Shown piece by piece: positions 1-64,000 of a stretch of DNA of 64,000 nt. Numbering within the stretch: the stretch's first letter is position 1; each line of letters starts with the position of its first letter. The DNA comes from Methyloprofundus sedimenti (GTDB taxonomy: Bacteria; Pseudomonadota; Gammaproteobacteria; Methylococcales; Methylomonadaceae). Both the position numbers and the translations under genes were made by a program. The notes beneath the pieces were generated by a model. That model saw only the letters and a list, made by a program, of their open reading frames with translations. It had not been told where the DNA came from and ran no database searches. Where the stretch lies: assembly GCF_002072955.1 (NCBI RefSeq), contig NZ_LPUF01000001.1:2626896-2690895 (forward strand), read 5' to 3'.

Positions 1-351
1 TATATAAGCTTGCAGTAATCCAGTCTGATTAATTAATGAAGTGCTATAGGGAGTATTTTCCCCTCCTAAAGTAATACGGGCATCAATAAACTCGGCTCCT
101 AAGCGAAAATTAGCATATTTTATACCCATAAACACATTGGTACGAAATGCAATAATCTGGTCGCCGCCATTAGTTCCGCCTTTAAATGCAGGCGTATAAC
201 CTTCATAGCGGGTACGATGGTCAATTGTAAAAGTCAGCCATTCAGGTAGTTTTAACTGTTCTTGTAAACTCCAGTGTTCTGTAGCATGGCTAAGGTTGCT
301 ATAGAAGATGAGTACAAGAGTAGATAAGTATATGAGTTTTAACTGATTCAT
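1..351 (-). CDS. outer membrane porin, alginate-export-like (partial, runs off left edge)
   Basis: The reverse strand from the ATG at 351 reads open to the window edge (117 codons). It begins with a typical signal peptide (MNQLKLIYLSTLVLIFYSNL, then SHA|TE). Next comes a segment with alternating aromatic and polar residues: a WSLQEQLKLPEW stretch, then TIDHRTRYEGY, then strands with FRTNVFMGIKY and FRLGAEFIDAR. This matches the start of alginate-export-type outer-membrane beta-barrels, often seen in methylotrophs as porins of unknown cargo. Only the N-terminus is present, so the substrate cannot be judged. No upstream partner gene lies on this side. Confidence 0.6.
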   Translation of the reverse strand, partial: MNQLKLIYLSTLVLIFYSNLSHATEHWSLQEQLKLPEWLTFTIDHRTRYEGYTPAFKGGTNGGDQIIAFRTNVFMGIKYANFRLGAEFIDARITLGGENTPYSTSLINQTGLLQAYI

Positions 352-439
352 AAAGTCAATTTAATGTGTTTTATATTACATATATAAATAATTGTAAAAA
401 TGGTATTAAAGTGAGGTTCCCATATCAAAAATATCAAAG

Positions 440-540
440 GGCTTCAGACTTGATTGATAGCGATGAGACGAATACGCTCTCACCGCTTATGCTTACAACG
501 TAATTTAAGTCTAAAGTCGTCTGTTGTACAATACCGGTGC
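440..540. repeat. diverged repeat, related to 12453-12545
   Basis: This stretch and the one near 12453-12545 share a common frame: a start like GATTGATAGCG, a middle with ACGCnCT and TTACnACGT, and an end like TnCAATACCGG. Identity looks like roughly two thirds over about 90 bp by eye. Neither copy has a credible ORF. The sites lie 12 kb apart, one beside a decayed gene and the other just past an insertion sequence. I read them as old copies of a small non-coding mobile repeat. Confidence 0.4.
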
Positions 541-865
541 GCACTACTTCTACAAATGGTGCCAGGTCCCGAATTGCGATTTGTGATTCGGGACCTGGCA
601 CCTTGCGTGCCTTTATTCCGTGGGACAGTGACGGTAACCGAACTTACCGTGCTCAGTTCTTGTTGATCTGTAAATGTTACTTGCACAGTGTAAATTCTAC
701 CTGTGCTCTGTCCGCTCTGCTCCACGCGTAGGTTAACGTTGAGAGGACCAGTCAGTTCCCAATCCGGAGCCGATCTCCCTGTCCTTGCACAGGTTCGTTA
801 CTGCTGACCTCGGTGATTTGGCAGACCTGCGCGTTTACACTGCACGTATCGGTTGCGATTGCGAT
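480..865 (-). pseudogene. remnant of a large extracellular repeat protein (C-terminal Ig/HYR-like domain)
   Basis: Read on the reverse strand, about 865-780 encodes a Cys-containing piece ending ITEVSSNEPVQGQGD. A frame change near 775 leads into APDWELTGPLNVNLRVEQ, then GRIYTVQVTFTD and SSVTVTVPRNKG. These blocks occur in this order in the C-terminal domain of large secreted bacterial proteins, where the usual text is SNEP..GDGDTAPDWEITGPL..RIYTITVTCTD..VTVTVP. The rest of the gene is absent, a frameshift breaks it, and its end is overwritten by a hairpin repeat at 558-602. It is a decayed fragment; the original protein is unknown. Confidence 0.55.
558..602. repeat. perfect hairpin repeat (REP-like)
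   Basis: Two perfect 17-bp arms, GGTGCCAGGTCCCGAAT at 558-574 and its reverse complement at 586-602, flank an 11-base loop. The core GGTCCCGAATTGCG recurs at the end of the inverted repeat near 33192 and, altered, near 28630-28645, so it belongs to a dispersed palindromic family in this genome. No T-run follows, so a terminator role is doubtful. Confidence 0.7.
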
Positions 866-1169
866 TATAATATTCAATTTCCTCTGTCAAAATTAGATTC
901 TTTATTGCTGGCTGAGACGCATTAATAGCAACCGATTTGTCTATTATTAATCGGGTGTTTATAATCAGCAAAATTCGCCAATCCACAGAGCACTCAAGTT
1001 AGCACCATTTATAAGCTATGAAAAAATTTATAATAAATTGAAAAATAAAAATATATAGCAGGGATGTTTTTTCGTAGCCTCTCGCACGAACAGTAGCATA
1101 ATTAAATTCATATGTCCGATTTCACTCTTCCAATATGAAGTAAGCCGAGACTCTGTTCATGATAGGAAG
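866..1169. other. intergenic, no gene recognised
   Basis: AT-rich DNA after the decayed surface-protein fragment. Short open stretches exist on both strands but none has a ribosome-binding site or a recognisable product. The left part may hold more of the decayed surface-protein gene. Confidence 0.4.
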
Positions 1170-1403
1170 ATGAAAACTCTCATGAACGACACACAACTTG
1201 AAACACTAGTCCAAGTTCGACAATTTATGGAAAGTACTGAAACGGTTAGTTTCCAAATTGAGAGAAAAAATTCGCGCTATCGCTGGCTACAGAAAACCTT
1301 GGTCAAATTTCGCTATCTGCAACTCTGCAAGATAAATAATCTCTTGGGAATGTTCTCGTATTGCAATGATACGTTAATACAAGATTTGAACCCCATTCAT
1401 TGA
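1170..1403 (+). pseudogene. truncated integrase/transposase N-terminus
   Basis: From the second Met (1182) the protein reads MNDTQLETLVQVRQFMES, then RWLQKTLVKFRYLQL. This is the usual N-terminal opening of DDE integrase-type transposases that start MNDTQLxTLxxVxxFL and continue RYxWIExTLxRFRYLxL. After about residue 60 the frame is lost: another frame carries SRIAMIR, like the SRxQxTRLI block expected next, followed by a stop. The catalytic domain is missing altogether. This is a dead fragment of a mobile element, not a functional small protein. Confidence 0.6.
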
Positions 1404-1500
1404 CTTCATGTTCTGCCCTTTTTGATTAGAAAACTGATAAAGTGGGTGTGAATGGTAGAATGATAGAATTCTAAGGTTTTCATATTTTTACATCAGACTT

Positions 1501-2184
1501 ATGTTTTCTTTATATTCCAGCTTCGCTATCGATTTTTTCAGTTTCCTGATTTGCGTTGTATTGATTGTTAGCTATCATATGTTTCTGCGTTTTAAAATTA
1601 AAAAAAATCCGGCCTATACGGTCCAGGCGGTAAATGCTATGGCGCGCAAAATCTGGGTTGAACATGTTATGGCCAGTGATAAGGATATTCTGGCTATTCA
1701 AACGTTGCGCAATACAACAATGTCAGCCACTTTTCTGGCCTCTACGGCAGTTTTGTTAATTATGGGGGTATTAACATTAAGTAGCCAGGACGCCCATTTA
1801 AATGGTGTCTGGCATATACTGAATGTGATTGGTGATGTTCCAGTCAGTATCTGGCTAACCAAGCTGATATTGTTGCTACTTGATCTGATCGTGGCCTTTT
1901 TTAGTTTTGCCATGTCGATACGGATCTATAATCATGTGGGTTTTCTGATTAACGTGCCTTTGACACTCAAAAATCAAGTCATTACCCCAGCTTATGTGGC
2001 AACTCATCTGAATCGTGCAGGTCATTTTTACAGTACCGGCATGCGAGCTTACTATTTTCTTGTACCCTTAACGTTTTGGTTATTCGGACCTTATTTTATG
2101 TTGACGGCTACTGTGGCATTGCTGGTCGCACTATATTATCTAGATCGGGCGCCTCAAATTAAGATTGAGCGTGATATCGATTAG
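1501..2184 (+). CDS. DUF599 family membrane protein
   Basis: 227 residues with about four to five hydrophobic segments (roughly 5-27, 75-95, 115-150, 185-215). The conserved-looking cytoplasmic block NPAYTVQAVNAMARKIWVEHVMASDKDILAIQTLRN (residues about 36-70), split by short loops, is the hallmark of DUF599 proteins: a YHxxLxxxxxxNP..T..G.N..AR..WV start followed by the QTLRN block. The protein should sit in the inner membrane; its function is unknown. It is a lone gene with no operon partner. Confidence 0.8.
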   Translation: MFSLYSSFAIDFFSFLICVVLIVSYHMFLRFKIKKNPAYTVQAVNAMARKIWVEHVMASDKDILAIQTLRNTTMSATFLASTAVLLIMGVLTLSSQDAHLNGVWHILNVIGDVPVSIWLTKLILLLLDLIVAFFSFAMSIRIYNHVGFLINVPLTLKNQVITPAYVATHLNRAGHFYSTGMRAYYFLVPLTFWLFGPYFMLTATVALLVALYYLDRAPQIKIERDID

Positions 2185-2192
2185 TATATTAT

Positions 2193-2290
2193 TCAGGCTC
2201 CCACACGATAACGGACATTATGATTAACGGGCGCAAAGCCACGTTTATAAAAACCTATAGAACGATTCAGATGAATCGATGAAATATTTT
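2193..2290 (-). pseudogene. possible C-terminal scrap of a GNAT acetyltransferase
   Basis: The reverse strand ends in an open frame reading IHLNRSIGFYKRGFAPVN, then HNVRYRVGA and a stop. A pattern such as N..IGFYKR.GF is typical of the last acetyl-CoA-binding helix and strand of GNAT enzymes. Only about 30 residues remain and nothing upstream matches. It is offered as a weak call; chance resemblance is possible. Confidence 0.3.
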
Positions 2291-2528
2291 TACAATAATT
2301 TGTTAAATAATTCTCATTTATGGCCGTTCGACTCTGTTCTGTGGCTTATATATAAAAGGCGGCATATCTCTAATAATGTTGCGCAAAGCGCATAAAAGTT
2401 AATAATTACTCTGCATGACTGAATAAGCTAAAGTTAACAAATAAATAATAGTGGTGATATATTTAGTTTTTTACAGCCATTTCTGCTTCTGGGTGCGATT
2501 CACCCCATATTGTTTAAGGACACTATTT

Positions 2529-4211
2529 TTGTACCAACAATATTTTAATTTTAACAGCCCGCCTTTTTCTATTGCCCCGGATCCTCACTTTATTTTCATG
2601 AGTGAGCATCATCAGGAAGGCCTGGCCCTTTTATTGTATGGGATTAAACAAGGTGGTGGATTCGTTGCTTTAACAGGTGAAGTGGGCACGGGCAAAACAA
2701 CCTTATGTCATTGCTTGCTTGAGCAACTGCCGGAAAATGTGAATATAGCTCTGGTTTTAAACCCAAAGCTTAATACGCTGGAATTGCTGGCCACAATTTG
2801 TGATGAATTGCAGATTGAGTATGATGAAGAAAAACAGAGCCTTAAGCATTTAATTGACCGATTAAACAAGCACCTGCTCGCAGCCCATGCGAATAACAGA
2901 AAAACCATTCTGATGATTGATGAGGCTCAGAACCTGAGCCTGGATGTGCTGGAGCAGATTCGGCTACTCACTAACCTGGAGACCAGCAAATCAAAACTGT
3001 TACAAATCATTCTAGTGGGGCAGCCCGAGTTAAAGCATCTGCTAGAAAAGCCTGAATTACGCCAGCTTAATCAACGAATTACTGCACGCTATCATTTACC
3101 TCCCTTATCTTATGCTGAGACTCAAACGTATATTTCACATCGCCTGACGATCAGTGGAGGTCAGGCATCGCTTTTTAACCGGGCCGCCGTAAAAAAAGTT
3201 TATCAATTATCCAAAGGAATTCCTCGATTAATTAATGTAATTTGTGACCGAGCTTTATTAGGTGCTTATGCTGACGATCAAAAAACGGTCACAGCAAAAA
3301 CTGTTGTTCAGGCAGCTCATGAGAACTTCTACCCCTCCTATTCACCCATTACTCCTTTTATAAAAAAAGTTTTAACCAGTGTATCGATATTGGCACTTTT
3401 ACTGATAGCTGTCTTTTTTATATCAAAAGAAAATAATCTCAAAGACTCAGTTTATTTATTGCCATTCAATAACAAAATTGTTCAGGAACAAAAGCAACCA
3501 CTCACCTCACAAGCACAAAATAAACACGTTAATTTGCCCGCTGGACCGATCAAAACAAATAAAATAATACCCTCGAATGAGGTTAAACAAACCAAACCTA
3601 AGGATTTCAAATCAGTCATTAACCAACACAATATTTCTTTTGATATTGCACGCCCCCAATTGATTCGCAATTTTGACAAACGATTACTGAATATTTCAAA
3701 TTGTAATCAACTCAAAAAGCTGGGCATAGAGTGTTTATTTGAACAATCAAATTGGGAAAATATGATTGCTCTTGATAGACCTGTCATGATGGAATTTTCT
3801 CTATCAGCGACAAAACATGTTTATGCATTATTGGTGGGCTTGAAGGGTAATGATCCCGTCTTTCAATTTGATAATGAAGAATTGAGCTTTCCGCTTAAGC
3901 AGGTATTGGCAGCCTGGGATGGTTATTATTTATTGTTATGGCAACCGCCCAGTAAAAATATTAAACTTATTTATCCCCAACAGAGATCTACAGCCGTTTT
4001 ATGGCTTAGAAAACAATTATCTGTCTATATGAAAACTTTGACCCGGTCAAAACAGGCTGATCATTTTGATGATGAATTAAAAATGGAAGTGATGAAATTT
4101 CAAAAACGACATAAATTATCTGTTGACGGAATTGTAGGCTTCAGAACGTTTATTCAACTACAAAATAAGGATTCACAAAATAATTACACGATGTTAAGGA
4201 AGAATTACTGA
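2529..4211 (+). CDS. gspA: ExeA/GspA-like AAA ATPase with peptidoglycan-binding domain
   Basis: General secretion ATPase that, with GspB, helps pass or assemble the type II secretin through peptidoglycan. I start it at TTG 2529: AAGGA at 2516-2520 lies eight bases upstream, and the protein then opens YQQYFNFNSPPFSIAPDP, the standard ExeA/MshM start. An upstream GTG would add 26 unrelated residues. Walker A GEVGTGKTT is at about residues 50-58, Walker B ILMIDEAQ near 138, one membrane segment near 278-296, and a peptidoglycan-binding repeat (VMKFQKRHKLSVDGIVG) near 520-540. 560 residues is normal for ExeA. The stop overlaps the gspB start. Confidence 0.88.
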   Translation: MYQQYFNFNSPPFSIAPDPHFIFMSEHHQEGLALLLYGIKQGGGFVALTGEVGTGKTTLCHCLLEQLPENVNIALVLNPKLNTLELLATICDELQIEYDEEKQSLKHLIDRLNKHLLAAHANNRKTILMIDEAQNLSLDVLEQIRLLTNLETSKSKLLQIILVGQPELKHLLEKPELRQLNQRITARYHLPPLSYAETQTYISHRLTISGGQASLFNRAAVKKVYQLSKGIPRLINVICDRALLGAYADDQKTVTAKTVVQAAHENFYPSYSPITPFIKKVLTSVSILALLLIAVFFISKENNLKDSVYLLPFNNKIVQEQKQPLTSQAQNKHVNLPAGPIKTNKIIPSNEVKQTKPKDFKSVINQHNISFDIARPQLIRNFDKRLLNISNCNQLKKLGIECLFEQSNWENMIALDRPVMMEFSLSATKHVYALLVGLKGNDPVFQFDNEELSFPLKQVLAAWDGYYLLLWQPPSKNIKLIYPQQRSTAVLWLRKQLSVYMKTLTRSKQADHFDDELKMEVMKFQKRHKLSVDGIVGFRTFIQLQNKDSQNNYTMLRKNY

Positions 4212-4948
4212 TGTCTTTTATTTTAAATGCCCTAAGGAAATCTGAACAGGAAAGGCTATCAAACCATGCTGACACACTGGAAGATAAAATATTGCTTCAG
4301 CAAGTAGCAAACAGAAGAAAAAGACCTGATTTTTTAATGATTTTGATCATTATTAACTTTCTTTTGTTGGCCTTTTTTATTGGATATTTCATCCTGCAAG
4401 AACAGCGAAGTAATAATAAAAAACCAGTCAAGGCTTCAGCACAAGTTAATACGCCTGCGCAAATAAAAAAAGCACAACCCGTGCTAGTTCAAGCAGCCAA
4501 ACTCAACACGACGCCTGAGTTCACTATTGCTCAACAAGTTAATAGCCATCAGGCAAAGAAACAAAAAAACAGCAAACCGCAAACCAGTTCAAAAATTAAG
4601 CAAATAATTAAACCAGCTGCTCTTGTTAAACAACCTCAACCCAAAAAGGTCATGAAAAACATAACTGAGCGCAAACCAGTCATCCAAAAACCTGATTTGA
4701 TAGAGCGCAGCCGAGAAAATGATCCGCCGTATTTATCAGACATGCCTTATGATTTTCGCCTGTCAGTACCCAAACTCAATATAAATGCCTTTGTTTACAC
4801 AGAACACCCAGAAAATCGCTTTATCATAGTGGGTATGCGCAAGTATCAGATAGGTCAGAAAATAAATGATGAGATGGAATTACAAGAAATTCGCCCTGAT
4901 AGCATCGTCGTTGAATATCAAGATAAAGTCTTTCAAATTCATAGGTAA
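4211..4948 (+). CDS. gspB: GspB/ExeB-like general secretion protein
   Basis: 245 residues opening MSFILNALRKSEQER, the signature start of GspB-type proteins. A single membrane helix at about 43-63 is followed by a long Lys/Gln/Pro-rich periplasmic linker (about 65-175) and a compact C-terminal domain (about 180-245) with LNINAFVYTEHPENRFIIVG, typical of the GspB C-terminal domain that contacts secretin or GspA. The ATG overlaps the last base of gspA, so the two are probably translationally coupled and act as a complex. No other type II secretion genes are in this window. Confidence 0.85.
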   Translation: MSFILNALRKSEQERLSNHADTLEDKILLQQVANRRKRPDFLMILIIINFLLLAFFIGYFILQEQRSNNKKPVKASAQVNTPAQIKKAQPVLVQAAKLNTTPEFTIAQQVNSHQAKKQKNSKPQTSSKIKQIIKPAALVKQPQPKKVMKNITERKPVIQKPDLIERSRENDPPYLSDMPYDFRLSVPKLNINAFVYTEHPENRFIIVGMRKYQIGQKINDEMELQEIRPDSIVVEYQDKVFQIHR

Positions 4949-5233
4949 TAATAACAATAAAGCAGGATATGAGCTTTGTGCTAGAAGCATATAACTTTCT
5001 AATTTCGTCACCTTATAAGGCGGAGAGTCCCTACTTTTGCGAAATCTCATTAAGAAAACAAAGAGGTCTGTGTGGTCATTCATGATGCCAAACTTCAAAG
5101 AAACACCCTATATATTCAAAAAATTTTCTTAACTTATTATAGTATTTATGTCAACAGGTAATTATTAGAATTAAAGTCAAAAACAGCAGCAATTCTCAAT
5201 TTAAAGAAATTCAATAACTTATGCCTAGACATG

Positions 5234-6880
5234 GTAACTTCTCATTATCCACTGGCAGCGGCCGCACGAATGACTTCCGATAACGGAGGAATCCCTTCTA
5301 ACTTCAGTAAGCGACTTTTTAAATAACCCCAAAATGACATGCCGTGCTTTCGGCAGGTCTTCTTGAGACTGGCAAAAGTATCACGGGCTTTCCGCCCTGC
5401 ATCACTTCGTGTACTCCCGCTGATTTTTCGTTTCTTGACGTAATCCCTTATATCCCGTTCGCTTAAATTGTTATGAAGTGGGAGGTAGGGTTTGTCGAGT
5501 ACACGGAGGAGTTCATGTTGATTTTTCCCCATTCGCCCGAGGGCCTGGTTAAGCGTTTCGTAACAGGTTTTGGTACTGCATAGGATTTGAAAGCGCTGCC
5601 TGATACTGCTCGCCTGTTCGGTAACAGGATTAAGTTTATAAGCTTTCAGGTCATGGTAAATCGACCAAAGCTGGTCGCGTGCGTCATCTACTGCCTTGGT
5701 ATGGCTGTCATTTAAAGGAATCAGGCGATTAATCACTCGTTCGGCATGGATCCAGCACAAGGCATGATCAAAGACGTTAAACTGCCCTGCATCATCACTG
5801 ATAATTGAAAAGTCAGAGGAAATGCCTTGGTCTAGCAGCCCTCCCATCAAAGCACCTTCCGTGACTATTTTTCTGTGCCGAGGTTTAACGATGCCTTGCT
5901 GATCCAGCCATTCGCACCAGTCAGGTGCCGTGTTAATGCAGACACTGATATTTTCCAGTGTCGCCAAGATTACAACAGACAGCTTATTTTGTGCCATGTA
6001 TTCAATGGCACCTGTGTTCAATGTATAAAGCGTTGTTTTGCCTTGTGATAGACAGTTTAAAAAATTGATTCTGCTTTTACTTTCTGTACTACTGAACCAG
6101 GCAAAAAAATCATTGCCAATATGTGTGCAATAGCCATTTTGCCCTTTATGCCGTGCGCCAGTATCATCTGTATGAATATATTTAGAAACGGATAATCCCG
6201 TCTTCAGTAATTCATCTTTTTCGGCATGAAAATCGTCCAGATCTTCTGTTAGTATATAACTGAGCTTACCGCTCGAAATATCGACGCCTAAATCACGAAT
6301 TTGTTCCAGTAGTAATGGCTGTGTGACATGTTGGTGATGGTATTGATAGAGAATAAAGGCAATAAGGCTTTTACCAAAACTACCTCCCTGAATGTCTTCA
6401 GGAAGCTGACCTAAAATCGTAAGACCCTCTGGCGTTATATATTCTGCTAAACGATAACGAATGTTATGAGTTTGAAAGGTAATATCCTGAATAACACGAT
6501 CCTGATACCCTTTAAAGCGTGAACCCTCCGGGATTTCATCCGGCTGAATAATTTGGGTTTCATCTATTTTGAGGTTGCCTTTTTTACTGCGCCTTGGGCC
6601 TTTTTTCCTTTTTGATGAGGAGTCATCACTTCCTGGGGCACCCTCCTTATCCATTGTACTCGGTTTGATTTTAGGCTTTGTGGTTTCGCCTTTAAGCTTG
6701 AGTATCTCTTGTGCTAACTCATCAATCTGCTTTTGTTGCCAGGCAAGCATTTCCAATAACACATCGACTAGCGGTGTGCGATCTTCTTTGTTTATCTCTG
6801 GTAATTCAGGTTTAGGCGAGTTCATAGAATATATTGTAAAGCAACTTTTTAATATTTTCCCGTGGATAATGAGAAGTTTC
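5234..6880. mobile_element. IS66-family-like insertion sequence with 8-bp target duplication
   Basis: The ends are inverted repeats: GTAACTTCTCATTATCCAC at 5234-5252 against GAAACTTCTCATTATCCAC read inward from 6880, with one mismatch. Both sides are flanked by TAGACATG (5226-5233 and 6881-6888), an 8-bp duplication as expected for IS66. The element is 1647 bp and holds one transposase gene without tnpA/tnpB accessory genes, as in the simpler (ISBst12-like) subgroup. Intact ends, direct repeats and ORF suggest a recent insertion. Confidence 0.85.
5245..6825 (-). CDS. IS66-like transposase
   Basis: 526 residues. The N-terminus has a Leu-rich coiled segment (about 20-45) followed by a Lys/Pro/Ser-rich linker. 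The DDE domain shows IHTDDTGARHKGQNGYCTH (first Asp, about 217-223), SIISDDAGQFNVFDHALCWIHAERVI (second Asp and a Cys/His pair) and a late Glu in LHNNLSERDIRDYVKKRKIS. The NNLxERDIR..KRKISGxTRS block is diagnostic of the family. Length is normal for a single-gene IS66-type transposase. The gene nearly fills its element. Confidence 0.88.
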   Translation of the reverse strand: MNSPKPELPEINKEDRTPLVDVLLEMLAWQQKQIDELAQEILKLKGETTKPKIKPSTMDKEGAPGSDDSSSKRKKGPRRSKKGNLKIDETQIIQPDEIPEGSRFKGYQDRVIQDITFQTHNIRYRLAEYITPEGLTILGQLPEDIQGGSFGKSLIAFILYQYHHQHVTQPLLLEQIRDLGVDISSGKLSYILTEDLDDFHAEKDELLKTGLSVSKYIHTDDTGARHKGQNGYCTHIGNDFFAWFSSTESKSRINFLNCLSQGKTTLYTLNTGAIEYMAQNKLSVVILATLENISVCINTAPDWCEWLDQQGIVKPRHRKIVTEGALMGGLLDQGISSDFSIISDDAGQFNVFDHALCWIHAERVINRLIPLNDSHTKAVDDARDQLWSIYHDLKAYKLNPVTEQASSIRQRFQILCSTKTCYETLNQALGRMGKNQHELLRVLDKPYLPLHNNLSERDIRDYVKKRKISGSTRSDAGRKARDTFASLKKTCRKHGMSFWGYLKSRLLKLEGIPPLSEVIRAAAASG

Positions 6881-7130
6881 TAGACATGGCTTAAATACTC
6901 ATTTCTGAAATTTTAAATTTTCGATAAAAATTCCAAAAACTGGAATTAAAATTGAAAAAAGTGCCTTTTTTTCATAGAAAATGCACTGAGTGCTGAAAAA
7001 ATGATTCAGGATCGAAACATAAAGTAACTGTAACTAGTTGATTTATATTACTGCTCCTAAATTGAGAATTGCTGCAAAAACAGCACGCTTTATCCTGATT
7101 CCCCTTCTTAAGCTATCCCTACAACTAATA

Positions 7131-7804
7131 ATGAATACAAATAAGCTTGAAACATTACAATTCTCGGCACTGAATGATGATAAAAAACGTCAGACAGAAG
7201 CAACCTGGTTGATCCACGCCTGCGCACTGGCAAATGGAAGCGTTGCATTTGGGTTAGCGAATACCCTGGCTGGCGATACGGTCTTAATCACAGGGGTCTC
7301 TTTATATATGATCTACCGCCTTGGCCGTTTATATAAGGCCGAAGATGTAAATGGCAAACAAATATTACGCAAATTATCACTCATTATGCCGGACCGTTAA
7401 TAGGCGCGAAATTATTATTTTGGTTACCGGTGATAGGTAACTGGGCCAATGCAGCAAGCATGAGTTTACTGACAGAAATGGTAGGCTGGAGTTGTATTAT
7501 TTTATTTAGCCAGGGACGTTCTACTGATCAGCTAGAGAAAAGTGACTGGAAGCAATTATTAAGCGCAGCGAAACAACACGCAAGTGACCATCAAAAAGCG
7601 AATAAAGTTATGCTGGCCTCGATGACCAAACAAGAAAAATCACAGTTTGCAGCCTTAAATAAGCAATTAGCCAATACAAATCTAACCGCGTTTGAAAAAG
7701 ACAGTGTATTTCAAAGCTTGCTTGATCTATATGCTACGGTCGCTCAACGTACTAAAATGGAACAGACTGAAACCATATTAAACCAGACTCATAATCGAAA
7801 ATAA
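7131..7804 (+). pseudogene. two-helix membrane protein split by a frameshift (DUF697-like at best)
   Basis: The first frame (from ATG 7131) gives a soluble start, then a hydrophobic LANGSVAFGLANTLAGD segment and YRLGRLYKAEDVNGKQILRK, and stops at 7400. The second frame, open from about 7361, continues without a break in sense as NITQIITHYAGPLIGAKLLF, WLPVIGNWANAASMSLLTE and a charged helical C-terminus ending at 7804. Joining the two across 7355-7375 restores one protein of about 220 residues with two or three membrane segments, which recalls DUF697-type proteins. It is a real frameshift or a sequencing error. No function can be given. Confidence 0.5.
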
Positions 7805-8029
7805 TAAAACAAGGATAAAAAAGCTAATCAGCAATAATTAAACAAAAAAACATTAGTAACCAAAGGGAGCAGAATAAAAACACCCGAATTCATACAATAA
7901 CGGTAACCACTAATAAGTTTGACGAATAGACTATAAAGAGATAACCTGAAATGACTAGTTGTAGCCCTTCAACACTAGTGCGTTGTCCAGGCTAATTAAG
8001 ATAACAAATAACTGATTGAGAATCTAATT

Positions 8030-8200
8030 ATGAATAAAGTTTCTTCTTTTCATACACTGCTCGCTTGTTTTATAGTTCTATTGGTACTGATAGTTTTGCA
8101 CATAATACCTCTGCCAATATTAGAATTGCTGATTTTATACGTTATGATTTTTCGGCCATTGTGGTTTAAAAAACTGGTAGACCAAGTTTATGATCGATAG
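8030..8200 (+). CDS. small single-helix membrane protein (56 aa)
   Basis: A short ORF starting at ATG 8030 encodes MNKVSSFHTLL, a continuous hydrophobic stretch (about residues 8-42, with LIVLHIIPLPILELLILYVM) and a charged end, WFKKLVDQVYDR. The look is that of a small inner-membrane protein: one long or two short helices with a positive tail. No strong ribosome site is visible, and I do not recognise a family. Confidence 0.4.
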   Translation: MNKVSSFHTLLACFIVLLVLIVLHIIPLPILELLILYVMIFRPLWFKKLVDQVYDR

Positions 8201-8398
8201 AGTTATAATCATACTTTCAATCAAAAGTACAAAAAGATGAGCGGATTCATTGGGTCGACCCGCTTATCATCCAGAAACCGTGTTGATAGACCAAGCATGA
8301 AAATTAAAATAATCAAACAATATTCAAGTAACTGATATTAAATGGCTTCGTCGCGACAATTTCAAATAAAAAGAGCCAAAGACCTTTTGGAGGTCAAC

Positions 8399-8605
8399 AT
8401 GAATGAAGATAAGTTTAATATGGAAATCAGAAAATTTCTGAAACACGTTGGAGTTACATCTCAACGTGAAATTGAACATGCTGTGATGAAAGCGGTCGAA
8501 TCAGGAAAGTTTAAGGGTCCTGAAGCCTTCGATATAAAAATGACTTTGGAAGCTCCTTCTTTAGGCCTTAGTCATTGTGTTGAAGGAAAAATTACAATGG
8601 AATGA
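8399..8605 (+). CDS. DUF6494 family protein
   Basis: 68 residues: MNEDKFNMEIRKFLKHVGVT, then SQREIEHAVMKAVESGKFKG and LEAPSLGLSHCVEGKI. This is the compact pattern of the DUF6494 family, small cytosolic proteins of unknown role common in proteobacteria. The start is at 8399, where GGAGG (8389-8393) sits five bases upstream; the frame is open to 8342 but that extension has no ribosome site. It lies just upstream of the pterin dehydratase gene and may be co-transcribed with it. Confidence 0.75.
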   Translation: MNEDKFNMEIRKFLKHVGVTSQREIEHAVMKAVESGKFKGPEAFDIKMTLEAPSLGLSHCVEGKITME

Positions 8606-8663
8606 TTTCTACTAACAAGTATAAAATGAATTTCTTTTTAAATAGATGGAAGGAGACCACAAG

Positions 8664-9002
8664 ATGGATCAATTGACTAAACAAACTTGTGTTGCTTGCA
8701 GAATAGGTGCAGCACTTGCGACAGAGGAAGAAATTAATGAATTTAAGCGGCAACTACCGGATTGGAAAATTATTAAGGAAGATGAAATAAAACGCTTAAA
8801 ACGAGTTTTTAACTTTAACAATTTTGTAGACGCAATGGCATTTACTCAAAAAGTTGCTAAGCTTGCCGAAAATGAAAATCATCATCCCTCCATATTGACA
8901 GAATGGGGAAAAGTCACCGTTTGTTGGTGGTCTCATAAAATAAAAGGCTTGCACGTTAATGACTTTATTATGGCTGCTAAAACTGACCAGTTATTAACAT
9001 GA
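8664..9002 (+). CDS. phhB: pterin-4a-carbinolamine dehydratase
   Basis: 112 residues. The enzyme dehydrates 4a-hydroxytetrahydropterin, normally during phenylalanine hydroxylase turnover; in methylotrophs homologues also occur with tetrahydromethanopterin genes. Catalytic features are visible: ENHHPSI (His73, His74), TVCWWSHKIKGLHVND (His91), and the LPDWKI entry segment at about 31-36. The start at 8664 has AGGAG (8651-8655) eight bases ahead; the upstream ATG at 8646 lies before that ribosome site. Neighbours downstream are a VOC protein and a RibD-like reductase, suggesting a pterin-related cluster. Confidence 0.88.
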   Translation: MDQLTKQTCVACRIGAALATEEEINEFKRQLPDWKIIKEDEIKRLKRVFNFNNFVDAMAFTQKVAKLAENENHHPSILTEWGKVTVCWWSHKIKGLHVNDFIMAAKTDQLLT

Positions 9003-9044
9003 GAATGGGCGGGCTTGTGTAATAGCTTGTTAAAAGGAAATATG

Positions 9045-9422
9045 ATGGAAATTACCTTAAACCATACAATTGTTGCTTCCAGAAACAATGTCGAATCAGC
9101 CAAATTCTATGAGAAAATATTTGGGTTTGAATTTATTAAAGAGTGGGGGCACTTCGCTGTGGTTAAAGTGAACTCAACCTTAACATTAGATTTCTACACG
9201 CAAGAAAACTTTTCTAACAATCATTATGCTTTCAAGGTTAATGATCAACAATTTGATGAAATACTGGATCGCGTAAAATCAGATAATATTAGTTTTGGCA
9301 GTGGTCCTCGTTCAAGCGATGACGGAAAAATAAATCATCTCTATGGTGGTCGTGGTGTTTATTTTAAAGATCCTAATGAACATCTACTAGAAATAATAAC
9401 AACAGATTACCTGATTGAATAA
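9045..9422 (+). CDS. VOC superfamily (glyoxalase/bleomycin-resistance-like) protein
   Basis: 125 residues with the paired beta-alpha-beta-beta-beta layout of VOC proteins: LNHTIVASRNNVESAKFYEK (first module, metal-site His), then FAVVKVNSTLTLDFYT, HYAFKVNDQQFDEIL and the closing GVYFKDPNEHLLEIIT with the usual metal-ligand Glu. The start at 9045 is placed six bases after AAGGA (9034-9038). VOC proteins bind divalent metals and act on varied small molecules; the substrate cannot be read. Position between pterin dehydratase and RibD-like genes hints at a cofactor-related role, which is inference. Confidence 0.72.
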   Translation: MEITLNHTIVASRNNVESAKFYEKIFGFEFIKEWGHFAVVKVNSTLTLDFYTQENFSNNHYAFKVNDQQFDEILDRVKSDNISFGSGPRSSDDGKINHLYGGRGVYFKDPNEHLLEIITTDYLIE

Positions 9423-9522
9423 TTAGCTTTCTAACATAAACCTGATAGATCATCTTTTCTGTGAATGAGACGGGTACTGGAGGTAACAAACAAATGAGTG
9501 TTTATACATCAAGGTTAAAGTT

Positions 9523-10341
9523 ATGTCGGAACAACTTTTAAATCTGTACCCTCTTTGTGGTCAGCAACAAAACCTGAAAGATTTATACCTGGCTCACCGG
9601 GTAGATAGATTAGGTAGTATGACCTCACCTTTTGTTTATGCAAATTTTCTGTCCAGTCTAGATGGCCGCATAGCACTTGAAGATAAGGAACAAAACCTTA
9701 TCGCTTATATCCCTAAACATATAACAACAGTTTCAGACTTCAAACTGTTTATGGAATTACATGCACAGGCTGATTGCCTTATTACTCATGGCGGATATAT
9801 GCGAGCTCTAAACGAAAACAGATTGGGTAATGTGCTGCAGGTTAAAAGTAAAGAGCTTATTGAGTGGCGATGCAATAATGGATTAAAACCACAGCCGACA
9901 GTCATTATTGCCAGTGCAAGCATGGAGTTTCCTATGCACCCCAGTCTGCACGAACATCAACAAGATTGTTTTATTGCGACAGGAAAAAATGCTGATGTTG
10001 AGAGAATACGCTATTGGCAGGATCACGGGTATAAAGTTCTGATTTCAGGTGAAGAGCAAATGGTTCAGGGAGCAGCATTAATTCAACAATTGAAAAAACT
10101 AGATTACAAAAGCATTTACCTTATCGCAGGTCCCAGAATGCTTGACACTATGATCAGAGAAAAACAGCTTTCCCGTTTGTATTTGACCATTACCCATCAA
10201 TTAATAGGTGGACTGGATTTTCGTACTTTATTGACGGGTCCTCCGCTTGAAAATAAAGTTAATATGAAGCTTAAATCGCTTTATTATGAACCGGATTCAC
10301 CCCCCGGTTCAGGTCAGTTTTTTATGCATCTCGATTTATAA
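9523..10341 (+). CDS. RibD C-terminal-domain reductase (dihydrofolate-reductase fold)
   Basis: 272 residues without the RibD deaminase domain. It keeps the reductase fold: FVYANFLSSLDGRIAL (substrate strand, the SLDGRIA motif), DCLITHGGYMRAL, and YLIAGPRMLDTMI (the nucleotide-binding G-P-x-L turn) before LSRLYLTITHQLIGG. Stand-alone RibD-C proteins reduce riboflavin precursors or dihydropterins. Beside a pterin dehydratase, a pterin reductase is a reasonable inference in an organism using C1-carrying pterins. The stop codon is one base from an insertion sequence at 10343, so any downstream partner was cut off. Confidence 0.75.
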   Translation: MSEQLLNLYPLCGQQQNLKDLYLAHRVDRLGSMTSPFVYANFLSSLDGRIALEDKEQNLIAYIPKHITTVSDFKLFMELHAQADCLITHGGYMRALNENRLGNVLQVKSKELIEWRCNNGLKPQPTVIIASASMEFPMHPSLHEHQQDCFIATGKNADVERIRYWQDHGYKVLISGEEQMVQGAALIQQLKKLDYKSIYLIAGPRMLDTMIREKQLSRLYLTITHQLIGGLDFRTLLTGPPLENKVNMKLKSLYYEPDSPPGSGQFFMHLDL

Positions 10342-10886
10342 TGGCTATGTCACCGTAAAGTATGGAATTTCATATAACAAGAGCGTATAAGTAAATAAAG
10401 CCCATGTAAATTAAGGAGATAGTTATGAAAGCCCCAGAGTTTTTAGAGTTCATTTCCGAAATAAATCAACTTGACCACCATCAACGCACTGTTCTAACGA
10501 AAGCACTGGATCAACTAGAGGACGAACCTAAGGTTTTTGATTTAATTGAAACAATATTTGATAGCAAAGGTAAATGCCCTCATTGCTCCCATACCGAAAG
10601 CCACAGGCATGGAATAAAAGATGGCCTTCAGCGCTACCGCTGTAAAGCCTGCAAAAAGACATTTAATGCTTTGACAGGGAACGCCTCTTGCTCATCTACG
10701 CCTCAAGTCAAAGTGGCTTGATTACTTAGGAGCTATCGCAGAATCATTGACTGTCCGGCAGGCAGCTAAAGAAATTAATGTGCATCGAAATACAACCTTT
10801 CGATGGCGGCACCGTTTTTTAAGCTGGATTCAGCAGGATCGTCCCAGTGCTCTTCATGGCATTACAGAAGCTGATGAAACCTACTT

Positions 10887-11879
10887 AACCTGAGTTCGGG
10901 ATAAGAAAAGGTGGGCAGTCTTTTGAAAATCTGAAAAAATAGAAACAACCAAGAATTTATTTTTTCTAAGACTGCCCAATGCTAAGTTTAACCCGATTAT
11001 TTTGTGATGTAGATGATTTTTGTAAAACCTTTTTACCCCACTGGGAGAAAACCCAAATAGAAAACGGTGAAAAGAAAAGACGGAAAAAGCGTTGCATTAG
11101 CCCCAGTGAAATAATTACTTTGATTGTTTACTATCATCAGTCAGGGTATGACACATTTAAATGGTTTTATTTACGCTACTTGCCCAAAAACTTATCTAAA
11201 GCTTTCCCAAAGGTGCCGAGTTATAACCGTTTCATTGAATTATTGCCCGATATTATCGGTCCTTTAACGGCTTTTATGCAAACACGTTGTGGCCGAAGTG
11301 AAGGTATTGCATTTGTTGATTCAACACCCCTTTGCGTTTGTAAAAATATTCGTATTCCGCGCCATAAAACTTTCAAAGATGTGGCCCAACGAGGCAAGTC
11401 TTCTACGGGCTGGTTCTATGGGTTTAAATTACACATTATTGTGGATGATCGAGGGGAAATACTTTCTTTTTCAATCACGAAAGGGAATGTTGATGACCGT
11501 AAACCCGTACCAAAATTGGCTAAAAATCTGATTGGAAAGCTTTTTGGCGATAGAGGATATATTTCTAAAAAACTCACTGAACTTTTAGCAACCGATGATG
11601 TTGAGTTAATCACAACTCTCAAGAAAAATATGAAACCACGAGTCATAGCTGCTTTTGATGCACTTTTATTGAGAAAGCGTAGCATTATTGAAACTATCAA
11701 TGATCAACTTAAAAATATTTTTCAGCTTGAGCACTCTAGACATCGTTCGCTTACGAATTATATGATCAATATTGTTGCTTGTTTAGTTGCTTATTCTTAC
11801 CAGGAAAAAAAGCCTGCACTCAACTTACGTAGAGAAGATTTATTACCTTTGTTATGACGTCTTATCCCGAACTCAGGTT
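10887..11879. mobile_element. IS982-family insertion sequence inside copy A
   Basis: A 993-bp element bounded by perfect 20-bp inverted repeats, AACCTGAGTTCGGGATAAGA at 10887-10906 and its complement at 11860-11879. ACTT is duplicated on both sides (10883-10886 and 11880-11883); removing one copy plus the element restores the sequence of IS copy B exactly. The intact ends and ORF suggest it moved recently, after copy A had inserted. Confidence 0.92.
10979..11857 (+). CDS. IS982 family transposase
   Basis: 292 residues with the IS982 pattern: FCDVDDFCKTF near the start, then KKRCISPSEIITLIVYYHQS and GYDTFKWFYLRYLP. The DDE catalytic core follows: AFVDSTPLCVCKN (first Asp), GFKLHIIVDDRGEI, LFGDRGYISKKL (second Asp) and the C-terminal RSIIETINDQLKNIFQLEHSRHRS (Glu). 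Length is normal for the family (about 290-300). No frameshift is visible, so this transposase should be functional. Confidence 0.9.
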   Translation: MLSLTRLFCDVDDFCKTFLPHWEKTQIENGEKKRRKKRCISPSEIITLIVYYHQSGYDTFKWFYLRYLPKNLSKAFPKVPSYNRFIELLPDIIGPLTAFMQTRCGRSEGIAFVDSTPLCVCKNIRIPRHKTFKDVAQRGKSSTGWFYGFKLHIIVDDRGEILSFSITKGNVDDRKPVPKLAKNLIGKLFGDRGYISKKLTELLATDDVELITTLKKNMKPRVIAAFDALLLRKRSIIETINDQLKNIFQLEHSRHRSLTNYMINIVACLVAYSYQEKKPALNLRREDLLPLL

Positions 11880-12452
11880 ACTTACTTGAGTCACATAAAG
11901 GAGAACGCCATCTCAATCGTCAACCAAGGAAACGAGGGGGCTGTGCGACTAAGCGAGGGATTTCTGATGAGCAAATTTGCATTTTAATTGCTCGTGATCG
12001 CTCAAAACAAACCGTAGATTTTGTGACAGGTAATGGCCCAATAAGCAAAATTGTTCTTGATACGCATTTAAAGCCAATACTAGACCAGGATGCCCTCCTT
12101 GTGAGTGATGGCAATCCAACTTATGGTGCATTTTGTAAAGCTGAAAAAGTATCTCATGAAATCGTTAACATGAGTCAAGGGCAGCGGGTGACTAAAGGGG
12201 CCTATCATATACAAAATGTCAATGCATACCACCACCGTTTTAAATCATGGCTAGACCGCTTTCATGGTGTAGCCACCAAGTATTTACCTAATTATTTGGC
12301 TTGGTGCAGAATTATGGATCGGAACCACAATCTAACCCCTGAGCAATTGTTACATTCTGCTCTGGGTGATTTTCAATACTTAACGGTGACATAGCCTTTA
12401 TAATTGACTCATCAGCTTATCAACCGGGAATTGGCTAACAAAACCTAAAAGG

Positions 12453-12545
12453 GCAGACTCGATTGATAGCGTTAAAACAATTACGCCCTGACTGCTCGCT
12501 TTTTACGACGTTACTCTCCTGTAGTGCAATACCGGCGAGCTAAGG
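12453..12545. repeat. diverged repeat, related to 440-540
   Basis: Second copy of the GATTGATAGCG ... CAATACCGG repeat, starting AGACTCGATTGATAGCG and ending GTGCAATACCGGCGAG. It lies just downstream of IS1595 copy A and before the GST gene. No ORF is present. Confidence 0.4.
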
Positions 12546-12588
12546 CAGCGCCCTACTGCTTGGCAAGATTTTTATCGAACCATCCTTT

Positions 12589-13314
12589 TTACCTGAACTG
12601 GGCATACATGTCATTAACCCAGTCTGTTTTCTGTTGAAATTGCCTGATCAGATCCTCCAGTTCTAGCGGTAAACGCTCCGGCCAATCCAGGCCATATTTC
12701 TCTGGCATACAAAAAGGTGCTAATAAAGAGGCGGCAGCCAAATCAGCCCGTGTAAATTGATTACCGACAAGAAAATCATGTTGCAAATAATGTTGATGCA
12801 AACGCTCGATGGCAACAGCCATTTTTTGTTGCGATTCCCGGGCTGATAGTTCATTAATATTCATTAATGATTGCATCCTGTTTTTTAATTTCGGAAATAT
12901 CCTGCGTAAAATCAACTTCCCATACCAGGGTCCATTATGGGTAAAAAAAGGAATCACAACATCTGGGTGTTGCAACAATATATGATAAAAACTGCGGCGG
13001 ATATGCGGGCCTATTTCCTTGTCAACATATCTTTCCCATTTTAAGGCCTGTTCTTTAAACTGAAGATCATCTGGTGTAAGACCAGGTTGTGGAAAATTTT
13101 TATCCAGATAAGTGATGATATGCGCTGATCCTTGAATAACCTTATTTTTATCCACTAAAATTGGCACAGATGAATGCCCTGCCAGTTCTTTGGTTTTCAT
13201 TACATGAAGTCCAGGAAGCAGGTTTTTTACCCGATAATCTAGTTGCTTGTAATCAAGTGACCAGCGAACTTTTTCGCAATAGTGAGAAATAGGAAATTGA
13301 TATAAAGTTATCAT
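12589..13314 (-). CDS. glutathione S-transferase family protein
   Basis: 241 residues with a thioredoxin-like N-terminal domain (MITLYQFPISHYCEKVRWSLD, residues 1-21, with SxYCEKVRW as the glutathione-site motif, and VPILVDKNKVIQGSAHIITYLD at about 50-71 with the cis-Pro and Ser of the binding pocket). An all-helical C-terminal domain follows, containing FTRADLAAASLLAPF (the N-capping motif of GSTs). It is soluble, and the substrate is unknown. The convergent-looking neighbour 13406-14881 is on the same strand, 91 bases upstream, so they may be co-transcribed. Confidence 0.82.
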   Translation of the reverse strand: MITLYQFPISHYCEKVRWSLDYKQLDYRVKNLLPGLHVMKTKELAGHSSVPILVDKNKVIQGSAHIITYLDKNFPQPGLTPDDLQFKEQALKWERYVDKEIGPHIRRSFYHILLQHPDVVIPFFTHNGPWYGKLILRRIFPKLKNRMQSLMNINELSARESQQKMAVAIERLHQHYLQHDFLVGNQFTRADLAAASLLAPFCMPEKYGLDWPERLPLELEDLIRQFQQKTDWVNDMYAQFR

Positions 13315-13405
13315 ACGCTGTACCTTTGAGTGTAGTGAATCCCTACGTTCTCGGTGTGGTGAAAATTTTAACTATTTTTATGTAGCCTAAAATACCTTAG
13401 GCAAG

Positions 13406-14881
13406 TTACCTGCGCTCCTGAAATACCTGGCTGTTGATGCTGCTCACAGGCCAGTATATGCCCTGATATTGACGTTGCCAGATTTGTCCGTTGTTTTCTC
13501 TCTGCTCTAAAGAAGTGTACGAATAGTGATACAGTAAAGCCCGGATATATCTTGGCGGTTTATCCGCAAACGGGTTTTCATCCAGCAATGATAAAACCTC
13601 CGGAGAGCCTTGCAATAATTTATTTACCAAACTGTCAAACCAGGAACCTTTGCGCGGTGGACCCAACGCGGCAAACCACATTTGCCAATCCAGCCGCGGT
13701 TGATGTGGAATATTCCAGCCTAGCTCACGATTTAATTTTCCCGGTTTATATTTGAATTCATAATCTAACCAATACTGCCCATCATTAGATCCTTGCACAA
13801 TAATTTCATTGCGCTTTGTAGTCATCACCGCAAAAGGTCCGTAATTATTGACTAAAGAAAATGTAGAAATCGTTCCAAGTAATGATTTCATTGGGCCAAA
13901 CAAAGGCATGCGGGCATGATATAGCCAGATCTGACTGGCACATAACAATATAACCAGACTACCCCATATTCCTGCAACGGTGTGCGCAATATAACCCGGC
14001 ACGACTTTTTTCTGCTGAATAAACGCGCTTAGCTGATGCGGCAATATTTTCTCAACGTCCCGATCCTCCAGCAAAAACAGACACAGCAAAATCACTAGTA
14101 TATTGAAAAAGTTATAATTGCCCGTCAGTATAATGCTCCCCTGAAGCAGGATAAATGAGCAGCACGCAAAAAGCCGAAAGGGTCTTGGCAAAAAGACAAA
14201 AAATGGCACAACCAGCTCAATAAAAAACACCCCGCCTACACTGACTTTATGCAACCAGTCCGGCAAATGATGAGCGTAATAAGCAACAGGTGTGGGTAAA
14301 GGCTGGGTTTCATAATGAAATTTTAAAGCGTTCAGATTTGCCCAGTTCGGATCACCACTCGCAATTTTCACCACGCCGCTCATAAACATAAATCGTGCGA
14401 GTAAAAAGCGCAATAAAAGGATAATAATACTTGAGCCCCAGGTAAGGAAAATGGCTAAAAAACCTACCTCAAGTAATAATACATCCCATTGGAAATGCGT
14501 AAAATCCTGACCAACGTTAACAATCGACAAATACAATACATAACAAACAATTAACGCAGCCCGTGTAAATACGTTTAACAACAGCAGGCAGGCTGCGGCC
14601 ATGCCCGCATAACAGATAAAACTAAGCATAGTATCAGCAGCATTTATCCAGAAAACTGTCGGCGTATGCCAAAATCTCTGCTGCTGATAAAACTGTTCAA
14701 TCAATGTTAAATGCCTGTTGACAGGCAATAGACCATTCGCACCTATTAACCCTTCTATTTGTACCGAAATGGAAACAAAGGCAGAGAAATAGACTAATGC
14801 CAGACCTCGCAAAAATACCCAGCCAGGTATAATAGAGTTTGAACTGTATCGATTCCAGTATATTTCAGAAAATAGCTGCAT
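13406..14881 (-). CDS. lipase maturation factor family membrane protein
   Basis: 491 residues. It opens SEIYWNRYSSNSIIPGWVFLRGLALVYFSAFVS (about 5-38, mostly membrane), then about eight to ten helices, the block FRFLLARFMFMSGVVKIASGDPNWANL (split by short loops, about 155-185) and a soluble C-terminal half with LGPPRKGSWFDSLVNKLLQGSPEVLSLL. The order and the ARFMFxxGVVKxxSGDPxW motif match the lipase maturation factor family, related to eukaryotic LMF1, a chaperone of secreted lipases. The bacterial role is unproven. It sits in the inner membrane. Confidence 0.85.
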   Translation of the reverse strand: MQLFSEIYWNRYSSNSIIPGWVFLRGLALVYFSAFVSISVQIEGLIGANGLLPVNRHLTLIEQFYQQQRFWHTPTVFWINAADTMLSFICYAGMAAACLLLLNVFTRAALIVCYVLYLSIVNVGQDFTHFQWDVLLLEVGFLAIFLTWGSSIIILLLRFLLARFMFMSGVVKIASGDPNWANLNALKFHYETQPLPTPVAYYAHHLPDWLHKVSVGGVFFIELVVPFFVFLPRPFRLFACCSFILLQGSIILTGNYNFFNILVILLCLFLLEDRDVEKILPHQLSAFIQQKKVVPGYIAHTVAGIWGSLVILLCASQIWLYHARMPLFGPMKSLLGTISTFSLVNNYGPFAVMTTKRNEIIVQGSNDGQYWLDYEFKYKPGKLNRELGWNIPHQPRLDWQMWFAALGPPRKGSWFDSLVNKLLQGSPEVLSLLDENPFADKPPRYIRALLYHYSYTSLEQRENNGQIWQRQYQGIYWPVSSINSQVFQERR

Positions 14882-14942
14882 ACCAGAATCGGTACAAGAC
14901 TAGAATATTTTTCTGTACATGCAAACTTAAGTAATAAAGTTC

Positions 14943-15323
14943 CTAATCTTCAATCTTCAGCAACCAGCCATCGCTTCCTTTACAACCATTTGTAGCTTTC
15001 GCATCAATTTCGACTCGTGCAAAAGTGTCTTGCAGGGAGGCGGGAAGCTTTCCTGAAACGGAGTAGCCATTGTTTACTTTATTAATAGTGATTTCTACAG
15101 GCTGTTTTTTTACACTGACTTCAATACTGTCTGGATTGGTCGAGGTTGAAGTCTGAAATGAAAACTCGGATTGTGCTGCTACGACAGCCATGTGGGGTGG
15201 AGTGAATTGGGTGAATTTAGGCTTGTTACAAGCCTTTTTACTACTACTGCTACTCCCATAAGCTAATAAGTTACTACTGAATACGGCAAGTATAAAGACA
15301 GTCATAAATTTAATAGTGTTCAT
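14943..15323 (-). CDS. small exported protein of unknown function
   Basis: 126 residues with a signal peptide (MNTIKFMTVFILAVFSSNLL, then AYG|SSSSSKK). The mature part has a Ser run, one Cys pair (CNKP near 32 and NGCKGS near 113) and beta-rich segments such as FTPPHMAVVAAQSEFSFQ and PVEITINKVNNGYSVSGKLP. That suggests a small Ig-like beta sandwich stabilised by a disulfide, acting in the periplasm or outside. I do not recognise a family. It stands alone, about 60 bases downstream of the lipase maturation factor start on the same strand. Confidence 0.65.
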   Translation of the reverse strand: MNTIKFMTVFILAVFSSNLLAYGSSSSSKKACNKPKFTQFTPPHMAVVAAQSEFSFQTSTSTNPDSIEVSVKKQPVEITINKVNNGYSVSGKLPASLQDTFARVEIDAKATNGCKGSDGWLLKIED

Positions 15324-15669
15324 AAGCTAGCTCCAAAATTGAATTTAAATTACGACTTTCACTATACTCTTTTTTTAACTGCCTATATAAAATTATACTT
15401 ACTGCGGTGTCAGTGTTAGCGTTTTTTATTGGCTTATCAATATCAAAAAATACCTGAAGTACCAAATGAAATATGACATTGATAAGGCCAAACGACGAAG
15501 CAAAAAACTAGTTTTGATATTAAATACACGGCGTCGTTTTAGTATCAAACTATAAGTAAATCCGGACTTTCCCGTATGATCTCGCTAAGCATCATAACTT
15601 ATCAATAGTACTTAGCTTTTGAAAACAGATTCACATATAAAGCCACTCTCGATAAATTTACAACTCATT
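15324..15669. other. intergenic, weak inverted repeat only
   Basis: AT-rich spacer. AAACGACG at 15490-15497 pairs with CGTCGTTT at 15532-15539, and GTTTTGATATTA is loosely mirrored by TAGTATCAAAC beyond, giving an imperfect palindromic patch. No coding signal is seen. Confidence 0.35.
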
Positions 15670-15906
15670 TTAAAAATCATCAAAACTGGAATAATTTAAC
15701 TCTTCTCTGAGTCGTTTCTTTTCCATATACATGTCAATCTTTCTTCTGGCAGCAAACTTTTTTGAGGCTCTTTCATCCTCCATCGCATATTGCATATATT
15801 CGTTCACTGATGTATCAATAATATCATCATCGGAGGAGTCATCAGTTTCACTAAATTGATGTTTAACAGCAGCCTTTGATGTATGTTTGGATGACGTTTT
15901 ATTCAT
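15670..15906 (-). CDS. PA3496-like putative envelope integrity protein
   Basis: 78 residues from ATG 15906; the frame also extends to a TTG at 15927, but that adds only seven residues. The protein has a Lys/Ser-rich start, an acidic stretch (ETDDSSDDDIIDTSV), then EYMQYAMEDERASKKFAARRKIDMYMEKKRLREEL. This arrangement of an acidic segment followed by an RRxIDxYxExKxLRxxL helix is the mark of small PA3496-type proteins of gammaproteobacteria. No membrane segment is present. It is transcribed alone; its role is inferred only from the family name. Confidence 0.65.
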   Translation of the reverse strand: MNKTSSKHTSKAAVKHQFSETDDSSDDDIIDTSVNEYMQYAMEDERASKKFAARRKIDMYMEKKRLREELNYSSFDDF

Positions 15907-16070
15907 GTCTATCAACCCTGGATTCAATTAAGTAAGTGAATTTCATTTTTAATCGAAAAATAATCTTTTGTAAAGAAAAAAATAACAAATTCAGCAATAA
16001 ATGACTGTGCTTTTATCTGCGATTTGCATATATTTACCTGGTATGATTATCAAGCAAAAAGCAGAGCATT

Positions 16071-16961
16071 TTATCTCTGCGATGCATTAAAAAATTTAAA
16101 TTGGTCAGGCCAATCACGATAATTAAATACCTGCCCCGTTGTTCTGATATTAGCAATGCTATTCAGGTCAAGATCTGCATATACCCATTGAACCTGGTTT
16201 AATTGACCGATTGCTAAAACACCATCATCAGGAAAGCCATAATCAACGGGAGTATAAACAGCAGCCGCACCAATGTTAGTATCTACGGCTTCTGACCAGA
16301 GTGCATTTCCTACAGTCGGTGATTGAACTACGTAACATTGATTTTCCAGAGCACGCGCCTGACAGCCGATACGAACGCGATGGTAACCTGCCAAGGTGTC
16401 CGTGCAACTGGGAACCAGGATTAAATTAGCGCCCATTTCAACTTGTTTGCGGGCAATCATCGGAAATTCGCTGTCATAACAGACGTTAATCCCAATGTTG
16501 CCAAAACATGTAGCAAATACTTTTATCTCTTCACCAGAGCTGATAAACCATTGTTCATTTTCAAATCGAGTCATTTGCAGCTTGTCTTGAAAATCAACAG
16601 TCCCATCGGGTTTAAAAAAATAAGCGCGATTTCGATATCTGTTATCTTTTAGCTTGACCGGAAAGGTACCGGGTTGCAGATAAACATTGTGCTGTATAGC
16701 CAGTTGTTTAAACAGGCTTAAAAAGTCTTCATGCAAATCCTGCATGGCGTCTAGTTGCTTGTCTAAACTTTGAATGATATCAGCAGAAAAAAGTGAAACC
16801 AGCTCCATACTGCCATATTCGGGAAATAATAAAATTTCACTCCCCTGGTTGACTGCTTCATTTACCCAATGATTTATTTTTTTTACATATTGCTGCCAGT
16901 TTTGCAATCGAGTAATATCATATTGCGCAGTTGCCAACCTGACTTTATCCGTTACTGTCAT
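16071..16961 (-). CDS. carbon-nitrogen hydrolase (nitrilase superfamily)
   Basis: 296 residues with the full Glu-Lys-Cys triad of the superfamily: LLFPEYGSMEL (Glu, near residue 48), DFQDKLQMTRFE (Lys, near 130) and GINVCYDSEFP (Cys, near 163). These enzymes hydrolyse amides or nitriles. The start overlaps the preceding acetyltransferase gene by four bases (ATGA), and it is the last gene of the polyamine operon. Fused GNAT-nitrilase proteins exist in other bacteria, so the pair probably works on one substrate, plausibly an N-acyl or carbamoyl polyamine; this is inference. Confidence 0.85.
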   Translation of the reverse strand: MTVTDKVRLATAQYDITRLQNWQQYVKKINHWVNEAVNQGSEILLFPEYGSMELVSLFSADIIQSLDKQLDAMQDLHEDFLSLFKQLAIQHNVYLQPGTFPVKLKDNRYRNRAYFFKPDGTVDFQDKLQMTRFENEQWFISSGEEIKVFATCFGNIGINVCYDSEFPMIARKQVEMGANLILVPSCTDTLAGYHRVRIGCQARALENQCYVVQSPTVGNALWSEAVDTNIGAAAVYTPVDYGFPDDGVLAIGQLNQVQWVYADLDLNSIANIRTTGQVFNYRDWPDQFKFFNASQR

Positions 16962-17554
16962 ACTTTTTTTAACCAGAAAATCATGGCTTTTGATGTTTCC
17001 TCTGACTGATCTAAATCTTTCCAGGCATAATGAGTAACGAGCTCAGGATGTTTACTATAACCTCTTTTATTCCAGAATTTATCCAGAGGCACGTAATCAA
17101 GAGGACGCAAGGGATGATCATCAGCGCGTTGTACACAACAAAAACTAAAATACTCAAAGCCGCCTAGTTCTCGTGCATGGTTTTCGCGTTCTGCAAAAAA
17201 ACGTACGCCCAGGCCTAAGCCGCGATATTGTTTTTTTAACACTGACTCTGCACAATAGAACACTTTCTTAGGGTCGTAACCATGCGTAACAAAGGGCTGC
17301 ATAAATTCCTCCGATTCATATTGCATGGGAATACCAGTTGATGCGCCAATGATTTTGTCGCCATCCAATGCCAATACGATAACCGCTTGTTGACAACGAA
17401 TATAGGTCTGCAGATAGTTTTCTTCGTAGGCAAGGTTGCCATCATATAAATAAGGAAAATCTCTAAAGACTTCTATACGTAATTGAGCAAGATCAGGAAT
17501 ATATTGTTCTAAAGCCTGACCAGAGCAACGCAGAATGCTAACTTCCCGGGACAT
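16958..17554 (-). CDS. GNAT family N-acetyltransferase
   Basis: 198 residues. The acetyl-CoA loop is visible as KKQYRGLGLGVRFFAERENHAREL (QxxGxG/A type, about 108-131), preceded by the strand VIVLALDGDKIIGASTGIPM and followed by a C-terminal part with FSFCCVQRADDHPLRP and WNKRGYSKHPEL. It lies between an NTF2-like gene and the nitrilase gene, overlapping the latter by four bases. Context in a polyamine operon suggests it acetylates an amine product or works in series with the nitrilase; the substrate is not proven. Confidence 0.82.
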   Translation of the reverse strand: MSREVSILRCSGQALEQYIPDLAQLRIEVFRDFPYLYDGNLAYEENYLQTYIRCQQAVIVLALDGDKIIGASTGIPMQYESEEFMQPFVTHGYDPKKVFYCAESVLKKQYRGLGLGVRFFAERENHARELGGFEYFSFCCVQRADDHPLRPLDYVPLDKFWNKRGYSKHPELVTHYAWKDLDQSEETSKAMIFWLKKV

Positions 17555-17566
17555 AGCGACTCCTTT

Positions 17567-17974
17567 TTATTTAGCGACTTGCGCAATCCAGTCTTCTAGA
17601 TTGTAATAATTGCTGATTCGTGCCACTTTATTGTCACGAATATCAAAAAAAGCACCTGCCGGCAGGCGATATGTTTGTCCATTAGCTTCAGGCAAACCTT
17701 CGTCTGTTTTTAAGTATTCACCCAAAACAACAAATTCAGCTGCTGCACGAGTGCCATCCTGGTTAGTCATAATAACCATATCGACGAGCTGTTCTTTATA
17801 GTGTGTGTTCATGCGCTGCATAAACTGTGCAAACGCTGCTTTCCCGGTTTCACGTCCACCCTGATTGATGTCGTGGATGACATCATCAGTAAGCAGACCT
17901 AAAAATGTATCCATATCACCCGCATTGAAGGCAGCGTAATATTGTTTAATAAGATTTTCTGTTTGATTATTCAT
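17567..17974 (-). CDS. NTF2-like / ketosteroid-isomerase-related protein
   Basis: 135 residues opening ENLIKQYYAAFNAGDMDTFLGLLTDDVIHDINQGGRETGK, the classic SnoaL/NTF2 start: helix, then a D..xH strand with candidate catalytic acids. Later AGAFFDIRDNKVARISNYYNLEDWI closes the cone-shaped fold. It is a small cytosolic enzyme or binding protein. It lies 12 bases upstream of the GNAT gene and 40 bases downstream of the agmatinase-like gene, so it belongs to the polyamine operon. A link between this fold and polyamine metabolism is not something I can show. Confidence 0.78.
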   Translation of the reverse strand: MNNQTENLIKQYYAAFNAGDMDTFLGLLTDDVIHDINQGGRETGKAAFAQFMQRMNTHYKEQLVDMVIMTNQDGTRAAAEFVVLGEYLKTDEGLPEANGQTYRLPAGAFFDIRDNKVARISNYYNLEDWIAQVAK

Positions 17975-18014
17975 GCTAGTTAAATATTTTATGGGTTTAT
18001 GAGTGATGGAGATG

Positions 18015-18893
18015 CTATTTCAATCGAGTACGTTGAACTATGCCCATCATTTTATAAGTTAATAAGGCCGCAGCGAAGTCGTAGGCATGAAAACCTTTAA
18101 TGGGCGCAAATTCCATAATATCAAAGCCGATAATTTCGCGCTGCTTTGCCACTGATTCAAAAAGACTCAGGGTTTGATACCAGCCTAAACCACCTGGAAC
18201 AGGAGTTCCCGTAGAAGGAAAAACGGCAGGATCCATACCATCAATATCGAGGGTAAAAAATACTTTTTCCGGGAAGTCATCGGGCAATCGTAACGTCTGA
18301 ATATTATTGGGTACTAATTCGTCGGCATCTTGATACAGTACTTTAAATTCTTTGCGTATCGCGATTTCTTCTTCACAAAAAGCACGTATGCCCAGTTGAT
18401 AGAGGGGAATCCCCATATCTACTGCGCGTTTCATTACCGAAGCATGGCTGAATGGGTCGCCTTCATAGGCTTCTCGTAAATCGGCATGCGCATCCACCTG
18501 AACAATACCGAAATCTTCTATACCCGCTGCTTTTAGGCCTTTCAAGACACCATAAGTGACCGTGTGTTCACCGCCAAAAACGACTGGTAAGGCTTTGTGC
18601 TTAATAATTTGTTGTGTTGCTGTAGCGATATCCTCGAGAACCTGCTCAGGTGGCACACTACAATCTATGGTCTCACAGGTATAGATACCCTCAGCGCAGG
18701 GTTTACTGCGGCCATCCCATTGCTCCAGTTGCCAGGATGCATCCAGTATGGCAGCTGGGCCTAATGATGTTCCACCGCCATAAGAGACCGTTTTTTCATA
18801 AGGTACGGGCAATACATGAAACAAGGCTTGCTCAGGCGCTGGCTGTTCAATTTCGGAGCCTAGAAAAATAGGGTACTTGAGTGTTTTATTCAT
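18015..18893 (-). CDS. speB: agmatinase-like ureohydrolase
   Basis: 292 residues of the arginase/agmatinase family. The manganese ligands are visible: VFGGEHTVTYG (His, about 105), QVDAHADLR (Asp-His-Asp, about 132-140) and TLDIDGMDP (Asp-Asp, about 217-224). It would release urea from agmatine to give putrescine. Given the aspartate-semialdehyde-type genes upstream, it could instead hydrolyse aminopropylagmatine to spermidine. Its ATG overlaps the decarboxylase stop (TAATG). The operon order is speA, dehydrogenase, decarboxylase, then this gene. Confidence 0.85.
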   Translation of the reverse strand: MNKTLKYPIFLGSEIEQPAPEQALFHVLPVPYEKTVSYGGGTSLGPAAILDASWQLEQWDGRSKPCAEGIYTCETIDCSVPPEQVLEDIATATQQIIKHKALPVVFGGEHTVTYGVLKGLKAAGIEDFGIVQVDAHADLREAYEGDPFSHASVMKRAVDMGIPLYQLGIRAFCEEEIAIRKEFKVLYQDADELVPNNIQTLRLPDDFPEKVFFTLDIDGMDPAVFPSTGTPVPGGLGWYQTLSLFESVAKQREIIGFDIMEFAPIKGFHAYDFAAALLTYKMMGIVQRTRLK

Positions 18894-20059
18894 TAAGACA
18901 GCCTGTTTTTAAAATTTTCATAACTGAATTGTTTAACAATACGCAAAGCATCTGTTGCAGAATTCCACAGGGCAATCGCCGGTAATCGGGTGCCATTAAA
19001 GGTCGTCGTTTTGACCATGGTGTAATGTGCCATATCTTCAAAAATGAGTCGTTGTCCAATCCCTAAAGGGTGATTAAAACTATAATCGCCAATAACATCC
19101 CCCGCCAGACAGGTTAATCCACCAAGCCGATAGCTGTAAGGTAGTTTATTAATTTCGTCGGCACCACTGATATCAGGACGATAAGGCATTTCCAGTGTAT
19201 CTGGCATATGACAAGTAGCGGAGGTATCAAGAATAGCCTGATCAAGCTGATTCCAGGTAATATCCAGAACCTCGCAACTGAGAATACCCGTACCAATTGC
19301 AATCGCTTCACCGGGTTCCAGATAGACCTGTACATGATGCCGCGCAGAAAAATCCTGTATCAGTGCGATTAAGCTATCAACCTGATAGCCAGGCGCAGTA
19401 ATATGATGTCCTCCACCAAAGTTAACCCATTGCATTTGAGCCAATAAATGACCAAATTTTTCTTCCACCGCTTTTAAAGTACGCTGCAAGGGCTCAAAAC
19501 CTTGTTCGCATAAGGTGTGAAAATGCAAGCCACTAATGCCTTCCAATAAAGACTCATCCAGTTGTGCAAGCGTAATTCCCAGTCTAGATCCGGGCGCACA
19601 AGGATCATAAATGGGGACTGCACCTTCTGAATGCTCTGGATTGATGCGTAAACCAAAATTCAGTTCAGGGCGTTTAGCTTTAGCGGCTTTACACAGGGGC
19701 TTAAATCGTTGCCATTGATGACAAGAATTAAACACAATATGGTGAGCAAACTCCAGTAACTCACGCAAGTCTGCTTCACTATAAGCAGCAGAAAAAACAT
19801 GAACTTCACAGCCGTAATACTCGTGTCCCAATTTTGCTTCATACAAACCACTCGCACAAGTACCGCTTAAATATTGTGCTGTCAGTGGCGCCAGACTCCA
19901 CATGGAAAACGCCTTAAGCGCGGCTAGAACCTTGGCGCCACTTTGGTCGGCAACGTGCTTCAGTATTTTAAGATTACGCTCGACTGCCACTTCGTCTACC
20001 ACAAAGCAGGGCGAAGGTAATCTGCTAAGATCCAGTTTGGAAAAATCAGTAAATTGCAT
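18893..20059 (-). CDS. nspC: carboxynorspermidine/carboxyspermidine decarboxylase-like enzyme
   Basis: 388 residues, a PLP enzyme of the alanine-racemase-fold decarboxylases. The Schiff-base Lys lies in VLAALKAFSMW (Lys49). The glycine-rich phosphate site QWVNFGGGHHIT, the EPGEAIAIGTG motif and the dimer-interface Cys region LGGLTCLAGDVIGDY are all present. The family decarboxylates carboxyspermidine or carboxynorspermidine; relatives act on carboxyaminopropylagmatine. It is separated by four bases from the dehydrogenase gene upstream and overlaps the agmatinase-like gene downstream. Confidence 0.88.
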   Translation of the reverse strand: MQFTDFSKLDLSRLPSPCFVVDEVAVERNLKILKHVADQSGAKVLAALKAFSMWSLAPLTAQYLSGTCASGLYEAKLGHEYYGCEVHVFSAAYSEADLRELLEFAHHIVFNSCHQWQRFKPLCKAAKAKRPELNFGLRINPEHSEGAVPIYDPCAPGSRLGITLAQLDESLLEGISGLHFHTLCEQGFEPLQRTLKAVEEKFGHLLAQMQWVNFGGGHHITAPGYQVDSLIALIQDFSARHHVQVYLEPGEAIAIGTGILSCEVLDITWNQLDQAILDTSATCHMPDTLEMPYRPDISGADEINKLPYSYRLGGLTCLAGDVIGDYSFNHPLGIGQRLIFEDMAHYTMVKTTTFNGTRLPAIALWNSATDALRIVKQFSYENFKNRLS

Positions 20060-20063
20060 TTAT

Positions 20064-21263
20064 TTATGGGTCTAGATTAAAGTCGTCCAGTTCGATGACT
20101 TGCCACGGTAAGCCGTATTTGTTCATATCATCAAGGAATGGATCAGGATCAAACTGTTCAATATTCCAGACACCTGGTTTTTTCCATTTGCCTTCCAGTA
20201 TCATTTTTGCACCAATCATAGCAGGCACACCGGTGGTATAAGAGATTGCCTGCGACTGTACTTCTTTATAACAATCCTGGTGATCTTTAATATTATAAAG
20301 ATAAACAATTTTTTCTTTGCCATCTTTGATGCCGCGAACCACACAGCCAATACAGGTTTTTCCTTTGGTTCTTGGACCTAATGAAGCTGGATCAGGCAAT
20401 AACCTGGCGAGTAACTGAATCGGCACAATTTGCTGGCCGTTATATTCAATTGGTTCGATACCTGTCATGCCGACATTGCCCAACACTTCTAAATGCTTTA
20501 GATAATTATCGGAAAAGCTCATCCAGAACTGTGCCCGTTTAAGCGTTGGGAAATGCTTGCTTAAGGACTCCAGTTCTTCATGGTACATACGATAGATATT
20601 GTAGGTACCAACGCCGTCAGGGCAGGTAAATGATGCTTTTTTAGACATCGCAGGCGTGGTGATAAATTCACCCTCCTCCCAATGCCTGCATTCTGCGGTA
20701 ACTTCGCGAATATTAATTTCGGGGTTGAAGTTAGTAGCAAAAGGATAACCATGATCACCGCCATTGACATCGATAATATCCAGCTCATGGATTTCATCAA
20801 AATAATGTTTGGCCAAATAGGCGGTAAAGACATTAGTGGCACCTGGATCAAAGCCACTGCCTAATAATGCAGTTAAACCGGCTTTTTCAAATTTATCCTG
20901 ATATGCCCATTGCCATGAATATTCAAACTTGGCGGTTTCTAATGGTTCATAATTAGCCGTATCCATATAATCAACACCTGCTTCCAGGCAGGCATCCATA
21001 ATAGTTAAATCCTGATACGGCAAAGCCACATTAATGACTAATTCAGGTTGCTCTTTTTTAAGCAAAGCAACTAACTCCGGTACGTTGTCCGCATCAACCT
21101 GCGCAGTACGAATTTTACCGCCTAACTGTTCAGCAATGGCTTTACATTTTGCTTCTGTTCGACTAGCGAGGATAATCTCACTGAATACTTCCGGTAACTG
21201 CGCGCATTTATGGGTAACAACGCCACCAACGCCACCAGCGCCAATAATCATTATTTTTGACAT
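20064..21263 (-). CDS. saccharopine-dehydrogenase-like carboxy(nor)spermidine dehydrogenase
   Basis: 399 residues. The N-terminal Rossmann motif IIGAGGVGGVVTHKCA (about 5-20) binds NAD(P)H. Saccharopine-dehydrogenase features follow: VINVALPYQDLTIMDACLEAGVDYMDTANYE and GLTALLGSGFDPGATNVF. The enzyme condenses aspartate semialdehyde with an amine (putrescine, diaminopropane or agmatine) reductively. AAGGAAA just ahead of the ATG gives a good ribosome site. The 14-base gap to speA places it second in the operon. The amine substrate cannot be read from sequence alone. Confidence 0.88.
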   Translation of the reverse strand: MSKIMIIGAGGVGGVVTHKCAQLPEVFSEIILASRTEAKCKAIAEQLGGKIRTAQVDADNVPELVALLKKEQPELVINVALPYQDLTIMDACLEAGVDYMDTANYEPLETAKFEYSWQWAYQDKFEKAGLTALLGSGFDPGATNVFTAYLAKHYFDEIHELDIIDVNGGDHGYPFATNFNPEINIREVTAECRHWEEGEFITTPAMSKKASFTCPDGVGTYNIYRMYHEELESLSKHFPTLKRAQFWMSFSDNYLKHLEVLGNVGMTGIEPIEYNGQQIVPIQLLARLLPDPASLGPRTKGKTCIGCVVRGIKDGKEKIVYLYNIKDHQDCYKEVQSQAISYTTGVPAMIGAKMILEGKWKKPGVWNIEQFDPDPFLDDMNKYGLPWQVIELDDFNLDP

Positions 21264-21277
21264 AGTGTTTCCTTAAT

Positions 21278-23221
21278 TTAACGTTCGAAATAAGTAGAGC
21301 CCTGCAGATTTTCGCGAAAAGCCAGGAGCATTTTTTGGCGCATCGCAACGGTTATCTTGCCTTCTCTAACGGCTCGTTCTGCAATTCGTCGAAATTGCTC
21401 TTGCATTTCTTTAGGCTCGTATTCCACATAACTGAGAACATCTGCAATGCTGTCTCCATGAAATTCACGCACGAACTCAAAGCTGCCATCCTCATTGATA
21501 TGCACACTCACTACATTGGTATCGCCAAATAGATTATGTAAATCACCTAAGGTTTCCTGATATGCCCCGACCAGAAATACACCTAAATAATATTCCTCAT
21601 GTTCTCGTAATGGATGCAATTTTAATGTATTGACAGTACCCTCCGGACTGGAGAAATGATCGATTTTTCCATCACAATCACATGTCATATCGGCTATTAC
21701 AGCATCGCGTGTAGGCTCTTCATTCAATCGATGAATAGGCATGACCGGGAAAATTTGATCAAGCGCCCATATATCAGGGAGTGACTGAAATAAACTGAAA
21801 TTTCCGTAATAAATATCCGACAGTAATTCAGGCAAATCTTCCAGCTCATGCGAAATTCGTTTAGCTTCAGGTAATAATTCAGCAATGCGATCCAGTATCG
21901 CCAGATTAATATTTTCCGCAAGTGCCCGCTCTCTAAGAGTCGCCTGACCACGATGAAATAACTCACGCACTTCATCTCGATAGTATATAGAGTCGTTGTA
22001 ACATTCTTGTATATTATTGAGTTTAACCGTCTTTAATACGCTAAATAAATTCTGCAATAAATCATGACTTCCTTCAGGCAAGGATTCTGGCAACAAACCT
22101 GGTTTATGATCACGCACGTCAAGAATGTTAAACAATAGCATTGAAGAATAAGCAACCAAGGCACGTCCAGACTCGGTCACGATGACGGGATGAGAGATAC
22201 CTAATGGATCAAAACACTCCTGTATGGTTTCAACGATATTGATACAGTACTCATCGAGCTGATAATTCATGCTATGAGTACTATTGGATTGGCTACCTTC
22301 ATAATCGACAGCCAGTCCCCCGCCGAGATCGAGATACCCCATAGGCGCACCTTCTGCAATCAAACCGCGATAAAACTGACACGCCTCTAAAACACCGCTA
22401 CGAATATTACGTATATTAGGGATCTGTGAACCTAAATGACTATGCAGCATTTGCAGACAATGCAACATATTAGCCTGTTTTAGTTGCTCGATCACAGTTA
22501 GCAAGGCATTCGTTGACAGGCCAAAAATAGAACGGTCACCACTGTCTTCATTCCAGTGACCTTCAACCATAGAGGCTAATTTTAAACGCACTCCGATTAA
22601 AGGTTCTATCTCCAAAGCCTTACTTCTTGCCAATATAATAGGCAATTCAGCCGGAGTTTCCAGCACAAAGAAACAGGGTATACCCATTTGCCTGGCATAC
22701 AAACCTAAATCAACAAAAGCTGCATCCTTATAACCATTACAAATAATTAAACTTTCATGGTTTTGCAGTTGTGAAAGCGCAATGATAAGTTCTGCTTTGC
22801 TGCCAGCTTCCAGACCATGATGATAATGACTGCCATACCGTGCAATCTCTTTAATAACATGACACTGTTGATTAACTTTAATAGGAAAAACGCCACGATA
22901 GTGATTTTTATAATCGGCATTTTTGATGGCTGATGCAAAGGCATCATTTAACGCTTTAATACGTTGGTCTAATAGATTTTCAATGCGCAACACAGTTGGC
23001 ATATCCAACCCGCGCTCTTTCATCCCTTCAACTATTTTAATTAATGGAACCGAAACTTTTTTACCATTACTCTCAACAGTAGTAATGACTTCACCTTGTT
23101 CGGAAATATTAAAATAATTGACACCCCATTCCTGAATACCATATAGCTGAGCACTTTTTTCAGCACTCCATGAAGATGGGGTTTGATCTTTAACTTTAGA
23201 AGATGATTTACTGCCTTTCAT
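21278..23221 (-). CDS. speA: biosynthetic arginine decarboxylase
   Basis: 647 residues, the normal length for SpeA. It converts arginine to agmatine with PLP: FPIKVNQQ (Lys115 Schiff base), CNGYKD, HSHLGSQIPNIR, DLGGGLAVDYEGS and VTESGRALVAYS are all standard SpeA blocks. First gene of the polyamine operon; 660 bases of spacer upstream should hold the promoter. It feeds agmatine to the ureohydrolase and possibly directly to the dehydrogenase. Confidence 0.95.
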   Translation of the reverse strand: MKGSKSSSKVKDQTPSSWSAEKSAQLYGIQEWGVNYFNISEQGEVITTVESNGKKVSVPLIKIVEGMKERGLDMPTVLRIENLLDQRIKALNDAFASAIKNADYKNHYRGVFPIKVNQQCHVIKEIARYGSHYHHGLEAGSKAELIIALSQLQNHESLIICNGYKDAAFVDLGLYARQMGIPCFFVLETPAELPIILARSKALEIEPLIGVRLKLASMVEGHWNEDSGDRSIFGLSTNALLTVIEQLKQANMLHCLQMLHSHLGSQIPNIRNIRSGVLEACQFYRGLIAEGAPMGYLDLGGGLAVDYEGSQSNSTHSMNYQLDEYCINIVETIQECFDPLGISHPVIVTESGRALVAYSSMLLFNILDVRDHKPGLLPESLPEGSHDLLQNLFSVLKTVKLNNIQECYNDSIYYRDEVRELFHRGQATLRERALAENINLAILDRIAELLPEAKRISHELEDLPELLSDIYYGNFSLFQSLPDIWALDQIFPVMPIHRLNEEPTRDAVIADMTCDCDGKIDHFSSPEGTVNTLKLHPLREHEEYYLGVFLVGAYQETLGDLHNLFGDTNVVSVHINEDGSFEFVREFHGDSIADVLSYVEYEPKEMQEQFRRIAERAVREGKITVAMRQKMLLAFRENLQGSTYFER

Positions 23222-23885
23222 AGAAAAATATCCTGCGCAATCATCTTTTTAACAGACGAGTTCATTTACAAAACAGCGAACTATATTGCCTTTTGAATAT
23301 TTTGTAAATTAAAAAATGATGTTATCCGTGTAATTAACCTACACAGCTGTGCAAATAGAAATTTCATCGGCATACTAGCCTGCTAATGCCGAGTCATATT
23401 GGTATAACTTAAGGTATTCCTCTTTTAATGCCGCGGAGAAATTTAAGAGAGATTAATCAGTGTTTTGAAACGCATAGTGTATAAACAACAAGATACTTTA
23501 AGCTATTCCACCGATATGATTTTCATAGCGATAGCCTATCAGCTGGCTATATAGAACTACTTACCAAGGAACGTGCATGAATAAAAATCAGTGATGGGAA
23601 AAGCAATAGTGTGCCCATCAAGCTACCTCAGATAGACTGATAGCTGTACTATATAAAGATGGGCACAAAAAAGACCTTTGCCCATCCTACATGTTGCTCA
23701 TATTATTTTGTGCATGTTCCAAAATACAGTAGTCCAAGGCAGGTACGTATTTTCCCACGTTATTATTTGCCATTGCTTGCAACATATCAATTAAGGGCAA
23801 ATAATCTGTCAGCGTCTTGAACTACATAATTCTGCAAATGCAGAAATAAAAAGCAAGAAAATGATCTCGTCTATATCAGTGTGAA
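23222..23885. other. intergenic region upstream of speA, with REP-like hairpins
   Basis: TGTGCCCATC at 23610-23619 pairs with GATGGGCACA at 23658-23667, and GATGGGCA (23658-23665) pairs again with TGCCCATC at 23679-23686. This double-hairpin layout resembles the GTAGGGTGGGCA repeat at 45816-45898. The part near 23230-23330 is AT-rich and probably carries the speA promoter. No gene is seen. Confidence 0.5.
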
Positions 23886-24926
23886 TTAAATCTCAATCTG
23901 CAGTACATCCACACCTTCCCAGACTTGCTCGGTAAATTCTTTATCCATTTTAGGCATACCCTCTTTCATCCAGTCAACAATAACGCGAGCAATATTAGGA
24001 TAAGTAATATGCACCGCATGATTATGATGCAACCACTCTTCAATAATATCAGGTTGCATATCATTCATAGTATGCCCATAGCCTAGTTGCTTTAAAGCGG
24101 CAGCATTAGATATTTGCTCCATCTGTGAATGTAACGGTTTAGCTAGAATTTTCTTGCCTAATTGCAAGGCTTCACTGGCAAGTTCAAAGCCGGCATTACT
24201 TATAATCCCCGCACAATCATATACATCTTTTTTAAACCCCTCTCTAGATAAGGGGTGACTAGTGATATGCGCATATTTGCTAACCACAGGAACTGGAGAA
24301 TAAAGATGAAAGTGAAAATTTTCAAAGGGACATAAATGCTTGATGACTTCCTGCTGATTTTCAAAGGGCAAATAGACAACTATTGTATTTTTTTTAATTT
24401 CCCCTGGAAAATCAGGCGTTTCAATTATGGGCGGCAAAATAGGCTGACCAAAATGATGCCAGTGTAAACCTACTCCAGTATTGGCAGGTGCAAAATTCTT
24501 CATGACCAGCTCTGCAATTGGATCAGAACCGGTGCGTGGAATATCATGCTCAAAAGCATATTGATGACCAATACCCAACACCTTTACTTTTTGCATCCTG
24601 GCCGCCCAGGCAGTGACTGGTTCAAAATCGCTAATAACCAGGTCATAGGAGGATAAATCCAGACCTTTAACATCTTTAATAAAAGTAATAGGCTTCGCTT
24701 CAAAGACAGACTTAATGTAATTCACCTGCCCTTTACCAGTATTGAATGTCAGCCCCTCTTTATGCTGATAACCATTAAAAACCTGCATATCAAAAAATTG
24801 GTCACTAGGGCGACCAGTAAACTGATAGGTGACATCAAAACCGGCCGCAGCTAATTCCTTAGCCATCACTCGTGCGCGAGTAATATGTCCATTTCCTGTA
24901 CCCTGAACTCCATAAAATATTTTCAT
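23886..24926 (-). CDS. MJ1255/VC2487-type glycosyltransferase
   Basis: 346 residues with a two-domain GT-B layout: IFYGVQGTGNGHITRARVMAKEL at the start (GxGNGHxxRA motif) and, in the second domain, CAGIISNAGFELASEALQLGKKILAKPLHSQMEQ (split by a loop), the donor-binding NAGFELASEAL.GK..L..P...Q.EQ pattern. This family of predicted glycosyltransferases is related to MurG/UGT proteins; acceptor and sugar are unknown. The start overlaps the stop of the PAP2 gene by four bases, so the two are coupled, fitting a lipid-linked sugar role. Confidence 0.82.
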   Translation of the reverse strand: MKIFYGVQGTGNGHITRARVMAKELAAAGFDVTYQFTGRPSDQFFDMQVFNGYQHKEGLTFNTGKGQVNYIKSVFEAKPITFIKDVKGLDLSSYDLVISDFEPVTAWAARMQKVKVLGIGHQYAFEHDIPRTGSDPIAELVMKNFAPANTGVGLHWHHFGQPILPPIIETPDFPGEIKKNTIVVYLPFENQQEVIKHLCPFENFHFHLYSPVPVVSKYAHITSHPLSREGFKKDVYDCAGIISNAGFELASEALQLGKKILAKPLHSQMEQISNAAALKQLGYGHTMNDMQPDIIEEWLHHNHAVHITYPNIARVIVDWMKEGMPKMDKEFTEQVWEGVDVLQIEI

Positions 24927-25447
24927 AAAATTAATTGATTTAAGCTGTAAATAGCGACACTAACACCAAGAATCATTCCAACCAGAGTATCCGTTGGAAA
25001 ATGCACGCCAAGCACAACACGAGAAAACCCGACTAGCGCGGCCCAGAATAATAAAGGAAATAATAAAACAGGGATAAAAAAACCAGATATGCTGGCTACC
25101 ATAAAAGCCGCTGAGGTATGCCCTGAAGGAAAGCTAAATTGATCAGAAGGTATAACCAGACTATGAAAGTCTTTTATAGCGGCTTGTGGGCGGTTACGTT
25201 TAAAGCTATTTTTAAGCACATAATATAATGGCCTTTCAATAAAAAATGCAAGCAGCAATACTTGTAAAAAAGGGCTATTCCAGCCTTCCTTAACATACAA
25301 CACCGTCATTAATAGCAAATATAAATAACCGTCCCCCGTTCGGGAAATATAACGTGCGGCAATAACCAGATTTTTATAGAAACCTGCGTTGATTAGTCGG
25401 GTGAATATAAACACATCACATTTGTGCACAGAATAGATCAGTTTCAT
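24923..25447 (-). CDS. PAP2-family membrane phosphatase
   Basis: 174 residues, four to five membrane helices. All three PAP2 phosphatase motifs are present: KNSFKRNRP (KxxxxxxRP), SFPSGHTSA (PSGH, with the active-site His) and SRVVLGVHFPTD (SRxxxxxHxxxD). Such enzymes remove phosphate from lipid phosphates such as undecaprenyl pyrophosphate or phosphatidic acid, working at the outer face of the inner membrane. Co-expressed with the downstream glycosyltransferase by a four-base overlap. Confidence 0.88.
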   Translation of the reverse strand: MKLIYSVHKCDVFIFTRLINAGFYKNLVIAARYISRTGDGYLYLLLMTVLYVKEGWNSPFLQVLLLAFFIERPLYYVLKNSFKRNRPQAAIKDFHSLVIPSDQFSFPSGHTSAAFMVASISGFFIPVLLFPLLFWAALVGFSRVVLGVHFPTDTLVGMILGVSVAIYSLNQLIL

Positions 25448-25689
25448 TTTTTCTTACCCCTTATAAAAACTTACACGTTATTTAATGCAATCTCTTAAAT
25501 CTTTTTATTATTAAACGCAAAGGATAGTTATCTTGTGTGACAAAATGATGAAGCTTATTTGAAGTTTTTATGACAAACCATATTTGGAGAGCACATAGAA
25601 GGATATAACAGAAAAATCATACGATCTTCTTCACCTTTATATATCTTCATGTACATCATCTCTCGAGGTAACCTGATAGAGAGCACCAG

Positions 25690-25857
25690 GAATTCAAGTC
25701 TGAAAAGTCTAGGCATGTTATCAACTGTAGCAATTGTCAGTTCAGGATCTGGTCCCGCGCGACTCAACTAGACGCGCTTCGAAGATAACCCCGATTTCTT
25801 ACAGAGTATTTTTAGAGACTATATAAATATTTCGGTGGGCAGCGATGGATAACATAC
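25690..25857. repeat. direct repeat R1, left copy
   Basis: About 168 bp nearly repeated at 28203-28373: both read GGAATTCAAGTCTGA-like starts, then a shared GGATCTGGTCCCGCGCGACT core, TACAGAGTATTTTTAGAG and a shared end GGATAACATAC. Roughly 90 percent identical by eye. Any small ORF in it is a by-product of the repeat. Confidence 0.75.
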
Positions 25858-25905
25858 GTCCGATTACGCTACGCTAATCGGACCTACCGTGCTACTTCCG
25901 TGTAT

Positions 25906-26319
25906 TCAGACATGGAGCCAGTTTTCCACTGTTAAATTTTTAACCCGCCTAAATTCACGCTCATTTACCGTGATAACGGTTAGACCTAAAGATTGAGCAT
26001 GAGCCGCAATCAATAAATCATGCTGGCCAATGATTAAACCCCGTTTTTCAAGATCAACCCGAATAGCGGCATAAACCTCATCAACCGACGCTTCTAATGC
26101 CAAGATGGGTAAACTGTTTAAAACCTGCTCAACATTGAATGATAATTTAGCGGATTGTTTTTTAGCTGCACCATAGCGTAACTCACACGCCACGATAATA
26201 CTGGTACAACACTCATTTTCCACACCCAATACGTTGATTTTTTCTGCAACCCTACCCGCCGGGTTCTTAATTAACTCAGAAAGAATATTGGTATCCAGCA
26301 AATAACGATACTCAGCCAT
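25906..26319 (-). CDS. vapC: VapC-type PIN-domain toxin
   Basis: 137 residues. PIN-domain ribonuclease acids are visible: LLDTNILSELIKN (Asp9 and Glu14), a middle acid in SVDEVYAAI, and GQHDLLIAAHAQSLGLTVITVNEREFRRV (the D..IAA.A...G...V..N..EF pattern). VapC toxins cut tRNA or rRNA in translation. The ATG overlaps the vapB stop (TGATG), the usual antitoxin-first order. Length is normal. Confidence 0.88.
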   Translation of the reverse strand: MAEYRYLLDTNILSELIKNPAGRVAEKINVLGVENECCTSIIVACELRYGAAKKQSAKLSFNVEQVLNSLPILALEASVDEVYAAIRVDLEKRGLIIGQHDLLIAAHAQSLGLTVITVNEREFRRVKNLTVENWLHV

Positions 26320-26555
26320 CAGAAAATATCTTCAGGTTCTATGGGTAAATCAATAAACTCAGGAAAATCTTCATCAACAGGGGATAAAGTCGCTAACATG
26401 GCAGTTAAGCTTTTTTTCCTGACGGGCTCAATAATTAACTTATCCCCCTCTTTATGAATAATGGCTTCTGTGCCCTCTAATTCAAATTCTTTGGGAATCC
26501 GTATGGCCTGATTACGCCCATTTCTAAATAAACTAACGTGTCGTTCACTGTGCAT
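26319..26555 (-). CDS. vapB: VapB-type antitoxin
   Basis: 78 residues with an AbrB-like N-terminal DNA-binding beta-hairpin: VSLFRNGRNQAIRIPKEF, then EGTEAIIHKEGDKLIIEPV. An acidic, Pro-rich C-terminal tail (VDEDFPEFIDLPIEPEDIF) would wrap the toxin active site. It normally represses its own operon. Overlaps vapC by one base. No other toxin-antitoxin pair is seen next to it. Confidence 0.85.
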   Translation of the reverse strand: MHSERHVSLFRNGRNQAIRIPKEFELEGTEAIIHKEGDKLIIEPVRKKSLTAMLATLSPVDEDFPEFIDLPIEPEDIF

Positions 26556-26629
26556 TTTGTCTACCCCCTAAAATAATAGCATATGCCAAAGCATAGGCTG
26601 CTTAAATAAACTTGTCAATCCCAGTATCA

Positions 26630-26866
26630 CTAAATTTGCGGCGCACGCTCTAAAAGATCACCTTCCCAACATCCGGCTAATGAAGCCAGTGTCGGTTTAG
26701 AGGTCGTTGGTACGGGTTCTGACGCTTCCTGTTCCATCGCAATAAAAATCACTTCAGTGCATCGATGGCATAATTCCAAAGGCACTGGAATTACCTCTTG
26801 CGGGTCATCTATAATTTCTAAAAAGTAAACCCCCAGCTGAACCGGGGGTTTACTTTTTAGAAATTA
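26630..26866 (-). pseudogene. open frame without a start, running through a perfect palindrome
   Basis: On the reverse strand a frame with no usual start codon runs from about 26866 to a stop at 26630-26632. It reads KPPVQLGVYFLEIIDDPQ, then VPLELCHRCTEVIFIAMEQE and PTLASLAGCWEGDLLERAPQ. The text is protein-like and the C-terminus resembles small antitoxin tails, but I cannot name a family. It lies directly upstream of vapB on the same strand. It may be a decayed antitoxin or small regulator that lost its 5' end. Confidence 0.35.
26813..26865. repeat. perfect 22-bp palindrome with 9-base loop
   Basis: The arm 26813-26834 (ending GTAAACCCCC) is exactly matched by its reverse complement at 26844-26865 (starting GGGGGTTTAC), loop AGCTGAACC. 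The stem has a GC-rich top and AT-rich base with runs of T on one side and A on the other, so it could terminate transcription in both directions. It may equally be a mobile palindromic repeat. Confidence 0.8.
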
Positions 26867-26975
26867 CCAATATATGGTTATTGAAAACATGAGTTATTGT
26901 GCTATATATCAATAACCTATAAACAATAAATCCTTAAGTCAACAGCATTGTCTCGGAGTCCTCCCGGTGGGAGCG

Positions 26976-27087
26976 ATGGCATACACTACGATTGATGCTG
27001 CCTGCTTCCCCACTGAGTACCTGCCGATCATGGGACACGCCGAGCCGATATCGTTTAATATAACGATGACGCCGGTTACCGACCCTC
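26976..27087. repeat. direct repeat R2, left copy
   Basis: About 112 bp, GC-richer than its surroundings, repeated at 28084-28196. Shared blocks include CGATTGATGCTGCCTGC, GGGACACGCCGAGCCGAT and CGTTTAATATAACGATGACG, and the end GGTTACCGACCCTC. The inner TCGTTTAATATAACGATGA is partly palindromic. Function unknown; it looks like a mobile non-coding repeat. Confidence 0.75.
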
Positions 27088-27119
27088 AGGATAAAGGGGT
27101 CAGCAAGGGATAAACAGGG

Positions 27120-27225
27120 ATAAAGGGGTCAGAGCCATTTAATGTAAACCTCACATATAGTATATATTAACTTACTGATTATAAAAATTAAAAAATATCT
27201 ATTAAAAAGGGCTTTGACCCCTTTT
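27120..27225. repeat. R3, MITE-like repeat with inverted ends, left copy
   Basis: About 106 bp. The left end AAAGGGGTCAGAGCC is the near-inverse of the right end GGGCTTTGACCCCTT; the interior is AT-rich (TTTAATGTAAACCTCA). A second copy lies at 28383-28488. Inverted ends, small size and no ORF are what one expects of a miniature inverted-repeat element. Confidence 0.75.
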
Positions 27226-27313
27226 CTCCTTTAAGTAATAGCTTTCAGCCAGCACCATCCTCCCCCCGCGACTAATGCCGGCAGTTTCTAATATTTATAC
27301 ATAAGGAGTGCTC

Positions 27314-27898
27314 ATGAGCATCGAAGATTTAAATTACCAAGCAAAAATCATTGCCCCAACTAAACAACTGTATGCACAACTTAGCAAGCAAGCGAATGAG
27401 CTACTTGCCCAAGCTAAAGAATCTGTCTTAGAACTTCATGCCAAAGTTGCTGAAACTGGCTTAGAATTTTATGAGCACCCAATAGACACGGCCACTCGCT
27501 GGCAAGCAGAAGCAACAGAAAAAGGCAATCAACTCTATGCTGATTTCAACGACAATATATTGCCAGCAGTCAAAGCAGATTATGACCAGCTGATTGTTAC
27601 TATGATTGATTACGGACTACAATCGCGCCAAGCATTTCAAGTTTTCCTAGATAATCCAGAACAAATTACCGTTGAAGCATTTACCGCTCTTAATCAAAGC
27701 ATAATGTTCTATCTAAATAAAACACTCGATATATCTTTAGTAGCACTTAAAGGAGTAAGCGATAAAGCTGATGAAATTATCAGCTTATTAATTAAACAAC
27801 CCATGGAAACCATGGAAGCTTTCTATTACCAATCTCTAACTGCGCTGTTAAATAGCTATTTTGATATCGTTTCGTCAGCGCTTGTTTCACTTCAATAA
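27314..27898 (+). CDS. phasin-like helical protein
   Basis: 194 residues from ATG 27314, with AAGGAG (27303-27308) five bases upstream. Almost wholly predicted helix with Ala, Gln, Leu and Lys: LYAQLSKQANELLAQAKESV, then ELHAKVAETGLEFYEHP and QAFQVFLDNPEQITVEAF. The amphipathic, repeat-rich helices and lack of membrane segments recall phasins and apolipoprotein-like proteins that coat storage granules or bind lipid. No PHA genes are nearby, so the call is structural only. It sits between two sets of direct repeats. Confidence 0.5.
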   Translation: MSIEDLNYQAKIIAPTKQLYAQLSKQANELLAQAKESVLELHAKVAETGLEFYEHPIDTATRWQAEATEKGNQLYADFNDNILPAVKADYDQLIVTMIDYGLQSRQAFQVFLDNPEQITVEAFTALNQSIMFYLNKTLDISLVALKGVSDKADEIISLLIKQPMETMEAFYYQSLTALLNSYFDIVSSALVSLQ

Positions 27899-27982
27899 AA
27901 AAGCGGGAATAACTTAGGAATGAGCATGAAATAAAACCAGCACTTTGGGGCGTATTACTTAGCTCGGGTAATGATGCCGAAT

Positions 27983-28022
27983 AAAAGCAAGATGTCATCT
28001 CAAAGGAGAGATCTTGCTTTTT
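27983..28022 (+). terminator. rho-independent terminator
   Basis: AAAAGCAAGAT at 27983-27993 pairs with ATCTTGCTTTT at 28011-28021, followed by more T. It stands about 85 bases after the stop of the phasin-like gene, the right place to end its transcript. Confidence 0.75.
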
Positions 28023-28083
28023 TGTGCTTTGACTCATAAAAAGATTCCTCCTAAGGTCGAAAACACGGGGTCAGGGGAGTAAC

Positions 28084-28196
28084 TATGGCATACACCACGA
28101 TTGATGCTGCCTGCTCCCCCACCCAGTACCTGCCGATCGTGGGACACGCCGAGCCGATGTCGTTTAATATAACGATGACGCCGGTTACCGACCCTC
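28084..28196. repeat. direct repeat R2, right copy
   Basis: Second copy of the 26976-27087 repeat, with a handful of substitutions (for example GGGGGAG against GGGAAG on the reverse strand). A small reverse-strand ORF across it is a shadow of the repeat. Confidence 0.75.
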
Positions 28197-28202
28197 CGAG
28201 CT

Positions 28203-28373
28203 AGGAAATTCAAGTCTGAGAAGTCTCGGCATGTTATCAACTATAGCAATTCGCAGTTCAGGATCTGGTCCCGCGCGACTAAACTAGATGCGCTTCAAAG
28301 ATAAACCCGATTGCTTACAGAGTATTTTTAGAGGCTATATAAATATATCGGTGGGCAGTGATGGATAACATAC
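28203..28373. repeat. direct repeat R1, right copy
   Basis: Second copy of 25690-25857, same orientation, following R2 by six bases. R1 is separate from R2 at the left site but adjacent here, so the repeats moved independently. Confidence 0.75.
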
Positions 28374-28382
28374 TTTCATATT

Positions 28383-28488
28383 GGGATAAAGGGGGCTGAG
28401 CCATTTAATGTAAACCTCATATATAGTAATATTAACTTACTGATTATAAAGATAAAAAATATCTATTAAAAAGGGCTTTGACCCCTTT
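28383..28488. repeat. R3, MITE-like repeat, right copy
   Basis: Second copy of 27120-27225 in the same orientation, ending GGGCTTTGACCCCTTT. Adjacent to R1 on one side and to the inverted-repeat unit at 28494 on the other. Confidence 0.75.
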
Positions 28489-28493
28489 CCTCC

Positions 28494-28645
28494 CAATGTG
28501 AATATACGCTATGAACCGGGGGCATGAACGGATGCCTCCTGGTGCATGAGACTAAAAAAGCATGATTGCAAGACATGAGCGTGTGCGATGTTTTAGTTTT
28601 CAATTGTTAAAAAATAACCTGAATTCGCAATTCAATTCGGGACTT
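28494..28645. repeat. left inverted boundary repeat of the 28.6-33.2 kb segment
   Basis: About 150 bp whose reverse complement recurs at 33192-33338. Shared blocks are CAATGTGAATAT, CGCTATGAACCGGGGGCATG, ATGCCTCCTGGTGCATGAGA, GCATGATTGCAAGA and TTGTTAAAAAATAACC. Inside, GGGGGCAT and ATGCCTCC can pair. This copy has a five-base extra near its inner end (CAATTCAATTCGGGAC). No ORF of interest. Confidence 0.85.
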
Positions 28646-28746
28646 GAACATCCCTCTGGAATTTGCAAGCTATTTTTCCTATCTGCTGGAGATAATACAT
28701 CGGTATGGATTTATACAGCCCTGAATCAATTAAATATTTTAAGCTC

Positions 28747-29223
28747 TTATTCGTCTTTTTTTATCCAGTCGTTTATTACCTTTGCTTGTTCATTATCAAG
28801 TAATTCAGCAAATGCACCTTGTTTAAACCCATCTCTATTAAAATCTAGGAGGTTCGGGAACTTGACACCAGATTCTAAGATTTTGTGTTTTGCAACTGAT
28901 GCAGATATTTTCGGAAAAAATGTAGCAATTATGTTTCCAAAAACAACTTTAACTTGAAAGCCATTGTATTCTCCCCCAGAGGCATCCTTTAACATTTTTA
29001 CCGATGTAACTTGAACTTTATACTTGAACCACGATTGTGGTTTATCATCAGACTTACCACATATGATTAAATAATCGTTAACATCAACTAAGTCAAAGTC
29101 TGCGGCTAATTTTGTTTTGTTTTGATAATATAAAGGATGAGAATATACAACAGGTACCCCTTCATATTCTTCAACTGTTTTAACACATTGATTATGTGGA
29201 GCATAAATTAAGAATGTATTCAT
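28747..29223 (-). CDS. uncharacterised protein, third gene of the UDG-like operon
   Basis: 158 residues, no signal peptide or membrane helix. It begins MNTFLIYAPHNQCVKTVEEY, has beta-rich blocks (VVYSHPLYYQNKT, DYLIICGKSDDKP, WFKYKVQVTSVKML) and ends in a helical tail, FAELLDNEQAKVINDWIKK. The opening resembles small EVE/PUA-like nucleic-acid-binding folds in layout only; I cannot name a family. It follows the UDG-like gene by 52 bases on the same strand, so it is probably co-transcribed and may be its partner. Confidence 0.6.
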   Translation of the reverse strand: MNTFLIYAPHNQCVKTVEEYEGVPVVYSHPLYYQNKTKLAADFDLVDVNDYLIICGKSDDKPQSWFKYKVQVTSVKMLKDASGGEYNGFQVKVVFGNIIATFFPKISASVAKHKILESGVKFPNLLDFNRDGFKQGAFAELLDNEQAKVINDWIKKDE

Positions 29224-29275
29224 AATGGTTTATACCTGTAAAATTTGTAAAAAGAAGTTTAAGCACCTAATAAAG

Positions 29276-30337
29276 TTACATATTTTGTAAAAAAATACCT
29301 ATATCTGAAAAATATTGGTTTGTAACCCCATGTGCAGCGGGATGGTTCATAATTAAATATTTAGTTTCCGTGTTATTCGCATAAAAGAACTTTCCTAAAT
29401 GGGTATTAGATAACTGTAAATCTTGGCCTGCTATTTTTTTCCAGTAATCCACATAACTCATCCCATAAAATATAACTATCTCTGGTTGATGCACTTTTAT
29501 TCGCTCTTTTAGATGCGCAATCCGTCGATCAACATTACTCAGTGTATATAACTCTCGAGACTTCAAAGTTTCAATATTAGAATATTTTCCATATAGCCAA
29601 GATGCTGCCGATGGTGATGGCAAAGGAAGTAGCTCTATAAGGCAGTGGTCACTGTTATGTCGAGCTAATTTATCTCTTTGATAAAGCTTACAGGCTTCAA
29701 GATCCGCATTTTTTCCTTGGTATGTAAGTAATATTCGGATTAATTGTTTCCAGGTATTCTGGAACTTTGGCTGTTGCCTAAAATACTCATCTACCTGGAT
29801 TCCCGTGTGGAATAAGTAAATATCTTCTAATTCCGGTTTTAAGTGATGATTCCAAGTGTTGAGTCTGTTTTGAATTTCTAGCAATGAACTTCCACCACCT
29901 TCTTCCATGCCAATAAACCAGATATCTCCCTCATAATTACCATAACCGTAAAAAGATTCAATATATTTAGCCAGTAAAATATTATCGAGTTTATCTTCAA
30001 GTGTTGTAAAAGGAACTTGTTTAGGTTTCTCAGTATTTATATCTTCTTGTTCACTATCAGAGTTAACAGTTTTACATATCCGAAAAAAATTAAGTCTATC
30101 TTGTGTTGAAGAAGCTATTTCATAGCAATGCTTCAACTTAATAGCAACATCGTAATTGTTACCATTAATCTGATATTTAGCATTCTGTTTGGCTAAATAT
30201 TTCTTATGAGAAACCAGGCTTGAATCTTTTCCTTTGACTCCTCCCCAGTGATGTATAGATTGAAAATGTGTATTAGTGAACCCCTGACTTTCAAGCTTTT
30301 CTAGAAGATCAAGTGTGTTTTGTGGTGAAACTTCCAT
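29276..30337 (-). CDS. uracil-DNA-glycosylase-fold protein with extra N-terminal domain
   Basis: 353 residues. The C-terminal two thirds carry a UDG-like pattern: IWFIGMEEGGGSS (139-151, in the place of the G.xPG water-activating loop), ELLPLPSPSAASW (235-247), EIVIFYGMSYVDYW (286-299) and LIMNHPAAHG (328-337, in the place of the HPS/HPSP DNA-intercalation loop). The N-terminal part (about 8-80) has SIHHWGG...HKKYLAK...NYDVAIKLKH, shared with the 135-residue protein upstream. No signal peptide. Base excision or another nucleic-acid activity is inference; the motifs are divergent. Confidence 0.55.
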   Translation of the reverse strand: MEVSPQNTLDLLEKLESQGFTNTHFQSIHHWGGVKGKDSSLVSHKKYLAKQNAKYQINGNNYDVAIKLKHCYEIASSTQDRLNFFRICKTVNSDSEQEDINTEKPKQVPFTTLEDKLDNILLAKYIESFYGYGNYEGDIWFIGMEEGGGSSLLEIQNRLNTWNHHLKPELEDIYLFHTGIQVDEYFRQQPKFQNTWKQLIRILLTYQGKNADLEACKLYQRDKLARHNSDHCLIELLPLPSPSAASWLYGKYSNIETLKSRELYTLSNVDRRIAHLKERIKVHQPEIVIFYGMSYVDYWKKIAGQDLQLSNTHLGKFFYANNTETKYLIMNHPAAHGVTNQYFSDIGIFLQNM

Positions 30338-30381
30338 AAGAGACCTCGATTGTTAAAAACACTATATTCTTTTTAAGTAGA

Positions 30382-30789
30382 TTAAAAGAAAGGGTACTTT
30401 TCAGTGGTTTGTTTAATGGCTTGGTGTAAACCTATATCATCTAGAATTAAGGAGTCCAGCTGATGGATTCGTTGAGCAACAATATAATTTTGACTATTAG
30501 ACTGATATGCACTTATTTTTTTCAAATAACTCATGTGCGCTTTCACTGATGCTTTACTTCCAAAGTGATGAAGTAATGAAAATGTTTTGTTATCCAAATT
30601 TAAACGGTTCATTTCTTCAATGGTATTTTCAGGTTTTAAAAATTCTTCACTAAGTCTTTGCTCTTTGAGTTTATCAACTAACGAACGAACTTTATCTACA
30701 TCATCTTTATGAATTAGAAAGGTCGTGGATTTAAAGCCCATTCCACTCATTTTATTAAGATACTTTTGGACGGCTTCTATATTTGACAT
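30382..30789 (-). CDS. small protein sharing the N-terminal domain of the UDG-like protein
   Basis: 135 residues, soluble. Residues about 70-115 read LLHHFGSKASVKAHMSYLKK then SQNYIVAQRIHQLDSLIL, matching the neighbour's SIHHWGG...HKKYLAK...NNYDVAIKLKHCYEIA: shared HH[FW]G, H..YL.K, Q.N..NY.VA and a final helix. The opening YLNKMSGMGFKSTTF also resembles the neighbour's LLEKLESQGFTNTHF, with an extra charged helix inserted between. First gene of the operon, 44 bases upstream of the UDG-like gene. A regulatory or adaptor role is inference; no known family recognised. Confidence 0.6.
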   Translation of the reverse strand: MSNIEAVQKYLNKMSGMGFKSTTFLIHKDDVDKVRSLVDKLKEQRLSEEFLKPENTIEEMNRLNLDNKTFSLLHHFGSKASVKAHMSYLKKISAYQSNSQNYIVAQRIHQLDSLILDDIGLHQAIKQTTEKYPFF

Positions 30790-31275
30790 CTACTTAACTA
30801 TTAAAATTTATTGTGTATGTTAAGGTGCATTTTAGTGATTTTGTTAATTTAGTCAACAATTAATTTTAACTGCGAAGTTGGTTGATTGATATTTTTTGAG
30901 TAGAGTTTATATACTTGAGGACAAATAACAGCTATTTATTGAGCACGTATTGACTATAAATTACTCAATAATGTATCGTTAGGGCTCATGGAATTTAGCA
31001 TTGAGGGAGCCAATCAATTTAAATTTTCTCTAGTGTCTTGTCTGGTTGATCGTAAGCGAACGTTCGGCTCGAGAATAATTGAGTTTAGTTATTGAGATGT
31101 TAAACTGTCAGTTCATTACCAAAAGTAGTATCAGGGTGAAATTGAAAGCCCAATAGCCAGGAAAAACCGTGGCTTGAATGGGGCACAAGCTATTTGAAAC
31201 CTCTATTGCATATTTCAATCCTGATTTTAACAACATTGTATCGACACTCCAGATAAATGATCATAGGATATAATT
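30790..31275. other. intergenic region between divergent genes
   Basis: AT-rich spacer separating the reverse-strand UDG-like operon from the forward exported-protein gene. It should hold both promoters. I see no clear palindrome or ORF. Confidence 0.4.
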
Positions 31276-31563
31276 ATGAAAAATAATTGGCCATATTTTG
31301 GATTAGTAATAGCACTTCTTTTTGCGTCAGGGGACCCCAAGGCAGAAGATATAGTGATATACGATAGTGGACTTATATACGAAAACTATTGGGGAGATTT
31401 TGATAGAGTCATTAAGCCCTATAAACGATCGTATAGGAGTAGTGATGATAATAGAAAGAAAAATAGATTAAGAGAAAATAAACGCTATCGTGTCAGAGAA
31501 TATGATAATTATGATGAGGCGGATCAATACGCAGAAGATTTAATGAATGACTATTTCAGATGA
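31276..31563 (+). CDS. small exported protein, Arg/Tyr/Asp-rich
   Basis: 95 residues with a short signal peptide (MKNNWPYFGLVIALLFASGD, then PKA|ED). The mature part is very polar with Tyr, Arg and Asp (DRVIKPYKRSYRSSDDNRKK, then YDNYDEADQYAEDLMNDYF) and lacks Cys. Probably periplasmic and partly disordered. AGGAT precedes the ATG at a suitable distance. No family recognised and no operon partner. Confidence 0.5.
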   Translation: MKNNWPYFGLVIALLFASGDPKAEDIVIYDSGLIYENYWGDFDRVIKPYKRSYRSSDDNRKKNRLRENKRYRVREYDNYDEADQYAEDLMNDYFR

Positions 31564-31804
31564 CTTATATTTTAAACATGTAGTATTTTTGTCTTAATCT
31601 CAATCAAAAGGGTCTCGATTGAAATTGCTTGTTTCAATCCCCGCTTTTGGCTGACAAGCGCCCATCCAGATTCGTAGTTTTAGGCGAATTATAGGGCTAG
31701 GCTGAATGGTCAGTAACCGACCCAAAGGGGGCATTCAATGAATTTCTTTAAATCGCCCGAGTCTATCTGCCTTGTTAGGTTTGTTATGGTTTATATGCTG
31801 AACC

Positions 31805-32788
31805 TTAATGTTTCTCGATAACCATACCATGAACAATGGTGAACCAGCTGAACTGTCTCACCATTCCACCAAATGCATTGCGTCCACGATAGTTACAGCC
31901 AACTTGCCATCCGTTCTTGTTTTGAGATACCGGCGTGCAATTATCAATTTCTATACTGTCGGGGTCATTTGCATACCTTTCAAGGTACCTTTCAACTTCT
32001 CGATAAGAACCATCCCAGGGACTTTGTACAGGAGCCTTACCAAACTTTGCAAGTTTTGCTTCACGTTCATTTCTACTTTTCTCTTCTTTGATTCGTAACT
32101 TTTCCTTTGCTTCTTTAACTTTCACTGAGTAAAAGCTAAGTTTATTTTTATATTTATCATCGTTAGGGTTATAGGCAACAAGTTCTTTGTACAAAGCCAA
32201 ATTTGTTTCGTACTGTGATACAGGAATTTTTTTTAGTTTAGCAAGTATTTCTTTTGTCTTTTCCTTTACCTTCGCCTCTTCTTCTGCTTTTGCTATAGCT
32301 ATCAACCCTGATTTTGCTTTTTCTTGCAAATCCATCAGTTCTTTGTTTTTAGAAGGCAAATATTTTTCAGATAGTGATACAACTCCTTTGTAGTCACTAT
32401 TGCCTAATGCCATTTTAAGTTGATTTAATATCTTGGTTGAATTTTCATTAAAGTAGTCTAAGTTTTGTTGACGAATTGCAGCAACTTTTTCTGCTTTTTC
32501 TTGAGCTTTCTGTGCTATCAACTCTTGAGTGACTCTCTCTTGCTCTCGGTATTGATAATTAAAATACCCAAGCGCTATAAACAATACTAATATTGAAATA
32601 CTTCTTATCTTTACCGAAAGTTTTTTTTTGGTTATTAAGTAAACAAAATTTCTAAATGGTGGGAGCAGTAATAGCGATATTAAAATAAACGACAGCCCGT
32701 GCGAGGGAACTCCAAAAAGAATAACTATTCCTATCAACAAGAACAAGACACCAAAAAACCAATTTAAGGCAAGATACACATACTTCAT
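31805..32788 (-). CDS. membrane-anchored coiled-coil protein of unknown function
   Basis: 327 residues. Three hydrophobic stretches at the start (about 7-27, 30-50, 62-80), then a long Lys/Glu/Ala-rich coiled coil (about 82-250, with LIAQKAQEKAEKVAAIRQQN and AEEEAKVKEKTKEIL). A compact C-terminal domain follows: SPWDGSYREVERYLERYAND, IEIDNCTPVSQNK and GWQVGCNYRGRNAFGGMV, with a Cys pair. This C-terminal domain occurs in other uncharacterised bacterial proteins as I recall, but no function is known to me. Single gene, inside the inverted-repeat-bounded segment. Confidence 0.6.
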   Translation of the reverse strand: MKYVYLALNWFFGVLFLLIGIVILFGVPSHGLSFILISLLLLPPFRNFVYLITKKKLSVKIRSISILVLFIALGYFNYQYREQERVTQELIAQKAQEKAEKVAAIRQQNLDYFNENSTKILNQLKMALGNSDYKGVVSLSEKYLPSKNKELMDLQEKAKSGLIAIAKAEEEAKVKEKTKEILAKLKKIPVSQYETNLALYKELVAYNPNDDKYKNKLSFYSVKVKEAKEKLRIKEEKSRNEREAKLAKFGKAPVQSPWDGSYREVERYLERYANDPDSIEIDNCTPVSQNKNGWQVGCNYRGRNAFGGMVRQFSWFTIVHGMVIEKH

Positions 32789-33191
32789 TCATTTTCTCCG
32801 TCTAGTACTCACGCATCTTTATGATGATTAACCAGTTGTTACTCAGTAGGTATTAGTTTTTTTGCTCTATACATTTTGAGGTATTAAAATTTTATTCCAT
32901 GAGGAATAATCAGTTTTACAGCAGTAACCCAACGTATGATGGTTCTTTGTCGAACTTGACATTTATCGTATCTCAAAGCTTAATAGCGCATCGTTTTCTG
33001 CCTTCGTTAAATTGCTTTATTATCTTATTTTAAAGCAGTTATTGTAGAATTTTTTACCCTTATATCAATTTACCTGCCCTCAATTTTTGTTAAATTTCTA
33101 TATAAGTTGCCAATTTTATAGCTGACTCTATACTAGAAACTTTGACTTTTAATTCTCCTCTGACGTTCTCTTCAGGGAAAATAGAGGATCA
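32789..33191. other. intergenic, no gene seen
   Basis: AT-rich DNA between the coiled-coil gene start and the right inverted boundary repeat. Probably carries the promoter of the reverse-strand gene. No ORF or strong palindrome noticed. Confidence 0.4.
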
Positions 33192-33338
33192 GGTCCCGAA
33201 TTGCGAATTCTGGTTATTTTTTAACAATTGAAAAACTAGAATATCGCACACGCTCAGCTCTTGCAATCATGCTTTTATAGTCTCATGCACCAGGAGGCAT
33301 TTGTTCATGCCCCCGGTTCATAGCGAATATTCACATTG
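33192..33338. repeat. right inverted boundary repeat of the 28.6-33.2 kb segment
   Basis: Reverse-complement copy of 28494-28645, starting GGTCCCGAATTGCGAATTC and ending CGAATATTCACATTG. Identity by eye is about 90 percent. It ends only 14 bases from the stop of the SoxYZ-like gene, so the insertion border abuts core genes. Confidence 0.85.
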
Positions 33339-33351
33339 CATTGTTTTGTAA

Positions 33352-34191
33352 TCAAGGAGAAACAGTATAAGATTGGGTATATGTCTTACCAGGCTGACAA
33401 ACATTGCGGCTCACTGGACTTTCACAGGAAGTATCGGTAATTTCCGCCTTTAACTCGCCTTTTTGTGTAGGCACAAAATAAAACCGGAAATTAGGATCGC
33501 TACTGATCGCAATATCAGTTTTAGCAGTCAGGATGGGCTTATCGTTAAAGCTCACTTTAATCTGTTTAATAAAATGCGCCCTTCTGGTAAATCGTGTCAC
33601 TTGATCCATTTGCATACCGGTAACATTGGGGTGGCTAATTAATAACTGCGCCATCGTCGGTTTACCATCTTGTATATCGTCATCCAGTCTAAATTTCATT
33701 TTACCCAGGCGCTGCATAGCTGCATCATAGTCAGCGCCTATCGGTGCAGAACAACCGCCACTGGCTTTAACAAATTTTTTGACCATAAACAAATCGCCGT
33801 TGTTCATTTCGGCAATTGCTCGAATATAGCTATAGGTATTTACCCGTACACGCATGGCAATATCAGCTTTACCGCTATCCGGCGTAAATTCAAATTCACC
33901 AATTAAGGGTACCGGATTCTTGTCAATTAATAATACAATTCGTTTAATATATTTATCTTTGCTCTGGTTAAAGCTTGCTGTTACTTTAATTGGCACCAGC
34001 GCAGGGTCTTCTGCTCGCACGGGTGCAGTGAGTTGAATTACCGCATCACCTTGTTGAATGGTTTTTCCTGCAAAGAACTGTGGCTGTAACACCTGATTCC
34101 AGATAGTTTCATCTGTTGCTGCATAGGATAAGTTTGGCATGGCAAAAACAGCCATGAAACATAAAACAATTTTTTGTATTTTCATAAACAC
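33352..34191 (-). CDS. quinoprotein dehydrogenase-associated SoxYZ-like carrier protein
   Basis: 279 residues with a signal peptide (KIQKIVLCFMAVFAMPNLSY, then AA). The first domain is SoxY-like, with a Gly/Cys swinging-arm relative (VKKFVKASGGCSAPIG); the second is SoxZ-like (LISHPNVTGMQMDQ, then TRRAHFIKQIKVSFNDKPIL). Fused SoxYZ-like carriers are a named family found with PQQ dehydrogenases in methylotrophs; they act in the periplasm. Last gene of the operon with the hydrolase, kinase and regulator. The chemistry of the relay is not established. Confidence 0.9.
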   Translation of the reverse strand: MFMKIQKIVLCFMAVFAMPNLSYAATDETIWNQVLQPQFFAGKTIQQGDAVIQLTAPVRAEDPALVPIKVTASFNQSKDKYIKRIVLLIDKNPVPLIGEFEFTPDSGKADIAMRVRVNTYSYIRAIAEMNNGDLFMVKKFVKASGGCSAPIGADYDAAMQRLGKMKFRLDDDIQDGKPTMAQLLISHPNVTGMQMDQVTRFTRRAHFIKQIKVSFNDKPILTAKTDIAISSDPNFRFYFVPTQKGELKAEITDTSCESPVSRNVCQPGKTYTQSYTVSP

Positions 34192-34206
34192 ACTCTATAT
34201 AAGAAT

Positions 34207-34854
34207 TTAATGATTGACCATGCCAGACAATAACGCAATATGGGTAAGTTCTGCAACTGTTTGCACATTTAATTTTTTCTTTATCTGTGTACTATAATTT
34301 GCAATGGTTTTATAACTCAAGCACAGTTCTGCAGAAATTTTATGTGCAGTTTTACCTTTGGCTAACAATATAAAAATATCGAACTCTCTACTGGATAAGG
34401 TATCTATTATCATTTGATGATCAACGGGCACTGTATTATTTTCCTCAGTCATGCTTTGGCTTAAAGCCTCTTCGATATAGGTCCCTCCATTGAAAATATG
34501 CTGTATGGCATCAATTAATATATCAGCGGCACTGTTTTTACTAATAAACCCTTTTGCCCCGGCCTTGATAGCCTGATTAATAAATACCTGCTCATTATGG
34601 ACACTGAATACCAGAATTCTGGCGTCACTATCCCGTGCACAAATCCGACGAATAGCCTCAAGGCCTCCAATCCCCGGCATGGAAATATCCATTACCATAA
34701 TATCAGGTTGTCTGGTTTTATATAATTGCATGGCTTCCTCGCCGCGCTCAGCTTCGGCAACTACCTCAATCTGATCATAGGTTGCCAATAACATTTTAAA
34801 CCCGGCTCGCACGACAGCATGATCATCAACCAGAATTACTTTAATTTTCTTCAT
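34207..34854 (-). CDS. NarL/FixJ-family response regulator
   Basis: 215 residues. The receiver domain has the acidic pair DDH (10-12), phospho-acceptor Asp56 in DIMVMDISMPG, and the conserved Lys in AKGFISKN. The C-terminal LuxR-type helix-turn-helix begins LSSREFDIFILLAKGKTAHKI and continues LSYKTIANYSTQIKKKLNV. Overlaps the kinase gene by four bases, so it was coupled to it. Probably controls the quinoprotein relay or other C1 genes; targets are unknown. With its kinase interrupted, its signal input is in doubt. Confidence 0.9.
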   Translation of the reverse strand: MKKIKVILVDDHAVVRAGFKMLLATYDQIEVVAEAERGEEAMQLYKTRQPDIMVMDISMPGIGGLEAIRRICARDSDARILVFSVHNEQVFINQAIKAGAKGFISKNSAADILIDAIQHIFNGGTYIEEALSQSMTEENNTVPVDHQMIIDTLSSREFDIFILLAKGKTAHKISAELCLSYKTIANYSTQIKKKLNVQTVAELTHIALLSGMVNH

Positions 34855-35999
34855 AGCGGGATTATTGCCATTATTGTCATTCCTTGCTGTGCGTATGAAT
34901 TAATCTTTAGTTCCCCTCCGAGCGTTGTAACTCTCTCTTGCATCCCACGTAAACCAAAGCCTGATTTTATACTTTCCATATCACACCCCTGACCGTCATC
35001 CTTTACGCTTAAATAGACACTATTATTTTCAATGCTGAGCTCGATAGCAACATGCCGTGCATTAGCATGGCGTACAATATTTGTCAGACATTCCTGTATA
35101 ACTCGAAACAAATGAATGGTAACGTCCTGTTGCAAAACATCAACCCTATCAGAGCATTCGACTGATACACTGATATTCGGGTTCCTGCTCTGCCATTGCT
35201 TAAGCATATTATCTAACGCGGCTTTTAAGCCAAGCTCAGTTAATATCAATGGATGTAGTTGATGCATCATCGTGCGTACAACCTGCATTAAATGATCACA
35301 GATTTCTGATATCGATTGAGTTATTTTCAGCGTGTCAGATTTTGGATGCCTTGCAGTGACCGCCATTACTTTAATAGCGGTCAGTGATTGCCCTAATTCA
35401 TCATGCAACTCTTGCGCAAGATGTTGTCGCTCCTTTTCCTGAATATTCAACAGGTGTTTTGTTAACGCGCTATTTTCCTGCTGGGCGAGTCTTAGCTCAG
35501 CTGTCATATGATTTATTGCATTGGCAATACTGTCGTATTCCAGCGTATTAAATTCAGGTAATTGATATTTATAATTACCTTTTTCAATGGCCTGTAGTCC
35601 ATCAACAATTTGCTCTATAGATTTTAGCGAGCGGTTAAATGCCAGATTTACAGTAATAAATGCCAGTATGGTAAATAACACAAAAGACAGAAAAAACACT
35701 ATCGTTTCTTGCCAGACTTCGGTAATTTCATCCAGTGGATTCGCTTGAATAGTTAATATACTCTGCTGATCATCAGCGCTGGTAAAGGGATATTCAGTGT
35801 GCGAATAAGAGCCACTTACTAATTTTATAAACCACCCAGGAGGTATATCCTGAGGTTGATCCAGAGCATTATCTCTGACCAGACTAATCACCTTGCCAGA
35901 AGGTTTTTTTAACTGGATATTTAAATGTCGTATAGCGTTAAGTGCGGTGAGTTGCTTGATCCAGTCCCGATTATTCCAGCTTTGCGCAGTATTGTTTTT

Positions 36000-37055
36000 G
36001 GCTATGTCACCGTAAAGTATGGAATTTCATATAACAAGAGCGTATAAGTAAATAAAGCCCATGTAAATTAAGGAGATAGTTATGAAAGCCCCAGAGTTTT
36101 TAGAGTTCATTTCCGAAATAAATCAACTTGACCACCATCAACGCACTGTTCTAACGAAAGCACTGGATCAACTAGAGGACGAACCTAAGGTTTTTGATTT
36201 AATTGAAACAATATTTGATAGCAAAGGTAAATGCCCTCATTGCTCCCATACCGAAAGCCACAGGCATGGAATAAAAGATGGCCTTCAGCGCTACCGCTGT
36301 AAAGCCTGCAAAAAGACATTTAATGCTTTGACAGGAACGCCTCTTGCTCATCTACGCCTCAAGTCAAAGTGGCTTGATTACTTAGGAGCTATCGCAGAAT
36401 CATTGACTGTCCGGCAGGCAGCTAAAGAAATTAATGTGCATCGAAATACAACCTTTCGATGGCGGCACCGTTTTTTAAGCTGGATTCAGCAGGATCGTCC
36501 CAGTGCTCTTCATGGCATTACAGAAGCTGATGAAACCTACTTACTTGAGTCACATAAAGGAGAACGCCATCTCAATCGTCAACCAAGGAAACGAGGGGGC
36601 TGTGCGACTAAGCGAGGGATTTCTGATGAGCAAATGTGCATTTTAATTGCTCGTGATCGCTCAAAACAAACCGTAGATTTTGTGACAGGTAATGGCCCAA
36701 TAAGCAAAATTGTTCTTGATACGCATTTAAAGCCAATACTAGACCAGGATGCCCTCCTTGTGAGTGATGGCAATCCAACTTATGGTGCATTTTGTAAAGC
36801 TGAAAAAGTATCTCATGAAATCGTTAACATGAGTCAAGGGCAGCGGGTGACTAAAGGGGCCTATCATATACAAAATGTCAATGCATACCACCACCGTTTT
36901 AAATCATGGCTAGACCGCTTTCATGGTGTAGCCACCAAGTATTTACCTAATTATTTGGCTTGGTGCAGAATTATGGATCGGAACCACAATCTAACCCCTG
37001 AGCAATTGTTACATTCTGCTCTGGGTGATTTTCAATACTTAACGGTGACATAGCC
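36000..37055. mobile_element. IS1595-type element, copy B (intact)
   Basis: 1056 bp, starting GGCTATGTCACCGTAAAGTA and ending in the imperfect inverse. TTGTTTTT flanks both sides (35992-35999 and 37056-37063), an 8-bp target duplication. Nearly identical to copy A, with only two differences found outside the nested IS. The copy and duplication look fresh. Confidence 0.93.
36082..37053 (+). CDS. ISXO2-like (IS1595 family) transposase
   Basis: 323 residues. N-terminal zinc ribbon CPHCSH...YRCKACKKTFNALTGTPL (about 51-90), a helix-turn-helix (SLTVRQAAKEINVHRNTTFRWRHRF, split in two helices), and a DDE domain: GITEADETYLLESHKG, DALLVSDGNPTYG and AYHIQNVNAYHHRFKSWL, with the HHRFK..L..FHGVATKYLPNYLAW end typical of the group. 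Full length and open, presumably active. The stop codon lies inside the terminal repeat. Confidence 0.93.
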   Translation: MKAPEFLEFISEINQLDHHQRTVLTKALDQLEDEPKVFDLIETIFDSKGKCPHCSHTESHRHGIKDGLQRYRCKACKKTFNALTGTPLAHLRLKSKWLDYLGAIAESLTVRQAAKEINVHRNTTFRWRHRFLSWIQQDRPSALHGITEADETYLLESHKGERHLNRQPRKRGGCATKRGISDEQMCILIARDRSKQTVDFVTGNGPISKIVLDTHLKPILDQDALLVSDGNPTYGAFCKAEKVSHEIVNMSQGQRVTKGAYHIQNVNAYHHRFKSWLDRFHGVATKYLPNYLAWCRIMDRNHNLTPEQLLHSALGDFQYLTVT

Positions 37056-37239
37056 TTGTTTTTATAACTAAATTCAAAAAGCTGGACAGCCAGTTTAACG
37101 GAAGAGGCAACTTCATTGTTAATGGCGTTACGTGCATGCCAGATAGAAATTGAACCACCCAGCAGCAGGATGCAAATAGCCGATATAAAAATCCTTAGAT
37201 TTATTTGATAACGTAAACTCTTGCTGAATTTTTGCTGTT

Positions 37240-38151
37240 TTAATCTTCCCATTCTAGTTCAGCATAGGCGCTACTAAGATTTTTCTTATGAAAATCATTG
37301 AATAATTGCCATTGTTTTTTATCCGGGTAACTCACTTTTTGCAGAACATCTTCCAGATAAACCCCCTGCTTAATTTTGCTACGAATAACACTTGCCAAAA
37401 ATTGCAGATATCGCTTTTCTGGTTGCATACTTTCTGGCCAGTCACGCACGATAGGGCCATGCCCAGGGATAACAACATCAAACTGGCGCTTTTCAAGTTT
37501 ATCTATTTCAGTCAGCCAGCCTTTCAAACTTCCATCTAACACGGGCAAGTGACCGACAAATAATAAATCCGACAACCAGAGAGTATTGGTTTTTTGATCT
37601 AATACACTCAAATCATTATCAGTATGGGCAGTAGGATGTGCAGTAAGCGTTAATAATCGTCCTCCTAGATCCAGTTCCAAAGTGTTCGCAACCGTAATAG
37701 TTGGAGCAATAATATCTTTTTCAGTCAGCTCGATACCAATTTGCTCTTTAGAACGCGCAATGTAAAAAGGCCCTCTTTCAGCCATTGCTCTGGCCAGCTT
37801 TTTATGACCGATAAATTTTATATTGGCTATATTTTTGAACGCACTATTTCCAAATATATGATCGGGATGAACATGGGTATTTATCACATAACAAACCGGT
37901 ACCCTGGTGATTTTTTTTATGCTCTGTTTTAATTGCCTCCCTTGCGCTGGCGTTCCGCCGCTATCAATGACAGCCACACAACTACCACCAACTATAAAGC
38001 CTATATTGGCAATCTCATCATGGTTATGTATATCGGGTAGCTCTACCAGCCCTTGATGGACGTAAATACCTTGCGCAACCTGCTTGATATTAAAAGCAGC
38101 CCAGACAGGAATTGAACATAAAAATATAATTATCAATAAGGCATAGCGCAC
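37240..38151 (-). CDS. quinoprotein relay system zinc metallohydrolase (MBL fold)
   Basis: 303 residues with a signal peptide (MRYALLIIIFLCSIPVWA). Metallo-beta-lactamase metal ligands: INTHVHPDHIFGN (HxHxDH), LTAHPTAHTDNDLSV, LSDLLFVGHLPVLDGS and VIPGHGPIV. This is the SoxH-related group associated with PQQ dehydrogenases, as in the named quinoprotein relay metallohydrolases; it acts in the periplasm. First gene of the kinase-regulator-carrier run, overlapping the kinase start. The LysR gene lies just upstream (27-base gap) on the same strand. Confidence 0.87.
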   Translation of the reverse strand: MRYALLIIIFLCSIPVWAAFNIKQVAQGIYVHQGLVELPDIHNHDEIANIGFIVGGSCVAVIDSGGTPAQGRQLKQSIKKITRVPVCYVINTHVHPDHIFGNSAFKNIANIKFIGHKKLARAMAERGPFYIARSKEQIGIELTEKDIIAPTITVANTLELDLGGRLLTLTAHPTAHTDNDLSVLDQKTNTLWLSDLLFVGHLPVLDGSLKGWLTEIDKLEKRQFDVVIPGHGPIVRDWPESMQPEKRYLQFLASVIRSKIKQGVYLEDVLQKVSYPDKKQWQLFNDFHKKNLSSAYAELEWED

Positions 38152-38178
38152 TTGTTTACTCCAAAATTAGCTAACGAA

Positions 38179-39075
38179 TTACAGGGTGCTCTCTTTCATA
38201 CATAATGCCAGAAAAGCTTTGGTAGCCCTGGATTGTAAGGCAGGTTTGGGTGCAATAATATTTAATTGCCAGGTCAATCCCTGGCCTGGGCCTATTCTAC
38301 GTGACACTAGCCCTTTAACTTCATTCTTCAAAGCTAATGATGAAGAAAAGCCTATACCTAACCCTGCTCTCACTGATTCTTTAACAGCCGAAACCCCTGT
38401 CACTTCGATATTCACGGGCGCGGTAATTCCTGCAGCTGATAAGGCGGACTCAATGACATGCCTGCCCCCTGAACTTCGCTCACGCCAGATAACCTGATGT
38501 TGCGTAAAAACCTCCAAAGGTACAAAATCCGTATATTGAGTGATAAGCACATGATTTTCAGGTAAAACCAGCACGACTTCATCCTTCTGCCAAGGGATAA
38601 TTTGATAATTACTAGGCAACTCAACACCATGCAATGAACCTTCAATAAAACCTAAATCCAGGCTATATAAATTTTCCAGGGTTCCTGCAGTATCCAGCGT
38701 TTTCATAAAAACTTGCACGCCTTCATAATTAGTCTGTAATTCGACAACAAATTTAGGCAAATAATAACTGGCAATAGTCATGGTTGCACCGATACGCAAA
38801 ACACCGGTACTTATTTTTTGCAAATTACGCACATACTCCAGAGCCTGATTAAAACAGCTATCCATCTTATCTGCATACCTTAATAATCCCTGACCTGCTG
38901 CGGTTAATTCAATCTGATGTCCTTTACGCTCATATAACGGCTCACCAACAAAAGTCTGCAGTAATTTTAATTGACCTGAGACTGCTGGCTGCCCTATATT
39001 CAAATGCTGGGCTGTTAAGGTAATACTTTTTAATCGAGCAACAACGGCGAAAGTAAGTAAATGCTGAGGGTTCAA
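38179..39075 (-). CDS. LysR family transcriptional regulator
   Basis: 298 residues. N-terminal winged helix: LLTFAVVARLKSITLTAQHL then NIGQPAVSGQLKLLQTFVG. The effector domain is of the CysB/CbbR type (LRIGATMTIASYYLPKFVVE, VKESVRAGLGIGFSSSLAL). It is divergent from the formate dehydrogenase operon, with about 210 bases between, the standard arrangement for a LysR protein that controls its neighbour; the quinoprotein hydrolase gene follows directly downstream. A role in C1 or formate sensing is inference. Confidence 0.88.
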   Translation of the reverse strand: MNPQHLLTFAVVARLKSITLTAQHLNIGQPAVSGQLKLLQTFVGEPLYERKGHQIELTAAGQGLLRYADKMDSCFNQALEYVRNLQKISTGVLRIGATMTIASYYLPKFVVELQTNYEGVQVFMKTLDTAGTLENLYSLDLGFIEGSLHGVELPSNYQIIPWQKDEVVLVLPENHVLITQYTDFVPLEVFTQHQVIWRERSSGGRHVIESALSAAGITAPVNIEVTGVSAVKESVRAGLGIGFSSSLALKNEVKGLVSRRIGPGQGLTWQLNIIAPKPALQSRATKAFLALCMKESTL

Positions 39076-39286
39076 TATGGATTCCTGAATTTATGAGCGG
39101 TCAAAATTTGTTTTCTCTGATAATATCATTTTTTGTGATACACATCTAAAGAAAAGAATACTTGAACAGAAGATAACAGTTTTGTTAAAGTGAATAAAAT
39201 TAGCCATATTAATAGATAATAAAAAATACATTTGGCGCATAATTAGCGGCTGAATCAAAATAACGTAAGAGTTGGGGGAAAAACGA
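39076..39286. promoter_or_regulatory. divergent promoter region, LysR gene / formate dehydrogenase
   Basis: AT-rich spacer of 211 bases between divergent genes. It should hold both promoters and LysR operator sites. GGGGGA at 39274-39279 is the ribosome site of fdhB. I could not fix exact -35/-10 boxes or T-N11-A sites by eye. Confidence 0.45.
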
Positions 39287-40984
39287 GTGGCAGTCATTAC
39301 TATAAGCCCGGATCAAATTAGCAAGAAAAAACGCAAAGGCCCAAAAGGTCACTCCGTTGATCATATGGCATTAGAGCAAATTCAATCGCTCCTGGCGAAT
39401 GAGTCTCGTCAACGCGATTTATTGATAGAGCATTTACATAAAATCCAGGACACATATCAATATATATCCTCTAAACATCTCGTTGCACTTGCACACGAAA
39501 TGAACCTTTCCCCTGCTGAAGTCTTTGAAGTCGCTTCTTTTTATCATCATTTCGATGTAGTAAAGGAAGGGCAAACGCCCCCACCCGCTTTAACTGTTCG
39601 TGTCTGTGAATCGCTCTCTTGTTCAATGTCTGGATCTAATGAACTTACAGAAGCTCTAAGCAATGGCTTGAATGCTGAACAGGTTAGAGTGCAAAAAGTT
39701 CCTTGTGTAGGCCGTTGCCAACACGCACCAGTCGCAGTTGTTGGACAGAAAGCAATAGATAATGCGACTCCTGAAACCGTTATTGCTGCTGTCAATAATA
39801 ACGATATTAAAGCGGATATTACTGATTACATCAGTATGGAACAATATCAATCAGATCAGGGCTATCAAACACTTAAAGGCGTTTTAGAAGGCACCATTAG
39901 CACTGAAAGTGTTATCAAGAAAATGGAAGATTCCGGTCTGCGTGGTTTAGGAGGAGCCGGGTTTCCGGCAGGCAGAAAGTGGCGTATCGTAAATGGCTTT
40001 GCCGGGCCGCGTTTAATGGCTGTAAATATCGACGAAGGTGAACCGGGTACTTTTAAAGATCGTCACTATCTGGAATCTGATCCGCATCGATTTTTAGAAG
40101 GCATGTTAATTGCTGCATTATGCGTAGGCTGTGACGAAGTCTATATTTATCTACGTGATGAATATGCTGGCTGTCGTGAGATTCTAACAAAAGAAATTGC
40201 TAATCTACAAAACAACCCGCCGTCTGATAAATATCGTTTACCACCTATTCATTTACGTCGAGGCGCAGGGGCTTATATTTGCGGCGAAGAATCAGCAATG
40301 GTTGAATCAATAGAAGGCAAACGGGGTATGCCTCGCCTAAGACCTCCCTTCCTTGCAGAAGTGGGCTTATTCGGTCGCCCTACCCTCGAACACAATATGG
40401 AATCAGTATACTGGGTGCGTAATATTGTTGAAAAAGGCCCTGAATGGTTTACTTCACATGGTCGAAATGGACGCAAAGGCTTACGTTCTTTTTCTATTTC
40501 AGGCCGTGTCAATAAACCGGGAGTGCATTTAGCTCCTGCAGGTACCACTATGCGCGAATTGATTGAAGAGTTCTGTGGTGGTATGCAAGAAGGACATAAA
40601 TTCTACGGCTATTTCCCCGGCGGTGCGTCCGGCGGAATTTTACCCGAGTCAATGGCAGACATCCCAATGGATTTTGACACTTTAAATGAACACGGTTGTT
40701 TTATCGGTTCTGCTGCTGTTGTTGTTTTCTCTGAGCAGGATAGCGCCAGGAAATTAGCCATCAATGCGATGAAATTCTTTGAAGAAGAGTCTTGTGGCCA
40801 ATGCACACCTTGTCGTGTTGGTACTGCAAAAGCAGCGGTTCTTATGCAACAGGAAAACTGGGATACCGATTTACTGGAAGAATTATCCTCAGTGATGGTC
40901 GATGCATCTATCTGCGGATTAGGGCAAGCTGCGCCTAACCCCTTACGCTGTGCTATCAAGTACTTCCCAGAAGAGATTAATTAA
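39287..40984 (+). CDS. fdhB: NAD-dependent formate dehydrogenase, NuoE/NuoF fusion (beta) subunit
   Basis: 565 residues from GTG 39287, with GGGGGA eight bases ahead; an in-frame TTG at 39272 would overlap that ribosome site. The NuoE-like N-terminal half (about 1-170) binds a 2Fe-2S cluster (CESLSCSMSG...VPCVGRCQHAP). The NuoF-like half binds FMN/NAD (GLRGLGGAGFPAGRKW, RRGAGAYICGEESAM) and a 4Fe-4S cluster (ESCGQCTPCRVGTAK...CGLGQAAPNPL). It passes electrons from the alpha subunit to NAD. The fused E-F layout matches the methylotroph FDH1 type. Operon with fdhA, 13-base gap. Confidence 0.93.
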   Translation: MAVITISPDQISKKKRKGPKGHSVDHMALEQIQSLLANESRQRDLLIEHLHKIQDTYQYISSKHLVALAHEMNLSPAEVFEVASFYHHFDVVKEGQTPPPALTVRVCESLSCSMSGSNELTEALSNGLNAEQVRVQKVPCVGRCQHAPVAVVGQKAIDNATPETVIAAVNNNDIKADITDYISMEQYQSDQGYQTLKGVLEGTISTESVIKKMEDSGLRGLGGAGFPAGRKWRIVNGFAGPRLMAVNIDEGEPGTFKDRHYLESDPHRFLEGMLIAALCVGCDEVYIYLRDEYAGCREILTKEIANLQNNPPSDKYRLPPIHLRRGAGAYICGEESAMVESIEGKRGMPRLRPPFLAEVGLFGRPTLEHNMESVYWVRNIVEKGPEWFTSHGRNGRKGLRSFSISGRVNKPGVHLAPAGTTMRELIEEFCGGMQEGHKFYGYFPGGASGGILPESMADIPMDFDTLNEHGCFIGSAAVVVFSEQDSARKLAINAMKFFEEESCGQCTPCRVGTAKAAVLMQQENWDTDLLEELSSVMVDASICGLGQAAPNPLRCAIKYFPEEIN

Positions 40985-40997
40985 TAGGTAATAAAAC

Positions 40998-43772
40998 ATG
41001 GCTGCTAATCCGGACACATTAAACCAACCCATGATCAACTTCACTCTTGATGGCGAAGAAGTCTCAGCTTTTGCAGATGAAACAATTCTGCAAACAGCAA
41101 AACGTCATAATAAAGAAATTCCACATCTTTGCTATAAGGAAGGCCTGCGCGCTGATGGTAACTGTCGAGCCTGCGTAGTTGAAATCGAAGGCGAAAGAAC
41201 CCTGGCGCCTTCATGCTGCCGTATGCCAACAGCAGGTATGAAAGTGCAGGCCAGCAGCGAGCGCGCTATTAGATCCCAAAAAATGGTTCTTGAACTGCTT
41301 AAGTCTGATATACCTGATCAGGGTGAATCACCTTACAAAATAGATTCTGAACTGGACCAGTGGGTTAAAAAACTGCAAGTAGGTGCGCCACGTTTTACAT
41401 CGCGCGCTCAACCCGCCGCAGACTTATCCCACCCGGCTATCGCAGTCAATATGGATGCCTGTATTCAGTGTACCCGTTGTCTTCGCGCCTGCCGTGAAGA
41501 ACAAATGAATGATGTAATCGGTTTCGCTAACCGTGGCGCACATGCTGAAATCGTCTTTGATATTGCAGACCCGATGGCAGCGAGTAGCTGTGTTGCCTGC
41601 GGTGAATGTGTACAAGTCTGCCCAACCGGAGCATTAATGCCGGCCAATAATGTCGGTCTTGAAGTAGTAGATAAAACGGTTAATTCAACCTGCCCTTATT
41701 GTGGTGTCGGTTGTTTAATCAAATACCACGTTAAAGACGATCAAATTCTTTATACCGAAGGCCGTGATGGTGATACCAATAAATTTCGCCTGTGTGTTAA
41801 AGGACGATACGGTTTCAACTATATACACAATCCATTACGTTTAACCAAACCCTTAATAAGGCGCGAAGGTGTTGCCAAGACCACTGAATTATTAGATCCG
41901 AATGATTTGGATACTATATTCCGTGAGGCAAGCTGGGATGAAGCTTTAGATTTCGCTGCTGGCGGTCTGATAAAGATTCGCGATGAAAAAGGGAAAAAAG
42001 CTTTGGCCGGCTTGGGTTCAGCCAAAGGCAGTAATGAAGAAGCCTATTTATTTCAAAAACTGGTCAGAACCGGTTTTGGTTCAAACAATGTCGACCACTG
42101 TACGCGCCTTTGCCATGCCTCCTCTGTTGTTGCCTTATTAGAATGTCTAGGCTCCGGCGCGGTATCCAACCCTGTTGAAGATGTAAAATTAGCCGACGTT
42201 GTTATTATTATTGGTTCTAACCCAACAGTTAACCACCCTGTTGGCGCAACTTTTATGAAAAATGCGACTAAAACGGGTACCAAGATCATTTTAATTGATC
42301 CAAACCGTACGGCTATTGCAAAATACGCCTCCCATGTCCTGCAGTTCCGCCCAGATACTGATGTTGCTTTACTAAACGGAATCATGCACGTAATTCTCGA
42401 TGAAGGCCTGCAAAATGATGCTTACATCAAAAAATACACCGAAGATTTCGAGTATATGAAGCAACACTTGAAAGATTATAGCCCTGAAAAAGTTGCGCCC
42501 ATTTGTGGCATTGATGCTGAAACATTGCGTGAAATTGCCAGATTGTATGCGACATCAAAAAACTCAATGATTTTATGGGGCATGGGTATTTCGCAACATA
42601 TCCATGGAACTGATAATTCACGCTGCTTAATTGCCATGGCCTTAATGACGGGACAAATTGGTCGACCTGGTACAGGCTTGCACCCATTACGCGGACAAAA
42701 TAACGTACAGGGCGCATCTGATGTCGGTTTGATTCCAATGGTCTACCCGGATTATGAGCCTGTCGAAGATCCAGTAAATCAGGCTAAATATGAAAAACTG
42801 TGGAATGTAAAATTAGATCCAAAGCGTGGTTTAACGACCGTGGAAATGATTCATGCCATTTTAGACAATGAAATATATGGCATGTTTGTCGAAGGTGAAA
42901 ACCCGGCCATGTCGGATCCTAACCAGAACCATGTACGTGAGGCTTTTTCCAAATTAGAACATTTGGTGGTGCAAGATATATTTTTAACCGAAACAGCAGG
43001 CTTTGCCGATGTAATTCTGCCCGCGTCTGCCTTTTATGAAAAAACCGGCACCTTCTCGAACACTGATCGACGTGTGCAAATGGGACGCCAGGCCGTTAAC
43101 CCGCCAGGTGATGCCAAACAGGATTTATGGATTCTGCAGGAAGTTGCCAATCGTTTAGGGTGTGGCTGGACTTATCAGGGCCCTGAAGACGTGTTTGAAG
43201 AAATGCGTTTGGCAATGGGCAGTATCGCCGGGATGACATGGGATAGATTAGAAAATGAAGATTCCTTGACTTACCCATTAGAAAATGTCGGCGACCCGGG
43301 TGAACCTATTATTTTTACCGACGGATTTCCTACTGAATCAGGAAAAGGACGCTTCGTCCCTGCATCCTATATTCATGCCGATGAAATGCCTGATGATGAA
43401 TATCCGCTTATCTTTATCACCGGTCGCCAGTTAGAACATTGGCATACAGGTAGTATGACACGCCACTCACCTACTCTGGATGCCATAGAGCCAGATCCTG
43501 TGGTTATGGTACATCCGGAAGATTTACATAAACTAGGTATACAACCAGGCGACATTATTACTATACAATCCAGACGCGGAAAAATATCCGCTTATGCGCG
43601 TGCTGATATAGGTATACAAAAAGGCAGCCTGTTTATGGCTTTTTGTTATAACGAAGCGAGTGCCAATTTAATTACCAATGAAGCACTAGACCCCTCGGCC
43701 AAAATTCCGGAATTCAAATTCTGTGCGGTTAAAGCTAGTGCAGGTGGAGAAATCTCAGTGCGTATAAACTAA
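40998..43772 (+). CDS. fdhA: NAD-dependent formate dehydrogenase, Mo/W catalytic (alpha) subunit
   Basis: 924 residues, cytosolic. N-terminal 2Fe-2S domain (CYKEGLRADGNCRACVVEIE), then CIQCTRCLRAC and CVACGECVQVCPTGA (two 4Fe-4S sites, about 153-215). Next come CPYCGVGCLIKYH...CVKGRYGFN (about 231-272) and the bis-pyranopterin domains. The metal ligand is Cys in DHCTRLCHASSV (about 367-378), not selenocysteine, followed by the catalytic His. It oxidises formate to CO2, the last step of C1 oxidation. Mo or W cannot be told from sequence. A hairpin terminator follows. Confidence 0.94.
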   Translation: MAANPDTLNQPMINFTLDGEEVSAFADETILQTAKRHNKEIPHLCYKEGLRADGNCRACVVEIEGERTLAPSCCRMPTAGMKVQASSERAIRSQKMVLELLKSDIPDQGESPYKIDSELDQWVKKLQVGAPRFTSRAQPAADLSHPAIAVNMDACIQCTRCLRACREEQMNDVIGFANRGAHAEIVFDIADPMAASSCVACGECVQVCPTGALMPANNVGLEVVDKTVNSTCPYCGVGCLIKYHVKDDQILYTEGRDGDTNKFRLCVKGRYGFNYIHNPLRLTKPLIRREGVAKTTELLDPNDLDTIFREASWDEALDFAAGGLIKIRDEKGKKALAGLGSAKGSNEEAYLFQKLVRTGFGSNNVDHCTRLCHASSVVALLECLGSGAVSNPVEDVKLADVVIIIGSNPTVNHPVGATFMKNATKTGTKIILIDPNRTAIAKYASHVLQFRPDTDVALLNGIMHVILDEGLQNDAYIKKYTEDFEYMKQHLKDYSPEKVAPICGIDAETLREIARLYATSKNSMILWGMGISQHIHGTDNSRCLIAMALMTGQIGRPGTGLHPLRGQNNVQGASDVGLIPMVYPDYEPVEDPVNQAKYEKLWNVKLDPKRGLTTVEMIHAILDNEIYGMFVEGENPAMSDPNQNHVREAFSKLEHLVVQDIFLTETAGFADVILPASAFYEKTGTFSNTDRRVQMGRQAVNPPGDAKQDLWILQEVANRLGCGWTYQGPEDVFEEMRLAMGSIAGMTWDRLENEDSLTYPLENVGDPGEPIIFTDGFPTESGKGRFVPASYIHADEMPDDEYPLIFITGRQLEHWHTGSMTRHSPTLDAIEPDPVVMVHPEDLHKLGIQPGDIITIQSRRGKISAYARADIGIQKGSLFMAFCYNEASANLITNEALDPSAKIPEFKFCAVKASAGGEISVRIN

Positions 43773-43780
43773 ACATTTTT

Positions 43781-43827
43781 GTCGCATCATTACACAATTA
43801 ATGGTGCGACAAACTTTAAATTTTTTT
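43781..43827 (+). terminator. terminator after the formate dehydrogenase operon
   Basis: GTCGCATCATT at 43781-43791 pairs with AATGGTGCGAC at 43800-43810 (one mismatch) around an eight-base loop. A T-run (TTTTTTT) starts about ten bases later. Nine bases after the fdhA stop. The offset T-run makes it a weaker call. Confidence 0.55.
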
Positions 43828-44156
43828 ATACTACGGCTAGTCAACAGCTGAATAATAATCGTTGCTATCCTGTAGCTGCTGAATTACGACCCTTTATAAC
43901 AACACAGCCACCACTGAAATCAAACCCTCATAAATAAATTCTGACAAAGAATTTGTTTGCTTATCTCATTATCTGATTTTAGTAAGTGCGATCCTTAGGC
44001 TCAAGCACTGAATGAGCGAATATTTTTATGCAACTAAATCATTGACCTATGAGTAAATCCACGGAATATCCGCGAGAATAAACCCATATTTTTTAGTAAA
44101 TGAAGTGTTATACACAACAGTAAACCATCATAATCAGTAAATAACTCAAGATAATC
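43828..44156. other. intergenic, no gene seen
   Basis: Spacer between the formate dehydrogenase terminator and the phosphatase gene, with no ORF or repeat that I can support. It should contain the promoter of the phosphatase operon. Confidence 0.4.
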
Positions 44157-44651
44157 ATGAGCAATAAAAAACAAGTAAAAGTACTTTTCGTGTGCATGGG
44201 CAACATATGTCGATCGCCTAGCGCTGAAGGTGTGTTTAAAAAATTAATCAAAGAACAACAACTGGAAAAAAGCTTTGCAATTGATTCAGCGGGCACACAT
44301 GCATACCATATTGGAGATGCCCCTGATTTACGTTCACAAAAAGCTGCAAAAGAGCGTAATGTAGACTTAAGTCATTTACGTGCCCGGAAATTTATTATGG
44401 GCGATTTTGAGGACTATGATTACTTGCTGGCAATGGATGAAGAGAATCAAGCCATTATGATGGAAGCTTGTCCCGAAAAATATCAACACAAAATAAAATT
44501 ATTTCTGGAGTATGCGCCACATTTAGAAACAAATGAAGTACCGGACCCTTATTTTGGCGGTACTTATGGATTTGAAAAGGTGCTGGATTTAATCGAAGAG
44601 GCCTCAACCGGCTTTTTAGAACAACTAAAGAAATCAGGAGAAATCACATGA
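44157..44651 (+). CDS. low-molecular-weight protein tyrosine phosphatase
   Basis: 164 residues. The phosphate loop VCMGNICRSPSAEGV gives nucleophile Cys13 and Arg19 (C-x5-R-S). The general acid Asp sits in EVPDPYFGG (about 127). It removes phosphate from phosphotyrosine proteins, often regulators of polysaccharide synthesis (Wzb/Ptp). No capsule genes are adjacent. The stop overlaps the start of the next gene by four bases, linking it to the Dabb protein. Confidence 0.92.
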   Translation: MSNKKQVKVLFVCMGNICRSPSAEGVFKKLIKEQQLEKSFAIDSAGTHAYHIGDAPDLRSQKAAKERNVDLSHLRARKFIMGDFEDYDYLLAMDEENQAIMMEACPEKYQHKIKLFLEYAPHLETNEVPDPYFGGTYGFEKVLDLIEEASTGFLEQLKKSGEIT

Positions 44652-45031
44652 AAAAATATCTACAAAGCTTAATGTTCCTGGTCTTAATATTCACTGTCAC
44701 TATCAGCCACGCGCAAGAGGATTCGCGTGTCAGTCATGTTGTAGTGGTCTGGTTAAAAGAACCGGGTAATACGCAAATGCGTGAGCAGTTCATTAATGCC
44801 AGTCGTGCTCTGGAAACATTGCCTGGCGTACTGTCTCGTCATGTCAGTGCGGTTATTCCCAGTGACCGGCCTAAAGTTGATGATACTTTCGATGTTGCTG
44901 TAACAGTCACATTTAAAAATGCTGAAGCGCTTAAAAACTACATGCGAAACCAAAAACATAAAGATATGCTAAACAAGCAACTTAAACCTCTGGTGAATAG
45001 AATCGTAGTCTATAATTTTGGTAATATTTGA
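44648..45031 (+). CDS. exported Dabb (stress-responsive alpha/beta-barrel) domain protein
   Basis: 127 residues with a signal peptide (MKKYLQSLMFLVLIFTVTIS, then HAQ|ED). The mature part shows the Dabb pattern: VSHVVVVWLKEPGN...MREQFINASRALETLPGVL, then DVAVTVTFKNAEALKNYMRN and KHKDMLNKQLKPLVNRIVVYNF. Dabb domains are dimeric ferredoxin-like barrels; an exported form suggests a periplasmic binding or enzymatic role that is not known. Overlaps the phosphatase stop, and the hydrolase gene follows nine bases on. Confidence 0.8.
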   Translation: MKKYLQSLMFLVLIFTVTISHAQEDSRVSHVVVVWLKEPGNTQMREQFINASRALETLPGVLSRHVSAVIPSDRPKVDDTFDVAVTVTFKNAEALKNYMRNQKHKDMLNKQLKPLVNRIVVYNFGNI

Positions 45032-45040
45032 GCTATTATC

Positions 45041-45760
45041 ATGGGAATAATTTCTAATACAGTTAATTATTTGGATGGCGGCACCTTATTGCAGGCTTTT
45101 TTTGCTTATGACGATACCATCGAAGGTAGACGACCTGCGGTATTAATCGCTCATACCTGGTGTGGTCGTGATGAATTTGTCAATAATAAAGCCAGACAAC
45201 TCGCTGAATTAGGCTATGTCGCTTTTGCGCTGGATATGTATGGCCACGGAGTTTTGGGTAAAACGCCCGAAGAAAATGCGGCACTAATGCAACCCTTTAT
45301 TGATGACCGGAGTGCATTACAGCAGCGTATCGATGCCGCTCTCTATGCCGTCAGGTTGCTACCCTGGGTCGATGATTCCAAAGTGGCTGCCATCGGCTTT
45401 TGTTTTGGCGGGCTGTGTGTTTTAGATTTAGCGCGTATGGGCGCAGATCTAAAAGGAGTGGTCAGCTTTCATGGTATATTAAATGAGCCTCAAAACAAGG
45501 CAACAAAACCTGTGCTTGCTAAAGTCCTGGCTTTGCATGGCCATGATGATCCTATGGCATCAGATGCTCTGGTCTCAGCTTTTTGCCAGGAAATGACAGA
45601 TTTGCAAGTCGATTGGCAATTACATCAATATGGCAATACCGTGCATGCTTTTACTAATCCTCTTGCTAACGCCCCTGCTTTAGGCACTGTTTATAATCAA
45701 ATCGCAGATAAACGCTCATGGCAAAGTATGAAAAACTTTCTTGATGAGATATTTGCCTAA
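45041..45760 (+). CDS. dienelactone hydrolase family protein
   Basis: 239 residues, alpha/beta-hydrolase fold. Nucleophile motif GFCFGGLC (Cys, near 122), acid in GHDDPMASD (Asp), and His in NTVHAFTNP form the triad typical of dienelactone hydrolases. LIAHTWCGRDEFVNNKARQL near the start gives the oxyanion region. Cytosolic, substrate unknown; members act on lactones and small esters. Probably the third gene of the phosphatase-Dabb operon. Confidence 0.88.
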   Translation: MGIISNTVNYLDGGTLLQAFFAYDDTIEGRRPAVLIAHTWCGRDEFVNNKARQLAELGYVAFALDMYGHGVLGKTPEENAALMQPFIDDRSALQQRIDAALYAVRLLPWVDDSKVAAIGFCFGGLCVLDLARMGADLKGVVSFHGILNEPQNKATKPVLAKVLALHGHDDPMASDALVSAFCQEMTDLQVDWQLHQYGNTVHAFTNPLANAPALGTVYNQIADKRSWQSMKNFLDEIFA

Positions 45761-45815
45761 AAGTTTAAGACCTTGTCAGTGCAAAGTTAATACAGTGACA
45801 TAGGCAGTTCAGCCT

Positions 45816-45898
45816 GGTAGGGTGGGCAAACAGCTTTACCGTTTGCCCACCATTTGCCGATAAAACAAGGTGAGCATAAAAACATTGCCCACCCTACC
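45816..45898. repeat. REP-like double hairpin
   Basis: GGTAGGGTGGGCAA at 45816-45829 is perfectly mirrored at 45885-45898. Inside, GGTGGGCAAAC (45821-45831) also pairs with GTTTGCCCACC (45841-45851). The two alternative stems mark the GTAGGGTGGGCA palindromic repeat family, dispersed in many proteobacteria. The remaining spacer to 46279 has no recognised gene. Confidence 0.75.
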
Positions 45899-46279
45899 TG
45901 AATATCCCCTTGATACGTTATTCATCACACATAGACTGTGCCGCTAAGAACACGCAGAAAGAACGCTATACTGCTCACGAATTTAAACATTATGCATCGC
46001 GCAATAAATAACCTACCCCATATTACGCAGGATTTTTGTTTGCCTTCAAGCTGTAGAAATAGGCACATAGCAAGCTACGTAACTATTTCTACAACGCAGC
46101 AGATGGACAAAAAGAATAGCAAGATGGGTGGGGTATTTGTTGCGAGTTGCCTTAGCCAATACTTTAGGTTTAGCTGATGGATATGCGTCATTAAGAGCTT
46201 TTTATAGAATAGAGATTATGGAAAAGATATTGATAAAAAACATAATAAATAAAAGTTTGAGATTACCAGTGGTCATTTT

Positions 46280-46999
46280 ATGAGCGCAGCAATACGTCTT
46301 GATAAACATTTGGTCGCATTGATTAAATGTTCCCGTGGTGAAGCCCAAAAGTATATTGAAGGGGGCTGGGTTCTGGTTGATGGCGTGATAGTGGATCAGC
46401 CGCAATTTAAAATATTAGAGCAAAAGGTTGAATTACACGCGGATGCGACTTTAACGGCTGTCCTGCCACGTACACTATTGCTAAATTTACCCGAAGGATT
46501 TGATGTCAGTTCACCCATAGCGCCGCTGCAACTGATTACACCTGAGACGCATACACAAGATGACCGCTCCGGTATTCGCGTACTTAAACGCCATTTTGCA
46601 AGACTTACACCGACAACACCTATTGAGCCTGGCGCGACAGGTTTAATGGTGTTTTCTCAAGATGGAAAAATCGTGCGTAAATTGGTTGAGGATGCAAAAA
46701 CCATTGAGCAGGAATATATTGCTGATGTCAGCGGAGATATTGATCCGAATGGCCTGCAAAAACTAAACGCCCCGATGAAACAAAATGGCTGGCTGTTGCC
46801 TGCCGCGAAAGTCAGCTGGCAAAGTGAAACACGGCTGCGTTTTGCGCTAAAAAATGTCCATTCAGGCCAGATTAGGTTTATGTGTACAAGTGTAGGTTTA
46901 ACCGTAGTCACAATGACACGCTTGCGTATAGGTCGTGTGTCTATGGGTAAATTACCACCCGGAGAATGGCGTTATCTGCCTGAAGATAAGTGGTTTTAA
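46280..46999 (+). CDS. RsuA/RluF-like pseudouridine synthase with altered catalytic site
   Basis: 239 residues. An S4 RNA-binding domain leads (IRLDKHLVALIKCSRGEAQK, then YIEGGWVLVDGVIV), followed by an RsuA/RluF-type catalytic domain (LLLNLPEGFDV, GLMVFSQDGKIVRKLVED, EQEYIADVSG, IRFMCTSVGLTVVTMTRLRIG). The usual GRLDxxTxGL motif reads TPIEPGATGL, so the catalytic Asp seems replaced by Glu. It is either a divergent enzyme or an RNA-binding relative. Cytosolic; target RNA unknown. Single gene. Confidence 0.8.
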   Translation: MSAAIRLDKHLVALIKCSRGEAQKYIEGGWVLVDGVIVDQPQFKILEQKVELHADATLTAVLPRTLLLNLPEGFDVSSPIAPLQLITPETHTQDDRSGIRVLKRHFARLTPTTPIEPGATGLMVFSQDGKIVRKLVEDAKTIEQEYIADVSGDIDPNGLQKLNAPMKQNGWLLPAAKVSWQSETRLRFALKNVHSGQIRFMCTSVGLTVVTMTRLRIGRVSMGKLPPGEWRYLPEDKWF

Positions 47000-47440
47000 G
47001 CTGCTACGGAAATTGAACATAATTCGAATTAGCCTGCATCAATAGTGCAGATATGGTTTTGAGAAAGGCTTGACAACAACTAATGAAGCACTGCATCCTA
47101 ATTATTAGATCACGTAGTAGCCGCGTGCGGCGAAATGTACCATGAAAGAATTGAGAAAGGGATGAAGACTTGTTGGTTTACTCGACGAGCTCTGTATTGA
47201 TAATACGCTCAAGGTGAACGATCTAATGAAAGCTTCTTGCAGATTCCGCATTGGCTCCCAATAACCGTGCGTCCCTATTAGATAGCTACCGGGGGTTCTA
47301 TAGACATCCGTGCTTCCGCCTGCTTTTTCCCTTTTCACAAGGCAAAGGCTAGATGTTCGCCAGCTATCTGACTATATCACGCCAGTCATATCACTTCGCC
47401 TGTGCTCAGTGTCCATAACTTTCAGTGTCAGATGGTAATT
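47000..47440. other. intergenic, no gene recognised
   Basis: The stretch 47105-47400 is GC-richer than its surroundings, with an open reverse frame that resembles no protein I know. It may be a decayed repeat or intron end. No good hairpin terminator was found after the pseudouridine synthase gene. Confidence 0.35.
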
Positions 47441-48712
47441 TTATTCAACTTTATCTGCATTCCACTGTATAGAATTCATAGTACCTTTACATAAGTTTGC
47501 TCCTTGCCCACTGACCCACCCTTCGCCTTTGCTAAAATCTTTAGGAAGATCAGCCAATGTGGGGCCAAATTTACGGGTCTTACATCCTTTAGCGTCTGGG
47601 TTGTTACAACAACATTTCATTGTTGCTACATGTTTCTTTATCAATGCTGAATCCATAATTAAAGGAGGCATCCATTTGCTACTGGTACTCCTGGTTAGCC
47701 AGGTATGCAACGTTGTACTCGGGCGGCCTGTGGCGAAATCAATGCTGTCACCACAAGTCCCCGAGGTGGTCATATTGTGACACTGTGTGCAGAGTTGCGG
47801 CATACCATCAATTGCTTCAGTCGTGACCTGTAAAAAATCAGCATCACGAAAACGATCTATAAAGGGTTTGCCTACGGGTAACATGGGTAATTTCGACATT
47901 GCCTGAATGCGAGGTAATCCTTGTTTTGAATTGATATAAGGGCTGTATTTAAAGCCATGTGCATTATGACAATCAATGCAGCCTGCATTCGCGGTGAAAC
48001 CTGGAGATTTAAAAGCCTGATTAGCATTCCGATACCAGAGTTCTTCAGGAAAGTCTTTTGGTGGTCTTGCCTGATCCGGGTTGTACTTATTTAGATAATC
48101 ACTTTTCCCCGGTAACTGCGCATCCAGCGGCGGTAAAAAACCAGTAACAGCATCTCCATATTGTGTGAGGTAGCAACTTTTTCCTGTGTGGGTGTTACGT
48201 AGTATGACGCCTATATCGTTAAAAGTATTATACAAATAGTAAAGCTCTGTCTTTTCAGCTCCATGCGCATTGTCATACTGCTCTTTTCTCTGTTGTTGGT
48301 TCATTCCCAGGTTGGTTTTGGTTTTTCGAAACCAGGTTTTATTGAGCTGGTTTCCCTTTTGCCGGCAATTTAATACCATGACATTTTCATTATCCAGTTG
48401 TAAAACCTGTATATGCGAATATGTCCAACACCCCATATCACCTCCCAGCCAATGTGGATTGTCGCATTTTTTCGCACTTGAGAGTTCATCCCAGTTATCT
48501 CTTTGGATTTCATGCTTATCTACAAAAATCGGTATTTGCTCACCATCCAGACATGAGAGTAGAGGTAATTTCCGGGTGATGCCAAGCTCAGCCTTGCATT
48601 CTTTAACATACTGATACACATCATAATTTGATGAAATTTCCTGATTAACCGGTGCCAAGAAAAAAAACAAGCAAATAAGAATAATAACTACTGAGATTAG
48701 TAATTTTTTCAT
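47441..48712 (-). CDS. di-haem c-type cytochrome, exported
   Basis: 423 residues. N-terminal signal/anchor MKKLLISVVIILICLFFFLA. Two haem c motifs are present: AGCIDCHNAHGF (about 242-253) and QLCTQCHNM (about 312-320). The first half carries a Trp/Cys-rich domain (HWLGGDMGCWTYSH); near the C-terminus is a Cys cluster (MKCCCNNPDAKGCKTRKFG). Periplasmic electron carrier or oxidoreductase; I do not recognise the family. Stands alone, with its promoter in 48713-49052. Confidence 0.72.
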   Translation of the reverse strand: MKKLLISVVIILICLFFFLAPVNQEISSNYDVYQYVKECKAELGITRKLPLLSCLDGEQIPIFVDKHEIQRDNWDELSSAKKCDNPHWLGGDMGCWTYSHIQVLQLDNENVMVLNCRQKGNQLNKTWFRKTKTNLGMNQQQRKEQYDNAHGAEKTELYYLYNTFNDIGVILRNTHTGKSCYLTQYGDAVTGFLPPLDAQLPGKSDYLNKYNPDQARPPKDFPEELWYRNANQAFKSPGFTANAGCIDCHNAHGFKYSPYINSKQGLPRIQAMSKLPMLPVGKPFIDRFRDADFLQVTTEAIDGMPQLCTQCHNMTTSGTCGDSIDFATGRPSTTLHTWLTRSTSSKWMPPLIMDSALIKKHVATMKCCCNNPDAKGCKTRKFGPTLADLPKDFSKGEGWVSGQGANLCKGTMNSIQWNADKVE

Positions 48713-49052
48713 GAATTATTAGCTCCAATTAAGCGGAAAATTGGCATTGTTAAACAGGTCGTTATGTTTTATCTCAGAATTCTATGTCCAGCTATACAGA
48801 GACTGTATCTATCAAAACCTCATTAGAGTCTAGATATTATGTGAATAAATTACCTCAAAATGAATTGAAATAAAAATTTTTTTATAGCCGACGACTTTAA
48901 GCTCTTGAAAAAGTATCAAAAGCGCCTTACATTTATCTAATGAGTAGTGAATAGAAAATAAGCAAACTGATTATTTATACTTCTCGCGGCCACAAATGCG
49001 GTTGTATATTTCTAAAAACTTAATTTTGTATACAACTGTAGGGCGGTAGCTT
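48713..49052. other. divergent promoter region, no gene seen
   Basis: 340 bases of AT-rich spacer between the reverse-strand cytochrome gene and the forward fused spermidine-synthase-like gene. No repeat or ORF supported. Confidence 0.4.
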
Positions 49053-51305
49053 ATGTATATTACCCAATACATTAAAACCAGACTCGAAATTTCCTCCATC
49101 TTCTTATTCGCGCTGACTTTATTTAGCAGTGCTACTTTGATGTTTGTTTTACAACCCATGTTTGGTAAAGCGCTCTTACCATTATTTGGAGGCTCAGCTT
49201 CTGTTTGGAACACCTGCATGGTTTTTTATCAGAGCATACTCTTTTTGGGCTATTTTTATGCTCATCTACTGTCCACTCATTTCAGTTATCGCAAACAGTT
49301 TCTGGTACATTGCACGCTATTAATTGTTAGCCTTAGCTTTTTACCTGTAGGCATTCCAGAAAATAGCTCGCCCCCAGCGGGAAGTAACCCAAGCCTTTGG
49401 TTATTATCAAGTTTATTGGTTTCTATCGGACTTCCTTTTTTTATTTTGTCGACTACCTCACCCTTATTACAAAAATGGTTTTCCCGCATTGGACATCAGA
49501 CAAGTAATGATCCCTATTATCTTTCAATAGCAAGTAACAGCGGCAGTTTACTGGCCTTGCTAAGTTACCCATTTATACTGGAGCCTAACCTGGGCTTAAC
49601 TCAGCAACAGCAGATCTGGAGCAGTAGCTTTCTTTTTTTATGTGCCTCAATCTTATTATGCATGACTCAATTAAAGTCCCATCAACTTCAAACGAGCAAC
49701 ATTAAAAAATCATCGACAATTTTTATTCAGAAACCCGGGCTAAAATTACAACTTCAATGGCTGCTATTAGCTTTTGTACCCTCTAGTTTATTATTAGGCA
49801 CAACTAATTATATTAGTATTGATATTGCTACTGTTCCATTATTATGGGTTATTCCCTTAGCCCTATATTTATTGTCATTTATTATTGTATTTTCCCGGTA
49901 CAGTGCAATCATTCATAAAAAAATATTTCTAATCCATCCCTGGTTTATCACACCTTTTTTAATTTATTATTTCTCAGATCAGAAGCTAAACTCTTTTTCC
50001 CTGGAAATAGCATTGCATTTGCTGGCTTTCTTCATATCCATCATGGTATGCCATGGCGAATTAGCCAAAAAACGTCCCTCAACACAGTACTTGACTCAGT
50101 ATTACTTAATAATGTCTTTCGGGGGTATGTTGGGTGGTATTTTTAATAGTTTTATCGCCCCATTTATGTTTAGCTCTATCTATGAATACCCGTTAATGAT
50201 TGTATTCGCCCTGATGTTAAACCCAATTCATAAAAGAGTTAAATTGTATCTTAAGAAAAATCTCACAAAGGTTATTTTCTGTTCCTATATACTCACTTTC
50301 TTTGTCGTTGCATATTATAATTCTTCTCAATTTGGAAACCCATTACTCGTCAGTATATTGATTGCAACAATATTGCTTGCAGGCTTCATTTTCTTTAAAA
50401 GAAAACCGATCTATTTCCCTTTATTTGGGCTGCTTATCGTTTCCTGCACTGCACCTGAAAAGCAGCAAGGTCATGCTGCTCAGCTTTTACATCAAAGCCG
50501 AAATTTTTATGGCGTCTTATCGGTTATACAAAATAAGAACATCATTGTAGGTAATCAAGTTGAAATATTACATGAGATCTTCAGCGGTACTACCCAGCAT
50601 GGTTCTCAATTAAACAGTAACTCTAATTTGCAATGTGTGCCGAATGGATATTACAGTGAAAAAGGCCCTTTGGGAGATATCTTCTCAAGTTATAGTACAG
50701 TGAATAGCAACTGGCAGGTTGGAGTCGTCGGTTTAGGTGCTGGAGAAATGGCTGGATATGCAAAAAAGTCGCAAATATGGACATTTTTTGAACTAAACCC
50801 AGCTGTAGTGGAAATTGCAACTAATCCCGAATTTTTTACATTTTTAAAAGAGTGTATAAATCATTATGATGTTCAATTGGGCGATGCCAGAATCACACTA
50901 AAAAAACAACAAAATCATTTCGATCTACTGGTTATTGATGCGTTCACTTCTGATTCCATACCCACTCATTTATTAACCAAAGAAGCCATCGAATTATATT
51001 TTTCCAGACTTAAAAGTGACGGATTGTTAGTTTTTCATATATCAAACCGTTATTTAGATTTAAAAAAAGTTTTGTCAAATCATGCTCAAAACCTGGGCTT
51101 GATAGCATTAATTAAAGAGTTTCGACCGCAGCAAAATATACCATTAGTTTATAGGTCAGACTGGTTTATATTAGCTCGAAATAAGGACATCCTTAAGCCC
51201 TTGTTATCTGACAAATCAGCAAGCAACTGGCAATTCCCATCACAGCATCCAAATATAGTTGCCTGGACTGATGATTTTACAAGTATTATGACTGCATGGA
51301 AGTAA
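49053..51305 (+). CDS. membrane-fused spermidine synthase-like protein
   Basis: 750 residues. The first about 470 hold roughly a dozen membrane helices (SATLMFVLQPMFGKALLPLF, then FGGSASVWNTCMVFYQ, matching the fused family start). The cytosolic C-terminal domain (about 500-750) is a spermidine-synthase methyltransferase-like fold: WQVGVVGLGAGEMAGYAK, FFELNPAVVEIA, LGDARITL, LLVIDAFTSDSIPTHLLT. Such fusions are common but their substrate is not established; true polyamine synthesis here is provided by the 16-23 kb operon. Inner membrane. Single gene. Confidence 0.85.
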   Translation: MYITQYIKTRLEISSIFLFALTLFSSATLMFVLQPMFGKALLPLFGGSASVWNTCMVFYQSILFLGYFYAHLLSTHFSYRKQFLVHCTLLIVSLSFLPVGIPENSSPPAGSNPSLWLLSSLLVSIGLPFFILSTTSPLLQKWFSRIGHQTSNDPYYLSIASNSGSLLALLSYPFILEPNLGLTQQQQIWSSSFLFLCASILLCMTQLKSHQLQTSNIKKSSTIFIQKPGLKLQLQWLLLAFVPSSLLLGTTNYISIDIATVPLLWVIPLALYLLSFIIVFSRYSAIIHKKIFLIHPWFITPFLIYYFSDQKLNSFSLEIALHLLAFFISIMVCHGELAKKRPSTQYLTQYYLIMSFGGMLGGIFNSFIAPFMFSSIYEYPLMIVFALMLNPIHKRVKLYLKKNLTKVIFCSYILTFFVVAYYNSSQFGNPLLVSILIATILLAGFIFFKRKPIYFPLFGLLIVSCTAPEKQQGHAAQLLHQSRNFYGVLSVIQNKNIIVGNQVEILHEIFSGTTQHGSQLNSNSNLQCVPNGYYSEKGPLGDIFSSYSTVNSNWQVGVVGLGAGEMAGYAKKSQIWTFFELNPAVVEIATNPEFFTFLKECINHYDVQLGDARITLKKQQNHFDLLVIDAFTSDSIPTHLLTKEAIELYFSRLKSDGLLVFHISNRYLDLKKVLSNHAQNLGLIALIKEFRPQQNIPLVYRSDWFILARNKDILKPLLSDKSASNWQFPSQHPNIVAWTDDFTSIMTAWK

Positions 51306-51838
51306 AACAGGTAGCCGCTATAGATATGGATTTCTTATCGGTAAATTTCGCTTTATATTGCATATAATTGATTTTCAAAAGTTTGTTTGCATTCATGAAG
51401 ATAGCGAAGCTATTGAAACTATAAATTGCGCTCTTAAGTGATCATCTTTGGTGCCTGCCCAGGGGCTAATACTGGTGAATTAACAATCAATTCCCTCGCC
51501 TGAGGGAAAAGATATTTAAAAGGGTATTTTTTCTCTTTACTCAGCACAGCAAAGGAAAGCTTAATTCAATAACATTGGCATAGAGGTATAAGTAACCTGT
51601 TTTTTCCATATAGCAGAGTAACGCTAATGGAAAAATGACAGATTGTGAGCTGTTTTGCGGGTAATGATTTATGCTAAAACACTCAGAAAATGTCAATATC
51701 ACTCTGCCCACAGACAAATCTAGACTGACTTGTCCAGGCTTTTTCAATACCTGGACAAGCACTGCATGTTAAACTCTCTGACGCAAATTCTTACCCATAC
51801 ACAAGCGTTAAAATCCTTATTCACTCTACAGAAAAAAG
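51306..51838. other. intergenic, with one perfect hairpin at 51729-51759
   Basis: CTTGTCCAGG at 51729-51738 pairs with CCTGGACAAG at 51750-51759 (11-base loop CTTTTTCAATA). It could be an operator or a leader hairpin 80 bases before the flavoprotein start; it lacks a following T-run. The rest holds no supported gene. Confidence 0.5.
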
Positions 51839-52996
51839 ATGCTTATGAGTATTATCAAACGAACTCAATTACTTATAATCGGTGCCGGTCCCTATGGTCT
51901 TGCTGCTGCGAGACTTGCGAAAAATCGAGGACTGGACTATCTCGTTTCCGGATTATGTATGAGTTTCTGGAAACAACATATGCCGGCAGGAATGAATCTC
52001 CGAACCCACTGTGACTGGGGTAAAAGCAGTGAACTTGAGTATTTTCTACAGCAGCGCCAATTGACTCTCGGACAAATATCTCCGGTTCCACGTCAATTTT
52101 TTATCGACTATGTCGAATCCGCTACAAATTCTCAGCAGTTGAACTGGTCACCCGAACAAGTAGTCCAAGTGAACTATGAACAGAACATTTTCAAGTGCAT
52201 TATGGATAACGGTGATGTTATCTGCGCGCAAAATATACTGGTAGCCACCGGTTATTATGACTACCGTTTTATTCCTACTGAACTAGCGGCAATGTTTCCC
52301 GAAGAACTCTGCACTCACACAGCAGACTGTACAGATTTCAGTCAGTTTGCTAATCAACATTGTCTGATTGCCGGTGGTCGACAGAGTGCTTTTGAAACTG
52401 CCGCCCTGCTGACATCCCATGCAGCATCCATCGATCTGGTCTATCGGCATGCCCGTCCTGAGTTTGTACGCTCTGACTGGTCCTGGACGGATAAATATAT
52501 GCAACGCACTCGCATGCAGCCGGGCTGGTGGCGTGATCACTCTGCTGAGGAAAAAGAGGCCATTAATCAGCAATTTTGGCATGATGGCAGGCTGCAGCTG
52601 GAAGACTGGCTTGAGCAGCCGGTCAGTCATGCAAAGATTAACCACCACCCTGAAACGACTATCAATGGCTGTGTACGACAAGCAGATGGTACATTGCAGG
52701 TCACCCTATCAGGAGATCAAAAAATCATAGTGGATCAGGTAATCTGCGCTACCGGTTACAGCCCTGATGTGCAAAAAATTCCATTTCTTGCGGCTGGAAA
52801 TATCCTCCACAGTCTGGAAATATACAAAGCTCTGCCAGCACTCAGTAATGCGCTTGAAAGCAATATCCCTGGTTTATATTTTACCGGCATACATGGTGTT
52901 AACGATTTTGGACCGTTTCTATTTTTTGTTGCTGGATCTACAGCAGCTGCCGAAATCGTTATCAATAACATTGAAGCCCATATAAACGACAAATAA
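51839..52996 (+). CDS. FAD/NAD(P)-binding flavoprotein, monooxygenase-like
   Basis: 385 residues. FAD motif LLIIGAGPYGLAAARLAKNRG at about 11-31, with the GxGxxG turn; a second dinucleotide motif CLIAGGRQSAFETAALL near 180; ILVATGYYDYR and VICATGYSPDV are the ATG-containing linkers of flavin monooxygenase-like enzymes; IPGLYFTGIHGVNDFGPFLFF closes the FAD domain. Substrate unknown; related enzymes oxygenate N or S atoms. Two starts (51839, 51845) are equally possible. Single gene. Confidence 0.82.
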   Translation: MLMSIIKRTQLLIIGAGPYGLAAARLAKNRGLDYLVSGLCMSFWKQHMPAGMNLRTHCDWGKSSELEYFLQQRQLTLGQISPVPRQFFIDYVESATNSQQLNWSPEQVVQVNYEQNIFKCIMDNGDVICAQNILVATGYYDYRFIPTELAAMFPEELCTHTADCTDFSQFANQHCLIAGGRQSAFETAALLTSHAASIDLVYRHARPEFVRSDWSWTDKYMQRTRMQPGWWRDHSAEEKEAINQQFWHDGRLQLEDWLEQPVSHAKINHHPETTINGCVRQADGTLQVTLSGDQKIIVDQVICATGYSPDVQKIPFLAAGNILHSLEIYKALPALSNALESNIPGLYFTGIHGVNDFGPFLFFVAGSTAAAEIVINNIEAHINDK

Positions 52997-53226
52997 TTAA
53001 ATGTTTCGAAAAAAACGTAAACCTAATACGACCTAAGTTTTTTCTAACCCAAAAATCATCAGACCGACTCGTCATTTTGGTGTCATCCCGTGCATAGAAA
53101 GGGCTTGGCGCTATAAGCTCCTTTTTATACACTAAAATCTGCTTTTTATCGTATTAGAAATAGCTAAACAGTTAGCGTCTAGGTAAAATAGTGTTTTTTT
53201 ATTTCATCAATACCTCATAAAGATTC

Positions 53227-54936
53227 ATGCGCACCTCACAATTCCCACTTAGTACCGTTAAAGAAACGCCAGCCGATGCTGAAATTACCAGCCATAAATT
53301 AATGATTCGAGCGGGGCTTATCCGGAAGCTGGCTTCAGGTCTTTATACCTGGCTACCTTTAGGCTTACGTGTACTTCGTAAAGTTGAACAGATAACGCGT
53401 CAGGAAATGCAAAAAGCAGGAGCCCTGGAAGTGCTAATGCCGGCATTACAGCCTGCGGAATTATGGCAAGAAACCGGACGCTGGGAGAAATATGGCCCGG
53501 AATTGGCGCGTTTAAAAGATCGTCATGATAGAGACTTCTGTCTAGGTCCCACGCATGAAGAAATTATTACTGATCTAGCGCGCAATGAATTAAAAAGTTA
53601 TAAACAGCTTCCTATCACCTACTTTCAAGTGCAAACAAAATTTCGTGATGAAATTCGCCCACGTTTTGGCATTATGCGTTCGCGGGAATTTATTATGAAA
53701 GATGCCTATTCATTTCATTTAACCCCGGACTCTTTGCAGGAAACCTATGATGTTATGCACCAGGCATATACTAATATATTTAGTGGATTAGGCCTTAATT
53801 TCCGAGCAGTAATAGCTGACTCTGGTTCGATTGGCGGCGCTGTTTCTCATGAATTTCATGTACTGGCCGACTCCGGGGAAGATGCTATTGCGATTTCGTC
53901 AAATAGCCAGTATGCCGCTAATGTAGAAAAAGCAGAAGCTATTATGCCTGCCGGCGAGCGTGCTAACGCAAGCCAGGCGCTGACATTGATTGATACGCCA
54001 AACCAGCATAGCATCGAAGAACTGTCTTCCTTCTTGAATATTGCGCCACAACAATGTCTTAAAACGCTGATTGTTCGGGGCACGGAAGAGTCGTTGATAG
54101 CGCTCTTATTAAGAGGCGATCATGAGCTTAATGAAATTAAGGCGGAAAAAATAGAGGGCATTATTACGCCACTTGAATTTGCAACTGACGCAGAAGTCAT
54201 CAATGCTTGTCAATGCAAGCCGGGATCAATTGGCCCTATCGGCTTGAACATCAGAATCATCGCAGATCGCAGCGTCAGCCTGTTATCTGACTTTGTATGT
54301 GGCGCGAACCAGGAAGATAAACATTATACCGGCACTAACTGGGAAAGAGATTTACCGCTGCCAGCTGAAATTGCGGATTTACGCTCTGTCGTCGAAGGTG
54401 ATCCTAGCCCGGATGGCAACGGTACTTTAAGTATTGTTCGTGGTATTGAAGTCGGTCATATCTTCCAGTTAGGCACAACCTATAGTGCGGCAATGAATGC
54501 TAATGTCATCAATGAAGCGGGCAAAAGTGAAACCATGACGATGGGCTGTTATGGTATCGGTATTTCACGTGTCGTCGCTGCAGCTGTTGAACAAAGTCAT
54601 GATGAAAATGGCATCATCTGGCCTAATAAACTGGCCCCTTTTCAAGTGGCTTTGTGTCCTATGAATATGCATAAATCAGAACGTTTGCGAGAAGCAGCCA
54701 ATAAGCTCTATCAAGAATTATGTGATGCAGGTATTGATGTGCTTTTTGATGACCGTAAAGTACGTGCTGGTTTTATGTTTTCCGATATGGAACTGATAGG
54801 TATTCCGCATCGTATAATAATTGGTGATCGTGGCCTGGATACTAATTCAGTGGAATATCGTGCACGCACTGATAGTGAAAATCAGGAAATTGCATTAGAC
54901 AACATTGTTGCCTTTATTCAAGAAAAAACTAACTAA
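53227..54936 (+). CDS. proS: prolyl-tRNA synthetase
   Basis: 569 residues, bacterial-type class II enzyme. Motif 1 region [19 protein letters not shown] and [19 protein letters not shown]; motif 2 [26 protein letters not shown] (split); the insertion editing domain (about 230-390) that removes alanine; motif 3 [17 protein letters not shown]; and an anticodon-binding C-terminus ([23 protein letters not shown]). Full length. Followed 57 bases later by efpL. Confidence 0.97.
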
Positions 54937-54993
54937 TATTACAATATTGAATGATGGGCATACATGTCCATCCTATATCGACAAGGAATTATT

Positions 54994-55560
54994 ATGCCTA
55001 AAGCCAGTGAATTAAAACGTGGAATGATTATAGAAATCAACGGGACTCCTCATGCAGTTAAACTTGTTGACTCTCGGAGCCCTTCATCGCGTGGCGCATC
55101 AACTCTGTATAAAATTCGTTACACGAATCTTAAAACAGGACAAAAACTGGATGAATCCTATAAGGGTGATGATTTTCTTAAAGAAGCAGACTGTATACGC
55201 GTAAAAGTCCAGTATTCCTATAATGATGGCGACAGTTATGTCTTTATGAATTCTGATGATTACAGCCAATACACGCTAAATGAAGATGAACTGGAAGGTC
55301 AAACCGGCTATATTACCGAAGGTCTGGAAGGTATTACCGCCTTGATTATGGAGGGTAATATCCTGGGTATAGAGCTCCCTGCTTCTGTTGATCTGGAAAT
55401 AATAGAAACAGCGCCAGGCATTAAGGGTTCTTCAGCAACAGCCAGAACAAAAGCGGCTGTTTTACCGACAGGTATCGAAGTTCAAGTGCCTGAATACCTG
55501 GAAACAGGAGAGGTGATAAAAATTAATACTGCCACAGGAAAGTTTATGTCGCGGGCATAA
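54994..55560 (+). CDS. yeiP: elongation factor P-like protein EfpL (YeiP)
   Basis: 188 residues from ATG 54994, with AAGGA (54983-54987) six bases upstream; an ATG at 54964 precedes the ribosome site. Three beta-barrel domains: KASELKRGMIIEINGTPHAV, DSYVFMNSDDYSQYTLNED and VDLEIIETAPGIKGSSATAR. The domain I loop reads SRSPSSRGASTLYK with the tip Arg at position 33, as in YeiP/EfpL, and not the lysine of EF-P. It helps ribosomes stalled at proline-containing motifs, so pairing with proS fits. Confidence 0.93.
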   Translation: MPKASELKRGMIIEINGTPHAVKLVDSRSPSSRGASTLYKIRYTNLKTGQKLDESYKGDDFLKEADCIRVKVQYSYNDGDSYVFMNSDDYSQYTLNEDELEGQTGYITEGLEGITALIMEGNILGIELPASVDLEIIETAPGIKGSSATARTKAAVLPTGIEVQVPEYLETGEVIKINTATGKFMSRA

Positions 55561-55898
55561 TCGTCGCTACCCCTTTATAATACAAGTACTAATTTACAAA
55601 ATTCATATTTTTTATGAGTTTGAATGATTGACAGCATAGACAAACAAGCTTCATCAAACGCTTGGCTAGTGCACAACACGCCATGGATGGCGTGTGAAAA
55701 TTTCCGCATCACAGCAGGAAAAGACTGTTTGTACTTTTTTAAGCCACTACTCTCATTTGTAATATGATGCTAATGGCCCTTATTTTGCATTTCACTCGCG
55801 CCTGTCCCCAATACTAAAATCGTGAATTTATTGACAGTATGTGAAGCCGTCCCGGGCAAAGTATATACAACAGAAGCATGACATAACACGATTCATTT
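55561..55898. other. intergenic, with a small hairpin at 55676-55695
   Basis: ACACGCCA (55676-55683) pairs with TGGCGTGT (55688-55695) around TGGA. No T-run follows directly, so it is a weak terminator candidate for proS-efpL. No ORF is supported in this spacer. Confidence 0.45.
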
Positions 55899-56375
55899 TT
55901 AAAATAAAATATTCATGCGTATACTTGGTATTACACTCGTATGAATATCTACCAACTCGTCATCTTTAAGCGCTTTATTTAAACCTGATTTTATTATTTG
56001 CAGATTAGGACTCACATTAAACCAGGGCGTGACTGCGGCAGTGTAATAGAACTCAATAGCATCCTCATGATTCAAACCTAGATCAAAGGTATCACGGAGA
56101 AAAGGCACAAACTGATCACTAAACTGCGACCGTGCCCAAGCTATACCAAAACTATCGTCTGGACGTTTTGGTATCACACCTTTACCGCCAATTCCCAAAG
56201 TATAGGAGTATTGAATGGGGTTAGGGTTACCATCTGTGACACCAAAGCTGAAAAACAGTCCGGCGTTTTTAAAGGTAATAGTTAACATATCCTGATACAA
56301 AATGTATGGCTGTATACAATATAGGTATATCAGAACATCGTTTATGTAGTGCCTATTTAAAAAATTAAACTCCAC
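55899..56375 (-). pseudogene. truncated OprB-type carbohydrate porin (C-terminal fragment)
   Basis: Only the last about 130 residues of an OprB barrel are present: GLFFSFGVTDGNPNPIQYSY, IPKRPDDSFGIAWARSQFSD, AIEFYYTAAVTPWFNVSPNL and the closing STVIP-like end HTSVIPSIRMNILF, finishing in an aromatic residue as barrels do. No signal peptide or upstream barrel exists in any frame I checked. The first 25 residues are unrelated read-through. A decayed gene. Confidence 0.7.
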
Positions 56376-56968
56376 GTTCTTAGATCGTGGAGTTTTAAGT
56401 AAATATAAAAACTATAATATCATTTTAGCTAAGGTTCTACATTCGAATTTCTTTACTTGTTTATCACCTTTTCTCGATTATTGTACGCCGCCTGGTGAGA
56501 GGATTTCTTCTACACCTTATTAAAACAAGGCCGAGCGATAGCTTTTTTTAAAAAAAGGATTACAATCAAGAAACTTGGATTCTACTAACAAGTTGAATTC
56601 ATTTTTAGTGATTTAAACAATTATTAAGTGACCCTTGAAACGATTGATTTAATTGAAACACTCATTCGCTTTCCTTTAAGCCCTGACCAAGTATCAAGTT
56701 GGCTATATAATAAATTTATGGGATCAACAACATTAGTCATGAATATATTTATCAGCATATATGCTCAGATATATACCTAATGACAACTTACACTCGCATG
56801 TTAAGACGGTCTCTCATGTACCGCTTAAATAATCGCACAAGGACAAGCTTAAATTATAAAACACCTAGTGATGAGTTTTTCGAACAACTAATGCATAAAC
56901 CGCATATTAACCAAAGTTGCACTTGAAACTTGAATCCGCGTAATATTTAAAAATAAAAAGGCCCCTCT
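56376..56968. other. long intergenic spacer, no gene seen
   Basis: 593 AT-rich bases between the porin fragment and the SYLF lipoprotein gene. The missing upstream part of the porin is not recognisable here. I see no strong palindrome or ORF. Confidence 0.4.
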
Positions 56969-57532
56969 ATGAATACTTTTAGATCAATTTGTTTATTTTT
57001 TATTATTCTTCCAATATTTACTGCTTGTCAATCAGTTGGCGAAGTGGACTCTGCATTTGTGGACCCAACCAAAATGGATCGGGAAGTTGATATTGCCTTA
57101 GCGAATCTTTACGAAACTACACCATCGGCTAAATATTTGGCGACGCGTGCAAAAGGCATATTGGTTTTTCCTGATGTTCTAAAGGCTGGATTTATAGGTG
57201 GTGCTGAATACGGTAATGGTGCCTTGCGTAAATATAACCAGACTGTTGGCTATTACAATATTGTTGCCGGTTCTTACGGTTTTCAGGCCGGTGTGGAATC
57301 GTTCACTTACGCACTATTCTTTATGAATGAGGATGCGCTTTCCTATCTGGACAACAGTGATGGTTTTGAAGTAGGGGTGGGGCCCAATGTCGTCGTTATG
57401 AACAAGGGTATGGCCAGGAATCTCACGACCATGACGCTCCGTGATGATGTATATGCCTTCGTGTTCGGACAGGAAGGTTTGATGGCTGGAATGGGATTGC
57501 AGGGTTCGAAAATAACCAAGGTGGCCAAGTAA
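56969..57532 (+). CDS. SYLF (YSC84-like) domain lipoprotein
   Basis: 187 residues. Lipoprotein signal SICLFFIILPIFTACQ with the lipobox TAC (Cys20). The SYLF domain: DREVDIALANLYETTPSAKYL, ATRAKGILVFPDVLKAGFIG (the hallmark VFPxxxKAGFxxG), GYYNIVAGSYGFQAGVES (broken by short loops) and a GLMAGMGLQGSKITK end. SYLF domains bind phospholipids; the bacterial role is unclear. Anchored in the envelope. Single gene. Confidence 0.9.
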   Translation: MNTFRSICLFFIILPIFTACQSVGEVDSAFVDPTKMDREVDIALANLYETTPSAKYLATRAKGILVFPDVLKAGFIGGAEYGNGALRKYNQTVGYYNIVAGSYGFQAGVESFTYALFFMNEDALSYLDNSDGFEVGVGPNVVVMNKGMARNLTTMTLRDDVYAFVFGQEGLMAGMGLQGSKITKVAK

Positions 57533-57865
57533 CTAAGCAATCGAAAACAAGCATGCTGTCTTTTTATGATTATCCAGCTATTCACAGGCAACATATGCAG
57601 ACCCGAAATCCGGGAGAATTGACCACTACGGTATGACTTAGAATGGTCGAAACAAGGAATGCGGTTTCTCGCACTACTATTTTATCCATGGTTTTCAAGC
57701 TGATTCAGAGTGCTTGAAAACCACTGGAGAAAAACCTGAAGTTTTAAACTTCTGACTTATGTCTTTGATGGGGTACAGTTTGTCAATGGCAAGAAACTGA
57801 ATATCAGTCATTTAAAATCAAAATGAAATATCTATTACCTCATGTAATGTCTATTTTTAAGTTTT
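57533..57865. other. intergenic, with a 9-bp hairpin at 57691-57721
   Basis: GTTTTCAAG (57691-57699) pairs with CTTGAAAAC (57713-57721). It lies between converging genes and may serve as a terminator, though the T-run is lacking. Nothing else noticed. Confidence 0.45.
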
Positions 57866-58672
57866 TTAATTCAGATTGCACTGCTCAACAAGGCTTTTAC
57901 ACTTGCAAAAAGCCTTCACTGCATCACAAAATGCATCAGGCTGTTCTGCATGTAACCAGTGCCCTGCTTTTGCTATCGTTTTAATCTCTGCCTTGGGAAA
58001 TAAGTTATAGACATTTTCTTTAGCTACATAATTAGAAGTTTCCCCTGCCAAAAATAATACTTTATCCGGATAAGGACTAAGCGCATTAGTATCCGGAAAA
58101 GCAATAATATTATTTGCTGTCTTCGCAAAAATATCTAAATCGATACGCCAAATATATTTGCCCTCTTTCAATACCAGATTTTGCAATAAAAACTGTCTGA
58201 AACTTGATTCGGGTATTGCTGCAGATAATAAGTTATCTGCCTGTTTTCTATTAGTAAGCTGCTCTAAAGGTAATAGTTGTAATGCCCGAATAAGATTATC
58301 AAAGCTATGACGATAACTGACGGGTGCGATATCGACTACAATTAAATGATTAATTCGCTCAGGCCGTGATAATGCGAGCCACATGGCTGCTTTACCGCCC
58401 ATACTATGGCCTAATATATTTACCTTAGCCAATTGCTGTTTATCGAGCAATAATTCTATATCTGCTGCCATGGAAGGATAATCCATTATTGAATCATGCG
58501 CTGATGCGCCATGATTACGCATATCAACAAGATAGACATGCTGATATTCGGCTAATTTTCTGGCAATTTGACGCCAGTTTCGCGATGAAGCAAAAAATCC
58601 GTGTAGTATTAGTAAAGCAGGTGCTGTCGACTCGCCATACTCCTCAAAAGCGAGATTTATAGCTTTATTCAT
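57866..58672 (-). CDS. alpha/beta hydrolase, YbfF-like esterase
   Basis: 268 residues from ATG 58672. Nucleophile elbow NILGHSMGGKAAMWLAL (Ser, about 98), oxyanion segment LLILHGFFASSRNWRQIA, acid in KVLFLAGETSNYV region and His in AKAGHWLHAEQPDAF. These blocks and YLVDMRNHGASAHD match the YbfF/acyl-CoA-thioester esterase group. The ATG lies inside the end of the yjbQ gene (8-base overlap GATG/ATAA zone), so it is translated with it. A longer start would run further into yjbQ and is unlikely. Substrate unknown. Confidence 0.85.
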   Translation of the reverse strand: MNKAINLAFEEYGESTAPALLILHGFFASSRNWRQIARKLAEYQHVYLVDMRNHGASAHDSIMDYPSMAADIELLLDKQQLAKVNILGHSMGGKAAMWLALSRPERINHLIVVDIAPVSYRHSFDNLIRALQLLPLEQLTNRKQADNLLSAAIPESSFRQFLLQNLVLKEGKYIWRIDLDIFAKTANNIIAFPDTNALSPYPDKVLFLAGETSNYVAKENVYNLFPKAEIKTIAKAGHWLHAEQPDAFCDAVKAFCKCKSLVEQCNLN

Positions 58673-59093
58673 AAGCCTTACCAGATATTGTTGCAATGAC
58701 TGAACGACTACCGCCATGATTACGATGCTCGCACAAATATATACCCTGCCATATACCCAGGTTTAATTGGCCTTGAGTAATAGGTATATTAATACTAACG
58801 CCTAATATACTACTTTTTAAATGTGCGGGCATATCATCATCGCCTTCGTAATCATGTTGATAATAAGGTGCTCTTTCAGGGACAAAGATATTAAAATGGC
58901 TTTCAAAGTCTGTTCTGACAGTCACATCTGCATTTTCATTAACTGTTAATGATGCTGAGGTATGTTTAATAAATAAATTAAATAAGCCATATTCAATTTG
59001 ATTGATATCTGGAATTGCTCGCAAAACCTCACTTGTTATCAAATGAAATCCTCTGGATTTTGCTGCTAGTTGGAATTCTTTTTGTATCCACAT
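58665..59093 (-). CDS. yjbQ: YjbQ family protein (thiamine-phosphate synthase-like fold)
   Basis: 142 residues starting MWIQKEFQLAAKSRGFHLIT (59093); the frame extends nine more residues upstream without support. Family blocks: IEYGLFNLFIKHTSASLTVN with the conserved His/Ser, EGDDDMPAHLKSSILG, and GIYLCEHRNHGGSRSVIATI (metal or active-site His). YjbQ proteins show weak thiamine-phosphate synthase activity in E. coli; the true role is unsettled. Overlaps the esterase gene, so the pair is co-translated. Confidence 0.88.
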   Translation of the reverse strand: MWIQKEFQLAAKSRGFHLITSEVLRAIPDINQIEYGLFNLFIKHTSASLTVNENADVTVRTDFESHFNIFVPERAPYYQHDYEGDDDMPAHLKSSILGVSINIPITQGQLNLGIWQGIYLCEHRNHGGSRSVIATISGKAYE

Positions 59094-59121
59094 AATGAAA
59101 CTATCTAAAAAAATAAACATA

Positions 59122-59151
59122 AAAAAAGCGACTCTAATGGCCGCTTTTTTA
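59122..59151 (-). terminator. terminator of the H-NS-like / YjbQ border
   Basis: AAAAAAGCG near 59122-59130 pairs with CGCTTTTTT near 59143-59151. The stem has A-runs and T-runs at its two ends, so it can stop transcription in either direction; for the reverse-strand H-NS-like gene it lies about 20 bases past the stop. Confidence 0.65.
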
Positions 59152-59169
59152 AATCGAAACGATTAAGCA

Positions 59170-59484
59170 CTAAATCAAAAATTCAGATTTATCCCGACCT
59201 GACTCATTAAGTGCGCGCATCCACTTAGGCATAACTCCTCGTCCAGTCCAAGTCTGACTTGCATCATCAGGGTTGCGATATTTGGGAGCTACTTTAGCAC
59301 CTTTACGCTTGTGCATTTTTTCTGCTTCATGAATTTCAACGGTGACACCTATTGAAGCCGCCAGTGCTTTAATCTGTGTAAAAACTTCTTTACGTTGGCT
59401 TGCTTGTTTAACTTTTAATGCAGCTTCTGCATTTTCTATCATTGATTGTAATTCATTGACAGATAAATTATTTAAATCAGTCAT
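59170..59484 (-). CDS. H-NS-family nucleoid-associated protein
   Basis: 104 residues. N-terminal helix NNLSVNELQSMIENAEAALK forms the oligomerisation coil; the C-terminal DNA-binding motif is KYRNPDDASQTWTGRGVMPKWM with the TWTGRGxxPxW core that inserts into AT-rich minor groove. H-NS-like proteins silence AT-rich acquired DNA, relevant in this repeat-rich chromosome. Monocistronic, bounded by a terminator. Confidence 0.9.
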   Translation of the reverse strand: MTDLNNLSVNELQSMIENAEAALKVKQASQRKEVFTQIKALAASIGVTVEIHEAEKMHKRKGAKVAPKYRNPDDASQTWTGRGVMPKWMRALNESGRDKSEFLI

Positions 59485-59589
59485 ATTTGTTAACCTTTTA
59501 AAATACTACTATTCATTTAATGATTATTTTCATTCAGAAAACATCATTATTCAAGTTTAACTATAACAAAAATAATAAAAATTATTATT

Positions 59590-60414
59590 TTATTTACTTT
59601 TTTCAACTGAAAAATCAATTTTATGTAATATATCCCCTTGCTGGTTAATAATTCGTACCTGCCACTGTCCTATAGAATTATAAGGAAATAGTTTACTAGT
59701 AGAAACACGCCATCTATCACCTCTAATATTAATTTTTCGTTTATAAATAGATTTGCCGTCTTTTAACCATTCATGAAATACAGTTTTACCTTGCATATTT
59801 TTCACTTCCGTGAAATAAGTAACGCTTTTCGCCTTACTCTTATCGACAAGAATTGGCAATTCAATTTCACCAAAAGGTTCTAGCTTATTAACTCCCTGTG
59901 CAAATTGAGCACGGGTAATATTAGGATTGAACTCTTCAATATTATTGGTTGGAATCTTTTGTACGTTCGCTATAACAACTTCTTTTTGTATTGCTTGTTT
60001 GGCTATTTTCTCTGATGCATCATCAGTTGCAGAACTATCAACACGGTGCTGCTGAGCAATAGTTTCTTTTACAGGAGTCTGTTGCACATCATTGACAACA
60101 TCAACTTGTGCTTTATTTGCTAGAGTAATATTTGATGAATTTTCTATTGCTGGCTTGTTAATAGCCGTTTCTTTGACGGAATCTACATGGTTTGTAACAA
60201 ACTCATTTTCTTCAGAGGGAGGTTTTTCAGTTTCACTGTCATTCAGACTACTGAAATAATATGCGGGAAGCATAACTAAAAGTATTAATACGATGAGCGC
60301 ATAAAGAATTTTTTTAAAATTCCATACAGATATCATTTCAAGTTCAGGATCTTCCATGATACGTTGTTCAGTTTTTGATTTTACTTTTATCGATATTGTT
60401 TTATCTGCTTTCAT
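59590..60414 (-). CDS. DUF2914 domain membrane-anchored protein
   Basis: 274 residues from ATG 60414 (the frame runs on to 60435). One membrane helix at about 38-58 (ILYALIVLILLVMLPAYYFS), a long low-complexity periplasmic linker, then a C-terminal DUF2914 domain (about 165-274): ITRAQFAQGVNKLEPFGEIE, VTYFTEVKNMQGKTVFHEWL, RGDRWRVSTSKLFPYNSIGQ and WQVRIINQQGDILHKIDF. The family function is unknown. Single gene. Confidence 0.8.
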   Translation of the reverse strand: MKADKTISIKVKSKTEQRIMEDPELEMISVWNFKKILYALIVLILLVMLPAYYFSSLNDSETEKPPSEENEFVTNHVDSVKETAINKPAIENSSNITLANKAQVDVVNDVQQTPVKETIAQQHRVDSSATDDASEKIAKQAIQKEVVIANVQKIPTNNIEEFNPNITRAQFAQGVNKLEPFGEIELPILVDKSKAKSVTYFTEVKNMQGKTVFHEWLKDGKSIYKRKINIRGDRWRVSTSKLFPYNSIGQWQVRIINQQGDILHKIDFSVEKSK

Positions 60415-60687
60415 AAATTCATTTATTAGCCGCAAGTGTTCTTTATTGCATCAGTTGTCTTAGGCATAAAACTTATACAAGAAAATAAACCATTCGACCA
60501 TGAATTTTTTATACCATAATCTGCTGCATCCTCCATGTGCAACCCAAAGGGGAATGCTCCATTAGTCTATATAGCTATTTTTTCTGCTTAGAAAAAAAGA
60601 TATGGACATTTGAGTACAAATCCATCAACCGCGCCGCCTTCCGTGGCCGGCAAAATCCTGTTTTACGATTGTTATAACATTCAGATA

Positions 60688-61362
60688 TTAGCTGTTATAA
60701 GATAATTTATCACCGAAAGCAGCAGACCAATCTTTATTAAATCGCTCAACCGCTGGCTGTACCGCTGGAAAATTAACCATTTGCTCAATCACATCAACTG
60801 GCAATGTTATAGCTCCACAACCTGTTGCTAAAACATCCATTACTTGTTGATTCGATTTAAAACTTGCTGGTGTAAGAATGGTTGATAATTCATGCTGATT
60901 CAACAAATGCTGAATTTCAGCACAAACGCCTACACCATCATTATTCAACGTATCAATACGGTTAAGATAAGGTGACATGTAATCAGCGCCATTGATTGCC
61001 GCAAAAAAACCTTGCTGTACTGTATAGATAGCTGTCGCTAAAGTACGTATATCAGTTGGTTGTAATCTCTTCATTGCCGCCAGACCAATCGGTGTAGCAG
61101 GAATTTTGACTACAATATTATAAGGCAAGGCTACCAGTTTATTAGCTTCTTCAATGATACCATCAACAGTAGTACTCAGTGCCTGTACGAAAAGCAGTGC
61201 GTCTTCACCTAAAACTTCAACGATAGCAGGCAATACATAATTTACCCCTTTACCAGAACCTGCCATAATAGACGGGTTTGTTGTAACCCCTGCTACAGGT
61301 AAGTATTCATTAATTTCAGCGATTTTTGCTACATCAGCCGTATCAAGTAATAATTTGAACAT
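60688..61362 (-). CDS. transaldolase, fructose-6-phosphate-aldolase-like subfamily
   Basis: 224 residues, the short TalC/FSA size. The Schiff-base Lys86 lies in YNIVVKIPATPIGLAAMK; other family blocks are KLLLDTADVAKIAEI, VAGVTTNPSIMAGSG and ILTPASFKSNQQVMDVLATG. It interconverts sugar phosphates; in ribulose-monophosphate methylotrophs transaldolase helps regenerate ribulose 5-phosphate, which fits here by inference. Follows pta by 26 bases and is probably in one operon with it. Confidence 0.9.
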   Translation of the reverse strand: MFKLLLDTADVAKIAEINEYLPVAGVTTNPSIMAGSGKGVNYVLPAIVEVLGEDALLFVQALSTTVDGIIEEANKLVALPYNIVVKIPATPIGLAAMKRLQPTDIRTLATAIYTVQQGFFAAINGADYMSPYLNRIDTLNNDGVGVCAEIQHLLNQHELSTILTPASFKSNQQVMDVLATGCGAITLPVDVIEQMVNFPAVQPAVERFNKDWSAAFGDKLSYNS

Positions 61363-61388
61363 ATTGCTTATTATCCTCTATTTTTAGT

Positions 61389-63482
61389 TTAGTTTTCAGA
61401 TTGTGATTGTATGGCTGTCATAACAACTGTATTAACGATATCAGTTACTGTACAACCACGACTTAAATCATTTACAGGCTTATTCAAACCTTGCAAAATT
61501 GGTCCTATTGCTATTGCCCCAGTAGAACGTTGCACCGCTTTATAGGTATTATTACCTGTGTTTAGGTCAGGAAAAATAAACACATTCGCGTTCCCTGCCA
61601 CTTCACTATTAGGTAATTTTGTCCTGGCAACGCCAGCATCAACGGCTGCATCATATTGCATAGGACCTTCTATTTTTAATTCAGGGTGTGCACGTTTAGC
61701 TATAGCTACTGCTTGCCGCACTTTATCCACTGCCGCCCCCTTACCTGACTCTCCGGTAGAATAAGACAGCATTGCAATGCGTGGCGATATATTATACATC
61801 TTTGCGGTTTCTGCTGCACTCACTGCAATATCGGCCAATTGTTGAGCATTTGGATCAGGATTAATCGCGCAATCACCATAAACCAATACTCTATCTTCCA
61901 GACACATAAAAAACACACTGGATACTATTGAGGTACCTGGCCTGGTTTTAATGATTTGAAAAGCGGGGCGTATCGTATGCTGTGTAGTATGTACTGCTCC
62001 TGAAACCATGCCATCAGCATGATTTAAATGCACCATCATAGTTCCAAAATAGCTTACGTCAGACATAATATCATAAGCCATATCATAAGTAATGCCTTTC
62101 TCTTTACGTAGATTAAAATATGCTTCAGCATATAAGGCACGTAACTCAGATTTTAAAGGATCAATTATATTAATATCGTCTAATTGCAGGCCGAGGCTCT
62201 GAATTTTTTGCTGTATTTTGTCAACATCACCTAAAAGAGTAATTTTTACAATTTTTCTTAACAGTAAGATTTGTGCCGCACGTAAAATACGATCTTCGTC
62301 ACCTTCAGGTAAGACAATATGTCTAATATTCTTTTTTGCGCGCTGAATTTGCTCATATTCAAACATTAATGGCGTCACCCTCTCAGGGTGCTCGGCACTG
62401 ATACGCTGCCTCAGTTCCGAAAAATCCAGATTCGCCTCAACAAGACCTAATGCTGTCGCAATTTTTCGCTCATCTTGTGAATAAAAGCGCGATTTTACAT
62501 CTTTTATTTGCATAGCTGTTGAAAAAGTATCGTGCTTAACCGATAAAACAGCAAAAGGCATATCGGCTAAACCCGCTAATAAATGCTGTACCTGAAACGC
62601 AGTCCCTTGCTTGCCAGTTAACAACAAACCTGCTATCTGTGGATAGTTGCTAGAGGTATATGCCATAAAACAGCTAAGAATAATATCAGCTCGATCGCCC
62701 GGCGTAATAATTAAATCCCCCTCGTCCAAAAGCTCAAGAAAGTTAGGAACTTGCATGGCTGCCACTTTATAGTTATTCACCAGCTTATTTAGAGTTTGCT
62801 TATTTCCAGACAAGACTTGCGCACTTAATTGGCTGGAAATATTACCCATACTTGGCTTAAATAAAGAAGGTTCAACCGGCACAATATAAACGGGAAATCG
62901 ACCCTCAGGTTTATGACTAAAACGTTTACGCAATGCCTCAACCTGCTCAACTGCCACTCCATTAATCACGCAAGCCAGTAAATCACAGTGAAATTCCTGC
63001 AAAGCATGTTTGAGCCCGCTAACAGCATCAATAATTTGTAAATCATTACGTCCTTGCCCTTGCACAACCGGCATAATCAGGCAACCCAGATTATTCGCAA
63101 GATCTGCATTAAAATCAAATTCAAAAACAGAATCATCACCCACATAATCCGGCCCAACACATAATACATGCTCACACTGTTCGCTAAGCGCACGAAATTT
63201 AGATAAAATTCTTTTTAATAATTCATCATATTTATTATTTTCAATTAATTCCTGGGCTTCTTTCATCTGGCAGCCGTACATAGCATCATTTGAAAACTCA
63301 ATCTGATACTTATGTTTTACCAGTTGAATTAATTCATCCTGCTTTTCTTGAGATTCAATAATCGGCCTAAAAAAACCGATTTTTCCTGCATAACCGGATA
63401 ACATATCCATTATGGCCAACATGATAATTGACTTACCACTTCCCTGTTCGGCGCCTGTTACGTAAATATTCTGTTTGTTCAT
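61389..63482 (-). CDS. pta: phosphate acetyltransferase
   Basis: 697 residues, the long gammaproteobacterial form. An N-terminal DethioBiotin-synthetase-like P-loop domain (YVTGAEQGSGKSIIMLAIMD), a middle DRTGG domain (about 210-330, ITPGDRADIILSC) and the C-terminal phosphotransacetylase domain (HIVLPEGDEDRILRAAQIL, VSGAVHTTQHTIRPAFQIIK, SYSTGESGKGAAVDKVRQAV). It makes acetyl-phosphate from acetyl-CoA. No ackA gene is in the window. Upstream of the transaldolase in the same direction. Confidence 0.94.
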   Translation of the reverse strand: MNKQNIYVTGAEQGSGKSIIMLAIMDMLSGYAGKIGFFRPIIESQEKQDELIQLVKHKYQIEFSNDAMYGCQMKEAQELIENNKYDELLKRILSKFRALSEQCEHVLCVGPDYVGDDSVFEFDFNADLANNLGCLIMPVVQGQGRNDLQIIDAVSGLKHALQEFHCDLLACVINGVAVEQVEALRKRFSHKPEGRFPVYIVPVEPSLFKPSMGNISSQLSAQVLSGNKQTLNKLVNNYKVAAMQVPNFLELLDEGDLIITPGDRADIILSCFMAYTSSNYPQIAGLLLTGKQGTAFQVQHLLAGLADMPFAVLSVKHDTFSTAMQIKDVKSRFYSQDERKIATALGLVEANLDFSELRQRISAEHPERVTPLMFEYEQIQRAKKNIRHIVLPEGDEDRILRAAQILLLRKIVKITLLGDVDKIQQKIQSLGLQLDDINIIDPLKSELRALYAEAYFNLRKEKGITYDMAYDIMSDVSYFGTMMVHLNHADGMVSGAVHTTQHTIRPAFQIIKTRPGTSIVSSVFFMCLEDRVLVYGDCAINPDPNAQQLADIAVSAAETAKMYNISPRIAMLSYSTGESGKGAAVDKVRQAVAIAKRAHPELKIEGPMQYDAAVDAGVARTKLPNSEVAGNANVFIFPDLNTGNNTYKAVQRSTGAIAIGPILQGLNKPVNDLSRGCTVTDIVNTVVMTAIQSQSEN

Positions 63483-63778
63483 TAATTAATCAGCTTTTTT
63501 GAGCCTTAAAACGATTGCCATTCCAAAAACTCAGTTAGTGAGTTATTGAATATAGTGAGATTTTAAATGCGAAGATAGGTGATGAAAATGGTGTATAACC
63601 ATACTGCATTAACAACTTAGTTATAAGTCAGGTATTTGAAAATTTAACATCTAGACATTATTAAATTAATCCAGAAAAATAAACATAATTAATCAAACCT
63701 GTAAATTTCAGTCTTTATATTTTAGCATTAATTGCGGGGTGTATACTTCGTGTTAAAAATTCTTTTTTGCTGCCTATT

Positions 63779-64000
63779 TCATTTTGAAAAAATACCGGTT
63801 AACTCTTCGGGGTCGAAATCATCCACCTGAATGGCAACTAATCTGGCTTGTTCCGCTGTGCTCAGTATATCTGCTTCAACCTGGCTAATGATGTTCTTAG
63901 CCATTGCACTTTTGATAATGGATAAGATTGGACCTTTATCTAACTTCCCTTGTTTTTGTGCCGCATGTATTTTAACTTCAACCGGTATTGCGGATAATAC
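63779..64000 (-). CDS. acyl-CoA dehydrogenase FadE-like, C-terminal end (partial)
   Basis: The reverse strand is open from the right edge (64000) to a TGA at 63779-63781, 73 residues. It reads IHAAQKQGKLDKGPILSIIK, then AEADILSTAEQARLVAIQVD-like (QVEADILSTAEQARLV, AIQVDDFDPEEL) and ends FSK. The VDDFDPEEL tail after an AExxRLxxIxVDDF stretch is typical of the FadE-type acyl-CoA dehydrogenase C-terminus. The active-site part lies outside the window. Confidence 0.7.
   Translation of the reverse strand, partial: VLSAIPVEVKIHAAQKQGKLDKGPILSIIKSAMAKNIISQVEADILSTAEQARLVAIQVDDFDPEELTGIFSK

Follow-up and report, generated by a model that had tools for sequence, protein, structure and literature searches.

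The 64,000-nucleotide window that we analysed from Methyloprofundus sedimenti contains five genes between two inverted copies of a repeat of about 150 bp, here called unit U (28494–28649, forward strand) and unit U′ (33185–33338, reverse strand). In a global alignment, U and the reverse complement of U′ were identical at 140 of the 151 columns without gaps (92.7%), and 8 further columns contained gaps. BLASTN within the window gave 93% identity over 141 bases (E 8e-56), and an inverted-repeat finder, which reported no other long inverted pair in the window, scored this one at 88% identity across 121 ungapped bases; such similarity is far beyond chance. A preliminary description of this DNA had placed units of about 90% reverse complementarity at 28494–28645 and 33192–33338, next to a SoxYZ-like gene on the right and around five genes that lacked any transposase or recombinase; all of this was borne out, with the unit boundaries slightly adjusted. 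The end of U′ is 13 bases from the stop codon (33352) of a gene encoding a SoxYZ fusion with both the Pfam SoxY and SoxZ domains, the list of plausible open reading frames between the units has exactly five members, and scans with Pfam, NCBIfam, PADLOC and PHROGs detected no transposase or recombinase among the enclosed genes.

The enclosed DNA differs in composition from its surroundings, with a GC content of 33.7% between the units versus 39.7% for the rest of the window; among the 59,455 stretches of that length in the window, the one with the lowest GC content begins at 28587, 59 bases from the first base of the segment. From left to right, the block encodes a 158-aa orphan protein without a family assignment (28747–29223, reverse strand), a 353-aa protein with an N-terminal module and a C-terminal domain predicted to have a uracil/thymine-DNA-glycosylase fold (29276–30337, reverse), a 135-aa protein that shares a stretch of about 65 residues with the N-terminus of the 353-aa protein (30382–30789, reverse), a 95-aa protein without a family (31276–31563, forward), and a 327-aa protein without a confident family, which has two weak PHROGs matches of unknown function (31805–32788, reverse). 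Between the last two genes lies a dispersed repeat (31606–31738), partial copies of which occur at three other places in the genome with 75–84% identity.

For the 353-aa protein, the Pfam match to the UDG superfamily was weak, falling below the cut-off and appearing in 2 of 19 aligned sequences. The structure model built from these 19 sequences was confident in its C-terminal part (blocks of 10 residues from residue 121 at pLDDT 85–98), and its best matches among solved structures were thymine- and uracil-DNA glycosylases, with Z up to 9.5 over about 155 residues. The modelled C-terminal domain thus appears to have a UDG-type fold; likeness of fold is no demonstration of activity. Relatives at 26–45% identity were distributed patchily across cyanobacteria, Chloroflexi, Bacteroidetes, proteobacteria and others (80 of 92 loci kept), and the other four enclosed genes were not found beside them in the fetched loci (80 from the relatives search; E up to 1e-3). 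In two other genomes of the family, the N-terminal module is found with no glycosylase domain attached; in the family relatives L041 and L042, it is joined to a different, unassigned domain. We found no support for the cargo having come from a phage or plasmid, as the 353-aa protein had no match in phages or plasmids, the 158-aa protein had no plasmid match, and neither the 158-aa nor the 327-aa protein had a viral relative. We likewise set aside a defence-system reading, for which PADLOC gave no convincing match.

Inverted repeats of about 140 bp at such identity could support homologous recombination, and the five genes might accordingly be an invertible segment that is flipped by recombination between U and U′. 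We consider this highly improbable: no recombinase is encoded inside, and promoter-like sites in the region show no excess over shuffled sequences.

The gene to the right of U′ provided a reference point for comparison with relatives, as soxYZ is present in 15 of 17 other genomes of the genus. We compared the neighbourhoods of soxYZ in 13 of these 15 relatives, several of which lie on contigs that end 319 to 3,898 bases after the gene (L047, L051, L052, L055 and L058). No match to any of the five enclosed genes was found in the stretches fetched around soxYZ in these 13 relatives. Searching whole genomes for the UDG-fold gene returned 4 of 237 family genomes, including its own, and none of the 17 genus relatives. 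The circumstance that the preliminary description named as contrary to its reading, the same genes present at this place in all relatives and lacking the repeats, therefore does not occur, as judged from the 13 neighbourhoods and from the UDG-fold gene. Downstream of soxYZ, the DNA varies among most of the 13 relatives, with positional neighbours common only to L048, L051 and L052, and to L049 and L058. This turnover of the DNA that follows soxYZ leaves no empty site readable at the genus level; because the downstream neighbours differ, soxYZ marks a breakpoint. We set aside the idea that the unit itself is the native 3′ region of soxYZ, and thereby an ancestral right flank, as no similar sequence is found there in relatives. 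In one genus relative (L057, 6077–11276), a stretch of about 4.4 kb interrupts the soxYZ gene. Based on base composition and absence from relatives, the enclosed genes were probably acquired from elsewhere.

The whole-genome search for the unit that the preliminary description had recommended found two full copies in 4,290,526 bases on 6 contigs, both of them in this window and 4.7 kb apart, and no second block bracketed by U. Many scattered copies, the other outcome named as adverse, thus do not exist for the whole unit but do for the short motif that forms its inner part. Unit pieces of just 21–39 bases were seen in 13 relatives among the 237 family genomes (own genome included), and no piece longer than 39 bases occurred in the 236 relatives, with three candidates scored per genome. 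The unit had no DNA match in plasmid and phage records; two of its 20/21-mers had no exact match in viral contigs and one had none in genome contigs, searches in which diverged copies would be missed.

This copy number bears on the idea that a rare REP- or MITE-like element inserted twice, independently, and came to flank pre-existing genes by chance. Debris of REP and IS type abounds in the region, and the segment even holds another dispersed repeat (that at 31606–31738), as such an account would lead one to expect. Nonetheless, for both members of a two-copy family to fall within 4.7 kb of a 4.29-Mb genome is improbable (approximately 0.2% by simple proportion), and the units sit at the GC boundaries of the block, which leaves independent insertion an unlikely explanation. 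A two-copy repeat around an AT-rich minimum asks for a common cause.

Inspection of the unit revealed two parts, with the inner ~30 bases of each copy (the last ~30 bases of U) corresponding to a short dispersed REP-like motif ending in GGGACYTGA and the outer ~120 bases private to the U/U′ pair. Querying the genome with 28560–28700 returned 25 places at E up to 1, 11 of which, besides both units, reached E 1e-6. The private ~120 bases carry no recognised REP/RAYT signature except one 15-base motif. Directly on the motif of the left unit lies a relic of an IS110-family 3′ end (28641–28681, forward strand), which at 28641–28678 is 92% identical over 38 bases to the corresponding end of an element of that family, about 1.8 kb in length. 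The element has several near-full-length copies at 96–99% identity in the same genome and encodes a transposase with both IS110 Pfam domains. Many copies of its end sit on a target that consists of AATTCGGGAC, AAATCAAAGAC or TTGCAAGAC and then CTGA. Some IS1111-type elements are known to target REP sequences, ISPa11 being an example given in the accessible text of PMC11187229, and the 38-base relic on the unit's inner motif resembles such cases. It differs from them in being a relic, present on the left side only, and nothing ties it to movement of the block. A non-coding RNA reading of the units was also set aside, as RNA folding of U and U′ in the outer-to-inner sense was just moderately better than that of shuffled sequences (z −2.6 and −2.0). 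Rfam returned no match close to the units at E up to 0.5; its three weak matches in the window lie elsewhere, at 23605 and 26816–26871.

To the left of U, we found three further modules that, together with U, form a contiguous run at 28085–28649, each with exactly one other copy in the genome, within 5.2 kb. These are module A (28085–28196), with its second copy A′ at 26976–27087 (94.6% identity), module B (28207–28373), with B′ at 25691–25857 (92.2%), and module C (28383–28493), with C′ at 27117–27229 (95.5%), all on the forward strand. The right end of C abuts the left unit without a spacer. At E 1e-5, none of the three had a match in the 236 family relatives (two candidates scored per genome). 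Across 25691–28493, the two sets have their modules in different orders. Genes for a PIN toxin and a MazE-type antitoxin (25906–26555) lie between the module copies, as does a gene at 27308–27898 that looks phasin-like by eye, belongs to no Pfam or NCBIfam family, and has different neighbours in relatives. Elsewhere in the window, an IS1595-family element is present in two copies, one at 10342–12178 that is interrupted by about 1 kb, judged from repeat spacings, and one at 35999–37053 (Pfam DDE_Tnp_IS1595 at 36082–37053).

Module C is REPIN-like. According to the accessible part of PMC3116915, a REPIN consists of two REPs in inverted orientation around a spacer, and C likewise has two inverted REP-like ends (AAAGGGGTCARAGCC) around a spacer. 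The same genome has 30 matches to Y1 transposases of the RAYT type, 27 of them over the cut-off, and the REP-like end of C is present at 4 of these 30 loci, including both sides of the gene at L101, compared with none of 27 other loci of the genome (hand-picked, some overlapping). Several of the 30 Y1 matches contain stops, and at least two kinds of REP-like ends occur around them. In these respects C has the inverted ends and the link to a RAYT gene in its own genome that mark a REPIN, differing in that REPINs have many genome copies and C has two. Unit U, by comparison, is not an inverted REP doublet: its two target-type motifs point in the same direction.

The arrangement invites a different explanation, that U and U′ are the ends of one composite or long-TIR cassette moved in trans by a transposase encoded elsewhere. 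Its attractions are that the inverted pair lies exactly around low-GC foreign DNA, that the unit has just two genome copies, and that transposase-less composites of low-copy miniature elements are documented, in the accessible parts of PMC4133298 and PMC3913671. As described in the former, TIME-COMP structures resemble the present one in consisting of two low-copy miniature elements, in the same or opposite orientation, around unrelated genes without a transposase inside. TIMEs, however, have 38-bp Tn3-type terminal repeats and unit U has none: 269 and 302 of 500 shuffles reached the scores of the best terminal inverted repeats in it. The same text reports a 5-bp target duplication for TIME-RES elements, which are related to TIMEs, whereas the outer ends of the U/U′ segment share no word longer than 4 bases, with nothing shared at the junction itself. 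Mobile insertion cassettes (MICs), as presented in the accessible text of PMC3913671, likewise have inverted repeats around accessory genes and no transposase inside, both of which were found here. The repeats are nevertheless ~150 bp here versus 24 bp in MICs, no target duplication is present, and no IS in this genome has ends like unit U, so that within its own genome the unit is known from the two copies and not as the end of an autonomous IS. Added to these points against a cassette moved in trans, the plasmid, phage and short-word searches described above did not detect the unit, and we regard such a cassette as somewhat unlikely. No description of this exact arrangement was found in the accessible part of the literature searched.

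With respect to the preliminary description, its suggestion of a composite of REP/MITE units is supported in that the unit has a REP-type ingredient. Of the proposed mobile or invertible cassette, we retain a bracketed accessory segment that is foreign by composition and by comparison with relatives; active mobility and inversion are unsupported, the genome showing neither a target duplication, terminal repeats of the unit, a second bracketed copy nor matching IS ends.

We tentatively favour, at slightly under an even chance, a laterally acquired 4.5-kb accessory block that sits in a rearrangement hot spot between REP-type repeats that were copied locally. The block would have entered downstream of the conserved soxYZ operon, at that hot spot, and the unit would have gained its inverted copy nearby through an event of the kind that duplicated A, B and C, as we infer from the similar divergence of the four pairs (94.6, 92.2, 95.5 and 92.7%). 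The U/U′ pair and the acquired block may have arisen together through repeat-mediated capture or rearrangement, in an order of events that is likewise inferred, and the structure would now be a fossil and not an active cassette. We prefer local copying over a cassette moved in trans because of the missing target duplication, the missing terminal repeats and matching IS, and the parallel duplication of A, B and C. Against this preference, the private part of the unit is nearly devoid of REP/RAYT signatures, as noted above, a position of U and U′ at the low-GC boundaries is equally expected from a transposon with long terminal repeats, and a formerly active transposase may since have disappeared.

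A broader version of local copying, which we consider quite improbable, is that 25691–33338 records stepwise gene capture, with each block leaving a private repeat pair: B′/B around the toxin-antitoxin and phasin-like genes, A′C′/AC around the phasin-like gene, and U/U′ around the five genes. Local copying, perhaps single-strand and linked to REP/RAYT, would then make the brackets at the time of capture.

Overall, accessory blocks bracketed by repeats at hot spots are of an ordinary kind, and what is unusual here is the neatness of the bracket and the adjoining chain of two-copy modules. The anatomy is good and the mechanism unproven, which makes the locus a local curiosity. It is, all the same, a clean case, at a chromosomal hot spot, of accessory genes enclosed by private low-copy repeats and accompanied by no mobility gene, and should the bracket prove to form as genes enter, it would provide a testable route by which REP-type debris aids gene gain in bacteria.

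Follow-up and report, generated by a model that had tools for sequence, protein, structure and literature searches.

A divergent uracil-DNA-glycosylase-superfamily protein with a recurring N-terminal module in an accessory operon of Methyloprofundus sedimenti

The window, which is the whole 64,000-nucleotide stretch of Methyloprofundus sedimenti DNA analysed here, from positions 2,626,896-2,690,895 of contig 1, has a 353-aa gene (29276-30337, minus strand) that joins a domain of the uracil-DNA glycosylase (UDG) superfamily to an N-terminal module. The two halves have homologues on different proteins. The placement of residues ~110-353 in the UDG superfamily is well supported by structure models and sequence comparison, and the family they define is supported as a divergent branch of its own. 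The gene is part of an accessory operon. The favored reading, given a probability of about 0.5, is that the protein may be an accessory glycosylase that acts on a modified base and probably protects against phages. We found no paper on this family, which is described nowhere in the literature searched.

The UDG-superfamily domain and its active site

The open reading frame starts with ATG, has GAGG ahead of the start codon, and agrees exactly in coordinates with the one given in the initial annotation. Residues 110-351 share ~40% identity with 249-aa stand-alone proteins encoded by two genomes of Cyclobacterium, which belongs to another phylum; therefore, the reading frame is not a product of chance. 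The four strings that had been quoted from the translation are all present, namely IWFIGMEEGGG (residues 139-149), ELLPLPSPSA (235-244), VIFYG (288-292) and MNHPAAHG (330-337).

The UDG-superfamily domain (residues 110-353; 29279-30010, minus strand) is defined by alignments, fold searches and a weak Pfam UDG match. The C-terminal half of the protein has a score of 17-18 bits (E 0.003-0.006), which is under the Pfam gathering cut-off of 24.3 bits, whereas the distant homologue L016 scores 26.1 bits across the whole profile and makes the homology detectable. NCBIfam also gives a weak signal from the C-terminal half, with no model exceeding its cut-off. Weak Pfam matches to an avirulence protein, DUF4417 and DUF6942 are below the cut-off and were set aside. 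A PDB sequence search with the protein and the family profiles matched no UDG, which fold comparison alone did, and a profile-profile comparison with the family-4-like UDGs of the same genomes was not significant.

AlphaFold2 models based on small alignments have moderate confidence, with a mean pLDDT of 68 (67.9 for the full length; 68.0 with a pTM of 0.73 for the domain alone) and a span of 44-68 over five models. Both models have the UDG-type alpha/beta fold. Foldseek ranks UDG-superfamily structures first for the full-length model (best E 0.01, prob 0.99) and for the domain-only model (E 8.9e-4, prob 1.00), the E-values being modest in both cases; human TDG, E. coli MUG, a family-4 UDG and UdgX come ahead of unrelated chains. 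In VIA, all 50 among the matches listed are UDG-superfamily structures for both models. The best match is TDG/MUG, with a Z of 8.8 for the full length and 9.1 for the domain over ~155 residues at 3.8-3.9 A, but matches within 1 Z are tied, so the nearest UDG family is undecidable from the fold search. The matches cover residues 114-353, close to the range of about 120-350 that had been expected from the letters alone. The fold searches together with the Pfam score of L016 make the superfamily membership secure, even though each model is only moderately confident.

In the domain model, core strands 139-143, 231-235 and 326-330 are each followed by one of the three motif loops, the arrangement seen in UDGs. 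Motif 1, GMEEGGG (residues 143-149; 29891-29911, minus strand), comes after the first of these and has a polar third residue (G-M-E). Glu235, the first residue of ELLPLPSP (residues 235-242; 29612-29635, minus strand), is at the end of the second core strand. His332-Pro333 of HPAAHG (residues 332-337; 29327-29344, minus strand) follows the last one, at the position of UDG motif 2. The initial annotation recognized this order and also proposed a UDG-like spacing; the order stands, but the spacing does not. The Gly of motif 1 and the Glu of strand 2 are 92 residues apart, compared with 41 in the Sulfolobus tokodaii UDG (G41 to N82), which indicates an insertion of ~50 residues. It was right that HPAAHG replaces HPSP and that the catalytic loop is unlike those of the named families, since GMEEGGG is none of GQDPYH, GINPG, GMNPG, GE(A/G)PG and GEQPG and does not fit motif 1 of families 1-6 or UdgX. 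With the fold search and the placement of loops after core strands in its favor, the earlier UDG-fold reading is borne out, while its interpretation as a whole is partly supported.

The known families each share part of this picture. TDG and MUG (family 2) resemble the protein most in fold but have GINPG with a water-positioning Asn in place of GMEEG, and the sequence identity is ~14%. Family 4 UDGs and UdgX share the fold match, the weak Pfam and NCBIfam signal and the His-Pro of motif 2, whereas the protein has no GE(A/G/Q)PG and carries the ~50-residue insertion ahead of strand 2. It also has no cysteine cluster at the positions seen in the family-4-like proteins of the genome. SMUG1 (family 3) is also a fold match, with a catalytic third motif-1 residue (N85) and a His in motif 2 (H239), but has GMNPG rather than GMEEG and reads the base with Asn163 (PMC13230825), the putative base reader here being Glu235.

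The alignment of 11 family members gives the signature FxGYG...WFxGMEEG...ELxPLPSP...HPxxxG. FxGYG and WF(I/V/L)G are common to the family, and the motif-1 Gly, Arg272 and Pro333 are found in 11/11 members. The third residue of motif 1 (Glu145) is acidic in all of them (Glu in 10/11, Asp in 1/11). Position 196 is W or Y in 10/11. The column of Glu235 has Glu in 8/11, Asn in 2/11 and Pro in 1/11, and both members with Asn are among the three most distant. His332 is kept in 5/7 of the closest members and is not universal.

Water is positioned by Asp64 in UNG and by Asn140 in TDG, and Glu145 would position or activate it in a similar way. In UDGs, the water is activated by the residue at position 3 of motif 1, which is an Asp in family 1 and an Asn in family 2 (PMC5387724), so Glu145 is likely its equivalent. 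His332 would stabilize the leaving base, and the aromatic residue at 196 would stack on the base. Asn80 of the Thermus thermophilus UDG is a bidentate base reader (PMC5387724), and the base-reading Asn lies at the end of strand 2 in this enzyme, in the S. tokodaii UDG (N82 in its sequence) and in SMUG1 (N163; PMC13230825). Given the topology and the Asn of two distant homologues, Glu235 appears to occupy the place of this residue and would read the Watson-Crick edge of the base. An acid in place of Asn would favor a base with an exocyclic amino group over uracil, so the family may prefer an amino-bearing base, perhaps one derived from cytosine.

This arrangement has parallels in two phage-defence glycosylases, Brig1 (PMC11078745) and Brig3 (PMC13160076), compared here by description. 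Both remove cytosine derivatives, have an origin among uracil-DNA glycosylases according to their authors and are found in accessory or defence loci. Both have an acid in the pocket at or near the position of the base-reading Asn, as predicted for Glu235. It is E147 in Brig1, at a position where "this residue is often asparagine", and the essential D127 in Brig3. Brig3 is also encoded with an operon partner gene. In contrast to the protein described here, it has a single domain without an N-terminal module, its pocket is lined by Asn50-Pro51-Ser52 instead of Gly-Met-Glu-Glu-Gly, and its partner BapA is a sugar hydrolase.

The operon and its N-terminal module

The operon consists of three closely spaced minus-strand genes with the glycosylase-like gene in the middle. 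The upstream gene (30382-30789, minus strand) encodes 135 aa and is separated from it by 44 bp. The downstream gene (28747-29223, minus strand) encodes 158 aa and lies 52 bp behind it. No recognizable family was found for either partner. A sigma-70-like promoter candidate ahead of the three genes (30829-30856, minus strand) matches the consensus at 10/12 positions, and such matches are hardly commoner in this region than in shuffled sequence. A terminator scan found no terminator.

The N-terminal module (residues 1 to ~97; 30048-30337, minus strand) is predicted to be helical from the secondary structure of the AlphaFold2 model. The initial annotation described an added domain of 80 residues; the domain is real, but it is longer and is a recurring module rather than a mere extension. 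Residues 1-97 have 43-45% identity to the N-termini of two proteins of 237 and 251 aa in gammaproteobacterial assemblies of the same order (L004:3359-4072 and L005:1468-2223), whose C-terminal halves differ. When searched against the whole genome, the module profile matches only the glycosylase-like gene and the 135-aa gene directly upstream (E 5e-8). The second copy, at residues ~56-113 of the upstream protein, is also found by hhalign (probability 96%, E 2.5e-9). Therefore, the N-terminal domain is a module that occurs twice in the operon. It is probably a docking or recruitment module for a partner protein. No known family was found for the module; matches of its profile to nsp8 look like noise from helical composition and were rejected. 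The L004 gene is located between a gene with a NERD nuclease domain and a PIF1 helicase, with a methylase upstream that reads as HsdM-like. A GIY-YIG nuclease was considered by eye for the C-termini of the L004 and L005 proteins (KFGKA...NLSNRR...Y), but Pfam gave no support.

The operon is accessory, as had been proposed. None of 17 congeners has it, and neither do 43 other genomes of the same family or order, in which only the N-terminal module turned up. The synteny with congeners begins sharply at ~33352 with a soxYZ-like gene. The GC content of the operon is 32-34%, compared with 39% for the window. An inverted repeat of 140 bp (93%) encloses the operon and two further genes; its left arm is at 28494-28633 (plus strand) and its right arm at 33198-33338 (minus strand), right before the congener synteny starts. 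Rfam and tRNA scans gave no matches, so no tRNA integration site is seen.

Relatives and possible function

Searches with the family profiles across 1,968 genome slots reveal a scattered distribution. The family is present in 1/369 genomes of its own class, Gammaproteobacteria, this being the M. sedimenti genome itself, and in 3/398 genomes of Pseudomonadota. In Bacteroidota, the phylum of Cyclobacterium, it is present in 6/395 genomes, and the figures for the orders of Cyclobacterium and of the member L053 are 2/177 and 1/177. One member (L017) is on a contig from a viral collection. No relatives were found on PLSDB plasmids or INPHARED phages, and a match in L006 (E 0.007) was judged to be due to chance. 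In a tree of the 11 members, the 353-aa protein pairs with a Bacteroidota sequence (support 97/94). The scattered distribution and a nearest sampled relative from Bacteroidota make horizontal transfer likely, and the gene was probably acquired in this way.

Several relatives have defence-type neighbors. The L017 gene lies among a type II restriction enzyme (E 1e-42), an SNF2 helicase, a serine recombinase and a gene that reads as cytosine-methylase-like. L048 has an HKD-Snf2 helicase and a type IIG enzyme, L049 is next to a WYL regulator and L054 has two DUF262/GmrSD-like genes nearby. Around the 353-aa gene, the only gene of this type is a VapBC-like pair 2.2 kb beyond the operon; no other known defence gene is in the window, and PADLOC gave no match to the protein. 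At 4/9 loci of the family (L002/L003, L045, L047 and L054), another, different UDG-fold gene lies within ~4 kb. This is far more often than would be expected if a genome has about five of these genes (rough P ~1e-5, calculated post hoc, with two of the four below curated cut-offs). The authors of the Brig1 study also show other DNA glycosylases in the neighborhoods of Brig1 homologues (PMC11078745). The second UDG genes at three of these loci are L054:12370-12999, L045:7998-8678 (near the solved structure 5h0j, E 3e-49) and L047:14205-14927.

The neighborhoods of the relatives and the active-site parallels with Brig1 and Brig3 make a phage-defence role plausible. The protein would be a UDG-superfamily member with monofunctional DNA glycosylase activity, acquired horizontally within a small accessory operon. 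In foreign (phage) DNA, it would flip out a non-canonical base and hydrolyze the glycosidic bond, and the resulting abasic sites would block replication. The module-bearing upstream protein would probably guide the enzyme to its target or hold it back. The R.PabI base-excision restriction enzymes work by the same principle of restriction through base excision but have a different fold, HALFPIPE (PMC10273834). A more specific proposal, which is possible but can only be put forward tentatively, is an undescribed anti-phage system in which the helical module would be an interchangeable adaptor on different effectors, the upstream module protein would link the effector to a trigger, and the glycosylase would read a modified phage base through Glu rather than Asn.

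A role in DNA repair would also fit the UDG fold. The L053 homologue follows uvrB at a distance of 283 bp, with both genes on one strand, and the Cyclobacterium homologues have a gene for an SRAP (abasic-site binding) protein 2.1 kb upstream (L002:5199-5903) and a hypoxanthine-glycosylase-like gene 1.3 kb downstream (L002:10015-10557). However, the spread of the family is extremely patchy and excludes all sampled congeners, several relatives are found among restriction genes, and the likely base-reading position is acidic instead of Asn. The genome also has five other UDG-superfamily matches over the cut-off, UNG included, so this protein is dispensable for basic uracil repair. Repair is unlikely to be its function.

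It is quite unlikely that the domain binds DNA or modified nucleotides without excision, as a sensor or as a UdgX-like DNA coupler. Motif 1 is without the Pro of GxxPG, motif 2 is HPAAHG, and some distant members lose His332 and Glu235, all of which would suit such a binder. UdgX structures are also among the fold matches, and UdgX is an example of a UDG fold turned into a cross-linker (PMC10359453). The close subfamily, on the other hand, retains the acid, Glu235, the aromatic residue at 196 and mostly His332, and so looks like it has a working active site. One close member (L012) even has GMEPG, in which the Pro is restored and which is one step short of the canonical GxxPG. A toxin-antitoxin or abortive unit, in which the glycosylase would attack host DNA once freed from the upstream module protein, has a lower probability still. 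The shared module would be a sensible pairing of inhibitor and effector, and the VapBC-like pair is close by, but the close stand-alone homologues have neither the module nor such a partner, which indicates that the enzyme domain needs no cognate inhibitor.

To our knowledge, few DNA glycosylases defend bacteria against phages. If the anti-phage reading is correct, the class of defence glycosylases would grow by a distinct UDG branch that has an acid at the base-reading position, is transferred between genomes and often lies near restriction genes. The family could supply glycosylases for modified bases, and it would imply that glycosylases can be built into modular defence operons. In a defence-prediction study (PMC13092281), a UDG domain is named in a legend on predicted systems with not-yet-validated domains.

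Repeats and mobile elements near the operon

The DNA around the operon has further repeats. A sequence of ~37 bp (~28641-28678) adjoining the inverted repeat recurs at at least 10 places in the genome. Three more pairs of direct repeats of 110-170 bp (92-95%) are intergenic and to the left of the operon (25688-25857/28203-28373, 26976-27087/28085-28196 and 27117-27229/28383-28493), forming a mosaic of duplicated intergenic blocks. The VapBC-like pair (25906-26555) consists of a PIN-domain protein (Pfam E 3e-18) and, by reading only, a 78-aa AbrB-like protein that overlaps its start.

In one congener (L041, G001:C14), the soxYZ-like gene beside the site of the operon is split by a 4.4-kb insertion, so insertions may be frequent at this site. 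A sensor histidine kinase gene, with pieces at 34851-35891 and 36971-37252, seems to be broken up by an IS1595-family (ISXO2-like) element at 35999-37057. Another copy of this element, at 10342-12398, is 99.5-99.8% identical and is itself split by ~1 kb.
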